DNA of 64,000 bases, taken from the NCBI RefSeq assembly GCF_003076275.1, contig NZ_CP029064.1, forward strand, positions 4,382,001-4,446,000, in the 5' to 3' direction. Of the stretch, positions 1 through 64,000 are shown piece by piece (positions within the stretch are counted from its first letter, which is position 1; each line of letters begins with the position of its first letter). The position numbers were made by a program, and so were the translations under genes. Source of the DNA: Microbulbifer sp. A4B17. GTDB lineage: Bacteria > Pseudomonadota > Gammaproteobacteria > Pseudomonadales > Cellvibrionaceae. The notes under the pieces were generated by a model. The model was given only the letters and a program-made list of their open reading frames with translations, did not search any database and was not told the origin of the DNA.

Positions 1-1999
1 AAATACCGCGAACACCAAGCTGAATACCGCTATCCATAATATATTCATATCCGAGAATATACTCAGACTGATACATTGGGTCGATATTCTTATCTACAAC
101 ACTTTTGGTATCTTTTAGACTACCATCAGCATAATATCCGAGACCATCGGATTCACCTAAATTGCAAGGCGTTGAATCACTATTCAGGCAAGAACCATCC
201 CAATCGAACCACTCAGTGGTATATAATTCTGTACCAGCAAGTCTTACATTGGTATTTGAAGCTACAGGAAGGTAATAAAGACCAAAATTTGCAAATATCT
301 TTTGCTTTCCTTCACCAGTTGGATCCCATACAGTAGAAAATCGCGGTGCCCACTGATCACTCACGTCAATAAATTCCTCTCCTGCTGCATTCTTATTGGT
401 GAAAGTCTCATTCCGCAAACCCAACTGAACAGACCAGTCATCTGTTATCTGCCAGGTATCCTGTAAATAAAAAGCTGTAGACTCTGTTTCAAAACTGCCA
501 ACATTTTCGTAGATAAGGTTGCGAGCCCGTCCTAGCTCTGGATAGAGCCTCCACACCTCTCCCCCTGAATACGTGGTATTTTCTGTAAGGTTATTTGTCT
601 CATTATCAATACCAACTTCAACAAAATGATCCTTAATAACCCAGGAGAAATCAATACGGAACATTTCCCGTGTATCTTCTCCAACTTCTACTGTCGATCC
701 AACCCAATCACCAATTGATACTCGACCCGGGTTGTACCAATAAACGGTAGAAGCATCTTTGTTTTCTGGTATTTCACTTCGATCCTGTGTGTTTTCACCA
801 TAGGAAATACTTAAAGTCATATCATCATTTAAGTTGCCGATATAGGAAGCTATCCAGTTGAAACCTCCCCTTCCATAGACAATATCGCCGATATAATCGC
901 CTGTTTGCTCTGTCTCAGAATCATAGTTATAAATACCTTCTACAATATCTCTTTCATCACTAAAGGCGGTAAGCTCTATTCGATGGTCTTCAGTAATATA
1001 GCCATCTATTTTCACCCCCCAAAAGTCTGATTCGGTTTCCTCTTTATAGCCACGACCACTGGTCATCCCATAGTATTCTTTATTTTTTAAAACACCACTA
1101 TAGAGAGCATAAAAAAACAATCTGTCTTCTATGATTGGCCCCGAAGCATAAATATTTGCCTCCCGAGCATTTAGTTCATCCTGATCATTATCGTAGACAA
1201 AGGTATTTGGAGCGGTTTCAGTCTCCTCATCATAATAAAAACTAGTACCAAATTTAAATTCATTAGAGCCACTCTTGGTAGTAGCGTTCATTACCCCACC
1301 CGTAGAGCGACCAAACTTGGCTGAATAGCCACCAGTTTTTACTTGTATATTATCGTAAAATTCAAATGGAACTGTAGAGTAACCCAACCCATTCCTAAAA
1401 TTAGTAGTATTCAATCCATTAATGTAACTTACATTTTCTGCAATTGATGCTCCTGCAAAACTAGTCCCACCACCGAACTCATCAAAAGTACGATCACCCC
1501 TAGAAACACTTGGTGCAAGAAGAGTAACCGAGTCCAAGTTTCGTGCCACAGGAAGCTCTATAATTTCATCTGATGATATCACCAAACCTGACTCAGCAAT
1601 TCCTGTATCTACCTGAGAAATTCTCTGCCCTTGAACAATAACTTCCTCCATTTCAGAACTATCGCCGAGAGCAATATTAACAGTCCCCCCCAAACTCACC
1701 GATACTGAACGAGATTCCGTGACTTGGCCACCAGAATAAAGGTCCAACTGGTATTCTCCAGGAGGCAGGCTTCCCACTCTAAATTCTCCGCCATTACCTA
1801 TGGAAATATCTTTAGAAATGCCTCGAGCAACATCTGTAATTCTTACTTTGTCTGATTTTGCTACATTTAGCACAGACCCCCTAATTGTACCAGTCGTATT
1901 ATCTGCTAGAGAAATTGAGCTTATTGAAAGAGTTGCACCAATTGAAATTGCTAACAGGCTCTTAGAAAAACCCTTCTTAACTTCATATATAGAAATCAT
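1..1999 (-). CDS. TonB-dependent receptor, partial (C-terminus outside window)
   Basis: Outer-membrane active-transport receptor; the reading frame is open from the ATG at 1999 to the window edge (666 codons visible), so the end of the barrel is missing. It begins with a signal peptide of about 33 residues, then a carboxypeptidase-regulatory-like beta-sandwich (GTIRGSV to LPPGEYQLDLYS), then a plug domain starting at EEVIVQGQ and including the VKTGGYSAKFGRSTGG segment, then barrel strands. The sandwich-plus-plug order is typical of Oar-like receptors, which often take up peptides or oligosaccharides. The start is supported by a GGGGG tract just upstream of the ATG. The substrate cannot be told from sequence, and the neighbouring gene gives no hint. 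Confidence 0.9.
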   Translation of the reverse strand, partial: MISIYEVKKGFSKSLLAISIGATLSISSISLADNTTGTIRGSVLNVAKSDKVRITDVARGISKDISIGNGGEFRVGSLPPGEYQLDLYSGGQVTESRSVSVSLGGTVNIALGDSSEMEEVIVQGQRISQVDTGIAESGLVISSDEIIELPVARNLDSVTLLAPSVSRGDRTFDEFGGGTSFAGASIAENVSYINGLNTTNFRNGLGYSTVPFEFYDNIQVKTGGYSAKFGRSTGGVMNATTKSGSNEFKFGTSFYYDEETETAPNTFVYDNDQDELNAREANIYASGPIIEDRLFFYALYSGVLKNKEYYGMTSGRGYKEETESDFWGVKIDGYITEDHRIELTAFSDERDIVEGIYNYDSETEQTGDYIGDIVYGRGGFNWIASYIGNLNDDMTLSISYGENTQDRSEIPENKDASTVYWYNPGRVSIGDWVGSTVEVGEDTREMFRIDFSWVIKDHFVEVGIDNETNNLTENTTYSGGEVWRLYPELGRARNLIYENVGSFETESTAFYLQDTWQITDDWSVQLGLRNETFTNKNAAGEEFIDVSDQWAPRFSTVWDPTGEGKQKIFANFGLYYLPVASNTNVRLAGTELYTTEWFDWDGSCLNSDSTPCNLGESDGLGYYADGSLKDTKSVVDKNIDPMYQSEYILGYEYIMDSGIQLGVRGI

Positions 2000-2525
2000 A
2001 AAACCCCCAGAAATTATCTTTATTTAAATAACTGGGACGCAATCTGGCACATCGAGACAGACATCCCGAGAACCGTCATTCTCAACTTTACAAATAAAAA
2101 ATCACACATAAAAAATGCAAATCAGTTCTCAAAAAAAACAAAACACTTAATACTTTTAATAAAAAACAAACAAAAGACTGATACGCGATATAGCAACTAT
2201 GAACATTCGAAATATGGAGAATAAGAACAAATTAAACGCCAACAAAACATTAAGACAGATTAAAACTATGGAAATGGCACGAAAAAATCAATTAAAAACC
2301 CAAACCCTCAGCACAAATATATTTACCTTGATATAAAAATAACAAAGCACCAAAATTAATTAACAATTAGATAAAATCATTTAAAAAAACAACAAGTCAT
2401 TTCCACTTAAAAATTCCCTATAAACTAAGGAATTTAGACTATTGGTTATTTTTCAAATAATGTATGAGGGAAATAAAGCATATAAAAGGTGGGCTCCCCC
2501 ACCTTAAGATTGATTTGGCGCTATA
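2000..2525. other. AT-rich gene-free stretch upstream of the receptor
   Basis: About 525 bases, very rich in A on the plus strand, with no credible reading frame on either strand. It must hold the promoter of the leftward receptor gene. The only clear structure is the terminator hairpin at 2486-2505 belonging to the amidotransferase gene. Confidence 0.6.
2482..2505 (-). terminator. Rho-independent terminator of the amidotransferase gene
   Basis: Perfect 8-bp inverted repeat AAGGTGGG / CCCACCTT with a 4-base loop. On the minus strand it is followed by TTTTATA, and it lies about 20 bases after the leftward stop codon. Confidence 0.75.
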
Positions 2526-3227
2526 CTATTTACGCAAAAACTCCAGCATCCACCTGGCAACCGCATTCTCATGGATATCGTTCTTTAGCGACTCCTGCCC
2601 TTTATCAACCACAGCTTCACCAAAAGCTTTCCGACGAAGCTCCATTAGGCTGTTTGAATAAGGCTTGGTAAATTCAGGATGCGCCTGGAAGCTAAGCATA
2701 TGGCCATCCACTTGCACCATCGCCATAGGACAGAACTCACTGGACGCCAGTACTCGACCACCTGGTGGCAGCTCATCCACCTGGTCCTGATGCGTCACTA
2801 GAAGGCTAAAGTTAGGCGCGGGCTCGGACATCCAGTTTGGCGTCTCCTGCATCTCATAGGTGTGCACTCCCAGCCCCCAGCCCTTATCTGATTTGCGCGC
2901 CCGGCCTCCCAAGGCCTGGGCAATTAACTGGTGACCAAAGCAAATACCGATGGTTGGCTTTTTCTCATCATGGAGCTTTCGTACAAAGTCCATTAGCGGT
3001 GGAATCCAGGGTTTATCGTCATATACGCCTGTCTTACTACCCGTAATAAGGTAGGCATCCACTTCATCTATCTGTGCTGGGTACTGACCGTGCTGGACTT
3101 CGTAGGTATTAAACTCCAGCCCGGGGTCCTGGTCGCGCAGCAGGTCGGCAAACATTTCTGGGTACTCCCCAAATTCGCCCACAAGCTCTTTGCGCACATC
3201 ATCGGTTTTTAAAATTCCAATCTTCAT
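2526..3227 (-). CDS. Class I glutamine amidotransferase
   Basis: Stand-alone type 1 glutamine amidotransferase domain of 233 residues. The nucleophile elbow GICFGHQ holds Cys96, and the catalytic His183 and Glu185 lie in QAHPEF, so the hydrolase triad is complete. The family includes GMP-synthase-like amidotransferases and gamma-glutamyl hydrolases acting on glutamine or gamma-glutamyl compounds; the acceptor is unknown. A GTG at 3236 is possible, but the ATG at 3227 is preferred because GGTGA sits 5 bases upstream and the protein then begins MKIGILKTDD, as in its relatives. The gene is monocistronic, with its own terminator. Confidence 0.85.
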   Translation of the reverse strand: MKIGILKTDDVRKELVGEFGEYPEMFADLLRDQDPGLEFNTYEVQHGQYPAQIDEVDAYLITGSKTGVYDDKPWIPPLMDFVRKLHDEKKPTIGICFGHQLIAQALGGRARKSDKGWGLGVHTYEMQETPNWMSEPAPNFSLLVTHQDQVDELPPGGRVLASSEFCPMAMVQVDGHMLSFQAHPEFTKPYSNSLMELRRKAFGEAVVDKGQESLKNDIHENAVARWMLEFLRK

Positions 3228-3542
3228 TATTTTCACCGCTGAATTGACTGCTTAGTATTGGGATTATGGCATATCGAAGCATCAGAGGCCGCAAGCTAAA
3301 GCATTTGGTGCTCAATACCAATAACGCCACCAGCACATCGTTCATCATAGATCTCTTATCTATCAGGTCAGCCTGATAGCATTTTAACCGGTCACCTAGG
3401 AGCAACATTTCTTCCAAGGCATTCTTAGCTGAAGTAGTTTTGTGTATGATCTCGCCTTTAGCACATTTTTCAGCCAACCCTTCGGCTACAGGGCGATCCA
3501 GAGGCAATTAGGGTCGCTTGCAGTAACGACTGAGGACAAACA
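3228..3542. other. Intergenic region between divergent genes
   Basis: About 315 bases separating the leftward amidotransferase and rightward AbgT genes, so it carries both promoters. GAGGA lies 7 bases before the AbgT start. A 102-codon frame on the minus strand overlaps the amidotransferase start and looks fortuitous. No other motif stands out. Confidence 0.5.
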
Positions 3543-5144
3543 ATGACCACAACAACCTCCCCGAGCGATCGACAGGACGGTCCACCCGGGCGCAAGACAG
3601 CCTTTATCCGCTTCCTAGATGCAGTGGAATGGCTCGGCAACCTTCTCCCCCACCCGATAACGCTGTTCGCATTATTCGCCGTTGGCGTGATAGTCATTAG
3701 TGGTATCGCTTCTTACTTTGGCCTGTCTGTCCCCGATCCCCGCCCGGTAGGCGCTGCTGGCCGAGCACCAGATGGCGTTATTGAGGTATTTAACCTCTTA
3801 AGTGGTGATGGCCTCAGGATGATCGTTACCAGTCTGGTGAAGAATTTCACCGGATTTGCCCCCCTGGGCACAGTTCTGGTAGCTCTATTAGGGGTTGCGA
3901 TTGCCGAGCACTCAGGCCTGTTGAGCGCTGCTGTACGGGGCCTGGTACTCCAGGCTTCCAAACGCACGGTGACTGTTATCGTAGTTTTTGCCGGTATTAT
4001 CTCCAATACAGCCTCTGAATTGGGCTATGTGGTACTGATTCCATTGGCAGCAATGATTTTCCACTCCCTCGGTCGGCACCCTATTGCCGGCTTGGCCGCT
4101 GCATTTGCCGGTGTCTCAGGCGGCTACAGTGCTAACTTGCTGCTGGGAACCGTGGACCCGCTGCTGTCGGGGATCACTGAATCCGCAGCCCACATGATTG
4201 ACCCGACCTACTCAGTGGGCCCGGAGGTAAACTGGTTCTTTATGATCGTCAGTACCTTCCTGATCACTGGAGTTGGCAGCTGGGTGACCATGAAGATCGT
4301 AGAGCCCAAGCTGGGTAAATATGATCCCAGTGAAGCATCTGTCGACCTGACTCAGGACAAGGTTGGCACACTGACCGACGCCGAGAAACGTGGTCTCAAG
4401 TATGCAGGCTTAGCCGTTCTGGGCGTATCCGCTGTACTCGCTTTAACGGTAGTACCCGAGTGGGGCGTCTTACGTAACCCAGAGACAGGCCTGGTAGCGG
4501 GCTCCCCCTTCCTTAAAGGGATCGTTTCACTGATCCTGGTGTTCTTCGCTATCCCCGGTTTTGTCTATGGCAAGGTTGTCGGCACCATGAAAAATGACAG
4601 AGATGTCATTGATGCCATGGCCAAAAGTATGAACAGCATGGGAATGTACATTGTGTTGGTGTTCTTCGCCGCACAGTTTGTCGCCTTCTTTAAGATCACA
4701 AACCTGGGTACCATCTTTGCCGTTCTGGGTGCTGATGCACTACAGAGCATCGGCCTCACCGGACCGCTGCTATTCCTGTTCTTTATCATGATGTGTGGCT
4801 TTGTGAACCTGATGCTGGGCAGTGCCTCAGCTCAGTGGGCGGTAACAGCTCCCATCTTTGTGCCCATGCTGATGCTGCTGGGTTACGCTCCGGAAGTAAT
4901 TCAGGCGGCCTACCGTATTGGTGACTCCGTAACCAACGTTATCACACCGATGATGAGTTACTTCGGCCTGATTATTACCTTTGCCGCGCGCTATAAGAAA
5001 GACCTGGGTATGGGAACTCTGATCGCTACAATGATCCCCTACTCCATCTTCTTCTTTGTCGGCTGGACAGCTCTGTTCTTCATCTGGGTCTTTGCCCTCG
5101 GGCTGCCAGTTGGCCCAGGTGCAGCCACTTATTATGGCAGCTGA
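3543..5144 (+). CDS. AbgT family transporter
   Basis: Inner-membrane transporter of 533 residues, close to the length of E. coli AbgT. Known members take up p-aminobenzoyl-glutamate or export sulfonamides (MtrF type), powered by ion gradients. The N-terminal cytosolic part (FLDAVEWLGNLLPHP) matches the family start, followed by about a dozen hydrophobic segments. Family-like stretches are GIISNTASELGYVVLIPL, SGGYSANLL and the late GSASAQWAVTAPIFVPM. The neighbouring amidotransferase could act on gamma-glutamyl or glutamate-bearing compounds, but a link to this transporter is only a guess. Start ATG is preceded by GAGGA, and a terminator follows. Confidence 0.9.
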   Translation: MTTTTSPSDRQDGPPGRKTAFIRFLDAVEWLGNLLPHPITLFALFAVGVIVISGIASYFGLSVPDPRPVGAAGRAPDGVIEVFNLLSGDGLRMIVTSLVKNFTGFAPLGTVLVALLGVAIAEHSGLLSAAVRGLVLQASKRTVTVIVVFAGIISNTASELGYVVLIPLAAMIFHSLGRHPIAGLAAAFAGVSGGYSANLLLGTVDPLLSGITESAAHMIDPTYSVGPEVNWFFMIVSTFLITGVGSWVTMKIVEPKLGKYDPSEASVDLTQDKVGTLTDAEKRGLKYAGLAVLGVSAVLALTVVPEWGVLRNPETGLVAGSPFLKGIVSLILVFFAIPGFVYGKVVGTMKNDRDVIDAMAKSMNSMGMYIVLVFFAAQFVAFFKITNLGTIFAVLGADALQSIGLTGPLLFLFFIMMCGFVNLMLGSASAQWAVTAPIFVPMLMLLGYAPEVIQAAYRIGDSVTNVITPMMSYFGLIITFAARYKKDLGMGTLIATMIPYSIFFFVGWTALFFIWVFALGLPVGPGAATYYGS

Positions 5145-5169
5145 CCCATTACCCAAATACTGATCCAAG

Positions 5170-5192
5170 AGCCCGCTTCAGCGGGCTTTTTT
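5170..5192 (+). terminator. Rho-independent terminator after AbgT gene
   Basis: AGCCCGC / GCGGGCT stem (7 bp), TTCA loop and a run of T, 26 bases after the stop codon. Confidence 0.9.
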
Positions 5193-5882
5193 ATCTGTTC
5201 AGGATGACTATTCTTCAAGCGTGGTCATTTTTATTCAGCTGCGACTTCCCCCAAAAATGTTAAAGCGTTCCTGAAATCGCCAGTCAATCAAGATAGCTTT
5301 AGGTAGAGGAAAAAAAGTGGATAAAATGTGAAAAAAATTATTATTCCCAAATCTAGAGTCACCATAAAACAAAAATATTTTATTGCTGTCATTTAGAAAT
5401 AAAGTTTCAATATATTAAGCTTTAGCAGCATTTTTTTTCATTAGGTGACACTTTGTTTATGGGTAAAAGTCAGAAGCCCTTCGAATCCACAAAAAAAAAC
5501 AAGTAATATAGGCCTTGAAATAATACCTAGCGGAGACTGATAGGCGGATTGCGCCAGTTTCGCCTGCCCTGTTTTAATCTCAAATATTATTTTCTCAGGA
5601 TGAGCCGTGTGCACTTTGTGGTAGTTAGTGCAGTAACAATTATCCATCGCACACAATACATATCAGGAAATCGAAATAAAACAGGCATTCGCCAATATGA
5701 CGGTTTCGTTAATCCGTCAGACAAAGCCCAGGAAAGCATAATCCTGGAATTTGCTCTTAATTGCAGATTCCTAAAATTATCGGGCGCCCCTATCAGTTGA
5801 ACATTTCCGCTCAAATAGAAGTTGCGACCCGGCACGCCTAATAATTAAATCAGGCTGGGTTCTTGGAAGGATTTGGAAGACA
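5193..5882. other. Gene-free AT-rich stretch
   Basis: About 690 bases without a convincing gene. Short frames on both strands have no initiation signals or domain character. The right end must contain the promoter of the AraC-type regulator. A short inverted repeat GACGG / CCGTC near 5699-5718 is too weak to interpret. Confidence 0.5.
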
Positions 5883-6941
5883 TTGACCCAACAAATAAGA
5901 GCTAAGCTGTTAACCGGCTTTTATGACCAAGTATCCCAGCTAAATGGCTGCCCGGAAACACTGCTTAATAGCGCCGGTATTAACCCCGAGCAAGTTGAAA
6001 AACTCGAGGGGTATCTCCCGTTGAGTAAAGTGACTGACCTTGTTGAAAAGGCTGCCCGCCAACTCAACTGTGCAGATTTCGGACTGAGACTGGCAAAAAG
6101 CCAGGGGGCTGCAGCCCTGAGTTCTCTCGGTGCGGCAGTATTGCAGTCACTGACTCTGGGCGAGTTCCTCAATGCTGCGGTAAAACAATTTGCCGCCCCA
6201 CCTTATAACCTGCGAGTAGAGTTAGAAGTTAAAGGGCTGCAAACGTTTATAACTTTTCATTGTTTAAATGACTTGGAAAGTTATATACCTTCAGACTCTC
6301 CATTACCTCTTGAGCTATTCCGGGAATTTCTCCTCGGGGTTTCCGTTGTCGCATTGCAAATACTGTGTGGAGAGAAATTTCATTTGGAAGCGGTTATTTT
6401 AAAATCCAAACAACCGCTCCACGACAAGTACCAAGACTTTTTTGGTACAGAGGTACAATTTTCACAAAACAGCGATACCCTGGTTCTCAGCAGCAGCCAA
6501 TTGTCCCAGCCTACAGAGAAATGTAATCCGGTATTGAGGCCTCTGCTGAAGTCTTATATCGATAAAGTGCTGGAACAAGGTGAATCAAACCTGATTCATC
6601 AGGTAGAGCAACTTATCTACTGCCTGATGCCCCTAAAGCGTTGCAGTCTGCAGGAAGTTGCCAACCAATTGAGCATGCATAAGCGCACGCTGCAGCGCAG
6701 GCTGCGCGACCGGGAATTGGTATTTGAGGATATTCTGGACCGAATTCGCCGCGAGCGTGCAGAGCACTACCTCAGCAGGAAGTTGCCGCCTATGGCCCAG
6801 ATTTCCAATATGCTGGGATACCGGGAACAGAGTTCATTCAACCGGGCCTGCGACCGTTGGTTTGGGGCCACCCCCATGAAAGTGAGACGCAGACTATTGA
6901 GTGAAGCTGCTGCAAAAGCTGCACTGGAAACCGAAAATTAA
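5883..6941 (+). CDS. AraC family transcriptional regulator
   Basis: Regulator of 352 residues with the architecture of the OruR/ArgR-like AraC subgroup. An N-terminal arabinose-binding-like domain (about residues 15-200) precedes a C-terminal double helix-turn-helix (about residues 255-340), with LSMHKRTLQRRL in the first helix-turn-helix and MLGYREQSSFNRACDRWFG in the second. No ATG exists near the N-terminus, so the start is probably TTG at 5883; GGAAG tracts lie 3 and about 14 bases upstream. The gene stands alone, so its target is unknown. Members of this subgroup often control nearby catabolic or lipid genes, but none is adjacent here. Confidence 0.88.
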   Translation: MTQQIRAKLLTGFYDQVSQLNGCPETLLNSAGINPEQVEKLEGYLPLSKVTDLVEKAARQLNCADFGLRLAKSQGAAALSSLGAAVLQSLTLGEFLNAAVKQFAAPPYNLRVELEVKGLQTFITFHCLNDLESYIPSDSPLPLELFREFLLGVSVVALQILCGEKFHLEAVILKSKQPLHDKYQDFFGTEVQFSQNSDTLVLSSSQLSQPTEKCNPVLRPLLKSYIDKVLEQGESNLIHQVEQLIYCLMPLKRCSLQEVANQLSMHKRTLQRRLRDRELVFEDILDRIRRERAEHYLSRKLPPMAQISNMLGYREQSSFNRACDRWFGATPMKVRRRLLSEAAAKAALETEN

Positions 6942-7332
6942 AATTCTTTCAGGCAGAATAAACCGTGGCACAAACCAGACTCAGGTTTGCGTCACGACTA
7001 CTTTCGCCCAAATAGCCAACCTCTAAGCCTCGTACCCTAGCAACTTCGCCTCGCACTTAGTAACAATACGCAGATATTTCCCCGGATAGGCAGTCATAAA
7101 GCGGCCTCAGTGCACCACACTTCTTTACAAGTAATCCACATTACTTACTCATTCCTCAACTATTTTCGATTCAAGTCCCAGGGCGATATCAGGAAGCCAA
7201 TGTTCTGCTGAGCGGTCATCGCCATTACCCGAGCCTATAGTTTCGGGCGACAGCAAAAATCTCTGTCAAAGCCCTATGAGCGAAATCAAGGCTCTGGGAC
7301 TCCCCTCAATGTGCCTACGACAGGAGAAGATG
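6942..7332. other. Intergenic region with two small inverted repeats
   Basis: About 390 bases without a gene. It contains CAAACC / GGTTTG (6971-6989, spacer 7), which may be the end hairpin of the AraC gene, and AAGTAAT / ATTACTT (7129-7146, spacer 4), a possible operator for the following genes. Confidence 0.5.
7129..7146. promoter_or_regulatory. Perfect inverted repeat, possible operator
   Basis: AAGTAAT-CCAC-ATTACTT, arms of 7 bp with a 4-base spacer, about 190 bases upstream of the first Cys-module gene. The symmetry suits a dimeric repressor, but no known site type is recognised. Confidence 0.3.
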
Positions 7333-7587
7333 ATGAAAAGAATATTTATCCCAGTAGCAGCCCTTTTACTGGCCACAAATGTATCTGCGCAGGGTCGCCA
7401 ACCGCCGCAAGAAGCGATTGATGCCTGTAGCAGTTTGGCAGAGGGCGATGCCTGTAGTGTAGAAACACCGAGAGGCACCATGGAAGGCACCTGCCGTATG
7501 CCGCCACAAATGGAACAGCTGGTCTGTGTACCTGCTGGCGGCAAGGGCAAAGGTGGCTCCCGTCCCACGGAAGATGAAGATCAGTAA
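7333..7587 (+). CDS. Small secreted four-cysteine protein
   Basis: Predicted secreted protein of 84 residues with a signal peptide (MKRIFIPVAALLLATNVSAQ) and four cysteines at 32, 41, 54 and 65. The spacing CX8CX12CX10C is exactly repeated near the N-terminus of the next gene product, together with shared residues (ACxxLxxGxxC, PxGxMxGxCR, CVP). The two genes therefore carry copies of one module, probably held by two disulfides in the periplasm or outside. The ATG at 7333 is chosen because AGGAGA ends 5 bases upstream; an ATG at 7330 and a longer frame from 7276 are less likely. The glycine/lysine and acidic tail looks disordered. Function unknown. Confidence 0.75.
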   Translation: MKRIFIPVAALLLATNVSAQGRQPPQEAIDACSSLAEGDACSVETPRGTMEGTCRMPPQMEQLVCVPAGGKGKGGSRPTEDEDQ

Positions 7588-7639
7588 ATTCCAATAAGTA
7601 GCGGCCGGCCAGCGGCACTGTAAACCTTGAGATGTGATT

Positions 7640-8755
7640 ATGAAGAAGTGGTTATTTGCGGGGCTTTGCAGTATTGCGCCGCTCGCGCTGGCTCACGTAC
7701 CAGAAAGCGCCCTGGAAGCCTGCCAGGATCTATCCAACGGCGCCAGCTGTGCTATGGAACTGCCCAACGGCCGGATGAGTGGCCGCTGCCGTACCCTGCC
7801 CCAGTCACACGGCCTGGCCTGTGTTCCTGAGCGAAAATCGGCAGCGCGCCCAACCGGGAGCGCCGCTGGCGGACGCCCCGCAGCCCGCAAACATACAGTA
7901 GTGCAGTCCGACGGTCTGCAGCACACAGTCCCTGCTACCGAGGCGCCCATCACCTTTAGTGAAGTGAGTATCAGTATTCAAGGGCCTTGGCGCGTTATTG
8001 AGGCCAACGGTATTTCCGAGCACAAGACTGGCACCTTCCCCAATCGCGGCAATCCCCATGAAATCGAGGTGCAGCGCTACCGTTTTCGAGTTCCGGCTAT
8101 ACCCCAGATCGCCGCTCAATCCACACCGGTTCCGCTACAGGATTTTGGTATCGGCCTGAACGGGGTACCCTTCGACCCCAGTGCCGCCGAATGGTATCTG
8201 GGCAACCGCGGGCGCTGGCGCTACGAAGCCCTATCCGGTGCGATTCAGTTAGGTGTAGACGATAACTACGCCCACGTTCAACCCAATGGCGCCTACCACT
8301 ATCACGGCATTCCCACCGGCTTGCTGCAGCGCCTGGGGGTGTCCAAGGAAAGGCATTCACCGCTAATTGGCTGGGCTGCCGATGGCTTCCCTATCTATGC
8401 CCTATACGGCTATGCCGATGGTTGGGAGCCGGAATCCGGTATTGTGGCGATGAAGTCGAGCTATCAGGTGAAACCAGGGAACCGCCCCAAAGGCAGTAAA
8501 GAGCCAGGAGGTTACTACGATGGCACCTTTGTAGATGACTACCAGTATGTAGCCGGCTCCGGCACCTTGGACGAGTGCAATGGCAGGATGGTTCGTACCC
8601 CGGAATTTCCTCAGGGTACCTATGCCTACTTCCTGACTGAGGACTGGCCGATTATCCCACGCTGCTACAAAGGCACACCATCAGAGGATTTTCGTCGTGG
8701 CCCCGGTAACAATCAGCGTGAGAGGACAGCCAAAAGACCAGCCAGACGCCTATGA
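7640..8755 (+). CDS. Secreted YHYH-domain protein with N-terminal Cys module
   Basis: Predicted secreted protein of 371 residues: signal peptide (about residues 1-18), Cys module (Cys28, 37, 50, 61) like that of the upstream gene, a basic Ala/Arg-rich linker, then a YHYH domain. The domain has the diagnostic NGAYHYHG motif, a GWAADGFPIYALYGY segment and later ECNGR and YFLTEDWP elements. YHYH proteins are widespread in marine bacteria and their biochemical role is not settled; the His-rich motif suggests metal binding. The gene follows its partner by 52 bases, probably in one operon. ATG at 7640 is preferred to GTG at 7634. The C-terminus is rich in arginine. Confidence 0.85.
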   Translation: MKKWLFAGLCSIAPLALAHVPESALEACQDLSNGASCAMELPNGRMSGRCRTLPQSHGLACVPERKSAARPTGSAAGGRPAARKHTVVQSDGLQHTVPATEAPITFSEVSISIQGPWRVIEANGISEHKTGTFPNRGNPHEIEVQRYRFRVPAIPQIAAQSTPVPLQDFGIGLNGVPFDPSAAEWYLGNRGRWRYEALSGAIQLGVDDNYAHVQPNGAYHYHGIPTGLLQRLGVSKERHSPLIGWAADGFPIYALYGYADGWEPESGIVAMKSSYQVKPGNRPKGSKEPGGYYDGTFVDDYQYVAGSGTLDECNGRMVRTPEFPQGTYAYFLTEDWPIIPRCYKGTPSEDFRRGPGNNQRERTAKRPARRL

Positions 8756-8892
8756 CCCTCGGGACTTAGAAAGCTCACATCCCCTAGAGAGAAAACCCTG
8801 CAATATTACTCTTGGCAAAACGATTCGCCCCTTTGATAGTGCAAAAATTGAGATTGCGCAATGAGGGGCTGATCACAGATTTTTAAGAGACG

Positions 8893-10287
8893 TTAACTCA
8901 TATCAATCACAGCCAGCGCTTCCGCCAGGGTTTTAACCGAGTGCATTTCCATTCCCTCGATATCGTTCTTAAGACGGTTGGCTGCAGGCACAATGGCTTT
9001 GCGAAAACCATGTTTGGCCGCCTCGCGCAAACGCTCCTGGCCCGAGGGCACCGGGCGAATCTCGCCTGACAGCCCCACTTCCCCGAATACCACCAGATCC
9101 CGGGGCAGGACACGGTTGCGGAAACTGGACACCACCGCCAATAACAGTGTCAGATCGGCGCTGGTTTCCATCACCTTTACCCCGCCGACCACATTGATAA
9201 AGACATCCTGGTCCCCCACCAAGACCCCACCGTGGCGATGCAACACAGCGAGCAGCATGTTCAAGCGGTTCTGGTCGAGGCCCACCGCTACCCGGCGGGG
9301 GTTGCCGAGGCTGCTATCGTCCACCAGGGCCTGCAACTCTACTAACAGCGGCCGGGTGCCCTCCCACACCGAAGTCACCACAGAACCGGCTGCGATCTCC
9401 TCGGCCCTTTGCAGGAAAATGGCTGAGGGGTTGGATACCTCTTTCAAGCCCTGCTCTGTCATGGCAAACACGCCGAGTTCATTGACGGCCCCAAAGCGAT
9501 TTTTATGGGCCCGCAGTGTGCGGAAGCGGGAGTCGTGGGTGCCTTCGAGGAGAATGGAGCAGTCGATAATATGTTCCAGCACCTTGGGGCCCGCGAGACT
9601 GCCATCTTTGGTGACATGCCCCACCAGAATCAGCGCCGTGCCGGTCTGTTTGGCAAAGCGGGTCAGGTAGGCCGCACTCTCGCGCACCTGTGCCACAGAG
9701 CCCGGTGCCGATTGAACATCGCTCATGTGCATCACCTGGATCGAGTCCACTACCATAACCCGAGGATTCACTTCCTTGGCCGCCATGCAAATACGCTCCA
9801 CATCGGTTTCGCTGAGCAATTGCAGGGAATCCGTGGGCAGACCTAAGCGCTTAGCGCGCATAGCAACCTGCTGGAGAGATTCCTCGCCGGTGATATAAAG
9901 CGCCAGCATTGAAGTGGCGAGATGGCACAGGGTCTGAAGTAAAACGGTGGATTTACCGGCACCGGGATGGCCGCCGATCAATACAACGGAACCCGGCACC
10001 AGCCCGCCGCCCAATACCCGATCCAGTTCCGAGGCCGAAGTGGGAATACGCGGCAATTCACTGAGGTCGATTTCTGATAATTTTTGCACTTTGCCAGCAC
10101 CGGCGGAACCGGCGTAGCCACTTTGTGCATCAGTAAAATTCGCGGCGCGGCTGTCCTTGTGATCCGGCCCCAGACGTACTTCCGATAGGCTATTCCAAGT
10201 GCCACAAGCACTACACTGCCCTGCCCATTTGGTGTAGTCGGCGCCGCATTCATTACACACATAGGCAGTTTTACGTTTTGTGGCCAA
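8893..10287 (-). CDS. radA: DNA repair protein RadA
   Basis: RecA-like ATPase that processes recombination intermediates and drives branch migration, 464 residues (E. coli 460). In order: zinc finger with Cys11, 14, 25, 28 (CNECG and CSACG); Walker A GGHPGAGKST at 105-114; the RadA-specific KNRFG motif; and a C-terminal Lon-protease-like domain (from about residue 285) with SGEIRPV. The start is taken as TTG at 10287, giving MATKRKTAYVC with GGGAGA 6 bases upstream. A GTG at 10308 would add seven unconserved residues. It is transcribed away from the pseudoazurin gene. Confidence 0.96.
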   Translation of the reverse strand: MATKRKTAYVCNECGADYTKWAGQCSACGTWNSLSEVRLGPDHKDSRAANFTDAQSGYAGSAGAGKVQKLSEIDLSELPRIPTSASELDRVLGGGLVPGSVVLIGGHPGAGKSTVLLQTLCHLATSMLALYITGEESLQQVAMRAKRLGLPTDSLQLLSETDVERICMAAKEVNPRVMVVDSIQVMHMSDVQSAPGSVAQVRESAAYLTRFAKQTGTALILVGHVTKDGSLAGPKVLEHIIDCSILLEGTHDSRFRTLRAHKNRFGAVNELGVFAMTEQGLKEVSNPSAIFLQRAEEIAAGSVVTSVWEGTRPLLVELQALVDDSSLGNPRRVAVGLDQNRLNMLLAVLHRHGGVLVGDQDVFINVVGGVKVMETSADLTLLLAVVSSFRNRVLPRDLVVFGEVGLSGEIRPVPSGQERLREAAKHGFRKAIVPAANRLKNDIEGMEMHSVKTLAEALAVIDMS

Positions 10288-10436
10288 GACACTCTCCCGA
10301 AAAGTCACAGAATTTAACGGCGCACAGTTTACCCCTTATCCGGCCGAGGCGGGTGGTGCTCAGCGGTCAAAAATGACTCTCCTACACTGATCCCTTCTAT
10401 TGGCATCTTCTCCTTCTAATTGGTCTATCTGCGCGA

Positions 10437-10450
10437 TTGATCTAGATCAA
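10437..10450. promoter_or_regulatory. FNR/ANR-type binding site
   Basis: TTGATCTAGATCAA is a perfect copy of the FNR/ANR/DNR consensus TTGAT-N4-ATCAA. It lies 98 bases upstream of the pseudoazurin start, a usual distance for activation by an oxygen- or NO-sensing CRP-family regulator. Pseudoazurin is an electron donor in denitrification, so anaerobic control is logical. No such regulator is encoded in the window. Confidence 0.75.
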
Positions 10451-10548
10451 TTCACCCAGCCCCCTCCGAGATAACATCCGCCGCTGCCTCTACCCACTAA
10501 TGGGGAGGCGCTGAACAACACTGACTAACCATCGAACAGGAAGTAAGT

Positions 10549-10992
10549 ATGTCGTCTATTACTCTTCGCGGCGCGATCCTGGCGCTCGCCATGGCCTCGA
10601 CCTCCGCCCTGGCTGCGGATCACGAAGTTAAGATGCTGAACCAGGGCAAGGAAGGCATGATGACTTTTGAACCGGCATTTCTCGCGGTAGCACCGGGCGA
10701 TTCTGTCACCTTCCTGCCCACTGATGCCGCCCACAACACTCACTCAGTTTTGTCCCCTGCCGAGGGCGCTACCTGGAATGGCAGCATGGGAGAAAAGGTG
10801 ACTGTCACCTTGAACCAGGAAGGTGTCTACGTATACCAGTGCGACCCACATCTGCCACTGGGTATGGTTGGGGTAATTCAGGTAGGTAAGGCAACCAACT
10901 TGGAAGAAGCCAAGAAGCATGCCGAAGGCATGAATGCCGGTATTGCTATGAATAAGGAGAGGCTCACTCAATACCTCGGCCAAGTCCAATAA
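10549..10992 (+). CDS. Pseudoazurin (type 1 blue copper protein)
   Basis: Periplasmic electron carrier of 147 residues with a signal peptide (cleavage near ALAAD, residue 23). Ligands match the pseudoazurin pattern: His62 in AHN, then Cys98, His101 and Met106 in CDPHLPLGM, the C-X2-H-X4-M loop. Pseudoazurin passes electrons from the cytochrome chain to copper nitrite reductase or N2O reductase, though neither gene is in this window. The tail after residue 113 is helical and charged, as in the family. A perfect FNR/ANR-type site lies upstream. The next gene starts 13 bases after the stop, indicating an operon. Confidence 0.93.
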   Translation: MSSITLRGAILALAMASTSALAADHEVKMLNQGKEGMMTFEPAFLAVAPGDSVTFLPTDAAHNTHSVLSPAEGATWNGSMGEKVTVTLNQEGVYVYQCDPHLPLGMVGVIQVGKATNLEEAKKHAEGMNAGIAMNKERLTQYLGQVQ

Positions 10993-11005
10993 GGGGAGTC
11001 GCGGC

Positions 11006-11803
11006 GTGGACATCCTATTTGAAAAAGGTCACCACCTGGTTGCGCGGTTCGGCGATTTGGTCAAAGAGCAGAATGGCAGCGATGGGGTACAGGCCAATCA
11101 ATTTGTTATTCGCCGCGGCACCAAAGGGGCGCTTATCGATCCCGGCGGCGATCTGACCTACACACACCTCACCATTGAGCTCAGCCGCCATTTGAACCTG
11201 AGTGAACTGGACCTGATCCTGGCCTCTCATCAGGATCCAGATATTATCGCCTCGCTGCCGCGCTGGATGCTGCATTCGCGCTGTAAGGTAGCGGTGTCGA
11301 AACTGTGGTCGCGGTTTTTGCCACACCTCGTTTCTGGCTTTGTCGCCTCGCGTGCCGGTGCTGAGCGCTGGCAGGAACGCATCATGCCTCTGGATGATAA
11401 GGGAGAGATTATCCCCTTCAGCGACAGTGAGATCTGGGCGCTGCCAGCGCACTTTATGCACTCCTGTGGCAACTTCAGTTTTTATGACCCGGTCAGCCGC
11501 ATATTATTTTCCGGCGATATCGGTGCCTCCCTCGGTGGTGAGGAGGGCGAAGTCAAAGATTTCGACGAGCACCTGCCGTCGATGGAAGGGTTCCACCGCC
11601 GCTATATGGGCGGGAACTGGACCTGCCGTCTCTGGGCCAAGATGATTCGGGAACTCAACCCCGCAATGATTGTGCCCCAGCACGGCGGTTACTTTGCCTC
11701 AGGCGATGTCAAAGAGCGCTTCCTGGGCTGGCTCGAGCGCCTCGAATGTGGGCCGGACCTGTTGCGACACCAGGACTTCCGCCTACCCCTGGGCCGCTCT
11801 TAA
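11006..11803 (+). CDS. MBL-fold di-iron oxygen-binding-type protein (ODP)
   Basis: Metallo-beta-lactamase-fold protein of 265 residues resembling the di-iron domain of flavodiiron proteins but lacking flavodoxin and rubredoxin domains. The metal motif is HQDPD (His75, Asp77, Asp79), followed by PAHFMHS, FSGDIG and PQHGGY, the remaining metal-binding loops. The flavodiiron HxExDH motif is altered: Asp replaces Glu and the last His is absent. Stand-alone relatives bind O2 or NO at the di-iron centre. Start is GTG at 11006 with AAGGGGAG ending 7 bases upstream, right behind pseudoazurin. Sharing an FNR/ANR-controlled transcript suggests O2 or NO handling at low oxygen. Confidence 0.85.
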   Translation: MDILFEKGHHLVARFGDLVKEQNGSDGVQANQFVIRRGTKGALIDPGGDLTYTHLTIELSRHLNLSELDLILASHQDPDIIASLPRWMLHSRCKVAVSKLWSRFLPHLVSGFVASRAGAERWQERIMPLDDKGEIIPFSDSEIWALPAHFMHSCGNFSFYDPVSRILFSGDIGASLGGEEGEVKDFDEHLPSMEGFHRRYMGGNWTCRLWAKMIRELNPAMIVPQHGGYFASGDVKERFLGWLERLECGPDLLRHQDFRLPLGRS

Positions 11804-11841
11804 TCCACCATCCCGCAAGCGGGAAAGTTGCACCGGCAGAG

Positions 11842-11873
11842 GCCAGCCCATACACTGCGGGCTGGCTTGTTTT
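11842..11873 (+). terminator. Terminator-like hairpin after the ODP gene
   Basis: GCCAGCCC / GGGCTGGC stem (8 bp, 9-base loop) followed by TTGTTTTC, 38 bases after the stop. It probably ends the pseudoazurin-ODP transcript. Confidence 0.65.
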
Positions 11874-11885
11874 CTGAATACCGCC

Positions 11886-12233
11886 ATGCACACCGGGATC
11901 TTCCGCCTATTTTTGCTCATACTGTTACTGGCCTTCGGCGGCCAGGCAGTAGCGTCATCCTGTGCGGAAACACACGAATCCCCAGCGGCATCCATCGCCG
12001 CAGAAGAAAAAACCCACTGCGACGGGGCAACCCTTGAGAACTGCAGCGATAGCCATCCCTCCAGTTGCACCGCTGAGTGCAACTGTTGTGCAGGGCCAGG
12101 CACCAGCTCTGCAGTAAACACTCAATATAAAATCCTTGTATACAACCGCAATCTACTTGTAACAGCCTACCGGGAATTTAATTCCTCTCCAGATCCGGAA
12201 ATGGCACTGCGCCCACCCATATTCCGCACTTAA
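11886..12233 (+). CDS. Cys-rich secreted protein of the copper block, unrecognised
   Basis: Predicted exported protein of 115 residues: hydrophobic signal peptide (MHTGIFRLFLLILLLAFGG), then a cysteine-rich core with ASSCAE, HCDG, ENCSD, SSCTAECNCCAG. A dense Cys cluster after a signal peptide, directly ahead of a DUF411 lipoprotein and CopA/CopB-like genes, suggests periplasmic metal binding, but no family is recognised. Start ATG at 11886 is chosen because it opens the signal peptide; an upstream extension to 11670 would overlap the ODP gene and the terminator. An 18-bp palindrome lies just after its stop. Confidence 0.65.
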   Translation: MHTGIFRLFLLILLLAFGGQAVASSCAETHESPAASIAAEEKTHCDGATLENCSDSHPSSCTAECNCCAGPGTSSAVNTQYKILVYNRNLLVTAYREFNSSPDPEMALRPPIFRT

Positions 12234-12240
12234 TGGGCCC

Positions 12241-12258
12241 CGTATGCCTAGGCATACG
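12241..12258. promoter_or_regulatory. Perfect 18-bp palindrome, possible operator
   Basis: CGTATGCCTAGGCATACG is its own reverse complement. It lies 8 bases after the Cys-rich gene and about 84 bases before the DUF411 start, fitting an operator of a metal-responsive dimeric regulator, or a hairpin between two parts of the operon. The site type is not recognised. Confidence 0.4.
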
Positions 12259-12341
12259 CGTACTCCCCAGTTTTACTCCAAATATTTTTTATAAATACCC
12301 GCACACCTATGTGCGCCCTAAATCTCATCACCGGAGTTCAT

Positions 12342-12830
12342 ATGAACCGTTCAATTTTGATCGCTATTGCTGCGCTACTCACAACCCTGGCATTAAGCGC
12401 CTGTGCCGAATCTCCAGACCCCCAAAAGGAATCTGTGAGCCTGACCACTTATAAATCCGCCACCTGCGGCTGCTGCAAAATTTGGGTTGAGCATGCCCAA
12501 CAAAGTGGCTTTGACGTCGTAGCAAAGGATGTCGAAGATCTTAACGGCGTAAAAAAGCAGCACCATATCTCTCCGCGCTACCAATCCTGCCACACCACAG
12601 TGTCAGAACAGGGCTATGTTTTTGAAGGGCATGTACCGGCAAAGCTGATACAGCGTTTCTTGCAAAATCCACCGCAAAATGCCATTGGCCTCGCAGTGCC
12701 AGGTATGCCCCTGGGCAGCCCCGGCATGGAAGTGGGCGACCGTTTTACGCCCTACCAGGTAATGCTGCTTAACAAAAACGGCAGCAGCGAAATTTACGCC
12801 GAAATCAATACGGCACAAGAGCAGTTTTAA
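12342..12830 (+). CDS. DUF411 metal-binding lipoprotein
   Basis: DUF411 protein of 162 residues. The lipobox LSAC gives a lipidated Cys21, so it should be membrane-anchored in the periplasm. The DUF411 signature TCGCCKIW (Cys42, 44, 45) is a likely copper(I) or silver site; two more features, SCHTT and the VPGMPLGSPGM methionine stretch, are typical. DUF411 genes usually sit in copper-resistance clusters, as here. Start ATG at 12342 has CCGGAG 5 bases upstream; an ATG-like start at 12309 would spoil the signal peptide. The next gene follows after 11 bases, consistent with an operon. Confidence 0.9.
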   Translation: MNRSILIAIAALLTTLALSACAESPDPQKESVSLTTYKSATCGCCKIWVEHAQQSGFDVVAKDVEDLNGVKKQHHISPRYQSCHTTVSEQGYVFEGHVPAKLIQRFLQNPPQNAIGLAVPGMPLGSPGMEVGDRFTPYQVMLLNKNGSSEIYAEINTAQEQF

Positions 12831-12841
12831 AAGGGACGTCG

Positions 12842-14632
12842 ATGACAGAGAGCTTCCGCACCGACGCCGTATCGAGGCGTACTTTCGTCACAGGTCTTGG
12901 AGCGGGAGCCCTGCTGCTGGGGTTACCCCACAGTTCGCACCCAAACTCGCCAACAGCATCGACAACAACCCTGCGCGGTAACCACTTTGATCTATCCATC
13001 GGTTACCGCCAGGTAAATCTTACCGGGCGCGAACGACAAGCCCTTACCATTAATGGCAGTCTACCGGGCCCCATTTTGCGCTGGCGGGAAGGGGAAACTG
13101 TCACCCTGAATGTCCATAACCAATTACCCGACAAATCCTCCCTACACTGGCACGGTGTTAGGGTACCCAGCGATATGGACGGCGAACCGGGGCTGAGCTT
13201 TAGCGGCATTCAACCTCGGAAAATATTTCGCTACCGATTCCCAGTACGCCAAAGTGGTACTTATTGGTATCACAGCCAATCCGGATTTCAACAACAGCGG
13301 GGGCTAATTGGAGCAATAGTCATTGATCCGATATCTCCAGAACCATTTTCTTACGAGCGGGATTATGTTGTTGTCCTATCCGATTGGAGCGATGAATCTC
13401 CCCAAACTATTTATACCCATCTAAAAAAAGACCCGGACTACTACAACCGGCAACAGCGCACGGCTACAGATTTATGGCGTGAAGTGCGTACAAAAGGTGT
13501 CGCACGAACCTGGCGGGACCGGCACCAATGGAACTGGAAACAACTTTCTGACCGCAATATCTCCCAGGTCACAGGCGAGACTTACACCTACCTGATTAAC
13601 GGGCATACACCCGATACCAATTGGACTGCATTATTTAAACCTGGTGAGAGGGTTCGCCTGCGATTAATTAACGCAGCTTCGATGACCTTATTCGACCTGC
13701 GTATCCCCGGCCTGAAAATGAAGGTGGTGGCGGCCGATGGACAAAATGTCGAGCCCACTAGCGTCGATGAAATTCGCATTGGCAACGGTGAAACCTATGA
13801 CGTAATTGTCGAGCCAGAGAGCGAGCTGGCCTACAGTATATTTGCGCAGTCCATGGACCGCAGTGGCTATGCGCGAGGCACTCTGACAAGTGATATACGT
13901 CTGAGCGCAGAAATTCCCGCGATGGATCACCGCCCAGTGCTCACTCTGCAAGATCTGGGACTGGCGAGAAAAGCCGAGGAGACAAACACTCACTTTAAAA
14001 CCGCCCAGACTGCTCACACCGAAAAACATTCCGACTTGCCCGATGCAACTGAGGGGGGATGGTTTTACGGAAACCTTGCCGCCGCAGGACTCGGTAGTAA
14101 TAGCCCTATCATTCACCAGCCAAGTGAATCCAGCTTCAGGGTGGATCATCGCGCGCTGACGCCAGGAAACGGAATCGCCGACCCCGGTGTAGGACTCAGA
14201 CACCACAAGCATCGCTATAACCGCCGTGTACTGACATACAGCGATTTGCGCAGCAGTAAACCTACCCAGGATCAACGGGAGCCACAGCGGGAATTACAAT
14301 TGCACCTGACCGGCAATTATGAGCGCTATCTCTGGTCAATAAATGGTGAAAAATTTCGCGATGCCAGCCCATTCTTATTTCGGCACCAGGAGCGCCTGCG
14401 TATTACCCTGGTCAATGACACCACGCTTCCCCAGCCCATGCACTTACACGGTTTTTGGAGTGAGCTGGAAACCGGTGACGGAGAGTATTTACCTCGCAAG
14501 CACACGGTGATCGCGCAACCCGGATCAAGCATCAGTTACTTGGTCAGCGCCGACACCTATGGACGCTGGGCTCTACACAGTCAAATGCTTTACCAAAGGC
14601 CCGGTATGTATCGGGAGGTGCGCATTGTTTAA
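12842..14632 (+). CDS. CopA-type multicopper oxidase homologue lacking most copper ligands
   Basis: Tat-exported periplasmic protein of 596 residues (SRRTFVTG at 11-18) with the three-cupredoxin layout of CopA/PcoA. Motif 1 is intact (LHWHG, His102, 104), but motif 2 reads WYHSQ (Gln146 for His), motif 3 QPMHLHG (Gln531 for the type 1 His), and motif 4 HSQMLYQRPGM, where family members have HCHLLYH. So type 1 Cys580 is Ser, its His585 is Gln, and two type 3 His are Gln, while both type 2 His (102, 534) remain. Electron transfer from a type 1 site should be impossible. The Met-rich copper-binding stretch of CopA is also missing. It may act as a copper binder or scaffold. RBS AGGGA. Confidence 0.88.
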   Translation: MTESFRTDAVSRRTFVTGLGAGALLLGLPHSSHPNSPTASTTTLRGNHFDLSIGYRQVNLTGRERQALTINGSLPGPILRWREGETVTLNVHNQLPDKSSLHWHGVRVPSDMDGEPGLSFSGIQPRKIFRYRFPVRQSGTYWYHSQSGFQQQRGLIGAIVIDPISPEPFSYERDYVVVLSDWSDESPQTIYTHLKKDPDYYNRQQRTATDLWREVRTKGVARTWRDRHQWNWKQLSDRNISQVTGETYTYLINGHTPDTNWTALFKPGERVRLRLINAASMTLFDLRIPGLKMKVVAADGQNVEPTSVDEIRIGNGETYDVIVEPESELAYSIFAQSMDRSGYARGTLTSDIRLSAEIPAMDHRPVLTLQDLGLARKAEETNTHFKTAQTAHTEKHSDLPDATEGGWFYGNLAAAGLGSNSPIIHQPSESSFRVDHRALTPGNGIADPGVGLRHHKHRYNRRVLTYSDLRSSKPTQDQREPQRELQLHLTGNYERYLWSINGEKFRDASPFLFRHQERLRITLVNDTTLPQPMHLHGFWSELETGDGEYLPRKHTVIAQPGSSISYLVSADTYGRWALHSQMLYQRPGMYREVRIV

Positions 14633-15371
14633 GAATGTAGCAGGGATAACAGCAACACTATGGATACTTGCTGCCCAGACCAGCTATGGGCAGGCAGACT
14701 CTCAGCATCAACGCCACAGCTACCAGTCCTCTGACGAGGATAACGAAGAAGAACCCATGGCTGAAGTCAGCCTCGACTATGTGGAGCTTCGAGGTGATAA
14801 CGGCGGAGAAATCGAGGGAGACTTCAGTTATGGCGGAGAGCAAAATAAGTTTGTTGCCGAAGTGGACTATGAGCGAAGCAGTGGGGAAATTGAAAAAAAT
14901 GAATTATGGGCGCTCTATAGCCGGGCAATTTCGGCAAACTGGAATTTCCTAATTGGAATTCGCCACGATTTTAATCTGGAGACTACCAGCAGGAATTGGG
15001 TTGCTGTGGGTATTACTGGAGAGTCTCCCTACAAATTTGAAATGGATGCAGTATTTTTCTATGGAGAACATGGCAGTACTGCATTCCGCCTGGAAGGTGA
15101 GTATGAAATAAAGTTGGCACAGGACTGGAACCTAGTCCCACGTATCGAGCTGAACTTTTTTGGACAGAACGATGAGGCCCGAGGTAGCGGCTCCGGCTTA
15201 TCGGAAGCGGAAGTCGGCCTTCGGCTCATGTATGAAGTCACCAGGAAATTTTCACCCTATATTGGCATCCACTATGAACGGGAAGTGGGCAATGCCGCTG
15301 ATTTCGCCCGTGAAGAAGGCGAGGATGTGGTCTCGACCGTATGGGTGCTGGGGTTTAGAGCTTGGTTTTGA
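14625..15371 (+). CDS. copB: CopB-like copper resistance outer membrane protein
   Basis: Predicted outer-membrane beta-barrel of 248 residues of the CopB/PcoB family, partner of CopA in copper tolerance. After a signal peptide (TLWILAAQTSYGQ) and a short acidic/His linker comes the barrel with family-like stretches such as LRGDNGGEIEGDFSYGG, WNFLIGIRHDF and YIGIHYEREVG, ending in aromatic WF as barrels do. It starts at TTG 14625, overlapping the multicopper gene by 8 bases, with GGGAGG 6 bases upstream, indicating coupled translation. It lacks the Met/His-rich N-terminal repeat seen in Pseudomonas CopB, matching the loss of the Met-rich region in its partner. Confidence 0.87.
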   Translation: MFKNVAGITATLWILAAQTSYGQADSQHQRHSYQSSDEDNEEEPMAEVSLDYVELRGDNGGEIEGDFSYGGEQNKFVAEVDYERSSGEIEKNELWALYSRAISANWNFLIGIRHDFNLETTSRNWVAVGITGESPYKFEMDAVFFYGEHGSTAFRLEGEYEIKLAQDWNLVPRIELNFFGQNDEARGSGSGLSEAEVGLRLMYEVTRKFSPYIGIHYEREVGNAADFAREEGEDVVSTVWVLGFRAWF

Positions 15372-15883
15372 TAAAAAAATTTTTGTATCCGTATCGAATG
15401 TACCACACGATATTTACTTCTATCGACTTTACCACTCCATCAATCTGCCATAACATTTAATAACACACAGAAAGTGACTGATATCAATTTTTATAAATAA
15501 TAAAGCCCAGCAAGGATATCGGTGATATAGTTTATTCATGAACAGTAAAAACTTCAGCTTTTCTTTTATTATTCATATCACGAGCTACCTAAAACTTATA
15601 GAGCTATCTTTCTATCACCGTATCAAAAATAAACCAGCTGCAAATACCTGTGGTAAAATCCATTGATTTAGGCACAAATAAAATAAAAGGATTTAGTTCG
15701 ACGTGAACAAACTAGCAACTACTGGCATACCAGTTAACACTTACGTACCAAACAAGTGGAATAAAGCGCCAGTTTTCAAAGATAATCACCCTTAAATTAA
15801 CCCTCTAATCGACTCAAATAAAAGTTCCACCCTAAAATAGATATAAATGGAAAACAACTTTAAACTAAAAAAGGATTCTACAT
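15372..15883. other. AT-rich gene-free stretch
   Basis: About 510 bases of low GC with no credible frame. It contains the promoter of the following orphan gene, whose weak AAAGGA lies 9 bases before its start. The composition drops sharply here, marking entry into accessory DNA. Confidence 0.5.
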
Positions 15884-16912
15884 GTGAAACAATTTAAACT
15901 TTTCTCTATTATTATTTTTTTCCTGACTTCAAGTTCCAGCTTTCTGATAGCAGAAGAGATAGAGCCTACCAAAGCAATGGATTTGAAAGAACCTCCAATG
16001 GTGATAATCCACGGGCCCATATCTATCCCGATTCTGGCTGATCCAGGAAACGTTGTTCCTGATCATCTAGAGGCATTTGGATTCTATCAATCAGGGTGGG
16101 AAAAAGAAGACATTCCTGATGCGGCAACATTATCAACCTTTGTTAATATAGACTACGGAGATGTTGATACATATTTGGAAGTTGCAAAAAATAGTGGCAC
16201 CAAAGTTTGGATCTCTCTTAGGTCAGTTTTCTTTAGTGGATACAATGATGGCTACATTAAATATGACAACTATTATGACAATTGGATGGAAGCCAAGGAA
16301 AAACTAAAACCCTACGAAGAGATCATCTATGCATTTGACCCTATTGATGAGCCATACCATCGCTCATACATGCCAAACAATGAATTAAAGGAGTATCTAG
16401 AAGAAATTGGGCTTTTGCTTAAAGCAGACTTTCCCAACGCACACAGGGCAATAACTTTTACAAAAGATACCGTGGGGGAAATGAAAGATGAATACAAATT
16501 TCCAACAAACTGCGACTTCTATCCTTTGTGCTACCCTCCACTACCACCTAGCAACTATGATTTATTTGGTGCAGACTACTACAAGCATATAAATTTTCAG
16601 TATGATGTAGTTGAAGATCTTATGTATGCAACACAGGATATGAATGTAAAATACTATATTATACCTCGCGCATTTAAAACCGACAGCCCAAGCTACAGCG
16701 TTATGACAGAGGAGCAGTTGATTCTTCGAGCCTGGGATGCTTATGATTATGCTACTAGCAATGAAGACATTATAGCCATATTCCCGTTCGTTTGGCGTGA
16801 AGCTGGGAACTCTGTTAATGAACCTTATACTTATTTTGGGGTTAAGACTCTTCCCTTATTAAGAAGTCAATACGAAATAATTGGAAAGGCAGTATCCATG
16901 TTTAGAAATTAA
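15884..16912 (+). CDS. Secreted protein, possible TIM-barrel glycoside hydrolase-like
   Basis: Exported protein of 342 residues (signal peptide to about residue 23, SSFLIAEE) from an AT-rich gene. I do not recognise the family. Alternating predicted strands and helices, an acidic motif FDPIDEPYHR (Asp155-Glu156 at a strand end), FGADYY and a later VWREAGNS resemble the active-site strands of TIM-barrel glycosidases, where Glu or Asp follow beta-strands 4 and 7. That is only a fold guess. Start is GTG at 15884, since the overlapping ATG at 15881 is followed at once by a stop. Isolated between divergent contexts and of different composition from its neighbours, it may be acquired. Confidence 0.65.
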   Translation: MKQFKLFSIIIFFLTSSSSFLIAEEIEPTKAMDLKEPPMVIIHGPISIPILADPGNVVPDHLEAFGFYQSGWEKEDIPDAATLSTFVNIDYGDVDTYLEVAKNSGTKVWISLRSVFFSGYNDGYIKYDNYYDNWMEAKEKLKPYEEIIYAFDPIDEPYHRSYMPNNELKEYLEEIGLLLKADFPNAHRAITFTKDTVGEMKDEYKFPTNCDFYPLCYPPLPPSNYDLFGADYYKHINFQYDVVEDLMYATQDMNVKYYIIPRAFKTDSPSYSVMTEEQLILRAWDAYDYATSNEDIIAIFPFVWREAGNSVNEPYTYFGVKTLPLLRSQYEIIGKAVSMFRN

Positions 16913-17375
16913 TAACTTATAAACATGGACCACCTTCTGAAATAGGCTTTTAGGGTTGCCAGTTTTTACAGGCGACCCAATTTATTTTACATCAGATTTT
17001 CCTCAACAGGAACCAAGACAACCTCAATATTTTATTTATCAATTTGAGCATCAACTTTAATTAATTGTATCGCGATATACTTTCTTCGAACGGACCAGAA
17101 ACACCAAAAGATACACTCACTCGCTTTCTACATAAACTCGAACCAGAGAGACGGACAACAACCGCTATTTCCAATTGTTGCTAATTTTAAAGATAGAGGA
17201 TCCAAATTCAACAGAATAATGACTATGGCTTACAGCCTACTTATACTGAAAAACAAATATAAAATAATAAAAATAGCTACTTTAATCCACAACAGAGCAT
17301 TCTAATAGAATTTCTGTATGGACAGCCCCAATACAAACAGTTCGGACTGCCCTTAAAGTTTTTTTAAGAGATTAC
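16913..17375. other. AT-rich gene-free stretch with terminator-like hairpin
   Basis: About 460 bases between convergent genes. GGGTTGCC / GGCGACCC (16953-16978, one G-U pair, 10-base loop) lies 40 bases after the orphan gene and probably ends it. The remainder is unremarkable. Confidence 0.5.
16953..16985 (+). terminator. Possible terminator of the orphan secreted gene
   Basis: 8-bp hairpin GGGTTGCC / GGCGACCC with a T-rich tail AATTTATTTT. Confidence 0.45.
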
Positions 17376-18188
17376 TCAGCGTCCTTCCATTAGCCCTATT
17401 TTCTTATTGTTCACTATCTTTTTAAAAATTTTTCCAGACAACTTCAGCAACTTAGAGCGACTTAAGAACCTGGGTAAGATACTAAGTAACATCTTTTGTT
17501 TTCCAGAGAGCACATAGCTCCTGTTGGCAAGAAATCCATGCAACCCTACTTTAGCTACATGCTCCGCTGTTTCGTACTGTTTTTCATCAACACTTACTTC
17601 ATTATTTGCCACTGCTGCAAAGTTTGTCTTAGTTCCACTAGGACATAAACAAGTTACGGTGACACCTGTCTCCTCTAATTCGTTATATAAAGCCTCTGAA
17701 AAATTTAAGACATAACTCTTGGATGCAGAATAAACACCTGCATAGGGCACTGGCATTAAGGCTGCACCAGAAGCGACATTTATAATTCCACCAGACCTTT
17801 TAATTTTCATACCGCCAAGGTATAGGTAACAAAGTTCTGTGAGAGTATTAATATTGAGCTGCAGCATCCCTTTATAGGTTCTTAAATCAAAGTCCTCAAA
17901 ACGGCCCCATTTCCCAAATCCAGCATTATTAATAAGAATATCTACATCAAGTTCCTTATCCTTAGTTTGCTGAAATAATTCCTGTGCAGCCCCCTCTACA
18001 CTTAAGTCCATAGCTATTAGGGCTACTTGGACTTGATACTTCTCTTGAATTTTTTTACTGACTTCTGCCAAGCCCACCTGAGATCTAGCAACCAGAATTA
18101 AATTTGCTCCTTTATTTGCACACTCATGCGCAAACGCCTCGCCGATCCCTGAAGAAGCACCTGTGATTAATACGGTTTTTGACTTCAT
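17376..18188 (-). CDS. Short-chain dehydrogenase/reductase (SDR)
   Basis: Classical NAD(P)-dependent oxidoreductase of 270 residues. The nucleotide-binding TGASSGIG (9-16), NNAG (87-90), catalytic Ser140 and YSASK (Tyr153, Lys157) are all present. The whole resembles the DltE/YqjQ-like group, often linked with lipid or envelope carbonyl metabolism; the substrate is not known. The basic C-terminus (SGKIFKKIVNNKK) could touch the membrane. The gene is leftward like the following MBL gene, 95 bases apart, so co-transcription is possible. Composition is AT-rich. Confidence 0.9.
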   Translation of the reverse strand: MKSKTVLITGASSGIGEAFAHECANKGANLILVARSQVGLAEVSKKIQEKYQVQVALIAMDLSVEGAAQELFQQTKDKELDVDILINNAGFGKWGRFEDFDLRTYKGMLQLNINTLTELCYLYLGGMKIKRSGGIINVASGAALMPVPYAGVYSASKSYVLNFSEALYNELEETGVTVTCLCPSGTKTNFAAVANNEVSVDEKQYETAEHVAKVGLHGFLANRSYVLSGKQKMLLSILPRFLSRSKLLKLSGKIFKKIVNNKKIGLMEGR

Positions 18189-18283
18189 AATACAGCCACT
18201 TAAACATTTAGAAATTGGAAAAAGGTTAAGATAATAAAAGGTGTATAACCTTATATTTACCTAATTAAGATTCAAACGATAAC

Positions 18284-19342
18284 TTATCTATTCTTTTCAA
18301 CTAAAAGCTCCCGCCACCAGGACTGGGTGGGCAATGGATTTCTCAACTTTACAGGTGCGCCTATCACCGGTATTAACAGTTTTACACCCCAGTTTTCCGC
18401 AGTAATTTCTGCACGCTCTAATGGTTCATACCAATCGTGTAGAGCAAGATCAAAAGTACTGTTATGAATAGGCAGCATCGCTCGCCCACCGAGATCCAGA
18501 TGTGCCTGTACGCTCTCTTCGGGCATCATATGAACTGATCTCCAAAGCTTGTTGTAAGCACCCGTTTCCATCAGTGTCAGGTCGAACGGACCAAAACGCT
18601 CACCAATTTCACGAAATCCACTAAAGTAGCCGCTGTCACCGCTAAAGAATATACGGCCCTCGCGCCCTTCAATTACCCAGCTGGCCCAAAGTGTTGAGTT
18701 TTTATTCGTAAGTCCACGTCCGGAAAAGTGCTGAGCCGGAGTCGCAGTAAAATGCAAACTCCCCAGGGCAAAGGATTCCCACCAGGCCAACTCCTCAATT
18801 TTTTCTGCCGGAATTCCCCAGTTACGCAAGTGACTCCCCACCCCGGTAGGAACTACAAACTGCTCTACCTTATCCTTGAGTGCGCGGATACTATTTTTAT
18901 CCAGGTGATCGTAGTGATCATGGCTGATAACTATCGCTTTAATCGAGGGTAAGTCTCTGATCTCTATGGGCAATGGATGGAAGCGCTTTGGGCCCATCCA
19001 CTGTACCGGGGATGCCCGCTTACTAAATACCGGATCTGTCAAAACATACTGATCATCCATTCGAATCAGTACCGTGGAATGCCCGAGACGATACACAACA
19101 CTTTCAGATTCTGGAGCATCCAGCTCTGAGGCGGGAATCTGGCGCAATGGAATCGGTTTCACCGGTGTTGGCGCAGCCCGATCAGCCTTGATGTAGGCGC
19201 CAATCATCTCAATCATACCGCCACTACTGACCATGTAGTCAGAATCACTATTGCGGAACTTCTTTGGCTGATTTGTAAAGCTGCCAAAAAGACTTACCGA
19301 CATAACAATCACTCCTGCCAGAATCAACCAGCGCTTCCTCAT
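18284..19342 (-). CDS. MBL-fold metallo-hydrolase, NAPE-PLD-like
   Basis: Metallo-beta-lactamase-fold hydrolase of 352 residues with an N-terminal signal anchor (WLILAGVIVMSVSLFG). The zinc motif is HDHYDH (141-146), with further ligand regions TPAQHFSGRG, FSGDSGYF and LPIHNSTF. This pattern matches N-acyl-phosphatidylethanolamine phospholipase D-like (RomA/UlaG-like) enzymes, so a membrane lipid substrate is plausible but not proven. ATG 19342 has GGTGA 5 bases upstream and is preferred to ATG 19354. It is divergent from a TetR-family gene that probably represses it. Confidence 0.85.
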   Translation of the reverse strand: MRKRWLILAGVIVMSVSLFGSFTNQPKKFRNSDSDYMVSSGGMIEMIGAYIKADRAAPTPVKPIPLRQIPASELDAPESESVVYRLGHSTVLIRMDDQYVLTDPVFSKRASPVQWMGPKRFHPLPIEIRDLPSIKAIVISHDHYDHLDKNSIRALKDKVEQFVVPTGVGSHLRNWGIPAEKIEELAWWESFALGSLHFTATPAQHFSGRGLTNKNSTLWASWVIEGREGRIFFSGDSGYFSGFREIGERFGPFDLTLMETGAYNKLWRSVHMMPEESVQAHLDLGGRAMLPIHNSTFDLALHDWYEPLERAEITAENWGVKLLIPVIGAPVKLRNPLPTQSWWRELLVEKNR

Positions 19343-19476
19343 TGCATTCACCATGTAAACTATACGGTGCAGTGTACAAACTAACTATAGGAAAGTAAAC
19401 CGATTAGTGTAAAATTGATTTATCGAGTTATTTGCCGACCAAGGAAGCTATCGGCCCCTATTCAGTAGAGAGTTCT

Positions 19477-20088
19477 ATGACTGAAAAGAAACTGACAAGA
19501 AGTGAATTGAAGCGCCAGGCTATTATCGATGCCGCCAAGCAGGCCTTTCAGGAATTAGGGGTTCAAGGCACTAGCATGGACGAGCTAGCAGCCCGCGCCC
19601 AGGTGTCAAAACGGACTGTCTACAATCACTTTGCCAGTAAAGAGGCGCTGGTAATGTACTTGATCAGTGAACTCTGGCAACAGGCGACACAGTCTCCCGG
19701 TTGTGATTACAATCCAGATGCTGACATGCACACGCAGCTGTGTAACTTACTGAAGTTAGAAGTTAAAACAATTTGTAACCCGCAGTATATTGAACTTAAC
19801 CGAATGGCCTTCGACTACTTCTTCCATCAACCGGAAGCATTGCGTAAGGAGATGGAAAAATATAAGGCCCATGAAACCGGGGTGCAGCGCTGGATTAAAT
19901 CTGCTATAGCTGACGGCCGACTAAAGCCTCTCGACATAGAGGTCGCCAGTGGGCAGATTCATAACTTGATTAAAGGCGGTTGCTATTGGCCTCAGTTACT
20001 CCAACTTTCCGGCCCACCAAGCCTCATCGAACAAGAGGCACTTGCCGAGCGTACCGCTGCGATGTTTTTAAGTTATTACCATGCTTAA
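19477..20088 (+). CDS. TetR family transcriptional regulator
   Basis: Repressor of 203 residues. The N-terminal TetR helix-turn-helix spans about residues 12-58 (TSMDELAARAQVSKRTVYNHFASKEAL), and the C-terminal ligand domain is of the AefR-like type. Start ATG 19477 is preferred to a TTG at 19432 because it gives the usual N-terminal length and has GAGAG nearby. It is transcribed away from the MBL hydrolase gene across about 134 bases, the usual arrangement for local control of a divergent enzyme. Confidence 0.88.
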   Translation: MTEKKLTRSELKRQAIIDAAKQAFQELGVQGTSMDELAARAQVSKRTVYNHFASKEALVMYLISELWQQATQSPGCDYNPDADMHTQLCNLLKLEVKTICNPQYIELNRMAFDYFFHQPEALRKEMEKYKAHETGVQRWIKSAIADGRLKPLDIEVASGQIHNLIKGGCYWPQLLQLSGPPSLIEQEALAERTAAMFLSYYHA

Positions 20089-20133
20089 ATCACTGCTCTA
20101 TAAAGGCCATTTTTTACCGGCCAATTTACCTAT

Positions 20134-20161
20134 AAAAAAGGCCCCTAAAGGGGCCTTTTTT
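20134..20161. terminator. Bidirectional terminator between TetR and LPMO genes
   Basis: AAAAAAGGCCCC-TAAA-GGGGCCTTTTTT: 12-bp arms with A and T tracts on both sides, serving the two convergent genes. Confidence 0.9.
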
Positions 20162-20178
20162 ATTTCATCGGGACTAAA

Positions 20179-21801
20179 TTACAATCTTTCCCACAATATC
20201 TCCCAGTTTCCACCGACACCCGGCTCGAACTGTATTGCACCTCTTTTTACTTCCTTACAGTAATGAGAGTAGGCAGAGTCCTTACACTCGTAGACATTAC
20301 CGTCACGGCCCAGAACTTTGGTGCCCGCGGCATAGTTTCTATGACCTCTAGGGAAGACATAATCGTAATCCTGATCACCCGAGGACTGGTCATCATCATT
20401 GGAGGTATCATCATCTCCGTTCGAAGTGTCGTCATCTCCGTTCGAAGTGTCGTCATCTCCGTTGGAAGTATCGTTATCCTCATTCGAGGAGTCATCGTCA
20501 CCAGAGCTATCTTCAATCAGATAGAAGTTCAGGGTGTTTTGATCAACCATGTTGCCATCGCGGTCTTTTACCACCACTACAACCATGTGGTGCCCTGCTA
20601 CAGTCTCTGACAGAGTCAGGCTTGTGCTGGCAGTATCACCATCATCAATATCATTGCTATAGCTTGCGAGAGTATCACCATCATGGTTCACCACTGTAAC
20701 CTCAACGCTGACATCTCCAGTTGCACTGAGAGCCAAGTCTAGAGAAATAGCACCGCCTGAAATCGTGTATTCATTTTCAAGGCCACTTACCGTTACTTCA
20801 TAGTTGGGTTCTTCTTCGCTCAACTCATAACCGATCTCGACATTTTCCAGGCCACTGCCATCTTTTAGATAAATTCGGTTGATACCGTACAGAGGTTCAA
20901 AACTATTATCACCATCGAAATCACCGGCACGAATATCGGTCTGCTCTGCATTAATCAACTCAGCCAGATCGTGTGACCAGTTTTCAGCAATACCCTGCTC
21001 TTCGGAGGCAATTTCCAAAACAGTGCTGTAAGACGAGTTTTCACCTGAGCCATCAAATACGCGGATATACACTTTATCACCCACGTTCAAGTCCTGCGTC
21101 GGATTGATGGTGCCCACAGCGCTCCACTCGGTATTAGTGACATTATCGCCATCGAACTCTACATCGATAATATTGTAGAAAGCATTAACCGTATCGCCCA
21201 CATCCCAAACAGCCAGAATTACATGATAGCCCTCGCGACCCGGCACCTGGCACTCATGAGTTGTATTTACATCTGGCTGTTCATAATTGCCATCTATCTC
21301 ACAGAATGGGTCGAGATCAAATTGATCGCGAGTCAAGACTGAATTCGGATTCCAATCTTCTTTAGTAATATAGTATTTCCAATCACGAGTTACATGGTTG
21401 GCGGTGAAGTACCATTTGAAGGTTTGCCAGCCGGAGCTAATATAATTTTTTACCCAGCGATCAGATGTCTGTTCATTAAGCTCAGACCAGGCACTACTTC
21501 CTCCGCTGGCAATTTGTCCATCGGCAGGGCCACTATCTGGAAAGCCTTCAGGCCCCTCAATACTTTGAGGTTCCCACTGAACGGCACCGCAACTCAGGTT
21601 CATTTCCCCCGTATCTAATGCGTATTTACATAGGGTTCCTCGTGCAGAAGCAACACCGCCGTCAGCGGCCTCAACATAACCATGGCTGAAAGCGTTGGAA
21701 CTGGCTCCGGCTAGCGCCACAGCCATTAGTGTCCGATTGACTATTGGCTGTTTAAATACAGATGCTAATTTTTTCTTACGTAGAATCATATCTCTGCCCA
21801 T
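20179..21801 (-). CDS. Chitin-active lytic polysaccharide monooxygenase (AA10), GbpA-like multidomain
   Basis: Secreted copper oxygenase of 540 residues that cleaves crystalline chitin (family role). A long signal peptide ends at NAFS before His40, the N-terminal copper-brace His (HGYVE). The second brace His lies in TANHVTRDW. After the AA10 domain (about 40-225) come a GbpA2-like domain, an Ig-like segment with AGHHMVVVVVKD, an acidic DTSNGDD linker encoded by 21-base tandem repeats, and a C-terminal CBM73-like chitin-binding domain (YAAGTKVLGRDGNVYEC, WEILWERL). The layout matches Vibrio GbpA, an adhesion and colonisation factor. ATG 21801 or 21789 are both possible; ribosome sites are weak. 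Gene ends at a shared terminator. Confidence 0.92.
   Translation of the reverse strand: MGRDMILRKKKLASVFKQPIVNRTLMAVALAGASSNAFSHGYVEAADGGVASARGTLCKYALDTGEMNLSCGAVQWEPQSIEGPEGFPDSGPADGQIASGGSSAWSELNEQTSDRWVKNYISSGWQTFKWYFTANHVTRDWKYYITKEDWNPNSVLTRDQFDLDPFCEIDGNYEQPDVNTTHECQVPGREGYHVILAVWDVGDTVNAFYNIIDVEFDGDNVTNTEWSAVGTINPTQDLNVGDKVYIRVFDGSGENSSYSTVLEIASEEQGIAENWSHDLAELINAEQTDIRAGDFDGDNSFEPLYGINRIYLKDGSGLENVEIGYELSEEEPNYEVTVSGLENEYTISGGAISLDLALSATGDVSVEVTVVNHDGDTLASYSNDIDDGDTASTSLTLSETVAGHHMVVVVVKDRDGNMVDQNTLNFYLIEDSSGDDDSSNEDNDTSNGDDDTSNGDDDTSNGDDDTSNDDDQSSGDQDYDYVFPRGHRNYAAGTKVLGRDGNVYECKDSAYSHYCKEVKRGAIQFEPGVGGNWEILWERL
20411..20473. repeat. 21-base tandem repeat coding for the LPMO linker
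   Basis: Three near-identical copies of a 21-base unit (tcatctccgttcgaagtgt plus cg), with degenerate copies on each side. On the minus strand it encodes repeated DTSNGDD heptads. Such repeats change copy number by slippage, altering linker length without shifting the frame. Confidence 0.9.
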
Positions 21802-22574
21802 TTATTGATTCGCACCCAACTTCCTTCTCAAGCTGAGTACAATCTTTTAATTTTGTAGGATGTTAATCCTGCAGCGCTAGCGACAGAGTTATGGACCGCC
21901 ACTAATTTTCACGGTTCCTGTTCATTTTATAATTTAGGGCAACACTAAGTGAATTGTCACCATAAGATAAGCATCGAGCTTTCCAAATAAATATTCATCC
22001 CGCATATGAACTTTTACCGCCTACCTGAAAACAATCAATTTATCTTTAAAATGGAATCGAGAAAGGGGAGGCAATTTACTTCAAAATAGAAAATTTAACT
22101 TCATGTTACAGTTGACGTCAGCCTGGAAAAAGAAAGATAAATAGACCAGGCAACCAGTTCTATAGTTAAAAATGGAAATTAAATTCTCCCCAGCAGCCAA
22201 CCATAAAACTCAAAACTGAATTTATATTGAGCCTTACCATTAATTGCTGCCGACTAAAGTCAACTACCTCGTTGATATGTAAATAAGGGGGGGGGTATTT
22301 TAATAACAGCCGTAAACGGTATACCCTGGAAAATACGTAACCGAGATGAAACGCCAAGGTTTAACATTTTTTTGAATTTAGATATTGACGAGCATAGCTT
22401 CAAATTAATACTAAGCTTAATTACCTGAGAAAAAACACCCTACCATTGACGTTCTCTTTATAAAGAGAGTGAGCGTTTTATACTAGAGGATAAATTTTTC
22501 CACCTATCCACTATCTCTAATTTATTGAATCTAACGCTCTGGGGCCTCAGAACTACTCTTCAGCCCCATGAGAC
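21802..22574. other. Long gene-free stretch upstream of the LPMO gene
   Basis: About 770 bases without a credible gene; a 63-codon frame at 22166-22357 looks accidental. It carries a run of nine G (22287-22295) and a 16-bp palindrome TCTCTTTATAAAGAGA (22453-22468), the latter perhaps a hairpin ending the DUF417 transcript. The LPMO promoter must be at its left end. Confidence 0.55.
22453..22468. promoter_or_regulatory. 16-bp perfect palindrome
   Basis: TCTCTTTATAAAGAGA, about 106 bases past the DUF417 stop. It could be an operator or a transcript-end hairpin, but has no strong T tract. Confidence 0.3.
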
Positions 22575-23402
22575 TTAATATTTTTCCATGGAATTTCTAA
22601 AACCAAGAATTAACACCAGGTTTGCGATAAACCATAGATCTTTAATAATAAAAATACCGCTGGAGCTAAGTTGCCAGGGGGCTACCCAGCTACCCGGGTA
22701 GGAGTAGAGGAAGGTCTGGGTTGTTATAAATACTGCGGCACAAAGCAATAGTCCCGGCCAAAACAGCTGCCGGATATAAATACCCAAGGCGAGAATAGCC
22801 AGAGCAATCAAGTCATATATACCAATAAGATTTGAGGCCATTTGCACGCTAAATACACTGTATAACCAAGACATCAGCGGCGAAGTGCTTACAAGGCCTT
22901 CAATCCCCTCAGCCTCAAGCGCTGTGAATTTCATCCCACCGATCCAGAGTAATACCAGGCCGACAGGGAAATAATTGAGCCATATCAGCTTTAGTGGGCT
23001 CAACGAATCCCGATACAACCAGGTGACACCCAGGGTTAACAGGGCAAAGTACTTAATTATCCCCTGCCCTGAGCCAATTGCCGGAAAACCGCCCAGGGAG
23101 TCGATCCAATGGCCGCTGCCAAGAAGACTCAGTAGGGGCACTAGCGATATTAAAATCAGTAGAATTGCCAGGGGCTTAACAGCCCGCTCAAAACGAAGGG
23201 CGAGTGCCCCCAAAATAGCGGCGACTGAAAAAATAATGGCGGTCAGTAACCGTATAGAGGAAAGCACCTCCTCATTAGTGACACCGTAGAATTCAAATAC
23301 GCGCTTGATACCACCCCATTGGCCGGAAAAAAGCGCCACCGCAATAAGCGCAAAGGCGATGGCCACCAGGGCGAAGGGAAGTTTTCGAAGAAGAAATGAC
23401 AT
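22575..23402 (-). CDS. DUF417 family membrane protein (YkgB/RclC-like)
   Basis: Integral inner-membrane protein of 275 residues with about seven hydrophobic segments. The DUF417 signatures are visible: GGMKFTALEAEGIEGLV followed by SPLMSWLYSVF, and SSSGIFIIKDLW near the C-terminus. The E. coli relative RclC belongs to the reactive-chlorine response; function otherwise unknown. ATG 23402 with AGAGG about 10 bases upstream is preferred to a TTG at 23423. It follows the copper ATPase operon in the same direction, but a large hairpin separates them. Confidence 0.85.
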   Translation of the reverse strand: MSFLLRKLPFALVAIAFALIAVALFSGQWGGIKRVFEFYGVTNEEVLSSIRLLTAIIFSVAAILGALALRFERAVKPLAILLILISLVPLLSLLGSGHWIDSLGGFPAIGSGQGIIKYFALLTLGVTWLYRDSLSPLKLIWLNYFPVGLVLLWIGGMKFTALEAEGIEGLVSTSPLMSWLYSVFSVQMASNLIGIYDLIALAILALGIYIRQLFWPGLLLCAAVFITTQTFLYSYPGSWVAPWQLSSSGIFIIKDLWFIANLVLILGFRNSMEKY

Positions 23403-23447
23403 TTGTTGACGACCTCTTAACAAATTAGAGCTTAGTCACCAGCCTGA

Positions 23448-23488
23448 CCAGAGCCGCCTCTCTCCGTACGGGTGAGAGGCGGCTCTGG
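23448..23488. other. Large perfect hairpin downstream of the copper-export operon
   Basis: CCAGAGCCGCCTCTC / GAGAGGCGGCTCTGG, 15 bp without mismatch around an 11-base loop that itself contains CCGTACGG. It lies 70 bases after the cupredoxin stop. There is no T tract on either strand, so it may stabilise the mRNA 3' end or act with Rho rather than as a simple terminator. Confidence 0.7.
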
Positions 23489-23558
23489 GGTATTGGTTAA
23501 ATCTATGTCGTCTTGGCCCGAGGAATTATTACACCCCCATAGAGGTGCACACTTACTG

Positions 23559-23927
23559 TCACTCCAGTATCAATGTGCCCCGATACATTTGCATCTGGCA
23601 GTTGAACGGGTATTCACCCGGCTCGGCTTTTGGTATTTCCACCAAGGTATCCTGGTTCAGGGCAAGCTGAGCGCTGACTTCCAAGTCTGGAAACAATACC
23701 CACTCGGAGCAGGGACTGGGGTCCTCCCGGTGAAAATGCAAAGTCGCTGTGCGACCGGCGGGCAGGCGGATAAGATCCGGTTCGTAAACACCGTCCTTAA
23801 CCAGAATCTGTAAATTATCCGTGCTCGGCGTCGCCTTACTGGTACTTCGTTTTGGCCCCAACCAAAACCACCAAATAACAGCCAGTATCATCAGCACACC
23901 GACAATATTTACGAGAACTTCAGCCAT
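23559..23927 (-). CDS. Membrane-anchored cupredoxin-domain protein
   Basis: Protein of 122 residues: one N-terminal membrane helix (VLVNIVGVLMILAVIWWFWLG) and a single cupredoxin domain facing the periplasm. Likely copper residues are Cys in PSPCSEW and the Cys/Met set in NCQMQMYRG, where family members often have CGMGM. It starts directly after the stop of the copper ATPase (TAA then ATG with no spacing), so the two are translationally coupled. It may accept copper from the pump in the periplasm; that role is inferred from the operon. Confidence 0.85.
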   Translation of the reverse strand: MAEVLVNIVGVLMILAVIWWFWLGPKRSTSKATPSTDNLQILVKDGVYEPDLIRLPAGRTATLHFHREDPSPCSEWVLFPDLEVSAQLALNQDTLVEIPKAEPGEYPFNCQMQMYRGTLILE

Positions 23928-26171
23928 TTAGCGAGCCTCCGATGGTTTAAAGAAGCGCAGGCGGTTGGCATTACTGACCACCGTCAGGGAGGAAAGCGCC
24001 ATAGCACCACCGGCAACAATGGGGCTCAGTAACATACCCGTAATCGGGTAGAGGACACCGGCGGCGATGGGAATACCCAGAGTGTTATAAATAAATGCGC
24101 CAAACAGGTTTTGCTTGATATTGTGCAAAGTGGCCCGGGACAACTCCACGGCATTGGCAACCCCGTGCAGGGAGGAACGCATTAGGGTGACATCGGCGCT
24201 CTCAATAGCAACATCGGTACCGGCACCTATCGCAAAGCCCACATCGGCCCGCGCCAGGGCTGGGGCATCGTTAATCCCGTCACCCACCATACCCACTCGC
24301 TCGCCTTTTTTTTGCAATTCAGCGACGATCCCCTCTTTATCTTCCGGCAATAGTTCTGCGTGAACTCGATCGATGCCCAGTTGCCGGGCAACCGCTTCGG
24401 CACTACCGTGATTGTCCCCGGTAAGCATTTCAATGCGTAAACCCAGTTTGCTCAGCCGCTCGATTGCAGCTTGCGCATCAGCGCGAATCGGATCGGCTAC
24501 GGCAATAATCCCCCGCAACTTGCCGTCCACGGCGGCGTACATCACCGTGCGCCCCGCCTCGGCCAATTTGGCTGCCCGCTCACTCCAGGCATCCAGAGAA
24601 ATGGCCTCCTTTTGCATTAACTTGGTATTCCCCAACAGCACGCGACTGCCACCGATATCACCACTCACACCGTGAGCTGTGATGGCTTCAAAGTTGGCTG
24701 GAGACTGCAATTCAAGGTTTTTATCGTGAGCTGCCGTCACTATGGCTTCAGCCAAGGGGTGCTCTGAGCCCTGCTCCAGGCTCGCCACTAAACGCAGCAG
24801 TTCATCGCTGTCGCCATCACTATCGATATCTGTCAGACGCGGAGAACCCTCGGTGAGAGTCCCGGTTTTATCCACAACCAGGACATCCAGAGTACAGGAT
24901 TGTTGCAGGGCCTTGCCGTTGCGCACCAGTACACCGTACTCGGCACCTTTGCCGACCCCCACCATAACCGACATGGGAGTCGCCAAACCCAAGGCACAGG
25001 GACAGGCGATAATCAGCACCGAAGTCAGTACTACTAACATATGGGCAACCCGAGGATCGGGGCCCAAGTTGAACCAAACCAGTGCGGCCACTAGGGCAAT
25101 AATCATCACCACTGGAACAAAGATGCCGGAAATCTTGTCCGCCAAGCGCGCGATAGGTACCCGGGAGCTCTGGGCATTCTTTACCATCTCGATAATCTGC
25201 GCGAGGCGGGTGTCGGAACCCACTTTATCTGCGCGAAACAACAGGCTGCCATTTTTATTCAGGGTGCCGGCGGCGAGGCTGTCACCCTCCGCCTTTTTCA
25301 CCGGCACTGGTTCCCCGGTGAGCATGGATTCATCCACCAGGCTGCGCCCTTCAAGGACAGTGCCATCCACCGGAATTTTCTCGCCGGGGCGGACGCGCAG
25401 CTGGTCTCCCTGCTGCACCTGCTCGATAGGGAGATCCACCTCTCGGCCGTCTCTCAATACCCGCGCGGATGTATCCTGGAGCTCCAACAGCTTCTCCACT
25501 GCGGCACTGGTGCGCCCGCGAGCCCGAATCTCCAGTGCCTGGCCGAGGCTGATCAGGCCAATAATCATGGCACTGGCCTCGAAGTACACATGTCGTGCCG
25601 CTTCCGGTAAGAGATGGGGGACCAATACCACGATCATGGAGAAGAGCCAGGCCGTTCCCGTGCCCAGGGCCACCAGCGTATCCATAGTGGCATTGTGGTG
25701 ACGCAGTGCCTTCCAGGCGCCACTGAAGAAGTTGCCGCCACAGAAGACCAGTACCGCCAGGGTAATCAGTCCCATAACACCCCAGGCCAGCTGCTCCACC
25801 GGGGTATTCACCGATACCCTATCGGTGATCAGCCCCCAGGCCATCATTGGCACGCCCACGCCCAGAGCAAATGCCGAGCGCCACAACTGCTGGCGATAGT
25901 GCCGCTGTGTCTGCTCCCGCTGTTCCGCGCGCTGCTCTCGTTCACTACTTCGCAGGAGTTCAGCGCCGTAGCCCGCGCTTCGAACGGCTTCGATACAGGA
26001 TTCAGCCTCTGCCGAGCCGTATACTGACAGGGTTTTATCGGACAGGTTTACCCGGGCATCAGTCACCCCGGCTACGGTCTTAACCGCAGTCTCAATTTTG
26101 TTGATACAACCGGCACAATTGACTCCACTCAAACGGAACACCGTTGGCGCAGATTGTTGCTCCTTCGTCAT
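23928..26171 (-). CDS. copA: Copper-exporting P1B-type ATPase
   Basis: Cu(I) efflux ATPase of 747 residues. In order: one N-terminal heavy-metal domain with GVNCAGC, a membrane helix pair, actuator motif TGEP, the membrane metal site CPC in ACPCALG, phosphorylation site DKTGTLTEG, and the hinge [10 protein letters not shown]; the C-terminal membrane segments complete the usual eight. CPC with an N-terminal GxNCAGC marks copper rather than zinc specificity. Start ATG 26171 has GGGAGA 5 bases upstream. It lies behind a MerR/CueR-type promoter and is followed at once by the cupredoxin gene. Confidence 0.95.
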
Positions 26172-26203
26172 CTTGCTCTCCCGCAACACCAATTACAGCG
26201 ACA

Positions 26204-26234
26204 AAGTTACAACCTTACCGCTAGGGGAAGGCAA
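26204..26234 (-). promoter_or_regulatory. CueR/MerR-type promoter of the copper ATPase
   Basis: On the minus strand TTGCCT (-35, 26229-26234) and TAACTT (-10, 26204-26209) are separated by 19 bases, the over-long spacer typical of MerR-family activation. Within it lies the dyad CCTTACCGCTAGGGGAAGG (26213-26231), with six of seven arm positions paired and the CCTT/AAGG ends seen in CueR sites. The promoter is 33 bases from the ATPase start. The regulator gene is not in the window. Confidence 0.8.
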
Positions 26235-26371
26235 CAGTTGGCAGCGCACCGCCCGCCGAAATTTCGCAGTCAATTCATCCTTCAGCTTAGTGGCTGGCAC
26301 CAGGTGCGGGAAAAGGCTGAGGATTCGCCAATGATCGCGCATGCGATGCGCCGGAATGTTATTATCGCGCC

Positions 26372-27679
26372 ATGACACATCCCCTGCTTCCCGAAAGACC
26401 CCTGAGTATCTCTCCTTCTCTGGCTGCCACTGTCGGCCTGGAGGAAGCTGTGCTGCTCACTGCACTTGGCGACCTGGCTCCATTCCTTCCCCTGGAGCCC
26501 TACGGAGGCCGGGATTGGTATACCGCCGAGGGGGAGCAGCTATATCTGCTGCTGCCCTTCTGGCAGGCAGCGGATATCCAGCGGGTAGCCACCAGCTTGC
26601 GCAACCAGGGTGCCCTTCTGCTGGGGGCGGCACCATTCGGCAGTAGCGAGATTCTGAAGTTCGCCCTGCCCGGTGAGTACAAGCGCCCGGTGGCAACACC
26701 CCCTACCCCATCCAACCGCAATGCCAACACCATTGCCCCCAGTTGGCAGCCGGATAGTGAAACCATGGCGCGTATCGCCCAGTTGGGTATTCCCGAGCAC
26801 TTTGTAAGGGAGCAACTGCCGGAGTTTGTCACTTACTGGCGCGAGCGCGCCGAGCCCCGCCACTCCTTTGGCTCCCTGTTCCTGCGCCAGGTTAAAAGCA
26901 AGTGGGAGGCTTTTCGAGCAACTGCTCAGCGCAAACAGCCACTGCCCAACGGCTGGCAGCCCAGCGATGAGACCCTGCGCAAGCTGGCAGACGAGGGAGT
27001 CCCCAGCACTTTTGTCGGTCGCGGCCTACAGCGCTTTCTCGATTACCACCGCTCCAGTGGCAAGCAGTCCATTTCCTGGGATTTGGAATTCAATGACTGG
27101 ATTATGGAAGACTGGGAAAAGCAGGACACGCCATTTATCGAAAAGCGCAAGCCCACTGCTATGTCCCGCGACTGGCAGCCCAGCGAGCACACCTGGGAGC
27201 AGTTGCAGCGCCTGGCCATCAATCCGCGCTTTGCTGCCGAATTGCTGCCGGAATTTATTTATAAATGGACCGAGCGCGGTGGCCACAGTGCCCGCTGGGG
27301 TGAACTGTTTATCGAGTATGCGCGGGAAGAGTGGGCCTATTACTGCCAGGGTATTGAGAAAAACCCGGTGGCCAAACCCATCTCCCGCAACTGGCAGCCC
27401 AGTGGTGACTGCCTGAGTCATTTGATGAACCAATGCGAGATAGATCGCGACTTTGCTCTATCCCTGGTTCCGGAATTTATTATTTACTGGCGCGGTCAAA
27501 ATGCCGCACGTAAAAGCTGGGACGCCGTATTTGTGCGTCACGCGCGCCACCAGTGGGCGGAGCGCAACAAACTGGCAATAGGAAACTCTTATGGCAATCC
27601 ACAAGACTCCCACAACAACACCAACCAGCGCACCCGCGACCGGTCAATCGGCGACATACTCACAGACACAAACTGGTAG
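26372..27679 (+). CDS. Protein with four DnaT-like ssDNA-binding repeats
   Basis: Protein of 435 residues. The N-terminal 100 residues resemble the winged-helix start of DnaT/DnaD-type replication proteins (LSISPSLAATVGLEEAVLLTAL). Four repeats follow, opening with WQP at Trp125, 195, 268 and 341 and closing about 54 residues later with a conserved Trp; three include the pattern LPEFxxxW. This unit matches the DnaT single-strand-binding domain used in primosome assembly; E. coli DnaT has one. The gene overlaps the next, a phage P-like helicase-loader homologue, by 89 bases, so the pair likely acts together in helicase loading or replication restart. The ribosome site is weak. Confidence 0.8.
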   Translation: MTHPLLPERPLSISPSLAATVGLEEAVLLTALGDLAPFLPLEPYGGRDWYTAEGEQLYLLLPFWQAADIQRVATSLRNQGALLLGAAPFGSSEILKFALPGEYKRPVATPPTPSNRNANTIAPSWQPDSETMARIAQLGIPEHFVREQLPEFVTYWRERAEPRHSFGSLFLRQVKSKWEAFRATAQRKQPLPNGWQPSDETLRKLADEGVPSTFVGRGLQRFLDYHRSSGKQSISWDLEFNDWIMEDWEKQDTPFIEKRKPTAMSRDWQPSEHTWEQLQRLAINPRFAAELLPEFIYKWTERGGHSARWGELFIEYAREEWAYYCQGIEKNPVAKPISRNWQPSGDCLSHLMNQCEIDRDFALSLVPEFIIYWRGQNAARKSWDAVFVRHARHQWAERNKLAIGNSYGNPQDSHNNTNQRTRDRSIGDILTDTNW

Positions 27680-28256
27680 TGAACAGGGCCAGGAACTACT
27701 GAACGAAAAGAAGCGCGCAATCAATGAAGTATTTGCGCTGTTTAAACTGAATTATCACAATCAGTTCAGCGCAGCGTTTCCAGACACTGAAACCCTTCAC
27801 CACGCTAAGCGCCTCTGGCTGGAGGCCCTGCTTGCTTTCGCTCCCCAGGATATTATGCAGGGTGCCAAGCGAGCGATCCTGCAAAGTGAGTACCTGCCCA
27901 CCGTACATAAAATGCTGCAGCTGTGCGCCGCTGGGGAGAATGGTTTACCAGAAGCTCGCGCCGCCTATCGCGAGGCCTGCAATGCCCCCAGCCCCAAAAC
28001 CAATTACAACTGGAGCCACTTAGCGATCTACCACGCGGGGCGGGAATCCAACTGGTTTTTTCTTGCCAATAACCCCGAGTCTATCGCCTACCCGGTCTTT
28101 GCCGAGCACTATCGAAAAATATGTGAACGAGTCCTGGGGGGAGAAAAACTAACCGCTCCAGAGCAATTAAAGCTCGAGGAAAACCCCGGCTCACCACTTT
28201 CCAAGGAAGAAAATTCGAAAAGACTCTCGGAGATGCGAGCAAAGCTTGGTATTTAG
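27591..28256 (+). CDS. Replication protein P-like (helicase loader type)
   Basis: Protein of 221 residues resembling phage lambda replication protein P, which recruits the replicative helicase DnaB. Supporting features are the alpha-helical core with VFALFKLNYHNQFSAAFPD, the W-L-EAL-FAPQDI stretch, and ARAAYREACNA. The first 35 residues are Thr/Pro/Gln-rich and probably disordered. ATG 27591 is well placed after AGGAAAC although it lies inside the upstream gene, giving an 89-base overlap in another frame. A chromosomal helicase-loader role is inferred; domestication from a phage is likely. Confidence 0.75.
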   Translation: MAIHKTPTTTPTSAPATGQSATYSQTQTGSEQGQELLNEKKRAINEVFALFKLNYHNQFSAAFPDTETLHHAKRLWLEALLAFAPQDIMQGAKRAILQSEYLPTVHKMLQLCAAGENGLPEARAAYREACNAPSPKTNYNWSHLAIYHAGRESNWFFLANNPESIAYPVFAEHYRKICERVLGGEKLTAPEQLKLEENPGSPLSKEENSKRLSEMRAKLGI

Positions 28257-28293
28257 AAATTAACAGCCAACTGCTTACTCTGACTTTGAATAC

Positions 28294-28316
28294 AGGGCCT
28301 GATACCTAAAGGCCCT
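28294..28316 (+). terminator. Hairpin after the replication pair
   Basis: AGGGCCT / AGGCCCT stem (7 bp, 9-base loop) 38 bases after the stop, without a T run. Confidence 0.35.
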
Positions 28317-28398
28317 CACGCCAATGACTTGTTAAGTAAAAGCCCTGATCTAGCTTTACTGTGCTTGAAATAAAAATAAACAAAGCACAGGACAGATC

Positions 28399-29109
28399 AT
28401 GAATAATTTTAAGACCACCGTAAAAACAAGTTTGTTTTCCAGCCTTATATTCACTTTCGCTACAAATACCAGCGCTGACTTTGCCAACAGGAAATATATT
28501 GGGGCTACCCTCGGTGAAACCTCTTATCCTCAATTTTGCTCATCTGCAAACCCCCGGATAAAATCCCAGATTCCTCAAGGATCTACAGACGGACGCTTTC
28601 ATTGCAATAGTAGCGGCAGTACGGTTAAGTTTTATGGCGGCTTGCGCTGGAACAGATACCTCGCCCTTGAAATCAGCTATCTAAAACCTTCAGCTGCGCA
28701 AAGCAGCTTTTATACCAATAATGAAAATGGAGAGTATGCAAAGGCCGCATACCAGGTTGAAACACATTTATTGACCGCCTTTTTATTGGGGTTTTATCCT
28801 ATTAACTCCAATATAAATATGTTTGCCAGAGTCGGGGCTGGAGCTTGGAGAGGGAAATTATCAGAGCAACAATCCGCTCAATTTTATATCCCCCAGCAAT
28901 TATCCAATGGACAATTCACGGCACAACTTCAGACGCTCGATAAAGACAAGTCCCAAAACCACAAAGGCCCTCACTGGGGAGTTGGGGTCGGTATGAATTA
29001 TGTCTATAGGAGTCACTGGATTTGGAGACTGGAGTGGGAGAAACTGGAGCCCACTGGAGTAGACTTCAATGCAGAAACACTATCACTGGGTTTAGGGCGG
29101 CTTTTTTGA
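28399..29109 (+). CDS. Outer-membrane beta-barrel protein, tandem paralogue 1
   Basis: Predicted outer-membrane protein of 236 residues: signal peptide (to about residue 26, TSAD), then alternating aromatic/hydrophobic strands such as VKFYGGLRWNRYLALEISYL and WGVGVGMNYVYRSHWIWRLEWE, ending in LGRLF. It resembles small OmpA/OmpW-like eight-stranded barrels (porin-family beta-barrel). The next gene encodes a paralogue of the same length with the same order of motifs. Own hairpin follows, so the two are probably transcribed separately. Function unknown; no peptidoglycan-binding domain is present. Confidence 0.75.
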   Translation: MNNFKTTVKTSLFSSLIFTFATNTSADFANRKYIGATLGETSYPQFCSSANPRIKSQIPQGSTDGRFHCNSSGSTVKFYGGLRWNRYLALEISYLKPSAAQSSFYTNNENGEYAKAAYQVETHLLTAFLLGFYPINSNINMFARVGAGAWRGKLSEQQSAQFYIPQQLSNGQFTAQLQTLDKDKSQNHKGPHWGVGVGMNYVYRSHWIWRLEWEKLEPTGVDFNAETLSLGLGRLF

Positions 29110-29148
29110 ATTTTGTTAATTGACACCTATAACTTTATACAAATTAAA

Positions 29149-29181
29149 TAGAGTTCCCGCGAACTATTACTGGGAACTCTA
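29149..29181 (+). terminator. Terminator-like hairpin between barrel paralogues
   Basis: Perfect 10-bp stem TAGAGTTCCC / GGGAACTCTA with a 13-base loop, 40 bases after the first barrel gene; only a short CCTTTA tail. Confidence 0.5.
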
Positions 29182-29327
29182 CCTTTAGGCGCCGAATCCA
29201 GTTAATAGAGTAGATCCTACCTTCGACCATTTTAAGAGACGCTGTTATTTTGGTGGTTGCCTTAATCAAATTTCACTCTAAAATCAGCTTCAGCGGTCCC
29301 CCCATATAAGCTAAACAAGGTCAAGCC

Positions 29328-30038
29328 ATGAACCGCTTTAGCCCCCTATTCATTATTTTTCTACTTTCCTTACCTGCCCTTACTTGCGCCGATTTCTACT
29401 CACACAAATATGCTGGTATCTCTTTCGGTAACCAGCATGCCAATAACTTGTGTAGCGAAGCAGAAAAGCGAATTCAACAAATTAGCGCCAGCTTAGATCA
29501 AGTGGATCTCAGTCGGTGTGATGATAAAAATAACGCCTGGAAACTATTTGCAGGAATTCGATGGACACCTTACCTGGCAATTGAAGCCAGCTATCAAAAT
29601 TTCAATAAGTACCAGCTGGATACCCATATCTCATATGGGGATGGTGAATATTTAAACTATTTCTCTGATTTTGATAGCCAGCTTTTCAATATATTTTCCC
29701 TGGCATATCTTCCCCTGGGAGAGTCATTTAGCTTATTCGGGAAACTTGGCACCGGCATCTGGTACGCGGAAACCAATGAGATTCAGAAGGGTGAAGTGTT
29801 TATCCTATACCAGTTTGAAGATGGCAGTTTAATAGAACAGTTAACTCCAGTCAGAGGTGAATTAACCGATAGCAGCAATGGATTCCACTGGGCATATGGT
29901 GCTGGTGTTAACTATAGCTACAGGGGCAAATGGAGCCTACGGATAGAGTGGGAACAGTTTTCAAAAATTGGGGGCGATACGTTTCTTGATGAAATAGATA
30001 GTGAAGCTATCACCATGGGGTGGAGTATGCATTTTTAA
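29328..30038 (+). CDS. Outer-membrane beta-barrel protein, tandem paralogue 2
   Basis: Also 236 residues, with signal peptide ending near LTCAD. It shares with the upstream gene the opening ADF-x-x-x-KY-x-G, a Cys pair in the first loop, F-x-GIRW-x-x-YLAIEASY, LGTGIWYAE, FHWAYGAGVNYSYRGKWSLRIEWEQ-like strands and a final aromatic residue, so the pair arose by duplication. The first extracellular loops differ most, as expected for surface exposure. Role unknown. Confidence 0.75.
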   Translation: MNRFSPLFIIFLLSLPALTCADFYSHKYAGISFGNQHANNLCSEAEKRIQQISASLDQVDLSRCDDKNNAWKLFAGIRWTPYLAIEASYQNFNKYQLDTHISYGDGEYLNYFSDFDSQLFNIFSLAYLPLGESFSLFGKLGTGIWYAETNEIQKGEVFILYQFEDGSLIEQLTPVRGELTDSSNGFHWAYGAGVNYSYRGKWSLRIEWEQFSKIGGDTFLDEIDSEAITMGWSMHF

Positions 30039-30528
30039 TGATAAAATCCTGTTAAATACTGATAGGACTCCTCTGTATAAACAGCCATTAACTAATACAT
30101 TCCAAAATGAACAAAAAAAGAATAAAATACTGAATGAAAAAGATCTGGAGGAATACCAAGAAGACCATCGAGCGAAAATAGATTATGAAAACACGCTAAA
30201 AGAAACCAAAAAAACTCATTCAATTATATACATTACAATAGTTTCTATACTATTAATTTATTCAATCTTCGTTTCGAGAAGCTCTAGGCAGCCAGACAAT
30301 TTTCAATGGACCATTCTTATAGTGTTTGTGCTGTTAATATTCGGAACAAAAAAACAGCTAGAGCAAGAAAAACTTGAAAACCCACCTATTTGCACCGACT
30401 GTAAGAAAAGCATGGAGCCCTATGAGTTTCGATCTAAAAGTAAATCACTAGATATTAATGGTATCGCCTACCTATGTAGGGACTGTAAGTCGAAAATAAT
30501 TGATACTGAGCCATCACATTCTGGCTAA
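30001..30528 (+). CDS. Small membrane protein with C-terminal zinc ribbon, start uncertain
   Basis: The frame shows a charged N-terminal region, two hydrophobic helices (SIIYITIVSILLIYSIFV and WTILIVFVLLIFG) and a C-terminal CTDCKKS / LCRDCKS pair, a four-cysteine zinc ribbon. The only canonical start is GTG at 30001, inside the preceding barrel gene and with no good ribosome site. The real start may be downstream at a non-standard codon or depend on coupling. I do not recognise the family. The helix and zinc-ribbon pattern argues that it is a true gene. Confidence 0.5.
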   Translation: MKLSPWGGVCIFNDKILLNTDRTPLYKQPLTNTFQNEQKKNKILNEKDLEEYQEDHRAKIDYENTLKETKKTHSIIYITIVSILLIYSIFVSRSSRQPDNFQWTILIVFVLLIFGTKKQLEQEKLENPPICTDCKKSMEPYEFRSKSKSLDINGIAYLCRDCKSKIIDTEPSHSG

Positions 30529-30628
30529 TTCACATAGCCAAATGGCCTATCTTTCCGATCCAATTAGATCTCTATAAAATCAATAGCCAAGCTTCACAAG
30601 ATTAGACAAAACTGTATCAATAAGTATT

Positions 30629-31066
30629 ATGCCAAGATTTCTCAAGGCTTCAGCCCTACTGTTTTTTCTTTTTATTCTTTGGATTATCTATCTAGCCAAT
30701 ACCGGATCGAGCAGTATATTTTTCGACCTTGTCCGTGCTATGCCCTATGGCGATAAACTAGGCCATATCGCCTTGTTCGGTACTTTTAGCCTTATCCTGA
30801 TACCTGCCACCCGCGCCACTTATTTTAAGCTCGGCTTTATTAGATTTTACTATGGTGCTATCGCAGTGCTTAGCTTTGCCCTGATTGAAGAGATAAGCCA
30901 GGCATTTGTTCGCTCAAGAACTTTTGACTTAATTGATCTGGCCGCCGATATCGTTGGAGTGATACTTGCGAGTTCTCTGGTTTACCTGGTTCAGAGAGCC
31001 CGCAATATTAACAATTTAAGCCAGCCTGAAAACCCCGATACCACTAGTGAGACAACAGACGATTGA
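30629..31066 (+). CDS. VanZ family protein
   Basis: Inner-membrane protein of 145 residues with four predicted helices. VanZ-family residues are visible: PYGDKLGHIALFG after helix 1, and EEISQAFVRSRTFDLIDLAADIVG between the last helices. VanZ homologues occur in many bacteria without glycopeptide resistance and their role is unclear. The last 23 bases overlap the 3' end of the convergent phytase gene. Confidence 0.88.
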   Translation: MPRFLKASALLFFLFILWIIYLANTGSSSIFFDLVRAMPYGDKLGHIALFGTFSLILIPATRATYFKLGFIRFYYGAIAVLSFALIEEISQAFVRSRTFDLIDLAADIVGVILASSLVYLVQRARNINNLSQPENPDTTSETTDD

Positions 31067-32924
31067 TATCCCTCCAATCAACCAATTTAAAATTCTGGGC
31101 TGCGCTGGGCATTCGGTTGCGCCCATCCTGAACAACTAACAAACCTTGCGGATATTCCGCGCCCAAAGCTGAACTGGTAACGGCCAAACCATCGGTTTCC
31201 GAACTGCCATCCACACCTAGTTGGGGATTCATACCAACCCGAAAATGGGTAATAAATTCATTCCCACTACGGCTGAATAGTGCATAGCTATCATTACCTT
31301 GACTGGATATCACTAGATAGCCCTTGTCCCCATCCTGATAAAGTGCCAATCCCTCTATATCTGCCACCAGCTTTTCACCATCCACTTCTGCCACCAACTC
31401 TGGAGCGGCCTCTGATAAGGACTTTAGGTCCAGCCGCCAAATCCCCCGGCCCTCCTCAGCAAAAAACAGGGTTCCGAACTGGTCATCCACAACACAGCCT
31501 TCAACCTGTCCATAACCATCAAACTGGATACCCTGCTCAATCTCAAACTCATTGGAGGACTCAGAGACATTGATTTTCAGCTGATACAAGCTGGCCTCCT
31601 TGTCAGAAACCCAGGCATAAAACCCACTATCGTCCTGTTGTAGGCATAAGCCATAGGGATCATCAAGTTCTATACCCCGGTATCCCAGGTGCTCCACCTC
31701 GCCCAGTGCTCTGATAGCAAATAGATCCAAACCGGGGTTAGTACGATTAGAGGCAACGGCAATCGCATCGATATCGGGGTGAGAGATTTTACGAATATCA
31801 ACGTTATTGACCCGGCCCACAGGAAAATGCTGTTTTAAGTCGCCTGATAGATGGTAAATATTGAGCCCCTTTTTTTTATCTGTAGCAAAAATCAGGCTGT
31901 TTGCTGGCGAATGAGAGTTCACCCAAATAGCGGGATCATCAGCAGCATCCCCATAAGAGTGAACCGGGTCAGTTTGTCCCCTGGCGGCAATAGTGGGAAT
32001 AATCTCAAGCGGATTATCTGTAACGCTGGTCAGCTTGGCATTTATCGGGAAATAGGTTATTTCACTCTGCTTATCATTTAACACGGCCAACCTATCACCA
32101 AAAACTGCTATAGAGGCAGGACTTTCTTCAGGCAATGCCCAAGACTGGTCGGGCCTACCACTTCCTGACAAGTCGAAAACCTGTACTCCCTGTTCCACAG
32201 CAATCCAGATTTGGTCCTGCTGATAACTCAGTCGCAAGCTACCAAAATCATCACCGAGCTGTTTGGCCGAGATTAAAAGCTCACGCTCCTCATCTCGCTC
32301 TGCATCGGCATTCAATGCCAATATCCCTACAGGCGGCTGTGATACCAGTAATCGCCCCCGACGGTTATCCACGCTACAACTATTAATCTCCTCCCCCAAA
32401 TATATTGGGCGGATCTCGGTAAAATCCCAGTGCTCATCACTGGGAGAAAGCAGGTACTCAAACCCCAGTCCGTCCTCTCCAATGGCAAACAGGTGATCTC
32501 TTCCTGCTTGTAGTGAAAAACAGAGTGCGCTCACAGGCTTGACACTCTCAAGCTTTCCTAAAAGTTGAGGCTGCAAATCATCATTTAGATCAGTAAATAA
32601 TTGATATAGCTGTAATTGCGCTTCCTGCTCTTCGTAAGCCGCCACCAGGTAGCTACCATCTTCCCTTGGCTGAATGGCAAGTGCCTCTACTCTGCCATCC
32701 TTTTGAACTTGTATTTCTGCGGACTCATCTACAAGCACTAGCCCCTTATCTTTACTGGATAGCAACAAGTATTGCTGCTCAGGGAAACTGACCAGCTGAA
32801 TCTGTTCAGCTATCACCCCCTTTAAAGAGATAATCTTTTGCGAAGATAAGCTTTTACTATCCTTTTCAAGATCACATCCGAGTAATATAAGGCTGGACAA
32901 AACACCGACCATTAAAAAACGCAT
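31044..32924 (-). CDS. Beta-propeller phytase lipoprotein
   Basis: Extracytoplasmic phytase of 626 residues that removes phosphate from inositol phosphates with calcium. Lipobox LLGC lipidates Cys17. Residues about 30-300 form a degenerate propeller-like domain. The catalytic propeller follows, with DPAIWVN (330-336), GRVNNVDIR, GQVEGCVVDD, DIEGLALYQ and ISSQGNDSYALF, all recognised BPP stretches. A two-domain phytase with an inactive N-terminal propeller is known in this family. Its neighbours are a TonB-dependent receptor and PhoX, which supports a phosphate-acquisition role. A CTGTCA half-site lies upstream. Tail overlaps the convergent vanZ gene. Confidence 0.92.
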   Translation of the reverse strand: MRFLMVGVLSSLILLGCDLEKDSKSLSSQKIISLKGVIAEQIQLVSFPEQQYLLLSSKDKGLVLVDESAEIQVQKDGRVEALAIQPREDGSYLVAAYEEQEAQLQLYQLFTDLNDDLQPQLLGKLESVKPVSALCFSLQAGRDHLFAIGEDGLGFEYLLSPSDEHWDFTEIRPIYLGEEINSCSVDNRRGRLLVSQPPVGILALNADAERDEERELLISAKQLGDDFGSLRLSYQQDQIWIAVEQGVQVFDLSGSGRPDQSWALPEESPASIAVFGDRLAVLNDKQSEITYFPINAKLTSVTDNPLEIIPTIAARGQTDPVHSYGDAADDPAIWVNSHSPANSLIFATDKKKGLNIYHLSGDLKQHFPVGRVNNVDIRKISHPDIDAIAVASNRTNPGLDLFAIRALGEVEHLGYRGIELDDPYGLCLQQDDSGFYAWVSDKEASLYQLKINVSESSNEFEIEQGIQFDGYGQVEGCVVDDQFGTLFFAEEGRGIWRLDLKSLSEAAPELVAEVDGEKLVADIEGLALYQDGDKGYLVISSQGNDSYALFSRSGNEFITHFRVGMNPQLGVDGSSETDGLAVTSSALGAEYPQGLLVVQDGRNRMPSAAQNFKLVDWRDINRLLSH

Positions 32925-32973
32925 AATAAAACCTGCTTAGGATTTACCGGTAACTGACAGAAAATATTATTTT

Positions 32974-33010
32974 TACAAAAACAAAGCCCCCACAATATTG
33001 CAGGGGCTTT
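32974..33010 (-). terminator. Terminator of the TonB-dependent receptor gene
   Basis: AAAGCCCC / GGGGCTTT stem; on the minus strand it is followed by TTTGTTTTTG. It lies 46 bases after the receptor stop and suggests that the phytase gene has its own promoter or receives read-through. Confidence 0.7.
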
Positions 33011-33055
33011 ATCAGGGTAAGAATTTACACTAATCCAAAAATTCCAGTGAAAATT

Positions 33056-35659
33056 CTAGAAAGTGCTATAGCTCAGCCCAATCGCATAAGTCGGACCGTA
33101 TTCTTCGTACTGACCATTAAACCCAGACGTGTGAACATAGTAAGGCTCATCCGTGAGGTTAACCCCAGTAAAAGTAAGTTGAAGGCCATTATCAAAGCGG
33201 TAGCGGGCCGACAAATCCAATTGCAAATGGTCTTCTTCGTAGCGGTCATTGGACTCATTTTCAAGGTCAACTTCCAGCAGGCGTTCACTGCGGAAAGCTG
33301 CTGACAGGCGCATACTAAAGGCATCGCGCTCATAGCCTACAATAAAGTTGCCGACAAAATCCGCCTGGGAAGGCATAGATATTTTGTCACTGCGATCACT
33401 GCTATTGAGACCCAGATCAGCTTCTGAATCGGTATATGTTGCATTGGCCCTGAGTAAGAACCCATTTTCAAAACCTTGGGTCCAGGCCAGTTCGGCACCG
33501 CTGATACGGGCGTTGTCTCCGTTAATCGGTTGCCATACTTCAGCATCATCAACCGCTAAATTACCTACAAAACGGGTAAAATCGGTATTACTGGAAACCT
33601 CAGACATGACAATAAAGTTATCGATACTCTTATGGAAAAGTCCCACAGAAAACATACCCAGGTCATCCGCATAGTATTCGGCAGACAGGTCGATATTACG
33701 GGATTCATAGGGGTCTAACTCTGGATTTCCAGCTTCAACCTCCAGTTCCCCATCATCATATTCAATCTTGGCCGGAGAAGGGTTCAAATAACCAAATGAT
33801 GGACGCGATAAAGACTCCGAATAGGCTGCACGGAGAACAACATTATCATTGTAATCAAACTTGTAATTAATACTGGGGAAGAAATTGTCGTAGTCCCGTT
33901 CGTAGTTAACCTCAGTGGCATAAACCTCTTCTGCAATTAAATCGGCACCTGGCAGGGGTTCTTCCGACTCTGCCACATTCACGCCTTCAGCATTAAATTC
34001 GGTGCGTTCATAGCGAACCCCAAAAACCAGCTGGGAGCGATCCAACTCAATAGAATTCATCACATACAAGGCCGTGATGTCTTCATTCATTGCGTAGTCA
34101 CGGGCGGATGCCAAAGCGGTCTCTGTCTCATCTATGTCAAAATCACTGAGATTAGCATTGATAAAACTATTCAAGCTTCCAACATTGACGCCAGGTCCAA
34201 ATGCATCCAGGCCATAATCGATACTATTTCGAGAAAAGTCCGCCAGAGTGTAATCCCCATCGAACCCTTCATATACAGTCGCATTCAAGTCGCCAGTCTT
34301 TTCTCGCTGACGCTCATGCAATCCGAATTTAACTACTGAAGGATTGCCAGCCCAATCAATTTCTCTACTAATATCAATACGGAAGCTGATTTCTTCATCT
34401 TCAGTAAAGTTATCTTCAATGACCAACTCATCGAGTTGATAACTGGCCGGGTCCAATACTGCTTCAACATCCTCACTTCCCACCGCCATACGGGGAGTAT
34501 CACCAGCTTCAACATACCCCAAACGCAGGGAGTCCAAGACAAAGTCGGTATCGCGGCGATTGGGTTCAGATTCCTCTGCATGGGAATATCCCAAGGCATA
34601 GGACAATCCCCATTGCTCAAAATTATGCTCGCCACCAAATACCGCAGAAATAATTTCCTGTTCTTCCAGGCGGTCCTTCAGGGACTTCTCCAACGCGGCC
34701 TCTTCCCATTCTGCCGAGTTGGTCGAAATAGTCTCCGGCTCATCGCGCTCATCATCGAGCTTCCAGGAATTGCGCTGGCGGATTTCCTGATCAGAAAAAT
34801 CGGAGTACAAGCTGTGGAGATAGATGCTTGAGTCACTGCCCAGTTCCAGGTCGAAGTTGGCAGCAAGACCTGTGCGCTCCCGGGTAATACTGTAATCGCG
34901 ATGTTCTATTTCGGTCGCGCCCTTAGCTACAGAGCCATCTTCAGCGGTCAGTTCTTCCCAGCTACCATCAGTCTCAATATTATCTGAGCCAAAATCCCGT
35001 TCCTGGTGACTTAGCGCCAAGGCCACCCCGAGACGGCGCTCTCCATCAAGTTCAAAAATATTGGTCATGGTCGCAGCCACTTTGGGGCTGTACTCTTCCT
35101 GAAGCTCGCTGTAACTATTCTCTACGCTGAACTTGTAGCGATTGCTGTCATAATCCAGGGCATTCAGACTTTTGATCTCAATGGCACCACCAATAGAGTC
35201 TGCGCTCATATCCGGCGTAAGAGTTTTAAATACCTCCAAACTCGCCAATAAGTCCGATGGAATAACATCCAGGGCTACCGCCCGGGTGTTTGTTTCCGGT
35301 GCGGGCAGGCTCACCCCATTAATTGTCGCCGCATTCAAATTTGGATCTATACCCCGTACCCCAACGAAACGCCCCTCACCCTGATCTCTCGCAATAAATA
35401 CACCGGGCATCCGCTGTAACGCTTCTGTGACATTGGCATCGGGGAGTTCACCAATCGCATCAGAAGTTTGCACCGCTACGACCTTATTGGCGTCCCGCTG
35501 TCGATCCAAGTCGCTGCGCGCATTACTTGCCTGGGCGGTAACCGTCACCGTTTCCATTAGCTGCTCATTTTCTGCGACAGCATTTGCACTAATGATGGCA
35601 GTCGCCAGAGCCGCCAATGGCATTCCCAGTAACCGCAAGCCTGAAGTTCTGTATTTCAT
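33056..35659 (-). CDS. TonB-dependent receptor of the phytase cluster
   Basis: Outer-membrane receptor of 867 residues. Signal peptide (AIISANAVAE), TonB-box-like METVTVTAQ, plug domain with SDAIGELPDANVTEALQRMPGV and VRGIDPNLNAATINGVSLP, and a long barrel ending in SYSTF. It belongs to the large TIGR01782-type proteobacterial receptors. Its place between phytase and phoX suggests uptake of phytate, inositol phosphates or other phosphoesters; this is inferred from context. ATG 35659 with GGGAG 9 bases upstream is chosen over ATG 35677. A candidate Pho box precedes it. Confidence 0.9.
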   Translation of the reverse strand: MKYRTSGLRLLGMPLAALATAIISANAVAENEQLMETVTVTAQASNARSDLDRQRDANKVVAVQTSDAIGELPDANVTEALQRMPGVFIARDQGEGRFVGVRGIDPNLNAATINGVSLPAPETNTRAVALDVIPSDLLASLEVFKTLTPDMSADSIGGAIEIKSLNALDYDSNRYKFSVENSYSELQEEYSPKVAATMTNIFELDGERRLGVALALSHQERDFGSDNIETDGSWEELTAEDGSVAKGATEIEHRDYSITRERTGLAANFDLELGSDSSIYLHSLYSDFSDQEIRQRNSWKLDDERDEPETISTNSAEWEEAALEKSLKDRLEEQEIISAVFGGEHNFEQWGLSYALGYSHAEESEPNRRDTDFVLDSLRLGYVEAGDTPRMAVGSEDVEAVLDPASYQLDELVIEDNFTEDEEISFRIDISREIDWAGNPSVVKFGLHERQREKTGDLNATVYEGFDGDYTLADFSRNSIDYGLDAFGPGVNVGSLNSFINANLSDFDIDETETALASARDYAMNEDITALYVMNSIELDRSQLVFGVRYERTEFNAEGVNVAESEEPLPGADLIAEEVYATEVNYERDYDNFFPSINYKFDYNDNVVLRAAYSESLSRPSFGYLNPSPAKIEYDDGELEVEAGNPELDPYESRNIDLSAEYYADDLGMFSVGLFHKSIDNFIVMSEVSSNTDFTRFVGNLAVDDAEVWQPINGDNARISGAELAWTQGFENGFLLRANATYTDSEADLGLNSSDRSDKISMPSQADFVGNFIVGYERDAFSMRLSAAFRSERLLEVDLENESNDRYEEDHLQLDLSARYRFDNGLQLTFTGVNLTDEPYYVHTSGFNGQYEEYGPTYAIGLSYSTF

Positions 35660-35719
35660 TGCGTCCCACTCCCACATTACCGGTGGTTAATTGAATTGGA
35701 CGCAGACTAGAAGGCCGCT

Positions 35720-35737
35720 ATGAACTTTACGTGACAT
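35720..35737 (-). promoter_or_regulatory. Candidate Pho box for the receptor gene
   Basis: Minus strand ATGTCAC-GTAA-AGTTCAT: two 7-base units with a 4-base spacer, matching CTGTCAT at 5 and 4 positions, 61 bases before the receptor start. Confidence 0.4.
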
Positions 35738-35748
35738 TTTTTTTAAGC

Positions 35749-35766
35749 TTGTCATCACATAGTCAA
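35749..35766 (+). promoter_or_regulatory. Candidate Pho box for phoX
   Basis: TTGTCAT-CACA-TAGTCAA: two 7-base units with a 4-base spacer, matching the PhoB unit CTGTCAT at 6 and 4 positions, 122 bases before phoX. Moderate match; supported by the gene functions on both sides. Confidence 0.45.
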
Positions 35767-35888
35767 TTAGTACTGCGACGATAGATGTAAGCCCTGTTAT
35801 TTACACAGATATCCATCGCCTTAAAAAGAACCATCAAGGCAATTAACAGTAAAAAGCGTCATATACTGAAGCCAAATATGGAGCAGTC

Positions 35889-37811
35889 ATGAACGAAAGC
35901 CCCAAAAACCCAGCACGCCGGTCTCTTTTTAAAGTCTTGGGTGGTGTAACCGCCACCGGTACTGTAAGCAGCTTACTACCCGGCTGTAGTGGGAGTGAAA
36001 ATCCCACACGCAACTCCCTCACCTTTAAAGAAATCCCCCATAGACTGGATTACCAACACCATCTACCAGAGGGCTATAAATCCACGGTTCTGCTGAGGTG
36101 GGGAGACCCTTTACATAAAGAGGAAACATCTTTTCAGCCTGAAGAACTTAGCGCCAGTAGCCAGGAACAGCGATTCGGTTACAACAACGATTTTATTGCT
36201 TTTATGCCCTTGGCAGCGGGGACCAGTTCCACCCAGGGGTACCTGCATATACAAAGTAAAAATAGTGATCGCGGGCTTTTATGTGTCAACCACGAATACA
36301 CCCAGCCCCATCTAATGTTCCCCGGTTATAACGACGAATACAGTGCCACCCGGGGAGTGAGTGCCGAGCATGTGGCCATTGAACAGGCCGCCTGCGGACA
36401 CTCCATCGTGGAAATTCAAAGAGCTAAACAGGGCTGGAAGTTAGTGGCTGACAGTCCCTATAACCGGAGGATAACTTCTACGACGCCAATGGAAATCACC
36501 GGTCCCGCCGCAGGCGACGAACGTTTGAAGACCCGCCAAGATCCCAGCGGAACCCAGGTCCTCGGCACCATAGGTAACTGTGCAGGAGGAAAAACTCCAT
36601 GGGGAACCGTATTAATTGCCGAAGAGGGGTTTGGCGGCGCTTTTCAGGGAGACCCAAAAAAGCTCGAAGATTCCCGGGAGATCGAAAACCATCAACTTTT
36701 TGGTATAAAACCGGAAAATCGCAACTGGGGTGACCACGACCGCCGATTTGATATTCAGGTAGAACCCCATGAGCCCAATCGCTTCGGTTGGATGGTGGAG
36801 TTTGACCCCTATAACCCCCAATCAAAACCGCGCAAGCTGACCAGTTTGGGGCGCTTTGAGCACGAAGGCTTTACCCTGGTCTGTAAACCGGGACAACCGA
36901 TCGTTGCTTACGGCGGCGATGATGATGAACATCAATTTGTCTATCGCTATGTATCCCAAGATAACTATCAGCCCGAAGATCCCGATACAAACCGAAAGCT
37001 ACTCGTTAATGGCACGCTCTATGCCGCGCGATTTGCCGACGATGGCAGTGGCGAATGGCTGCCGCTGATATATGGCCAGGGCCCACTGACCGCAGAGAAT
37101 GGTTTTCGCAATCAAGCAGATGTAATGATTGATGCGCGCCGCGCAGCCGCGCTACTGGGAGCCACGCCAATGGATCGGCCGGAGGACGTGGAGACTAACC
37201 CCCACAATGATTGCACCTATGTAATGCTGACCAAAAATAAGAAGCGCAGCGATACCGATGCCGCCAACCCCCGCGCCCGCAATACTGCCGGCCATGTATT
37301 GGAAATAGCGCCCCCCGGGGAGAAGGGAGACCGCGACCACACAAGCGCACAATTTCAGTGGCAGCAATTTCTACTTGGTGGAAATCCCAATGCTGAAAAC
37401 CCGGCTGAAAGGGGCGCCTATGGGCAGCAGTCCCCTTACGATATCTCTGAGCACGGCTGGTTTGCCAATCCCGATAACGTCGCTTTCGATCCCAGGGGCA
37501 ATATGTGGATTGCTACCGATGGCTGTGAGCGCTTTGGGTTCCACGATGGACTTTGGGCAATGGCGACTGAGGGGCCTTTGCGGGCCGCACCCAAGCATTT
37601 TTTTGGCTGCCCGCAAGGGGCTGAAGTGTGCGGGCCGGAATTTACTCCCGACGGAAAAACCCTGTTTATTGCCGTGCAACATCCAGCCGATTCACGCAAC
37701 TCCACTTATGACCAACCCCTGCACCGCTGGCCAGATAATAATCCTCTGTTACCACCTCGGCCGTCGGTACTGGCCATTTACCGTGAGGACGACCAAATAG
37801 TCGGTAGCTAG
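35889..37811 (+). CDS. phoX: PhoX family alkaline phosphatase
   Basis: Tat-exported phosphatase of 640 residues (RRSLFKVLGG at 10-19, then LLPGCSG). PhoX enzymes are calcium/iron-dependent phosphomonoesterases with a beta-propeller and are common in marine bacteria. Family stretches: LLCVNHEYTQPHLMFPGY, GNCAGGKTPWGTVLIAEEG, VEFDPYNP, ATDGCERFGFHDGLW and GPEFTPDGKTLFIAVQHP. Divergent from the TonB-dependent receptor gene with candidate Pho boxes between. It releases phosphate for the PstS-type protein encoded next. Start ATG follows GGAGCAG. Confidence 0.94.
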   Translation: MNESPKNPARRSLFKVLGGVTATGTVSSLLPGCSGSENPTRNSLTFKEIPHRLDYQHHLPEGYKSTVLLRWGDPLHKEETSFQPEELSASSQEQRFGYNNDFIAFMPLAAGTSSTQGYLHIQSKNSDRGLLCVNHEYTQPHLMFPGYNDEYSATRGVSAEHVAIEQAACGHSIVEIQRAKQGWKLVADSPYNRRITSTTPMEITGPAAGDERLKTRQDPSGTQVLGTIGNCAGGKTPWGTVLIAEEGFGGAFQGDPKKLEDSREIENHQLFGIKPENRNWGDHDRRFDIQVEPHEPNRFGWMVEFDPYNPQSKPRKLTSLGRFEHEGFTLVCKPGQPIVAYGGDDDEHQFVYRYVSQDNYQPEDPDTNRKLLVNGTLYAARFADDGSGEWLPLIYGQGPLTAENGFRNQADVMIDARRAAALLGATPMDRPEDVETNPHNDCTYVMLTKNKKRSDTDAANPRARNTAGHVLEIAPPGEKGDRDHTSAQFQWQQFLLGGNPNAENPAERGAYGQQSPYDISEHGWFANPDNVAFDPRGNMWIATDGCERFGFHDGLWAMATEGPLRAAPKHFFGCPQGAEVCGPEFTPDGKTLFIAVQHPADSRNSTYDQPLHRWPDNNPLLPPRPSVLAIYREDDQIVGS

Positions 37812-37867
37812 GCAATTGATATGACAAACCAGGGACCCTGCTAAAATTTTAATCTAAAGCAGTTTTT

Positions 37868-37905
37868 GGCCTCTCACCCCGCCTATAGGCAGGTTGTCGG
37901 AGGCC
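37868..37905 (+). promoter_or_regulatory. Nested hairpin in the leader of the pstS-like gene
   Basis: GGCCTC / GAGGCC outer arms enclose the perfect palindrome GCCTATAGGC (37881-37890). It ends 8 bases before the GAGG ribosome site, so it could limit translation or protect the transcript. Confidence 0.35.
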
Positions 37906-37922
37906 TATAAGCCGAGGTCCCT

Positions 37923-39005
37923 ATGATATCGAGGTGTGCAACCCTTTTACGCCGCCTTACCGCTGTGCTGGCAACCGCCAGTTTTATCCTTGCCGCCACA
38001 TCGGGAACTGCCCAGGTACCAGAAAATCCTGTAAATCTCCGGGGCAGCGGCGCCAGTTTCCCCTACCCAATCTATGTGGAGTGGTTTCGGCAGTTCACTC
38101 ATAGAGAAAATAATATTTTTATTTTTTATGAAATGAGCAGTAGTGGAGATGGCATTCGCGATTTCCTTGGACATACAGTAGATTTTGCCGCCTCTGATGC
38201 TGCTATTGAGATTGATGAATTACGCGACCTGAAAGAAGGTGGCGTCGTATTGCCAGTCACCGCTGGTGAGGTAGTACTGGTATTTAACCTTCCTGGCATC
38301 AATAACCTGAAGCTATCCCGGGAAGCTTACGCAGGTATTTTCCTCGGTGAAATCACCCACTGGGACGATCCCAAAATTGCAGCAACCAATTCGGAAATCA
38401 AATTGCCAAGGGATGAGATTACTGTCGTTACACGCTCCGAGGGATCAGGGACTTCCTATATTTTTTCAGGACACCTAAGCAGCTTTAGCCAGGCTTTCCG
38501 CGACAAAATTGGTCTGGCTCGCACACCAAACTGGCCTAAAATACCCAGATTTAAAAAAGCACCAGGCAATCAAGGCGTTGCGGCCAAGGTTCGAAAAGTT
38601 CCGGGAGCAATTGGTTACGTAGAACACGGTTTTGCCCAGCTGGTCAATCTTCCCGTTGCACTACTGGAAAACCACGCCGGTAATTATATTGAAGCAGGCC
38701 CCAAGAGTGGTGCAGAAGCACTTTCTGAAGTGGTGTTTCCAAAGGAAGCTCTGCCCGTTAGCGGAGCCCCAAACCTTATCGCCTGGGTTTGGGACCCGAA
38801 AGGGGAAACTGCTTACCCTATTACCAGCTTTTCCTGGTTGCTGCTATACGCAAACCAGGATGATGAAAAAGCAAAGGCACTTCGCCAAATGCTGGTATTT
38901 ATGCTGAGCAGGAACTCTCAAAGCCAGGCTGGTACCCTGGGCTTAGTACCACTACCGGAAAATATACGCCTCAAAGTACTAAACGCAGTCACTTATGTCC
39001 GTTAA
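37923..39005 (+). CDS. pstS: PstS-type phosphate-binding protein
   Basis: Periplasmic substrate-binding protein of 360 residues. Signal peptide (to about residue 31, SGTAQ), then family motifs: GSGASFPYPIY at the start of the mature domain, SSSGDGIRDF, AASDAAI, and the phosphate-binding RSEGSGTSYIF. The ABC permease and ATPase genes (pstCAB) are not adjacent, so it either feeds a transporter encoded elsewhere or works as an extracellular scavenging protein. Start ATG has GAGG 5 bases upstream. Its end overlaps the convergent cyclase gene by 4 bases. Confidence 0.88.
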   Translation: MISRCATLLRRLTAVLATASFILAATSGTAQVPENPVNLRGSGASFPYPIYVEWFRQFTHRENNIFIFYEMSSSGDGIRDFLGHTVDFAASDAAIEIDELRDLKEGGVVLPVTAGEVVLVFNLPGINNLKLSREAYAGIFLGEITHWDDPKIAATNSEIKLPRDEITVVTRSEGSGTSYIFSGHLSSFSQAFRDKIGLARTPNWPKIPRFKKAPGNQGVAAKVRKVPGAIGYVEHGFAQLVNLPVALLENHAGNYIEAGPKSGAEALSEVVFPKEALPVSGAPNLIAWVWDPKGETAYPITSFSWLLLYANQDDEKAKALRQMLVFMLSRNSQSQAGTLGLVPLPENIRLKVLNAVTYVR

Positions 39006-40864
39006 GTAGCTTCGACACATTCGACTATACGATTACGTCCAGAGCGCTTCGCCTGATATAACGCAGCGTCCGCACGACGTATTAATTCCAGTATATCTTC
39101 TCGCTCCTGTAAATTGGCAATTCCTATACTCGCAGTAAATTGAGCCTGACCTACTGCACTTTTAATCACTATTTTTGCGATATCTCGGTGAATACGATTG
39201 GCAACTGCCATAGCACCTTCAATATCAGCACTGAGTACCAGGGCAAATTCCTCACCACCAATACGTCCAAAGATATCCACATCCCGCACATGCTGAGAAA
39301 TCACTCGAGCAGTAGCACAAAGTGCCTGATCACCAATTAAATGGCCGTGAACATCATTAACGGATTTAAAATCATCGATATCCAGCATTAAAACACATAG
39401 AGGGATGCGATTATTAATCGCCATTTTAACCTGTTTACTGGCCTCTTCAAAAAAGCAGCGGCGGTTAAATATACCAGTTAAGGGATCGGTGCGAGCCTCG
39501 CGCTCTGCCTTGGTCTTAGCGTGCTCTAACTCCTGGGTACGTAACTGAACCTGCTGCTCCAGGTCTGTTCTCGACGCTTCCAGGTGCAGTAAATATTTCC
39601 TTTCCGCCGATTCTTTCTGCTTACGCAAACGCTGCACCATGAGACCGATAGCCACCATAATCGCCAGCATCTCAACAAAGGAAGCAACCGGTGGCCAGTA
39701 GTAGTTAATTGGATTATGAACTACATAACCCAAGTCGCGCATCGCCTGAACCAAGAGCCCCAAAACCAGAATCAGCCAAGCCAGAGCGAATACAGCAGCG
39801 GCGGCATTGCCTTGTCGCCAGCGCACCAGTGCGACAACGACAACACCGGGGTAGAAAAATAAAGCCAGCATCATAGAGAGATGGGCCAGGGCTTCCCACT
39901 GAAAAGCAACACAAACAATCAAGAACAATCCATTAAATAACATCACCTTTAAGAAATTGTCCATTCTTGGAGTGTACTTTGCGGTTTCCAAAAAACAGCG
40001 GGCAAACAGAATTCCTGTCAATATCACTGCTGCGCTACTAAGTGATTGGTAACTCCAATGGAAATGGTCTTGTATCAAGTACTGATGGGTATATCCCAGC
40101 AGAGATCCCCATACCCAAATCTTGGTTGCAGAATACACCGAGTAAAGATATAGGATATTCTCACGCATGGTAATTGCACCAATTAAGGCGAGAATAGCCA
40201 TTAGGAAATATCCTCCAAAAAGAAAGGAGGTCAGGATGGCCTCAGCTTTACTTCGCTCCATCAGTTGCTCGGGCTTCCAGATACGCATATTGGGGTAGAC
40301 AACACCCAGAGTCCCAGCGTCAAATTTAACCATCATTTCCGTTGAGGAAAATGGGGGAACCTCTACTGAAAATGCAAACCGGTGATGCTTAATTTCACGG
40401 GTGGAGAAAGGTTGACTCGTAGATAAATAAACCAGTTCAGTGTAGGGCTCCATACCCTCCCGAATCCTGGAATAGACTTGAATCCCATCAAGCTGGTTAT
40501 CAACATACTCTATCGATACGTCAACCGGTTTCGTACTGGAATTTTTAAGTACGAAATAAGACCAAAAGGCACCGGGCTTTATCCCGGTCGACCCTGCACT
40601 GCCCAGAGGCAGAAAGTATTTATTTCTATAAGCTGCTTCGGCTTTAGAAATATCGCTCATTCCTGTGGGATCATGCCAGATTTCGTTCAAGCCACTGGAT
40701 TTACTCCCAACCTCCAGTGAAGTGACATCCAGCCAAGAATGCGCTTGGCTATCCATAGAAAAGAGCAGTAGTACTGTCAGTGCCACATAGTAAACAAAAC
40801 CATGGTGCCATTTAGGGCTTACCCCTTGAAGCAGCAATCGAAATTCGCCAATTGTTCTATTCAT
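39002..40864 (-). CDS. Membrane diguanylate cyclase (7TMR-DISM and GGDEF)
   Basis: Signalling enzyme of 620 residues making cyclic di-GMP. An N-terminal periplasmic 7TMR-DISM sensor domain (about 40-185) is followed by seven membrane helices (about 195-405), a coiled coil (about 410-450) and a GGDEF domain. The active site is intact as GGEEF (536-540), and an inhibitory RxxD (RDVD) lies exactly five residues before it, so product inhibition is likely. The sensor type often binds carbohydrates or small ligands. ATG 40864 or GTG 40870 could start it; ribosome sites are weak. Confidence 0.92.
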   Translation of the reverse strand: MNRTIGEFRLLLQGVSPKWHHGFVYYVALTVLLLFSMDSQAHSWLDVTSLEVGSKSSGLNEIWHDPTGMSDISKAEAAYRNKYFLPLGSAGSTGIKPGAFWSYFVLKNSSTKPVDVSIEYVDNQLDGIQVYSRIREGMEPYTELVYLSTSQPFSTREIKHHRFAFSVEVPPFSSTEMMVKFDAGTLGVVYPNMRIWKPEQLMERSKAEAILTSFLFGGYFLMAILALIGAITMRENILYLYSVYSATKIWVWGSLLGYTHQYLIQDHFHWSYQSLSSAAVILTGILFARCFLETAKYTPRMDNFLKVMLFNGLFLIVCVAFQWEALAHLSMMLALFFYPGVVVVALVRWRQGNAAAAVFALAWLILVLGLLVQAMRDLGYVVHNPINYYWPPVASFVEMLAIMVAIGLMVQRLRKQKESAERKYLLHLEASRTDLEQQVQLRTQELEHAKTKAEREARTDPLTGIFNRRCFFEEASKQVKMAINNRIPLCVLMLDIDDFKSVNDVHGHLIGDQALCATARVISQHVRDVDIFGRIGGEEFALVLSADIEGAMAVANRIHRDIAKIVIKSAVGQAQFTASIGIANLQEREDILELIRRADAALYQAKRSGRNRIVECVEAT

Positions 40865-41883
40865 TGTCACTGTGGAAGGGCGTGAAAAAATCCGCCTTTA
40901 TAAAGACAGTATCAAGCATAGTAAATACCGAGCTTCAATTTAGATTAATAATTTTTTTTGTATTTCAGAGATATATCCTCAATACAAGAAAGTCACCAAA
41001 TGACAGCGGCATAAGCCGGTTGGCAAGGATCGTACAAACCTACCTATGCATAAAAAACATACTGAAAAATGCGCTAATAGCTAGAGTAGAACTGGGTTCT
41101 AATCCTCTATTTGGCAACTACACTCTTCAATTATCAAGCGTAAACCAAAGTGTTTTCTGCCTTTCGACGTCAACATTAGACAAGATGACCCGTTACACCG
41201 CCTTACACTCTAGATATGCCCTCTCAAATAAAGCAAGAAACATAGACTTTAACGAATACATAACTTTTGAAACAGAAAATAAACGGGGCTGTTAATGATT
41301 ACTTTTTGACTATATTCTGGTCGATACTTAAGGGCTCCCAACGCTTGTAGCAAATTCTATTGAGTCAGCAATCAGAGTGAACCAGAACAATATAAATACT
41401 TTCTCTTAATTCATTGAACCTGAAAATAGTATTGATCCTTAGGATATTTAGATGATTTTGTGTATATAAGCAATATATACACAGTGATCAGAAGACGTAG
41501 TTATCCATCAAGCTTTGGATCTTGATCCTACAAATCACGATTTTAATAACTCCAAATTTGTTAATGGAAAAATCGAAAATTTCAGAATTAAAAATCTGAT
41601 CAAGCAGATCTTCAGCACCCCTTATTTTGACCATATATTTAAATTTCACATTTATAAACTTACTGAAAAATCAATCTATGTATCTAAGAAAGCGGTCTAT
41701 ATTCAAACTGACCAACCTGCCTCAGAAGCACATTGTAAAGGGATATAACAATTTGATTTACTCACTTCTATCTTTTCCGTAATAGCGGCCTTACCCAAAA
41801 TCCAATAAAATCATTTTTCAGCTTGATATTTATAACAGGCCTATGCTTGATGAAACATTCATGATATTGCAAGAGGCAACATA
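40865..41883. other. AT-rich kilobase without a convincing gene
   Basis: About 1 kb. A 147-codon frame (40852-41295) and a 77-codon TTG-started frame (41515-41748) have no ribosome sites or recognisable domains and may be chance. A perfect inverted repeat at 41459-41483 stands out. The last 20 bases hold AAGAGG, the ribosome site of the next gene. Confidence 0.45.
41459..41483. promoter_or_regulatory. Perfect inverted repeat, possible operator or hairpin
   Basis: TGTGTATAT-N7-ATATACACA, 9-bp arms without mismatch, in an otherwise unstructured AT-rich region. Could bind a dimeric regulator. Confidence 0.3.
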
Positions 41884-42291
41884 ATGGATAGAAGGAAAAA
41901 GATAGCCATTATAGACGCATTCTTTCAATATTTCTCTACCACTGAAGTCGATAAAGCTCTGGAATTATTGGATGATTCAGTTACGTGGCAAGCGATGGGT
42001 ATATCTGGGGGATTACCCCTATCTGGCATCATGGACAAGCAATCCATTGGCAAACTAATGACCTCTATCAGGAAGGCTATTCCCGAAGGGATGAAGCTTA
42101 CCGCAAGCGGATGGACTTGTGAGGGCAACCGGGTTGCTGTAGAAATGAAGTCCTATGGTATTAAAACCAATGGTGTCGTCTATAATAACCATTACCACTT
42201 TTTAGTAGTCTTAGACGGTGGAAAGATCCAGGCTATTCGTGAATACATGGACACGCTACATACTAAGCATGTATTTATTGATAATCAGTAA
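41884..42291 (+). CDS. NTF2-like (SnoaL/ketosteroid isomerase-like) protein
   Basis: Small alpha+beta barrel protein of 135 residues. IDAFFQYFSTTEVDKALELLDDSVTWQ is the typical helix-helix-strand start of the nuclear transport factor 2 family, and HYHFLVVLDGGKIQAIREYMDT is the typical end. Members isomerise or bind small hydrophobic molecules; the substrate is unknown. AAGAGG lies 7 bases before ATG. The following ABM-fold gene starts about 80 bases later, so the two may share a transcript and pathway. Confidence 0.85.
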   Translation: MDRRKKIAIIDAFFQYFSTTEVDKALELLDDSVTWQAMGISGGLPLSGIMDKQSIGKLMTSIRKAIPEGMKLTASGWTCEGNRVAVEMKSYGIKTNGVVYNNHYHFLVVLDGGKIQAIREYMDTLHTKHVFIDNQ

Positions 42292-42369
42292 CAGGTTTTG
42301 ATGTTCCAGTCGAGACATACTTTGTGCAGTCACACTTACAGAGCAATCGACCAGGTAAAACTTGAGATA

Positions 42370-42732
42370 ATGATGTTTAATAATATTGGCTGGATTGTGG
42401 AGGCGAAGATAAAGAAAGGCCAGGAACAAGCTTTTAAATCCATTGTTAATGAAATGGTAGAAGTCACCTCGCAGAAAGAGACGGGGACACTGAATTACCA
42501 GTACTATATTTCTGACAATGGGAAAATTATTGTATACGAACACTTTAAGGACGTAGGTGCCGCACATAAGCATGTAGATACCTGGGAGACTTATTCTGAA
42601 CGTTGGCTTAGTACTGCAGAACCCAGTCGTGTTGTCTATTTAGGAGACCTGCCCAAAGATCTTCAGGCGCGCCATGCAGGCTTAACACCGCATCAGTATC
42701 ATACCTATGCTGGGTTTGAACGCAGCCACTAG
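42370..42732 (+). CDS. ABM-fold putative monooxygenase
   Basis: Protein of 120 residues of the antibiotic biosynthesis monooxygenase (quinol monooxygenase YgiN-like) fold: WIVEAKIKKGQEQAFKSIVNEMV, then ETGTLNYQYYISDNGKIIVYEHFKD and the AHKHVDTW helix. These dimeric ferredoxin-like proteins act on quinones or polyketide-like substrates without cofactor, or are heme-degrading. The tandem ATGs at 42370 and 42373 follow TTGAGA; a longer frame from 42298 lacks conserved residues. Paired with the NTF2-like gene upstream. Confidence 0.82.
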   Translation: MMFNNIGWIVEAKIKKGQEQAFKSIVNEMVEVTSQKETGTLNYQYYISDNGKIIVYEHFKDVGAAHKHVDTWETYSERWLSTAEPSRVVYLGDLPKDLQARHAGLTPHQYHTYAGFERSH

Positions 42733-42758
42733 TAAAGTTGATATCAAAGTCCCCTGAA

Positions 42759-42799
42759 ATTACCAATGCCTGTGACTCAGAAACTTCGGCATTGTAATT
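42759..42799. terminator. Hairpin between the convergent ABM and TSUP genes
   Basis: AATTAC(C)AATGCC / GGCATTGTAATT stem with one bulged base and a 17-base loop, between convergent stop codons, so it may serve both strands. Confidence 0.4.
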
Positions 42800-43547
42800 A
42801 GCCAGCCCCCTCTGAGACCATGTCGTAAATCGCTCTTATTACTAAAGCCAAGCCGCAGACAAACATTACCAATATTGTGTACTTTCTGAATCTCTTAAAG
42901 CTGACTTGATGCAACTTTTTTTTGGCCAGGGTCACACCAATAATGCCACCCAGACCTGCTGCAACCCCATAAACCACCAACTCTAAAGGTATTGCCGAAA
43001 ACGTAATGTAAGTGCCTAGCTTCGCAATCTGCATCAATTGGCCATTAAAAGCCTTAGTGGCAATCAGAGACTCCTTCTCAACACCATAATTGAGCAAAAA
43101 TGGGTTTTTAAGAGGCCCTATTGCCCCAATAAGACCTGAAGCGAAGGCAGTAACTAACCCCAAGGGTAGAAAAAATGGCAGTGTCATAGGGAAAGATTTT
43201 TCCCTGTTACCAAAACGATACTGAAATATCGTGGATATTAAAAAGAGCCCGACAACTATTTGTATCCACTCCGGGGCCATCTGTGTATAGGTGTAAGCTC
43301 CTAATACCGCCCCCACCAAACTACCAGGGGTAAGCCAGCGAATAACTCTCCAATCGATATAGGACCAAAAAACCAGAGCCCGATAGGGGGAGGCCAGGCA
43401 CTTGGCAATAGTGACCGTTGGTGCAACCAGGTGTGGACCCACTAGAAAACTAATCACTGGCACAAGAAGCAGTGCCCCACCCCCAGCGGCAAGGGTACAG
43501 ACATACCAGATGAGTGCGCCAAAAATCAGCAGTAACAGCTCAATCAT
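42798..43547 (-). CDS. TauE/SafE (TSUP) family transporter
   Basis: Inner-membrane protein of 249 residues with about eight helices. The family's first motif AAGGGALLLVPVISF and the later repeat GLIGAIGPLKNPFLL are visible. TSUP proteins export sulfite or sulfoacetate, or import related anions; the substrate is unknown here and the neighbours give no hint. Confidence 0.88.
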   Translation of the reverse strand: MIELLLLIFGALIWYVCTLAAGGGALLLVPVISFLVGPHLVAPTVTIAKCLASPYRALVFWSYIDWRVIRWLTPGSLVGAVLGAYTYTQMAPEWIQIVVGLFLISTIFQYRFGNREKSFPMTLPFFLPLGLVTAFASGLIGAIGPLKNPFLLNYGVEKESLIATKAFNGQLMQIAKLGTYITFSAIPLELVVYGVAAGLGGIIGVTLAKKKLHQVSFKRFRKYTILVMFVCGLALVIRAIYDMVSEGAG

Positions 43548-43721
43548 TTCACCGCTTCAGATATCAACGGGGGATACCACTCAAAAAAACAGGATTTGTC
43601 CACCAGTCCCAGGGTATCCAGAAAAATGACTATTTCACCACAGGATAAAAGTATACTCGGCAACTAACTAGAGGAAGCAGCTTTACCCATTAATCTCAAA
43701 ATCATTTTTAACCGCCACCGG

Positions 43722-44330
43722 CTAAATTGAAAAGAATTGTTGAATTCCCACGAGCACGTTGGTTGTAGCCACAGAGGCCAGAATAAGCCCCATAACGCGA
43801 CTTACGATGCTGGCCCCCGCATCACCGATAAAACGATATATCCAGTTGGCTGTCAGTAGCAGCAATATCACTATCGCCAATACCGCTACCATCGCAGATG
43901 CGGTCGACACCTGATGGATCACATCAAATCGATGGTTATCTGTGAGTACTACAGCCGCGAGCATGGCCCCGGGTGAAGCGATAGAAGGGACGGCCAGAGG
44001 GAAAATCGCAGTCTCATGCCCCTCTCGGATGATTTCAATTTCCTGCTCAGGTTTGCTCTCGCCAAAGATCATGGTCAGAGCAAACAGGAACAGAACGACA
44101 CCGCCAGCTACCTGGAATGCAGAGAGGGGAACGCCAATTGCCTCCAGGAAGAATTGCCCTGCAACCAGAAAGAACAACAAGATACCGGTGGCGACAAGCA
44201 CTGCCAGCCAGGCTATCTTGCGCTTTTGCCACTCTGCGTGGCGAGAGGTAACGGCAATAAACACCGGCAGAGTACCCACCGGGTCAATCACAGCAAAGAA
44301 AAAGACAAAGCTACTGATCCAATCGTTCAA
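43722..44330 (-). CDS. MarC family integral membrane protein
   Basis: Membrane protein of 202 residues with six helices. FAVIDPVGTLPVFIA and QVAGGVVLFLFALTMI, then PLAVPSIASPGAMLA, are MarC/YchE family stretches. The name comes from the mar locus, but MarC does not confer antibiotic resistance in E. coli; the function is open. Standing alone next to aceK, divergently transcribed. Confidence 0.9.
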   Translation of the reverse strand: MNDWISSFVFFFAVIDPVGTLPVFIAVTSRHAEWQKRKIAWLAVLVATGILLFFLVAGQFFLEAIGVPLSAFQVAGGVVLFLFALTMIFGESKPEQEIEIIREGHETAIFPLAVPSIASPGAMLAAVVLTDNHRFDVIHQVSTASAMVAVLAIVILLLLTANWIYRFIGDAGASIVSRVMGLILASVATTNVLVGIQQFFSI

Positions 44331-44486
44331 TTGGGACTCCGGCGTGCCGTGCTACTATCCGCTTAATTAGAGCCACCGGCAGAGTGGGCAGGACCGGAGC
44401 GAGGTATGCTTAAGGGGTCCAACGCCGTTATCAACGGCAGCTGCTGGCGCAAGCGTAACTTGTAACTTAGAAAAAAAGTCTAGTGC

Positions 44487-46241
44487 ATGACGAATCACTC
44501 ACCGACCGCCCGGCGCATCGCTAAAACCATCCTCAATGGTTTTGACGCCTATTTCGCAGACTATCAGAACATCACTCTGGGCGCCAAGGCCCGCTTTGAG
44601 ACTGCCTCCTGGCAGGCCGCACACGAGGCCAACAAAGCCCGTATCGACCTTTACAAAACCAAAGTCACCCAGGTAGTGGAGCTTGTCCACTCAGTAACCA
44701 GCAAGGATACCAATCGACTGGAACTTTGGCGCGACGCTCGCGCCACTTATGCACAACTGATCGCCAATCACAGCAACTATGAAATCGCTGAGACCTTCTT
44801 TAATTCAGTATTTTGCAGCCAGTTTCATCACACCAATATTCACGACAGCAATATCTTCGTAAAGCCGTCACGGGCGCCGGAAGATAAACCGCTACGGGAT
44901 TACAGTATCTATATCAGTTACAACGCCAGCCACGGCCTGGAGTGTATGATTGAAGATATCCTCAAGGATTTCAGTTTCTCCACGCCCTGGGAAAATATGG
45001 AGCGGGATATTGCCCATATCTGCGAATCCCTGCGCAGTGCCCCTCTGGCAAACCTGGACAGCGAGAAGCATTTGCGGGTAGATATGCTGGAGTCGGTTTT
45101 CTACCGTAACAAAGCAGCCTACTTGGTTGGGCGTATTATCCTGAATGGCGAAGTTATCCCCATGATTCTGCCCTGTCTGAACAACGGGCGGGGCGGTATT
45201 TTTGTGGACACCCTTATCTACAATAACGATTCCGCCAGTATCATCTTCAGTTTTACGCGCTCCTACTTTATGGTGGACGCGCCGATCCCCTCCCGTTTTG
45301 TGCGCTTCCTCTCCACCATTATGCCGCTGAAAGAAAAATCCGAACTGTACAATTCCATCGGCTTCCACAAGCATGGTAAAACTGAGTTCTACCGCCACAT
45401 CCTCGCCCATATGAAGGTCAGCAATGACAAGTTTGTTATTGCTCCGGGTATCAAGGGTATGGTCATGAGCGTATTTACACTGCCCTCCTATCCGGTGGTA
45501 TTTAAGGTCATCAAAGATGAGTTTGACCAACCGAAAACTGTTACCGAGAAGATCGTCAAAGAGAAGTACAAGTTTGTATCCCGCTCCGATCGGGTTGGTC
45601 GTATGGCTGACACCCAGGAATACTCTTACTTTATTTTCTATCGCAATCGGTTCAGTGAAGAACTGATTAAAGAGCTACAAAAAGTGGCGCCTTCGAAACT
45701 GATCATTGATGAGAAGCGGGTCATCATCAAGCACCTGTATGTTGAACGGCGTATGGAGCCCCTCAACCTCTACCTGCAACATGCCAATGAGGAGCAAACC
45801 AAAGAGGCCATGGAAGAGTATGGCAATGCCATCAAGCAGCTCGCTGCCGCAAATATCTTCCCCGGCGATATGCTGCTGAAAAACTTTGGAGTTACCCGCC
45901 ACGGGCGTGTGGTCTTCTACGATTATGATGAACTCTGCCCACTGACGGAGTGCAACTTCCGCAAGATTCCCGAGGCCCATACCACAGAGCAGGAACTGGC
46001 CGACAAGCCCTGGTATACCGTTGCTGAAGCCGACGTTTTCCCAGAGGAGTTCCGCTTGTTTTTCTCAGGTAACCCCACTGCGCGCGCTGCATTCGAAAAG
46101 CTTCACAGCGACCTATACAACTACCGCTTCTGGAAACTGCTACAGGATCGCATTCGCGCCGGCCATGTAGAGAGCGCCTTCCCCTATCGGCGTAAGTGGC
46201 GCTTTCCCCGTCGCTCCCATACCCGTTCACAACGAAAGTAG
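44487..46241 (+). CDS. aceK: Isocitrate dehydrogenase kinase/phosphatase
   Basis: Bifunctional regulator of 584 residues (E. coli 578) that phosphorylates and dephosphorylates isocitrate dehydrogenase to send carbon through the glyoxylate shunt. Family regions are clear: VFCSQFHHTNI, the nucleotide loop APGIKGMVMSVFTLPSYPVVFKVI, VERRMEPLNLYL and the catalytic GDMLLKNFGVTRHGRVVFYDYDE. No aceA or aceB gene is adjacent. Its presence implies growth on acetate, fatty acids or similar substrates. Confidence 0.97.
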   Translation: MTNHSPTARRIAKTILNGFDAYFADYQNITLGAKARFETASWQAAHEANKARIDLYKTKVTQVVELVHSVTSKDTNRLELWRDARATYAQLIANHSNYEIAETFFNSVFCSQFHHTNIHDSNIFVKPSRAPEDKPLRDYSIYISYNASHGLECMIEDILKDFSFSTPWENMERDIAHICESLRSAPLANLDSEKHLRVDMLESVFYRNKAAYLVGRIILNGEVIPMILPCLNNGRGGIFVDTLIYNNDSASIIFSFTRSYFMVDAPIPSRFVRFLSTIMPLKEKSELYNSIGFHKHGKTEFYRHILAHMKVSNDKFVIAPGIKGMVMSVFTLPSYPVVFKVIKDEFDQPKTVTEKIVKEKYKFVSRSDRVGRMADTQEYSYFIFYRNRFSEELIKELQKVAPSKLIIDEKRVIIKHLYVERRMEPLNLYLQHANEEQTKEAMEEYGNAIKQLAAANIFPGDMLLKNFGVTRHGRVVFYDYDELCPLTECNFRKIPEAHTTEQELADKPWYTVAEADVFPEEFRLFFSGNPTARAAFEKLHSDLYNYRFWKLLQDRIRAGHVESAFPYRRKWRFPRRSHTRSQRK

Positions 46242-46297
46242 ACGAACGATCTATGACTATATTGGTAGGAGGACTTTTCCAAGGGAGCGGTTAATCC

Positions 46298-46807
46298 GTG
46301 CATATTTTTCGCTGGGCTCTGATCGCCGCAATTTATTCCCTGCTGACGGCCAGCGGTTGCGGCTATTTCCCCAGCGAGATGTCGATTCCCGGCAAGCTCC
46401 CCCCTGCAAAGCGCCCTGCTCCTTACGCACGAATCACTGGGAAGCCCCATGTGGTCAGCTGTGCAACCCCCGCCCGGGGGTTTCCTACCCTATCCTTTGA
46501 TGACGTCTTTACCTTTACGGAAAACCCCCGGCAACCGTTTATAGAGTCATATGGTTTGCCTCGACAGTTCGATGTAATCGCCTATGTCTGGGGTGCCGAA
46601 AGATGTACACCCGCGGCCTTCTGCAACTATGGAGACTATTACCAATTGCTGGGGCGAGGCCCCAGAGGCGACTTTGCGACCTGGATCTCCACACCGCAGT
46701 ACCCCCGTATTACAATCCAGTCCCCCTGTGGCCAGCGGTTGAAGGTGGGGCAGGGATATCGCTTTTCATTTAGTGATGGACAGTTGGTGGGCTTTAGTCC
46801 CAATTAA
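46298..46807 (+). CDS. Hypothetical lipoprotein
   Basis: Predicted lipoprotein of 169 residues: hydrophobic signal with TASGC lipobox (Cys21), then a Pro-rich linker and a compact domain with four further cysteines (SCATP, RCTPAAFCNYGD, SPCGQ). Family not recognised. GTG start at 46298 has GGGAG about 10 bases upstream. It ends 10 bases from the convergent ppk1 stop. Confidence 0.7.
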   Translation: MHIFRWALIAAIYSLLTASGCGYFPSEMSIPGKLPPAKRPAPYARITGKPHVVSCATPARGFPTLSFDDVFTFTENPRQPFIESYGLPRQFDVIAYVWGAERCTPAAFCNYGDYYQLLGRGPRGDFATWISTPQYPRITIQSPCGQRLKVGQGYRFSFSDGQLVGFSPN

Positions 46808-46817
46808 AGAAACTGAA

Positions 46818-48866
46818 CTACTTCTGAGAGCACTTCTTCAAATAACGGTAAATAGCGTCCTGTGCCCGGCAACCTCTGCTCCCCTCATTGGCCATCCTGG
46901 TATTAGTTTGACCGGCATCAATTAAGCGAGCTTTCTGGTTATCATGCCACTGTAATTCCATAATTTTTCTAATCGTACGGAAATGTCGAGGGTTAGTTAC
47001 CGGGTAAGTCACTTCGATCCGTTGGTCCAGGCAGCGGTTTTTCAGGTTTGCAGAAGACAACCACATTACTTCTTCACCGCCATTATGAAAAACATAGATT
47101 CTTGCGTGCTCCAAAAATTTATCCACCAAACTGATCACTTTAATATTGTCAGATAACCCAGGAGTATCACAAACCAGGGAGCATTCACCGCGAACAAGCA
47201 ATCGTATATCTACGCCTGCAGCACTAGCCCGGTAAAGATGGGCAATCAATTTGCTATCTATCAGGCTATTGCACTTAAAGAATATCCCTGCCTTGCGCCC
47301 GGCAAGAGCAGCTTCAATCTCTCGCTCAATTGCCTGCTCAAAGGATTTTCTCAATGTAAAAGGGGATACAATAATATGCTTATAGGCCTGCTGTGTACTA
47401 GGGAATCGCATAAATTCGAACAAATTATAAATGTCACGCCCAACGCCTTGATCATTAGTCAACACACTGAAATCACAATAAATACGAGCTGTATTCTCAT
47501 TAAAATTCCCGGTACCTAACTGAGTGTAAAATCGGTTTTTTCCACGCTCTCTACGGACCACAGAAATTAGCTTTGCATGAACCTCCATTTCAGGTACACC
47601 GTAAACAACCAATACACCGGATTCAATCAATTTACGGGACCAGTAAATATTGGCTTTTTCATCAAAACTAGCCCGCAATTCAACAACAGCAATCACTTTT
47701 TTATTGTTTCTCGCAGCGTTGATTAATGCCGCTATTACCCTCGAATTCTTTGCCATTCGATATAAGGTAATACGTATCTCTTTTACTTGCGGGTCAATAG
47801 AGGCTGAGGCGAGAAAATTTGTTATCGCCCAAAAATCATGATATGGATAACAAAATAACCCATCATCAACCTGTAATTGATCAAAGATGTTTTCATTTGC
47901 AGATAAAGCCAATAATGGTGCCGGTCTTCTATACCGATAACTTTTAGAGTCTAACGCAAAACTCATTAGATCTTTGGAGTTGTGATAACGTCCTCCGGGC
48001 GTATAGCTATCCCTAGCCCCCATTTTTAACTTTTTCTTTATCAACTCCAAGAGAGTTTTCGGCATTTCCATATCGTAGGCAAGCCGTACCGGCTCGGCAC
48101 GCTTACGCTGCTTAAGCGATTTTTCCACACGTTCAATAATATCTCGGTTAACGTACTCCCCCAGGTCAATATCAGCATCTCTACTTATTTTGAACATATA
48201 GGCCTTAGCAGATAAAATCGACAGAACATTACGAAAAACTTTCTCAAGGCATAACCGGATAATATTATCCAGAACTATATAAACCTTTTCTTTCCTCCCC
48301 TTGCGAGATGGAATCTCTAAAAAACGGGGAAGAATAGCGGTAGGAATTTCCATAACCGCATATCGTTTAGGCTCTCCCTTTAAATTTAGTACGATAGCGA
48401 AATAAATATTATTGTCATTCAACAGCGGCATTGGCGATCTGCCATCGATAAAAAATGGTTCCAATTCAGGCAAAACCTGACGGTGAAAATAGTTTTTCAC
48501 AACCCCCAACTGGTGACTATTTAGAGTTTCCTCTCGTACAAGATAAATATTATGCTTTCTCAATCCTGATAGAACTTTTACATACGCTTCAGCATAACGC
48601 TTCTCGAGGGTTAAAATGCGATCATTGATAGTTTTCAGCAGTTGAGAAAAATGTTCTTTCTGTCCCATACCGGAATCTATAGACGCCAACCTCCGCACAC
48701 CGGCAACCTTTATACGGAAAAATTCATCCATGTTCTGGGAGAAAATACCGAGAAAATACACCCGTTCGATAGCCGGGACTGTCTCATCCTCAGCCTCCTG
48801 TAGCACTCGTTCATTAAAAGACAACCAGCTTAATTCACTGGGAAATAGAGGAGTATTATTTGGCAT
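46818..48866 (-). CDS. ppk1: Polyphosphate kinase 1, copy A
   Basis: Membrane-associated enzyme of 682 residues that makes polyphosphate from ATP. N-terminal PPK_N helices begin ELSWLSFNERVLQEAED; the middle domain has EPFFIDGRSPMPLLN. The phosphorylated His lies in VHAKLIS, followed by the GTGNFNENTARIY phosphate loop, and a second catalytic His is in HARIYVFHNGG. ATG 48866 (MPNNTPLFPSELSW) is the conserved start. A close paralogue of exactly the same length lies upstream, so this is the downstream member of a tandem duplication. It is more AT-rich than copy B. Confidence 0.95.
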   Translation of the reverse strand: MPNNTPLFPSELSWLSFNERVLQEAEDETVPAIERVYFLGIFSQNMDEFFRIKVAGVRRLASIDSGMGQKEHFSQLLKTINDRILTLEKRYAEAYVKVLSGLRKHNIYLVREETLNSHQLGVVKNYFHRQVLPELEPFFIDGRSPMPLLNDNNIYFAIVLNLKGEPKRYAVMEIPTAILPRFLEIPSRKGRKEKVYIVLDNIIRLCLEKVFRNVLSILSAKAYMFKISRDADIDLGEYVNRDIIERVEKSLKQRKRAEPVRLAYDMEMPKTLLELIKKKLKMGARDSYTPGGRYHNSKDLMSFALDSKSYRYRRPAPLLALSANENIFDQLQVDDGLFCYPYHDFWAITNFLASASIDPQVKEIRITLYRMAKNSRVIAALINAARNNKKVIAVVELRASFDEKANIYWSRKLIESGVLVVYGVPEMEVHAKLISVVRRERGKNRFYTQLGTGNFNENTARIYCDFSVLTNDQGVGRDIYNLFEFMRFPSTQQAYKHIIVSPFTLRKSFEQAIEREIEAALAGRKAGIFFKCNSLIDSKLIAHLYRASAAGVDIRLLVRGECSLVCDTPGLSDNIKVISLVDKFLEHARIYVFHNGGEEVMWLSSANLKNRCLDQRIEVTYPVTNPRHFRTIRKIMELQWHDNQKARLIDAGQTNTRMANEGSRGCRAQDAIYRYLKKCSQK

Positions 48867-49218
48867 GGATAGAGCACTTCTACTATCAATCACCAACAGC
48901 CAGATTACCATTCACATACATCTATTCAGCCCTGTTAGGACAGAGCTTAAAATCTATCTAACTATTTAATTGTAGAACAAGATGTCAGGTAACTTTTGGC
49001 TATAAATCCCTCGCGATATTATCCAAATCGATAGCAGAGTTTCGCTTAGATAACAAATCTGAGGCAACACTGAATGGCAACTTAATAAAGGGGTAGGCTA
49101 ATGAGAGAACTTTATGCTTTAGGAGTTGGGGCAATAGCAAAAATCAGGTTTATGACTTGACAGACAAACTGAAAGGTCATCTTTTAAGACTTCCAGTGAC
49201 TGGATGGTTTTCAATCAG
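48867..49218. other. Spacer between tandem ppk1 copies
   Basis: About 350 bases without a gene. It must hold the promoter of copy A if it is transcribed separately. No terminator or Pho box is obvious. Confidence 0.45.
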
Positions 49219-51267
49219 CTATTCAGTCTCACGCTGCTTCAAAAAGCGGTAGATTGCATCTTGCGATCGACAGCCCTTACGCCCAGCATTAGCCAGCTTT
49301 GAATTTGTCTGTTTAGCGTCAATCAGGCGCGCCTTCTGGTTATCGCTCCACTGCAATTCCATAATTTTTCGGATAGTGGCCTGGTGCTCTGGATTCACAA
49401 CCGGGAAAGTAACTTCAACCCGTTGATCCAGATTTCGTTTCATCAGGTCCGCCGAAGACAGCCACATCAGTTCATCGCCCCCATTGTGGAAAATATAAAC
49501 CCGGGCATGCTCCAGGTATTTATCCACCAAACTGATAATACGGATATTGTCGGACACCCCCGGGGTTTCACAAACCAGCGAGCACATTCCACGTACAATA
49601 ATATGGATCTTTACTCCAGCAGCACTGGCACGGTAAAGCTGCTCGATAATCTGGCTATCAACAAGGCTATTACATTTGAAAAATAACCCAGCTTTCTGAC
49701 CCGACTGGGCAGCAGAAATTTCTCGATCGATTGCTTCAGTAATCTCATCTCGGAAGAAAAACGGTGAGGTGATAATACGCTTGAAAGAAGGGCGCTTATG
49801 AGGTGTTTGCATAAACTCAAACACGTTGTAAACATCTCGCCCTAGCTCCTGATTACAGGTCAACAAGCTGAAATCACAATAGACCTTTGCCGTGCTCTCA
49901 TTAAAGTTTCCAGTTCCGAGATGACTGTAGAAACGATCCTTACCATCTTCACGGCGAAGTACAGAAATCAGCTTGCAGTGTACCTTGAGATCAGACATTC
50001 CATAGATCACATTAACTCCAGCCTCACTCAGCTCATGGGACCAGTGAATGTTGGCTTTCTCATCAAAACGCGCCCGCAATTCCACCGCTGCCGTCACTTT
50101 TTTATTGTTGCGTACCGCATTGACCAGGGCTGAAATTACACGAGAATTCTTGGCCACCCGATAGAGATTGATACGAATCTCTTTGACTTGAGGATCTAGA
50201 GCTGCAGAAGCTAAAAAATTCACAATCGCGTGAAAGTCATAATAAGGGTAGTAGTAAAGCCGATCACCCGCACGTAATTGTGAGAATACACTTTCATTTT
50301 TTGGCAATGCCGGCAGCGGCGTCAGGCGCTTATATTGAAGTCGAGATGACTCTCCAGGAAACTTCATCAGGTCTTTGGAGTTATGATAACGCCCACCGGG
50401 GGTATAGGTATCATAGCGCCCCATTTTCAATTTTTTCTTCACCAACTCCAGCATAATCTCTGGCATATCGCCATCGTATGCCATGCGCACGGGATCTGCG
50501 CGTTTTCTCTTTTTCAATGAGCGCTCCATACGATCGAGAATATTCTGGGTAACCTCTTCACTCAACTCCAGTTCAGCATCGCGACTGATCTTAAAGGTAT
50601 AGGCTCTCGCTTTTACTATAGGTACCACATGGCGAAATATTTCTTTGAGACAAGCGCGGATGATATTATCGAGAACTATGTAGACCTTCTCCCGCTTACC
50701 TTCCCGCGGTGGAATCTCCACAAACCGGGGTAGTGTATCTGTAGGAATCTCCATTGCTACATAACGCTCAGCCCCATCATCCAACTCAAGTGCTATTGCA
50801 AAATATATGCTGGTTTCATTAATTAGCGGCATGGGCTTGCGCCCATCGATAAAGAATGGCTCCAACTCTGGCAGCACTTCCCGGTGAAAATAACTCTCCA
50901 CAAACTGGCGCTGGTTCTCGCTGAGAGCCGTTTCCCTAACTACATGAATACCGTGTTTGCCCAGGTCCTTTAAGGCTTTGTTATAGGCCTTTGCATATCG
51001 CAGCTGCAATCGCTGTACCCGGTCATTAATCGACTGCAATAAGTTACTAAAGTATTCTTTCTTGTCTCCACCAACAGAAAAAGCCGCTAAACGACGCACC
51101 GCTGCAACGTGCACACGAAAAAACTCGTCCAGATTGTTGGAAAAAATACCCAGGAAGTGTACCCGCTCGATAATAGGTACATCCTCATCTTCAACTTCCT
51201 GCAAAACACGTTCGTTGAAGGAGAGCCAGCTCAACTCTTTAGGGAATAGAGGCACATCATTAGACAT
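49219..51267 (-). CDS. ppk1: Polyphosphate kinase 1, copy B
   Basis: Second Ppk1 of 682 residues, sharing every motif with the downstream copy: ELSWLSFNERVLQEVED, EPFFIDGRKPMPLI, phosphohistidine VHCKLIS, GTGNFNESTAKVY and HARVYIFHNGGDE. Both histidines are present, so both copies should be active. Differences are spread over the whole length, arguing for an old duplication. Start ATG 51267 (MSNDVPLF) is aligned with copy A. It is divergent from ppx, and both together set polyphosphate level. Confidence 0.95.
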   Translation of the reverse strand: MSNDVPLFPKELSWLSFNERVLQEVEDEDVPIIERVHFLGIFSNNLDEFFRVHVAAVRRLAAFSVGGDKKEYFSNLLQSINDRVQRLQLRYAKAYNKALKDLGKHGIHVVRETALSENQRQFVESYFHREVLPELEPFFIDGRKPMPLINETSIYFAIALELDDGAERYVAMEIPTDTLPRFVEIPPREGKREKVYIVLDNIIRACLKEIFRHVVPIVKARAYTFKISRDAELELSEEVTQNILDRMERSLKKRKRADPVRMAYDGDMPEIMLELVKKKLKMGRYDTYTPGGRYHNSKDLMKFPGESSRLQYKRLTPLPALPKNESVFSQLRAGDRLYYYPYYDFHAIVNFLASAALDPQVKEIRINLYRVAKNSRVISALVNAVRNNKKVTAAVELRARFDEKANIHWSHELSEAGVNVIYGMSDLKVHCKLISVLRREDGKDRFYSHLGTGNFNESTAKVYCDFSLLTCNQELGRDVYNVFEFMQTPHKRPSFKRIITSPFFFRDEITEAIDREISAAQSGQKAGLFFKCNSLVDSQIIEQLYRASAAGVKIHIIVRGMCSLVCETPGVSDNIRIISLVDKYLEHARVYIFHNGGDELMWLSSADLMKRNLDQRVEVTFPVVNPEHQATIRKIMELQWSDNQKARLIDAKQTNSKLANAGRKGCRSQDAIYRFLKQRETE

Positions 51268-51654
51268 GGCAAAACCGTAAAACGCACCCGGGATCTTACG
51301 ACTGCTTACAAGCCCAGATAATTCTGGAAAACAATCTAAAGCACAGGGATAAGAAATCAATATTAAGCAAATAAATATGCCACTGAAATGCAGCCACGGG
51401 CAAGCTTCAATAGAAATTTAGCAATCTATTATGGCCCTATAATTTTCTGCCACACTACTTCCAGCCCAATTTGGTACAAATAAACAAAAAATATCTTTTA
51501 TTTATAAAATAAATTTCACAATTCTGTAATATTGTTGCAAGTGGCGCCGTTGTGGTGCATTTAAAAGTAACTCAACCAATTATTGGACTAGAAAGTGGCA
51601 AGATGAATAATAGAGTGTCCAACTCTATTTCTTGGCGCCTTCAGCGGGATATTG
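51268..51654. other. Divergent ppk1/ppx promoter region
   Basis: About 387 AT-rich bases with promoters for both directions. No Pho box of convincing quality was found, and no clear dyad. Confidence 0.5.
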
Positions 51655-53127
51655 ATGCAAACACCAAACGAACGCTACGCCGCCCTCGACCTGGGCTCAA
51701 ACAGTTTCCACCTGCTGCTGGCAGAGTTTCGCGATCAGCGTATGGTACGGCTACATACTGACCGGGCAATGGTCCGCTTGGCTGAAGGCTTGGATATCAA
51801 TCACCACCTAGACCCGGCAGTAACCGAGCGCGCCCTTGCAGCGTTACAGCGCTTCCAGCCAGTAATGGATAAGTTGCCGCTGGACCATGTTCGTGTTGTA
51901 GGAACAAATACCTTACGCATTGCCGCAGCCAACGCCGACGGTTTCCTTGAAGAAGTGGAGTCGATCCTCGGAGTGCCGGTTGAAATTATCAGCGGCATCG
52001 AAGAGGCCCGCCTGATTTTTAATGGGGTACTGGCCGCCGCTAATGGCCCACCCAGATTGCGCTGCATTATTGATATCGGCGGAGGCTCCACCGAACTGGT
52101 CCGCGGCGGTGACACACCGCAACAACTGGAGAGCCTGGAGATGGGTTGTGTCTCCTATAGCAAGCGCTTCTTTGCCGATGGCCTGATCAGCCGCAATACG
52201 TCTAACCACTTCCAGCGCGCAAGGCGTGCAGCTCGGGCAGAGCTACAGGAGTTGCAACATATCGCTGAGGGCGCCGAGGTCACTGGCTGCTCTGGGACGA
52301 TTAAAGCGGTATCCCGCATCTGTAACAACGGCGAGGTTAAAGCGATAAAGCGTGGGGATATTGACCTGCTCGCTCACCGGGTGGCTTCCGCCGACCACAT
52401 TGCCGACCTGGATTTACCCCATCTCGATGAAGAACGCCGCCCGGTATTTGCCGCGGGCCTGGCCATACTGCACGCCATTTTTTGCGAGCTGGATATTATG
52501 CGTATGGAAGTTTCCCCCTATGCGATCCGTGAGGGCATAGTGCACGACCTGGCTGGGCGCCTGCACGGCGGAGATCGTCGCGCAGATACCATTGCCGCGA
52601 TGGTGAAGCGCTGGCAGGTGGACACCAACCAAGCGCGGCGTGTCAGTTCAACTTCTCTCAATCTTCTGCAACAATTGCGCCCCCAGTACTCGCCAGAGGG
52701 CAAGGTGCGCCTACACTGGGCAATCCAACTTCACGAAACCGGGCTCGCACTAACCCACAGCAGTTTTCGCAAGCTTGGCGCCTATATGATTAAGCACGCA
52801 GACCTGGCCGGCTTCTCCAGAAGTGAACAGGAGCACCTGGCCTATCTGGTGCACAACCAGCGCGGGCGTATCAAGCCGCCGCGCGAGCACTATGGCTTTC
52901 ACCCCAGCCCGGACCTGCTACTTTGCCTGCGTCTGGGCTGTATCATTCACCGCGACCGTACCGAGCGCAGCCTGGATGGATTGAAACTCTATGACCAGGG
53001 AGACTCCTATCATTTAGAGGCCGATCAGCAATGGTTGGAGGAGAGCCCGGCGGTTGCCGAGCTACTTGAGCAGGAGGAGCTTCACTGGCGCTCTCAAAAC
53101 CGCCCGCTGCACGTGACTGCGGTTTAA
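51655..53127 (+). CDS. ppx: Exopolyphosphatase (Ppx/GppA family)
   Basis: Enzyme of 490 residues that removes terminal phosphate from polyphosphate or converts pppGpp. The ASKHA-fold phosphate loop ALDLGSNSFHLLLAE is at the N-terminus, followed by SGIEEARLIFNGV, DIGGGSTELVRGG and CSGTIKAV, then a C-terminal HD-like region (VKRWQVDTNQARRVS to LAYLVHNQRGR). ATG 51655 is preferred to the overlapping TTG 51652; GCGGGA lies upstream. Its divergence from ppk1 links synthesis and breakdown of polyphosphate in one locus. Confidence 0.93.
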   Translation: MQTPNERYAALDLGSNSFHLLLAEFRDQRMVRLHTDRAMVRLAEGLDINHHLDPAVTERALAALQRFQPVMDKLPLDHVRVVGTNTLRIAAANADGFLEEVESILGVPVEIISGIEEARLIFNGVLAAANGPPRLRCIIDIGGGSTELVRGGDTPQQLESLEMGCVSYSKRFFADGLISRNTSNHFQRARRAARAELQELQHIAEGAEVTGCSGTIKAVSRICNNGEVKAIKRGDIDLLAHRVASADHIADLDLPHLDEERRPVFAAGLAILHAIFCELDIMRMEVSPYAIREGIVHDLAGRLHGGDRRADTIAAMVKRWQVDTNQARRVSSTSLNLLQQLRPQYSPEGKVRLHWAIQLHETGLALTHSSFRKLGAYMIKHADLAGFSRSEQEHLAYLVHNQRGRIKPPREHYGFHPSPDLLLCLRLGCIIHRDRTERSLDGLKLYDQGDSYHLEADQQWLEESPAVAELLEQEELHWRSQNRPLHVTAV

Positions 53128-53191
53128 CTCCAAGTGGGTTACCCTGCGACCCTAGCGCTTCAAGCGGCAACCCACCCTACAATAAAAAGCT

Positions 53192-54658
53192 ATGAAACTC
53201 AGCGAAGTTACTCTCGAACACCGCTATGCCGATCTTGGGGAAGCCTTTGGCACCACCGTGGCGCCAACGCCTTTTCGCCACCCCAAGGTAATAGATACCA
53301 ACCCGGCGGTTCTGCAACTGCTGGGTATAGATCCCAATGAGAAATCCGACCCGGCTTGGGCCGAGCTAGGCTGCGGGGCTAGGCTATTTAAGGGAAGTCG
53401 CCCCTTCGCGATGAAATATACCGGCCATCAGTTTGGGGTCTACAACCCGGATCTTGGCGACGGCCGCGCTCTATTATTGGGAGAGATTGAAAGTGAAGGT
53501 CGATACTGGGAGCTGCACCTCAAAGGCGCCGGTAAGACCCCCTACTCCCGCTTTGGTGATGGCCGCGCCGTTTTGCGCTCAACGATAAGGGAGTACCTCG
53601 CCAGCGAAGCCCTATACGGCCTGGGGATACCCAGTACCCGCGCGCTGTGTATTGTCGGCAGTGACGAGCCCGTAACCCGAGAGAAGATCGAAACCGGAGC
53701 CATGCTCATCCGTGTTGCCGAAAGTCATGTGCGTTTCGGGCACTTTGAATACCTGTTTTACACCAAACAGCTGGAGGCCCTACAGGAGCTGATCGAAGTT
53801 ATTTGCCGCCGCTTTATACCGGGCACCGAAGGTATGGCTGTGGTCGATCAGGCCGAGGCACTGCTGCGTTTTACCACCCGGCGCAGCGCCGAACTGGTTG
53901 CCGCCTGGCAGTCCGTAGGCTTTGCCCACGGTGTACTCAATACTGATAACATGTCGATTATTGGCGATACCTTCGACTACGGACCCTATGCATTCCTGGA
54001 TGACTACGATCCCACTTTTATCTGCAACCATTCGGACCACACTGGCCGCTATGCCTTCGAGCAACAGCCGGGCGTCGTGCTCTGGAACCTGAATGCACTG
54101 GCCCATGCGCTCTCGGCTTTTGTGGGCGTAGACGCTCTGCGCGAGTGCCTGGAGCAGTTCCAGCCTGTGGTGAGCGAGGTCTACGCCCAACGAATGCGGG
54201 CAAAACTGGGGCTGGAGCGGGAAGAGGATGGCGACCAGGCCCTCTGCGCAGAATTGCTCGAGTTGTTACAGCAAAGCCAGGCCGACTACACCCTGTTTTT
54301 CCGCGCTCTGGCGCACTATCGGGGTGAGCGACCGGCCACGGGGCTGCACGAACTACTCAATCCTACTCACCACAGCGCACTGGATAAGTGGCTGGGGCAC
54401 TACGACCGTCGCCTCGCCAGAGAGACCAACAACTCCCGCGAACGCAATCTGGCTATGCTCTCAGTCAACCCCAAATATATTCTGCGCAACTATTTGGCAC
54501 AGAAGGTCATCGAGGCCGCCGAAGATGGCGACTATCATCCCTTGCGGACTTTGCGCCAGTTACTGCAATCCCCATTCGCCGAGCACCCGGAACACGAAGC
54601 CTGGGCCAGTGCGCCACCAGAATCCGGTAAGCGCATTCCCCTGAGCTGCTCTTCTTAA
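53192..54658 (+). CDS. selO: Protein adenylyltransferase SelO
   Basis: Pseudokinase-fold enzyme of 488 residues (E. coli YdiU 478) that transfers AMP to protein hydroxyls under redox stress. SRPFAMKYTGHQFGVYNPDLGDGR near the N-terminus, LHLKGAGKTPYSRFGDGRAVLRS and HGVLNTDNMSI are diagnostic. The C-terminus ends SCSS, with Cys in place of the selenocysteine of eukaryotic homologues, as in E. coli. It lies 64 bases after ppx and may be co-transcribed. Confidence 0.95.
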   Translation: MKLSEVTLEHRYADLGEAFGTTVAPTPFRHPKVIDTNPAVLQLLGIDPNEKSDPAWAELGCGARLFKGSRPFAMKYTGHQFGVYNPDLGDGRALLLGEIESEGRYWELHLKGAGKTPYSRFGDGRAVLRSTIREYLASEALYGLGIPSTRALCIVGSDEPVTREKIETGAMLIRVAESHVRFGHFEYLFYTKQLEALQELIEVICRRFIPGTEGMAVVDQAEALLRFTTRRSAELVAAWQSVGFAHGVLNTDNMSIIGDTFDYGPYAFLDDYDPTFICNHSDHTGRYAFEQQPGVVLWNLNALAHALSAFVGVDALRECLEQFQPVVSEVYAQRMRAKLGLEREEDGDQALCAELLELLQQSQADYTLFFRALAHYRGERPATGLHELLNPTHHSALDKWLGHYDRRLARETNNSRERNLAMLSVNPKYILRNYLAQKVIEAAEDGDYHPLRTLRQLLQSPFAEHPEHEAWASAPPESGKRIPLSCSS

Positions 54659-54817
54659 CGTCTCGAAATTGGAACAAATATATCGAAAAAGTAGGTAAAT
54701 GTGGGCAAATGCTACTTTTTGGCTGTTAGATTTTACCTGATGACGACTTGCCCACTGCCCTTGGGGATGACTTGATGTAAGATCTGGGTCACCCTACTTT
54801 ACATAGGAAAATAAGTG

Positions 54818-55237
54818 ATGATTAGAAACCTGCTTCTGGCCACCTTTGGCCTGCTGTTCGCCCTGCAGGCCAGTGCTGCAGATATCCTGGGCAACTGGCG
54901 CACTATCGATGACGAGACCGGAGAAACAAAGTCCATCGTCAACATCTATGAAAAGGATGGGAAGTATTATGGCAAGGTAGTGGATCTTCTGATGAAGCCT
55001 AACGACACTGTTTGCGACAAGTGCCCAGGCGACCTGAAAGGTAAGCCCATTGTCGGCATGGATGTCATTAGCGGGTTGGAAAAGAAAGGGAAAAAATACG
55101 AGGACGGGGAAATTCTCGACCCGGTAAAAGGCAAGGTTTACGACCTGAAAGTCTGGCTGGAGGATGACAACACCCTTAAGCTGCGCGGCTACCTGGGCTT
55201 CCTCTACCGCACCCAAACTTGGCACCGAGTTCAATAA
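54818..55237 (+). CDS. DUF2147 secreted protein
   Basis: Small exported protein of 139 residues: signal peptide to ASAA, then the DUF2147 domain starting ILGNWRTIDDETGETKSIVNIYEKDGKYYGKV. A Cys pair CDKC may form a disulfide. The end (KLRGYLGFLYRTQTWHRV) is typical. This lipocalin-like family has no settled role. ATG 54818 is preferred to an overlapping GTG at 54815; AGGAAA lies upstream. Confidence 0.87.
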   Translation: MIRNLLLATFGLLFALQASAADILGNWRTIDDETGETKSIVNIYEKDGKYYGKVVDLLMKPNDTVCDKCPGDLKGKPIVGMDVISGLEKKGKKYEDGEILDPVKGKVYDLKVWLEDDNTLKLRGYLGFLYRTQTWHRVQ

Positions 55238-55256
55238 ACAACTTAGTGCAGCTTTC

Positions 55257-55278
55257 GGGCCCGAGTTCTATCGGGCCC
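55257..55278. terminator. Hairpin between DUF2147 and HlyD genes
   Basis: GGGCCCGA / TCGGGCCC, 8-bp perfect stem with a 6-base loop between two convergent genes; no strong T tract. Confidence 0.5.
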
Positions 55279-55301
55279 AGAACCCTCTCTCTCAAACCCA
55301 G

Positions 55302-56381
55302 TTAAAGCACCACCCTGCCGCTTTCACCGCTCGTTGCACGGGCCGACACCACTTTATCGTCTTCACTGGTATCAATTCGTACCTTGGCGCTCATACCTGC
55401 GCGCAGAGGCGGAGAATCCTTGAGGGGGTATAGACGCAATCGCACCGGCACCCGCTGCACGACTTTCTCCCACTTGCCACTGGCATTCTGCGGCGGTGTG
55501 GAAGCAAACTCACTGCCACTGGCGGGGCTCATACTGTCCACCTGAGCCTGCCACTCAAAATCCGGGTAGGCATCCAGGGTCACTTCCGCTTGCTGACCCG
55601 TGCGCACGCGACCCAGCTCGGTCTCTTTCAGGTTGGCCTCCACCCAAAGGCCAGTGGAGCCAATCATTTGCAGCAGGTTAATGCCCAGAGTGGCCATCTC
55701 CCCCACCTTGGGTACGGTATTGGCGATAGTGCCATCCACGGGAGCAATAATGCGCGTGCGCGATAATTGGTAGCGGGCTGTATCCAGTTGCGCTTGAGCC
55801 ACTTTTAAATCTGCCTGCTCTTCCAGGGCAATGCTCGGGTCGCCCCCCAATTCAGCGCGCAAGCTGGAGAGCTTCTCAGCATTAATAGTGATCTGTGCAC
55901 GGGCCCTCTCCAACTGCTGGCGGGCGCTGTCCAGCTCCGCCTCGGAAAACGCCACCTTGCTCAGTTTTTCATTGCGCTCCAACTGGCGGCGGTAAAAGTC
56001 CGCATCTTTCCGTGCCTGCTGCAACGCTGCATCCGCCTCAGCATATTCCGAACGACGAGCGAGCAATTCGTTGCGCACCTGGGCCAGGCGCGCCTCCGCC
56101 TCAGTTACCGCCAGCTCGAAGGCCGTACGGTCAATTTGAATCAGTAGCTGGCCTTTTTCCACCACCTGATTGGCGCTCACCAGAACCTGGGTGACCACGC
56201 CACTGACCTCAGGCGCCAGGGAAATCTTGTCCGCTTTCACGTAAGCGTTTTCTGTCTCGACAATATCGCCACCGCGCAAAAGGTTCCATCCCACAATCAG
56301 GACAGAAAGTACCAGGAAAAATGAGAGTGCGAACTCTCGTTGCCCGGCGCGGTCTAGCTTATTGGACAGTTTTTCAGTCAC
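55302..56381 (-). CDS. HlyD/EmrA-type efflux adaptor
   Basis: Membrane-fusion protein of 359 residues. One N-terminal membrane helix, then a barrel-sandwich start (VETENAYVKADKISLAPEVSGVVTQVLV), a long coiled-coil hairpin (about residues 75-190), and the lipoyl/beta-barrel part (APVDGTIANTVPKVGEM). EmrA-type adaptors join an inner-membrane pump to TolC. No pump gene follows, so the partner lies elsewhere or this is an orphan. The likely start is GTG 56381 with GAAGAG upstream, overlapping the marR end; GTG 56396 and TTG 56387 are alternatives. Confidence 0.88.
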   Translation of the reverse strand: MTEKLSNKLDRAGQREFALSFFLVLSVLIVGWNLLRGGDIVETENAYVKADKISLAPEVSGVVTQVLVSANQVVEKGQLLIQIDRTAFELAVTEAEARLAQVRNELLARRSEYAEADAALQQARKDADFYRRQLERNEKLSKVAFSEAELDSARQQLERARAQITINAEKLSSLRAELGGDPSIALEEQADLKVAQAQLDTARYQLSRTRIIAPVDGTIANTVPKVGEMATLGINLLQMIGSTGLWVEANLKETELGRVRTGQQAEVTLDAYPDFEWQAQVDSMSPASGSEFASTPPQNASGKWEKVVQRVPVRLRLYPLKDSPPLRAGMSAKVRIDTSEDDKVVSARATSGESGRVVL

Positions 56382-56823
56382 ATTCAATCTCTTCACGTGT
56401 CAGATTCTTGCGCAGCCGCAATAGGAACGCCTGCAATTGATCCACCTCTGCGGCGGAAAAGCCCGCAAGTGCCTCACTGCGGGTCTGCTGGGCTACGCCG
56501 CCCAGTAGCTCAAGGGCCGGCATTGCCTGCTCCGTAAGATGAATACGGTAACAGCGCCGGTCATCCGGGTCCGGGCGCCGTTCCACGAACCCCTCCTGCT
56601 GGAGGTTATCAAGCTGGCGCGCAAGGCTGATCGGCGCCAGGTCCAGGCGCTCGGCCAATTCCGCTTGCTTGAGACCCTCCTCACGCAATAGATGCCAAAG
56701 CACCTGCCAACGAGACCCACTGAGGCCATGATCCTTGGCCCTGCGGTCAAAGTTGCGCCGCAGCAGCCGTGCTGCACTGTGTAGTTCAAAACTCATTTCA
56801 GTAACGGCATCTTCCCTGGACAT
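56374..56823 (-). CDS. MarR family regulator
   Basis: Winged-helix repressor of 149 residues: SGSRWQVLWHLLREEGLKQAELAERLDLAPISLARQLDNLQQEGFVERRPDPDDRR is represented by its key parts LDLAPISLARQLDNL (recognition helix) and the beta-wing DPDDRR. It is first in an operon with the HlyD adaptor, whose start overlaps the 3' end, so it probably represses efflux in response to small aromatic ligands. RBS GGGAGA 6 bases before ATG. Confidence 0.9.
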   Translation of the reverse strand: MSREDAVTEMSFELHSAARLLRRNFDRRAKDHGLSGSRWQVLWHLLREEGLKQAELAERLDLAPISLARQLDNLQQEGFVERRPDPDDRRCYRIHLTEQAMPALELLGGVAQQTRSEALAGFSAAEVDQLQAFLLRLRKNLTREEIECD

Positions 56824-56910
56824 ATCTGCTCTCCCTGTCTAAGGCCGCTCATTATAAGCCTGCTTATTATTTCATCAATGTGCGAGTTATCAATATCCCA
56901 AAACCCCATT

Positions 56911-56935
56911 AAAAAAGGCGGTCACTAGGACCGCC
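56911..56935 (-). terminator. Terminator after parC
   Basis: GGCGGTC / GACCGCC stem with a 5-base loop, and TTTTTT on the minus strand, 25 bases after the parC stop. Confidence 0.85.
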
Positions 56936-56959
56936 CTTTCGACCTGCATCCGGGATGGT

Positions 56960-59209
56960 CTATTTCTCCAGAACCTCGATCTTATCGACCTTCTGGAAGC
57001 CCCGGGGCAGCTTGTTGCCGCGCCGGCCACGCTCGCCGCGATAGTGATCCATCTCCGAGATCTTGATCTTGGTATGGCGCTTACCGGCGTGAACGACCAG
57101 TTGGTCCCTGCCCTTCAATACGGCAACACCGATGACCACCTCTTCGCGGGCCGCAGCGCGGGCTGAAGTGATATTGATAATTTTGTTGCCCTTGCCTTTG
57201 GACAATTCCGGCAATTCAGTCACCGGGAATACCAACATGCGCCCTTCAGTGGTCACCGCTGCCAGCAGAACGTCATCGAGACTCTCCAGCAATTGAGGTG
57301 AAAGTACCTGAGCCCCCTTGGGCAGGGTCAGCATGGCTTTACCCGCCTTATTGCGCGACTGCAAATCAGAGAGCTTGGCGATAAAGCCATAGCCCGCATC
57401 GGAAGCCAGTAACACTCGCTGCTCATCAGGGCCCATCAACAAGCCCTCAAAGGTGGCACCGGAGGGGGGATTGATACGCCCGCTGAGGGGTTCGCCCTGC
57501 CCTCGTGCCGAAGGCAAAGTATGGGAGGCAATGGAGTAACTGCGACCGGTGCTATCGAGTAATAACGCGGGCTGGTTACTCTTGCCCCGCGCGGCAAAAC
57601 CGAGACTGTCCCCCGCCTTATAACTGAGCGCTGCCGCATCAATTTCATGGCCCTTAGCCGCGCGAATCCAACCTTTTTCAGAAACGATAACGGTGATGGG
57701 ATCTGAGGACAGCAGCTCGGATTCACTAAACGCCTTGGCCTCTTCACGAGCCACAATCGGGGAACGGCGATCGTCGCCAAACTCTTTGGCAGCAGCTAGA
57801 AGCTCTTTCTTGATCAAAGTCTTGAGGCGACGCTCACTGTTGAGGGTCTTGGTGAGTGTATCGCGCTCTTTTTCCAACTCCGCCTGCTCACCGCGAATCT
57901 TTATCTCTTCCAGGCGCGCCAACTGTCGCAGCTTGGTATCGAGGATATAGTCCGCTTGGATATCCGTGAGCTCAAAGCGATCCATCAGCTCCTGCTTGGG
58001 CTCGTCACTGGTGCGGATAATCTCGATCACTTCATCAATATTGAGGAAAGCAACCAGCAAACCTGCCAACAGGTGCAGGCGCTTCTCAACTTTATCCAGA
58101 CGAAACTGGAGACGACGGCGGGTGGTAGTAGCGCGGAAAGTCAGCCACTCCCGCAGGATTTTATCGAGGGATTTCACCTGCGGGCGCCCGTCGATACCGA
58201 TCATATTCATATTGACGCGGTAGTTGCGCTCAAGATCAGTGGTGGCGAACAGGTGATTCATCACCGATTCCATATCCACCCGGTTGGACTTCGGCACAAT
58301 TACCAGGCGAGTCGGGTTTTCGTGATCCGACTCATCGCGCAAGTCGCTCACCATGGGCAGCTTCTTCGCCTGCATCTGTTGGGCGATCTGCTCCAGTACC
58401 TTGGCACCGCTCACCTGATGGGGCAGCGCGGTAATGACAATATCACCGTCTTCCTTGCTCCACAGGGCGCGCATCTTGATAGAACCGCGACCGGAGGTGT
58501 AAATCTTACGGATATCATCCCGCGGCGTAATAATCTCTGCCTCAGTGGGCATATCCGGGCCGAGAATATGCTCACACAGCTCTTCTACTGTGGCCTTGGG
58601 ATTTTCCAGCAGCTCTACAGTCGCGTTGACCACTTCGCGCAAGTTATGTGGGGGAATATCCGTAGCCATGCCCACGGCAATACCGGTGGTACCGTTCAAT
58701 AGAATATTGGGCACCCGCGCAGGTAGTACGCAGGGCTCATCCATGGTGCCGTCAAAGTTGGGCTGCCAGTCCACAGTGCCCTGACCCAGCTCCGACAGCA
58801 GCACTTCCGAATATTTACCCATGCGCGACTCGGTGTAACGCATCGCGGCAAAGGACTTGGGATCATCCGGCGAGCCCCAGTTGCCCTGGCCGTCAATCAG
58901 GGGGTAGCGATAACTAAAGGGCTGCGCCATCAGTACCATCGCCTCGTACACCGCGCTATCGCCGTGGGGGTGGTACTTACCGATCACATCGCCGACGGTG
59001 CGTGCGGACTTTTTATACTTGGCAGTATTCTTCAGGCCCAGCTCGCTCATGGCGTAGACAATACGCCGCTGTACAGGCTTAAGGCCGTCACCGATATTCG
59101 GCAGGGCGCGGTCCAGGATCACATACATGGAGTAATCCAGGTACGCCTTTTCGGTGTACTCCTTTAACGGCAGGCGCTCTGTGGCCTCATAAACAGAGGT
59201 GTCGGTCAT
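56960..59209 (-). CDS. parC: DNA topoisomerase IV subunit A
   Basis: Type IIA topoisomerase subunit of 749 residues that separates linked daughter chromosomes with ParE. Catalytic Tyr125 lies in AMRYTESR; the quinolone region [10 protein letters not shown] has Ser85 and Glu89, the susceptible residues equivalent to E. coli Ser80 and Glu84. The C-terminal blade domain starts near residue 500. The parE gene is not in the window. Transcribed alone with its own terminator. Confidence 0.97.
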
Positions 59210-59725
59210 ACAGCACTCGTTATTTTGTTCGGAAGGGGTGGATTATGGCGGACTGGGGCGGGAGGTTCAAAGGGGGCTGATAGTGGATTTTATCACATTT
59301 GTTCAAAATTTGCTCAACAAGCAAAACCTAAAGAGACTATCCAAACTCCCTTACTAACAGCAATTTAGCCAATAACGCTCTAAATTTTTAAAGCTTATCC
59401 TCGATCAACTTAATATGACCGTATTAATTATCTAACTCGCACTGATAGTAATCTGCCTTACACCCTAGCTGGCATCTCAAAAAATTTCTTTTCACTCATG
59501 GTTTGATAGGTTTAAAATATATGTCTTGAATTAAAACAGTTAAAGAAGCTAAACATTCTGTTAAATATCCAAAGTGTAAATAGTATTTAACTGAAGATTT
59601 ATAGGAACAGCATCTAGTAGATTGACTATAAAAATAGCTATCAGTGCATTTTGAATGCCCAACATAATTAAATAAAACCCAATTTTAAACCACTTCATAT
59701 AATTTACTTTAGGAATTTTACTTCG
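59210..59725. other. AT-rich gene-free stretch
   Basis: About 515 bases between the divergent parC and small secreted protein genes. It contains both promoters; no repeat or frame of note. Confidence 0.5.
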
Positions 59726-60055
59726 ATGGAAAAAGGCATATTTAAACTAGCGATTTTCGGACTTTTCATGGCATCTTTAAACACCAGCGCCGCCACAGGT
59801 CCCTACACAGCCCATATAAAACAAATTCAAGCTACCGAGCTAGGTAACCCCTACAATACTATCTATCTAGACTTAGATATAACTGACTCTCCATGCTCCA
59901 GCACCAACTCCCTGGATCGCCTCACACTTTACTCTGAAGCCCAATACAGTATGGCTTTAGCTGCATTCATGTCTGATTCTCAAGTAACCATTTATGGAAC
60001 CGGCGAGTGTTATTTCGATATAGAAAGAATCAACAATATGCAGATTAAGAAATGA
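59726..60055 (+). CDS. Small secreted protein, unrecognised
   Basis: Predicted exported protein of 109 residues with signal peptide ending SAA and two cysteines (PCSST and ECYFD) that may pair. The short beta-rich sequence gives no family. A clear terminator hairpin follows, which supports a real gene. Weakly similar in character to DUF-type subtilase-inhibitor-like small periplasmic proteins, but that is not firm. Confidence 0.6.
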   Translation: MEKGIFKLAIFGLFMASLNTSAATGPYTAHIKQIQATELGNPYNTIYLDLDITDSPCSSTNSLDRLTLYSEAQYSMALAAFMSDSQVTIYGTGECYFDIERINNMQIKK

Positions 60056-60125
60056 CCTTCATTAGAAATTCATCTAAATATGGAACTGGCTCTGAATAGA
60101 GCAATGCACTTTAGGTATTACTAGT

Positions 60126-60161
60126 AAAGGGATTACGTTTTTCATAGCAATCCCTTTCTTA
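60126..60161 (+). terminator. Terminator after the small secreted gene
   Basis: AAAGGGATT / AATCCCTTT stem (9 bp, 14-base loop), 70 bases after the stop, then CTT. It also lies 40 bases from the convergent large gene's stop. Confidence 0.6.
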
Positions 60162-60200
60162 CCTCAATTAAACTAAAATTCTTAATACTAAATACGACTA

Positions 60201-63200
60201 TTATAGAGGGCCAGAGGGACTACCATCATTACAAGTAGAGTAATTGCTAGCCTTAAAGCGATGCTCAAAAATCAGTTCTACGTCCCTAATTGCTTCAACA
60301 TCCACCACTGAACCGTAGATATCCTCCAATAAGAAGGATAAACGCCAACCTGTCGCCGCAACACTGCGCTCCTTAAATAAATCTGTAACCGTATTGATAG
60401 AGCCTGCTCCAGACCCAAATACATCCAGAGACGCACTCATAGGCACACGATAACTATTGCGAACAGCAGCCAGCTGAGAAAGTCCCGCGGCATCCCATAA
60501 CAGCGCGCTGTAAATGTTGAACTCTCCCTCAACGCCAGCAGCACCTTCATCAGTGATAACTTCATTTCCAGGGAGAGAGTCCCGCACAACACTGGCACCA
60601 CCATAGGTAAGGTAAGCTGGGGTTTGAACTTCACCACTAGTGCTATAGAGAATGGGGATATTAAGCTCTACTGTTTCAATCTTATCCCCATAGGCACCAG
60701 CAACAGCGATACAATTCTCCCCATCTACTTCACTGATAATCGGTCCAGTGAAAAGATCACTCCTAACAGGTTCTTTAACCGTACTAAACTCGATTGTTAC
60801 CCAGGTGTCAGACCCGAAAGTGCGTGCCAGTAATTTCAGCTGTTCTTGAAAGGCCTCTCGGGCGCTTAAGCGGGGACCGTTTTGTTGATTCGGATCTGGG
60901 TGTAAATAGGTTTGTTCTTTACCGTTAATACTATCCCTGTATCCGAATACATCCTCTTTGATGGAAAACACATCACTTTCCTGATGAGAAGTAGCTATAC
61001 CCGGCGAGTCAAAATCCATCATTTTGCCGTAAAAATCCCACATATCCCCAGCATTACGCAGATGGAATACAGAGCCTTTGCTGATATCTACATCACGAAT
61101 AGCGAAAGATTTTTGCCATTTATACTCCAGCGCCTCGGCAGTATAGAAAAGCCACCGTTGTGCACGATCAAAATCACTGGCCGCTTTTAAGGTCGTCTCT
61201 GTAATTCGACGTGAATAAATCAGGTCTGCAAAATAACGCTGAGCGGTCATTGGGGCATCACTGGTTGCAACCGCGATCAAGCTACTGGCCTGATTCAAAA
61301 TAACAGGGAGACGCTTCGCTTCCTGCACCAGTGTCGCTTCACCCTGGGCGAGTTCCAAAACAATAGCATTCACTTCGAGCCATAAACTTTCCAGGCGGTA
61401 CTGACTACCAGCCTCCAGAATTTTGCCACTGTTATCGTACAGAGACGCACGGTGTTCAGCTGCAAGAGTCATATTCGCAGCTTCGGGCAGAGTAAAATCG
61501 TCCAAGTCATCAATAGAACTGTTGATCGCGGTTACACGATCTGAAAGCTCGTCAACATCATCCCAGCTACTGCTCATATAATCTTGGGCAGCTGTAGATA
61601 GAGATTCGAACAATACCGAGTGGGAATTGAATACTTCTTGCTTCTGGCGAATGCGATTAATCTGCTGGCCAAGAGAACTCTGCTGCGAACGATAATCCAC
61701 AACAATCTTCTCAAAACCATCTGCAACACCAGCATCTTGCGCTAAGCGCTCCACTTCCAACTCGATTTTTGCCAGGCGATTATCAAGCCGCTGAAGACTT
61801 AGGAGGATAGAATTTTGAACACTATCTACATTCCGCGACCAAGCAGCTACTTCACTATTGTCTCGAGCCTCACTGGTGATATCTACACAGTTTTTGTCAT
61901 AGCAACTACTTGGGAACCTAGCACCTAACAAACTGTATAATTTATTAGACGACAGTTCATGGCGCCCAATATAGGCGTCCGTTAATGCCTGGGCATTATG
62001 AAGGTAGCTATCATAATCCAACTTGGCAGCAGCAAGACTACTTTCCGCCTGCACAATAAAGCCTGTATCTTCCCCATCGAGGAACTCACTCAATATATTG
62101 AAAGCATCAAAATGTGTATCGCTGCTAAAACCGTGTGGCACAGCTAACTTCGACATACCCAGGAAGTTAGTATCACCGGTAAGCCAGGACATAGCATTTT
62201 CCAGCTGATCAATTTGAAAATGCCACAGCTCTACCGCCTGAGGTAAGCCGGAATGCGAAGAGACTTCAGTAAAATCAGTGCCGGAGAATAGAACGCGTAA
62301 ATCAGCTTCCTTGGCTAGCAGAGTATTCTGCAGAGATAAAATCTCATCGATCATTTGAGTAGACAAGGAAGAGTTAAGCTGGCCTGACTCTATCAATAAG
62401 CCTGCCTGCTGTACTTTTATGGCCGCAAGATTACCCATTAACTGGTACAGCAAGGTGATATCTTTGTACTCGCCGGGCAGAACACCGGCTGGGGCGACAT
62501 CGTTTTGGGTATCTGTGACGGGATCATAGTACCGAGGACTAACCTGACCCCGAGAGCTGGTCAATTGCTGCAGATAAGTGGGCGTATTCTCTACTAGAGC
62601 CACATACTCAACGAAAGCACTATTGAGCAGGGTAAAGGCATTCTCGACATGCTCAATTTCAATAGCAGCCAGCTCTCCATTCAAACGACTGGACAGCGCC
62701 TTATCCAGAGTAATATTGGCGTGAACAATTTCTGCGACCGCTCGATCGTAATAGAGATCCAGCAAGGACTGTTGCAGGTCTAAATTAGTGGGATATAACT
62801 CTAACTGTTCGTAAATCAGAGCTTCAGCAACAGAAATACGTGCACGCTCCGGATAGCCATATAAATCAGAAAACTCTTTGGGAGAGACACTGCTAAGATA
62901 GCTATTGATAACCTCTTCAGATTTACCATCCAAGCTATACATTAAATCTAAATAACGGAATGCTGCATTATCGCGAGAATAAACCCCACCTTGCGGATCC
63001 TCTGCCTCAGCACTTACTGAATCAGCTTCGTTATAATAAAGCTGCTTACGAATAGCATCTACTAGCAGCTGACTTTCTACTTGAGTACCAATTCCAGTAG
63101 AAAACTCCAGTGCACTAGCTCCATCTAGTTTTGATGCAGCTGTCAATTCACTGCCAGATAACTTATCTGTGACTCCAGATTCGCCTCTAGCCGGAGAGTG

Positions 63201-63263
63201 CAACGACAGCCCAGCAACTAGTGCCAGTCCCATAACAACTGTCGATCTCGACGAGTATTTCAC
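60201..63263 (-). CDS. Large secreted protein of unknown family
   Basis: Exported protein of 1020 residues with a signal peptide ending near PARGE (residue 28). I do not recognise the family. Almost all of it looks helical: long Leu/Gln-rich stretches and a coiled-coil-like zone around residues 475-580 (LQRLDNRLAKIELEVERLAQ, QQINRIRQKQEVF). A single Cys pair SSCYDKNC lies near residue 450. The last 250 residues change to a beta-rich region (GSDTWVTIEFSTVKEP, VELNIPILY, WRLSFLLEDIYGS) with two distant Cys. It looks like a secreted structural or toxin-complex-like shaft, but this is unproven. Monocistronic. Confidence 0.7.
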   Translation of the reverse strand: MKYSSRSTVVMGLALVAGLSLHSPARGESGVTDKLSGSELTAASKLDGASALEFSTGIGTQVESQLLVDAIRKQLYYNEADSVSAEAEDPQGGVYSRDNAAFRYLDLMYSLDGKSEEVINSYLSSVSPKEFSDLYGYPERARISVAEALIYEQLELYPTNLDLQQSLLDLYYDRAVAEIVHANITLDKALSSRLNGELAAIEIEHVENAFTLLNSAFVEYVALVENTPTYLQQLTSSRGQVSPRYYDPVTDTQNDVAPAGVLPGEYKDITLLYQLMGNLAAIKVQQAGLLIESGQLNSSLSTQMIDEILSLQNTLLAKEADLRVLFSGTDFTEVSSHSGLPQAVELWHFQIDQLENAMSWLTGDTNFLGMSKLAVPHGFSSDTHFDAFNILSEFLDGEDTGFIVQAESSLAAAKLDYDSYLHNAQALTDAYIGRHELSSNKLYSLLGARFPSSCYDKNCVDITSEARDNSEVAAWSRNVDSVQNSILLSLQRLDNRLAKIELEVERLAQDAGVADGFEKIVVDYRSQQSSLGQQINRIRQKQEVFNSHSVLFESLSTAAQDYMSSSWDDVDELSDRVTAINSSIDDLDDFTLPEAANMTLAAEHRASLYDNSGKILEAGSQYRLESLWLEVNAIVLELAQGEATLVQEAKRLPVILNQASSLIAVATSDAPMTAQRYFADLIYSRRITETTLKAASDFDRAQRWLFYTAEALEYKWQKSFAIRDVDISKGSVFHLRNAGDMWDFYGKMMDFDSPGIATSHQESDVFSIKEDVFGYRDSINGKEQTYLHPDPNQQNGPRLSAREAFQEQLKLLARTFGSDTWVTIEFSTVKEPVRSDLFTGPIISEVDGENCIAVAGAYGDKIETVELNIPILYSTSGEVQTPAYLTYGGASVVRDSLPGNEVITDEGAAGVEGEFNIYSALLWDAAGLSQLAAVRNSYRVPMSASLDVFGSGAGSINTVTDLFKERSVAATGWRLSFLLEDIYGSVVDVEAIRDVELIFEHRFKASNYSTCNDGSPSGPL

Positions 63264-64000
63264 TTATTCCCTTCCTATATTCTTATAATTTATCCCTTTA
63301 GCCTGCCACATCCATCCACATACGTTCACCGCAATAAAACAATACAACAGGATAAAATTCGCACGCTTTCTAACATGGCAATTAATTAAATTCAACAATA
63401 ATAAATTCACCATCACCACTTATTACACCCAAACCCGTTAATGAAATAAATTCGCATACGGTAAATTCAAACTTGCATATAAAATATATTTACCGAGAAA
63501 TTTCTATAAACATAAATCCCCTGAAGTCATTATTAAGAAGACTAAAAACCTAAAAATCCGATAGAGATCAACTTCTATCACATAATTTACACCCCTAATT
63601 TTACGATCAACAACCCACCCTATAAAAATTCACTTCACCTTTACCATAAATATAATTCTCATAGTTCCATAGTAGATAAGCGCAAGAAATAAAATTCTCG
63701 ACCCAGCAATTTCAAGCAACTCGTAATTGTATACACAAGAAATACAGGGAAGAACCATTAAATTAGCTTCTGCACCATAAAGAACCGTAGTTTCAAATAT
63801 TCCTGTAATATACCCTACATCGTATAATTTTATCTTTAGCCTTTCAGATAAATTTTTATTTTCAGAAGAGTCGCAAATATGCTCTATAGTAGAAGAGTAT
63901 CCACCTACGAGTAGAATTAAAAATATCTAAAACCCTCTCACCTAAAACCCTCCCACCAAGAAAGAAGCAAATTTTTGGTCATAATTCACTAGACAAATAT
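63264..64000. other. AT-rich end of window with a possible gene remnant
   Basis: About 740 bases, strongly AT-rich. No gene with a standard start is present. A 98-codon open frame lies at 63630-63926 (listed separately). Two copies of GAGGGTTTTAG, 15 bases apart, lie just upstream of it (63927-63955). Confidence 0.5.
63630..63926 (-). pseudogene. Possible remnant of a membrane-protein gene
   Basis: An uninterrupted minus-strand frame of 98 codons ending in TGA, with two hydrophobic stretches (IFLILLVGG at the start and GSRILFLALIYYG near the end), a charged middle and three cysteines. It has no ATG, GTG or TTG in the first 50 codons and meets TAG immediately upstream, so if real it has lost its 5' end by frameshift. 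Family not recognised; it may also be chance in AT-rich DNA. Confidence 0.25.

Follow-up and report, generated by a model that had tools for sequence, protein, structure and literature searches.

The proteins closest to the one described here are the multicopper oxidases of the CopA/PcoA family, whose role for CopB/PcoB, like the inward or outward flow of copper, is called unsettled in passages of PMC9210255 and PMC12509749. The same passages describe, respectively, passage of Cu(II) through PcoB and stabilisation of PcoA by the tail of Caulobacter PcoB, and they disagree on the direction that copper takes through CopB. Excerpts of PMC3548706 state that PcoB is never found without PcoA and term CueO and PcoA mutually exclusive, naming Halothiobacillus neapolitanus as one genome in which both occur and are linked; a fused PcoA-PcoB of Legionella, described there, shows how tightly the two proteins are tied. 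CopA/PcoA without copper ligands is not a topic of the papers listed in our literature searches, judged by titles and abstract openings; in Microbulbifer, excerpts of PMC12538549 deal with a copper-binding peptide cluster, and the term CopA is absent from that paper.

The window, a stretch of 64,000 nucleotides from Microbulbifer sp. A4B17 (contig NZ_CP029064.1), encodes a protein that its sequence, its tree position and its place in the operon mark as a CopA/PcoA (TIGR01480) orthologue. It also shares the Tat-type leader, the multicopper oxidase fold and a directly following copB, but differs in that it lacks the type 1 site, part of type 3, the Met-rich segment and most of the conserved Met, and in that its CopB is without the tail motif. 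The frame and Tat signal described in the initial annotation are present: copA runs unbroken from ATG 12842 to TAA 14632 (596 codons), with AAAGGG upstream of the start and RR at residues 12-13. The TIGR01480 model (copper_res_A) scores the product at 714.5 bits, above its cut-off of 478.95, and Pfam recognizes three multicopper oxidase domains. An AF2 model (pLDDT 86.9, pTM 0.86, 38 sequences), which informs on fold and confidence and is silent on metal content, has the multicopper oxidase fold with three cupredoxin-type domains and resembles laccases, CueO and SufI in structure matches. A paralogue beside an intact CopA was considered and rejected, because within its own genome (one contig of 5.04 Mb, 100% complete) the protein is the sole TIGR01480 match over the cut-off; in 14 control genomes the model has matches in seven and exceeds the cut-off in one.

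Assuming the assignment of ligand positions to type 1, type 2 and type 3 sites that we use throughout, five ligands are replaced (H146Q, H531Q, C580S, H581Q and H585Q), as the initial annotation had read them. Motif 1, LHWHG, is intact, and motif 4 reads ALHSQMLYQRPGM (Table 1). The type 1 site has lost its Cys and both His and the type 3 site two of its six His, while both type 2 His (H102, H534) are present; with 7 of the 12 ligand columns retained, a complete type 1 and trinuclear set is lacking. Moreover, as the CopA proteins of this genome (G000 in our numbering) and of its relative G034 contain no Cys anywhere, a type 1 site cannot form in either of them, and its rebuilding by neighbouring residues, a possibility that the initial annotation had raised, is out of the question in these two. 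Copper-site erosion of CopA is thus well shown in the aligned motifs. On balance we judge it probable, from sequence, that in one Microbulbifer clade the copA orthologue turned non-catalytic, with oxidation passed to CueO and CopA kept as a partner of the CopB channel.

Table 1. Features of the altered copA locus, in positions of the window, with the evidence for each.
Feature	Position	Strand	Evidence and remarks
Pseudoazurin	10549..10992	+	TIGR02375, 125.9 bits; beside the RadA-like gene, same strand
ODP-family protein	11006..11803	+	PF19583, 225 bits; paired with pseudoazurin
orf136, small Cys-rich ORF between ODP and DUF411	11823..12233	+	same place in 7/7 other altered loci
DUF411 protein, directly upstream of copA	12309..12830	+	PF04214; true of both intact and altered loci
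CopA-family protein of 596 aa, copper sites eroded	12842..14632	+	TIGR01480, motifs, AF2 model
Motif 2, H144-S-Q146 (within YWYHSQ)	13271..13279	+	Gln in place of the second type 3 His
Motif 3, QPMHLHG, Q531-P-M-H534-L-H536-G	14432..14452	+	Gln in place of the type 1 His; His of types 2 and 3 retained
Motif 4, H579-S580-Q581-M-L-Y-Q585-R-P-G-M589	14576..14608	+	type 1 Cys and His and one type 3 His gone; axial Met retained
copB, outer-membrane barrel	14625..15371	+	PF05275, 212 bits; 7pge match

Ligand loss was followed through an alignment of 153 distinct CopA relatives (deduplicated ORFs of at least 300 aa whose summed score against the window protein exceeds 300 bits), drawn from 197 loci that span Microbulbifer, its family and other bacteria; from the contig scan for such relatives, the best 80 of 581 matches were used. 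All 12 ligand columns are present in 143 of these proteins, the rest being one that is N-terminally cut, one in which the axial Met alone is changed, and eight altered proteins from Microbulbifer. Within this genus, 43 of 48 genomes have a CopA match, and a full-length CopA with replaced ligands is found in G000, G034, G021, G043, G030, G045, G009 and G044, in each of which copA is an open frame. Common to all eight are the losses Q531, Q581 and Q/R585, and H102, H534 and H536 are the 3 of 12 ligand columns retained throughout. Other changes are specific to individual genomes (H146 to Q, A or T; H144 to Q; H104 to Y; H579 to Q; C580 to S; M589 to I), and with Cys580 present in five of the eight, Ser580 is not a feature of the whole clade. 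The alignment and the search of related genomes suggested by the initial annotation lead to the same eight Microbulbifer genomes with shared key losses; its description of the substitutions as consistent is too uniform, since positions 104, 144, 146, 579, 580 and 589 vary by genome. A sequencing error, or chance, is dismissed since the losses are common to eight separate genomes.

An exact DNA pattern for motif 4, which covers one motif variant so that differently shaped losses could escape it, occurs in 2 of 390 genomes of the order, both Microbulbifer (G000 and G030; the sample contains no others of the eight), and in 1 of 369 genomes of the class, G000 itself. Rarity outside Microbulbifer is thus gauged from the 153 relatives and this single motif pattern.

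In a tree built by a quick method from 58 of 75 rows (those more than 50% identical), with the ligand columns removed, the eight altered CopAs form one clade (SH-aLRT 100) that is nested among intact Microbulbifer CopAs and has a long stem (0.39). When columns with a conservation of at least 97% across 145 intact CopAs are compared, 3 of 12 ligand columns are unchanged in all eight, while the figure for the others is 76 of 97 (Fisher 4e-4); a Microbulbifer-only reference of 28 intact proteins gives a weaker contrast (3/12 versus 186/292, p 0.012). The conserved Met outside the ligand set, which may serve to bind Cu(I), share this fate: one of seven, M112, is unchanged in all eight, compared with 75 of 90 other conserved columns (3e-4), whereas M233, M493, M528 and M586 are changed in all eight, M529 in seven and M235 in six. 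Start-trimmed altered CopAs have 7-14 Met and 13-25 His, versus 28-39 Met and 26-37 His in 11 intact CopAs of the genus, a set that includes one partial frame (L049); with 9 Met and 25 His, the window protein is Met-poor and near the intact range in His. Alignment and Met counts agree that the Met-rich copper-binding segment noted as missing in the window protein is absent from the altered CopAs. As far as the aligned columns can tell, the losses are aimed at copper.

The three invariant His could be read differently, as the remains of a site through which CopA acts as a mononuclear carrier of Cu(II) (or another metal) and hands copper to CopB. Retention of H102, H534 and H536 in all eight would fit such a carrier, as would the 25 His still held by the window protein and the HHS.Q or HHGLQ stretch retained in the altered-clade CopB tails examined; the retention of ligand columns, however, falls below the background of other conserved columns, HLHG lies inside a well-conserved segment, so that its His may be structural, and the clade members differ from one another at H104, H144, H146 and H579. 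We regard this carrier as rather unlikely.

Loss of oxidase chemistry could also mark a gene made redundant by the arrival of CueO and now on its way to the loss already seen in G029, a relative without copA and copB. The long copA stem and the further ligand losses speak for this, as do the highest values among five chosen altered pairs (73-96% identical), whose dN/dS is 0.140, 0.139, 0.108, 0.094 and 0.107, compared with 0.027-0.124 in eleven chosen intact pairs (pairwise Nei-Gojobori, custom script, rough for high-dS pairs). All of these ratios are nevertheless far below 1, the frame and the RR are retained in all eight, the 75 conserved columns that are neither ligand nor Met stand unchanged, and the losses centre on copper residues. 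Purifying selection on the altered CopA outside its copper residues is shown by these sequence comparisons; because of the long stem and a dN/dS that reaches or marginally exceeds the range of intact pairs, relaxed constraint has some part as well.

The partner gene has changed in parallel. If TTG 14625 is its start, copB begins before copA ends. The M(D/N)H tail motif is found in 0 of 7 altered-clade CopB loci versus 11 of 11 intact Microbulbifer loci, and the window CopB likewise lacks MDH, which bears out the initial annotation's remark that CopB, too, has lost its Met-rich segment; we restrict this statement to Microbulbifer loci because among 140 intact CopBs of all lineages 42 have an MxH tail and 98 do not. 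PcoB residues listed in section 8 of PMC9210255 were mapped via the 7pge alignment (position 97, which lies just outside it, was placed by counting) onto 11 altered-clade CopBs, of which eight, including that of the window, are primary copies and three are second copies. All 11 retain D97, E187 and E223, and nine retain E207, including the eight primary copies; E130 is D in ten (the window CopB being one of these) and V in one, and Q179 is replaced by T, V, I or A. For comparison, 140 other CopBs have D at position 97 in 107 cases, E at 207 in 113 and Q at 179 in 84. In these mapped positions the predicted pore acids are mostly retained, and the pore is not untouched; given the E130 and Q179 changes and a lower PF05275 score (191-222, versus 248-291 in intact CopBs), the conductance of the altered CopB may be changed or lost.

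Separately, in the altered-clade CopB tails examined, HHS.Q or HHGLQ lies close behind the leader (window 14625-14740). A second copB closely follows the first in G043 (L040:5903-6646), G030 (L041:10813-11505) and G045 (L042:11006-11755), and the second CopBs of G030 and G045 have V in place of the pore residue E207.

In the window and in 7/7 other altered loci the gene order is RadA-like ATPase (a gene for which we presume the name RadA), pseudoazurin, ODP, small Cys-rich ORF, DUF411, CopA, CopB, MBL-fold and TetR, with copB directly downstream of copA each time. Pfam backs the window copies of the MBL-fold, TetR and RadA-like genes, and orf136 has no Pfam match at 0.001. DUF411-CopA-CopB is present in 11/11 intact loci, within whose fetched stretches RadA is found in three, MBL/TetR in four and at least one of them in six; because of these neighbours common to intact and altered loci, the place of copA is likely orthologous. 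The initial annotation had proposed a paired family that kept its place in the copper operon but not its oxidase chemistry, and eight orthologues in one clade, under purifying selection and with a changed CopB tail, lend this proposal support.

Pseudoazurin and ODP accompany copA in the window and 7/7 other altered operons, versus 0/11 intact loci within the fetched stretches. Compensation by this pair was rejected, since it adjoins RadA in G038 and G040 without a CopA match there; it adjoins RadA in G029 as well, and pseudoazurin is next to RadA in G020 too. The pair is likely older at this place than the ligand loss. More generally, it (window 10549-11803) lies beside the RadA-like gene in several Microbulbifer, whether copA adjoins or not. 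Several altered genomes also have a YHYH-domain gene and a partial second match upstream near the locus (L038:13898-15300; relatives of window 7634-8755), and window 15884-16912 holds an ORF of 342 aa that begins like a leader and matches nothing in Pfam; among the altered relatives tested, G034 alone has a match nearby.

A precedent for a multicopper-oxidase fold without its copper chemistry is SufI/FtsP of E. coli, which according to part of PMC2661564 resembles the altered CopA in being Tat-exported, in having most ligands replaced and in having no Met-rich segment; the two differ in that SufI/FtsP belongs to another subfamily with a role in cell division, whereas the window gene sits in a copper operon. 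In a similar conversion, the copper-free fold would serve as scaffold for a non-copper envelope process. Against it, the FtsP model NF008135 gives the window protein 37.6 bits (cut-off 581), the gene is flanked by DUF411 and copB in each of the eight genomes, and copA and copB were lost together in G029, so that we find such a conversion highly improbable.

The intact oxidase of these genomes lies elsewhere. G000 has a separate CueO of 522 aa (611.7 bits, cut-off 525), whose gene adjoins that of a MerR-type regulator scoring 68.6 bits to CueR, below the cut-off of 147.4. CueO, which oxidises Cu(I) in the periplasm, shares its fold with the window protein and differs from it by its complete site; the window protein reaches 92.8 bits with the CueO model NF008205 (cut-off 525). 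A CueO over the cut-off occurs in 8/48 genomes of the genus and 8/144 of the family, which are exactly the eight genomes with altered CopA, and in one of 14 control genomes; its four ligand motifs are intact in 8/8. As no further family genome has a CueO over the cut-off, there is no independent lineage for compensation, and the match between CueO and ligand loss is in effect one association and one co-loss, all within one clade. In G000 the neighbourhood of cueO also contains curlin-repeat ORFs (L246:1691-4480), the first of which is the PF07012 match, and a CRISPR-type protein (14585-15661, PF09344).

The co-loss is that of G029, which falls inside the altered clade on a RadA tree (100/99) as sister to G043 (94/89), in a sample of 30/48 genus genomes with rough bootstraps. 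There is no CopA match at its copA place, where DUF411 and the MBL gene now adjoin, and no PF05275 match in the genome; of cueO, a remnant interrupted by stop codons is left next to the MerR gene. Thus copA did not go alone but together with copB, and cueO broke too, which weighs further against a copA that merely decays after CueO made it redundant, an explanation we rate as distinctly unlikely.

G029 has instead a 705-aa ORF (L253:5901-8018) with intact ligand motifs and three Pfam oxidase domains, similar to a ~700-aa oxidase, also with intact ligands, in G038 (L255) and G040 (L254) of the sister group. Past its HCH, the G029 protein continues for ~196 residues in an extension that is barrel-like by eye; Pfam finds only oxidase domains in the protein and no match, CopB included, in the extension. 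With intact ligands and a barrel-like extension, the oxidases of G029, G038 and G040 recall the fused PcoA-PcoB; that of G029 has all ligand motifs, but with an extension lacking a Pfam match it is a candidate only. The window pair, by contrast, is separate and copper-eroded.

According to the reading that we favour, CueO would have taken over the task of oxidising Cu(I) to Cu(II) in the periplasm, and this takeover would have freed CopA from oxidase chemistry. CopA would have been retained since CopB needs a folded periplasmic partner, be it for stability, docking or gating of a Cu(II) pore, and CueO with the de-coppered CopA/CopB would jointly do the work of one intact CopA/CopB pair elsewhere. 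The excerpts cited above on PcoA, PcoB and CueO agree with this reading. We infer the partner role with CopB; the evidence as a whole suggests that the oxidation job has moved and that the old CopA has another role beside its membrane partner. A wider claim, which we advance tentatively and with a little more doubt than conviction, is that CopA/PcoA has a second, copper-independent job for CopB/PcoB that is separable from the oxidase, and that CueO, pseudo-oxidase and CopB form one split defence system.

A natural CopA without copper chemistry that nonetheless stays together with CopB sets apart what this protein does besides oxidation and makes that part testable. If true, the proposal would describe a lineage with a natural separation of functions, the catalytic half having gone to CueO while the partner half stays, and it would add to SufI/FtsP a further route from multicopper oxidase to copper-free protein, with graded stages among close relatives.
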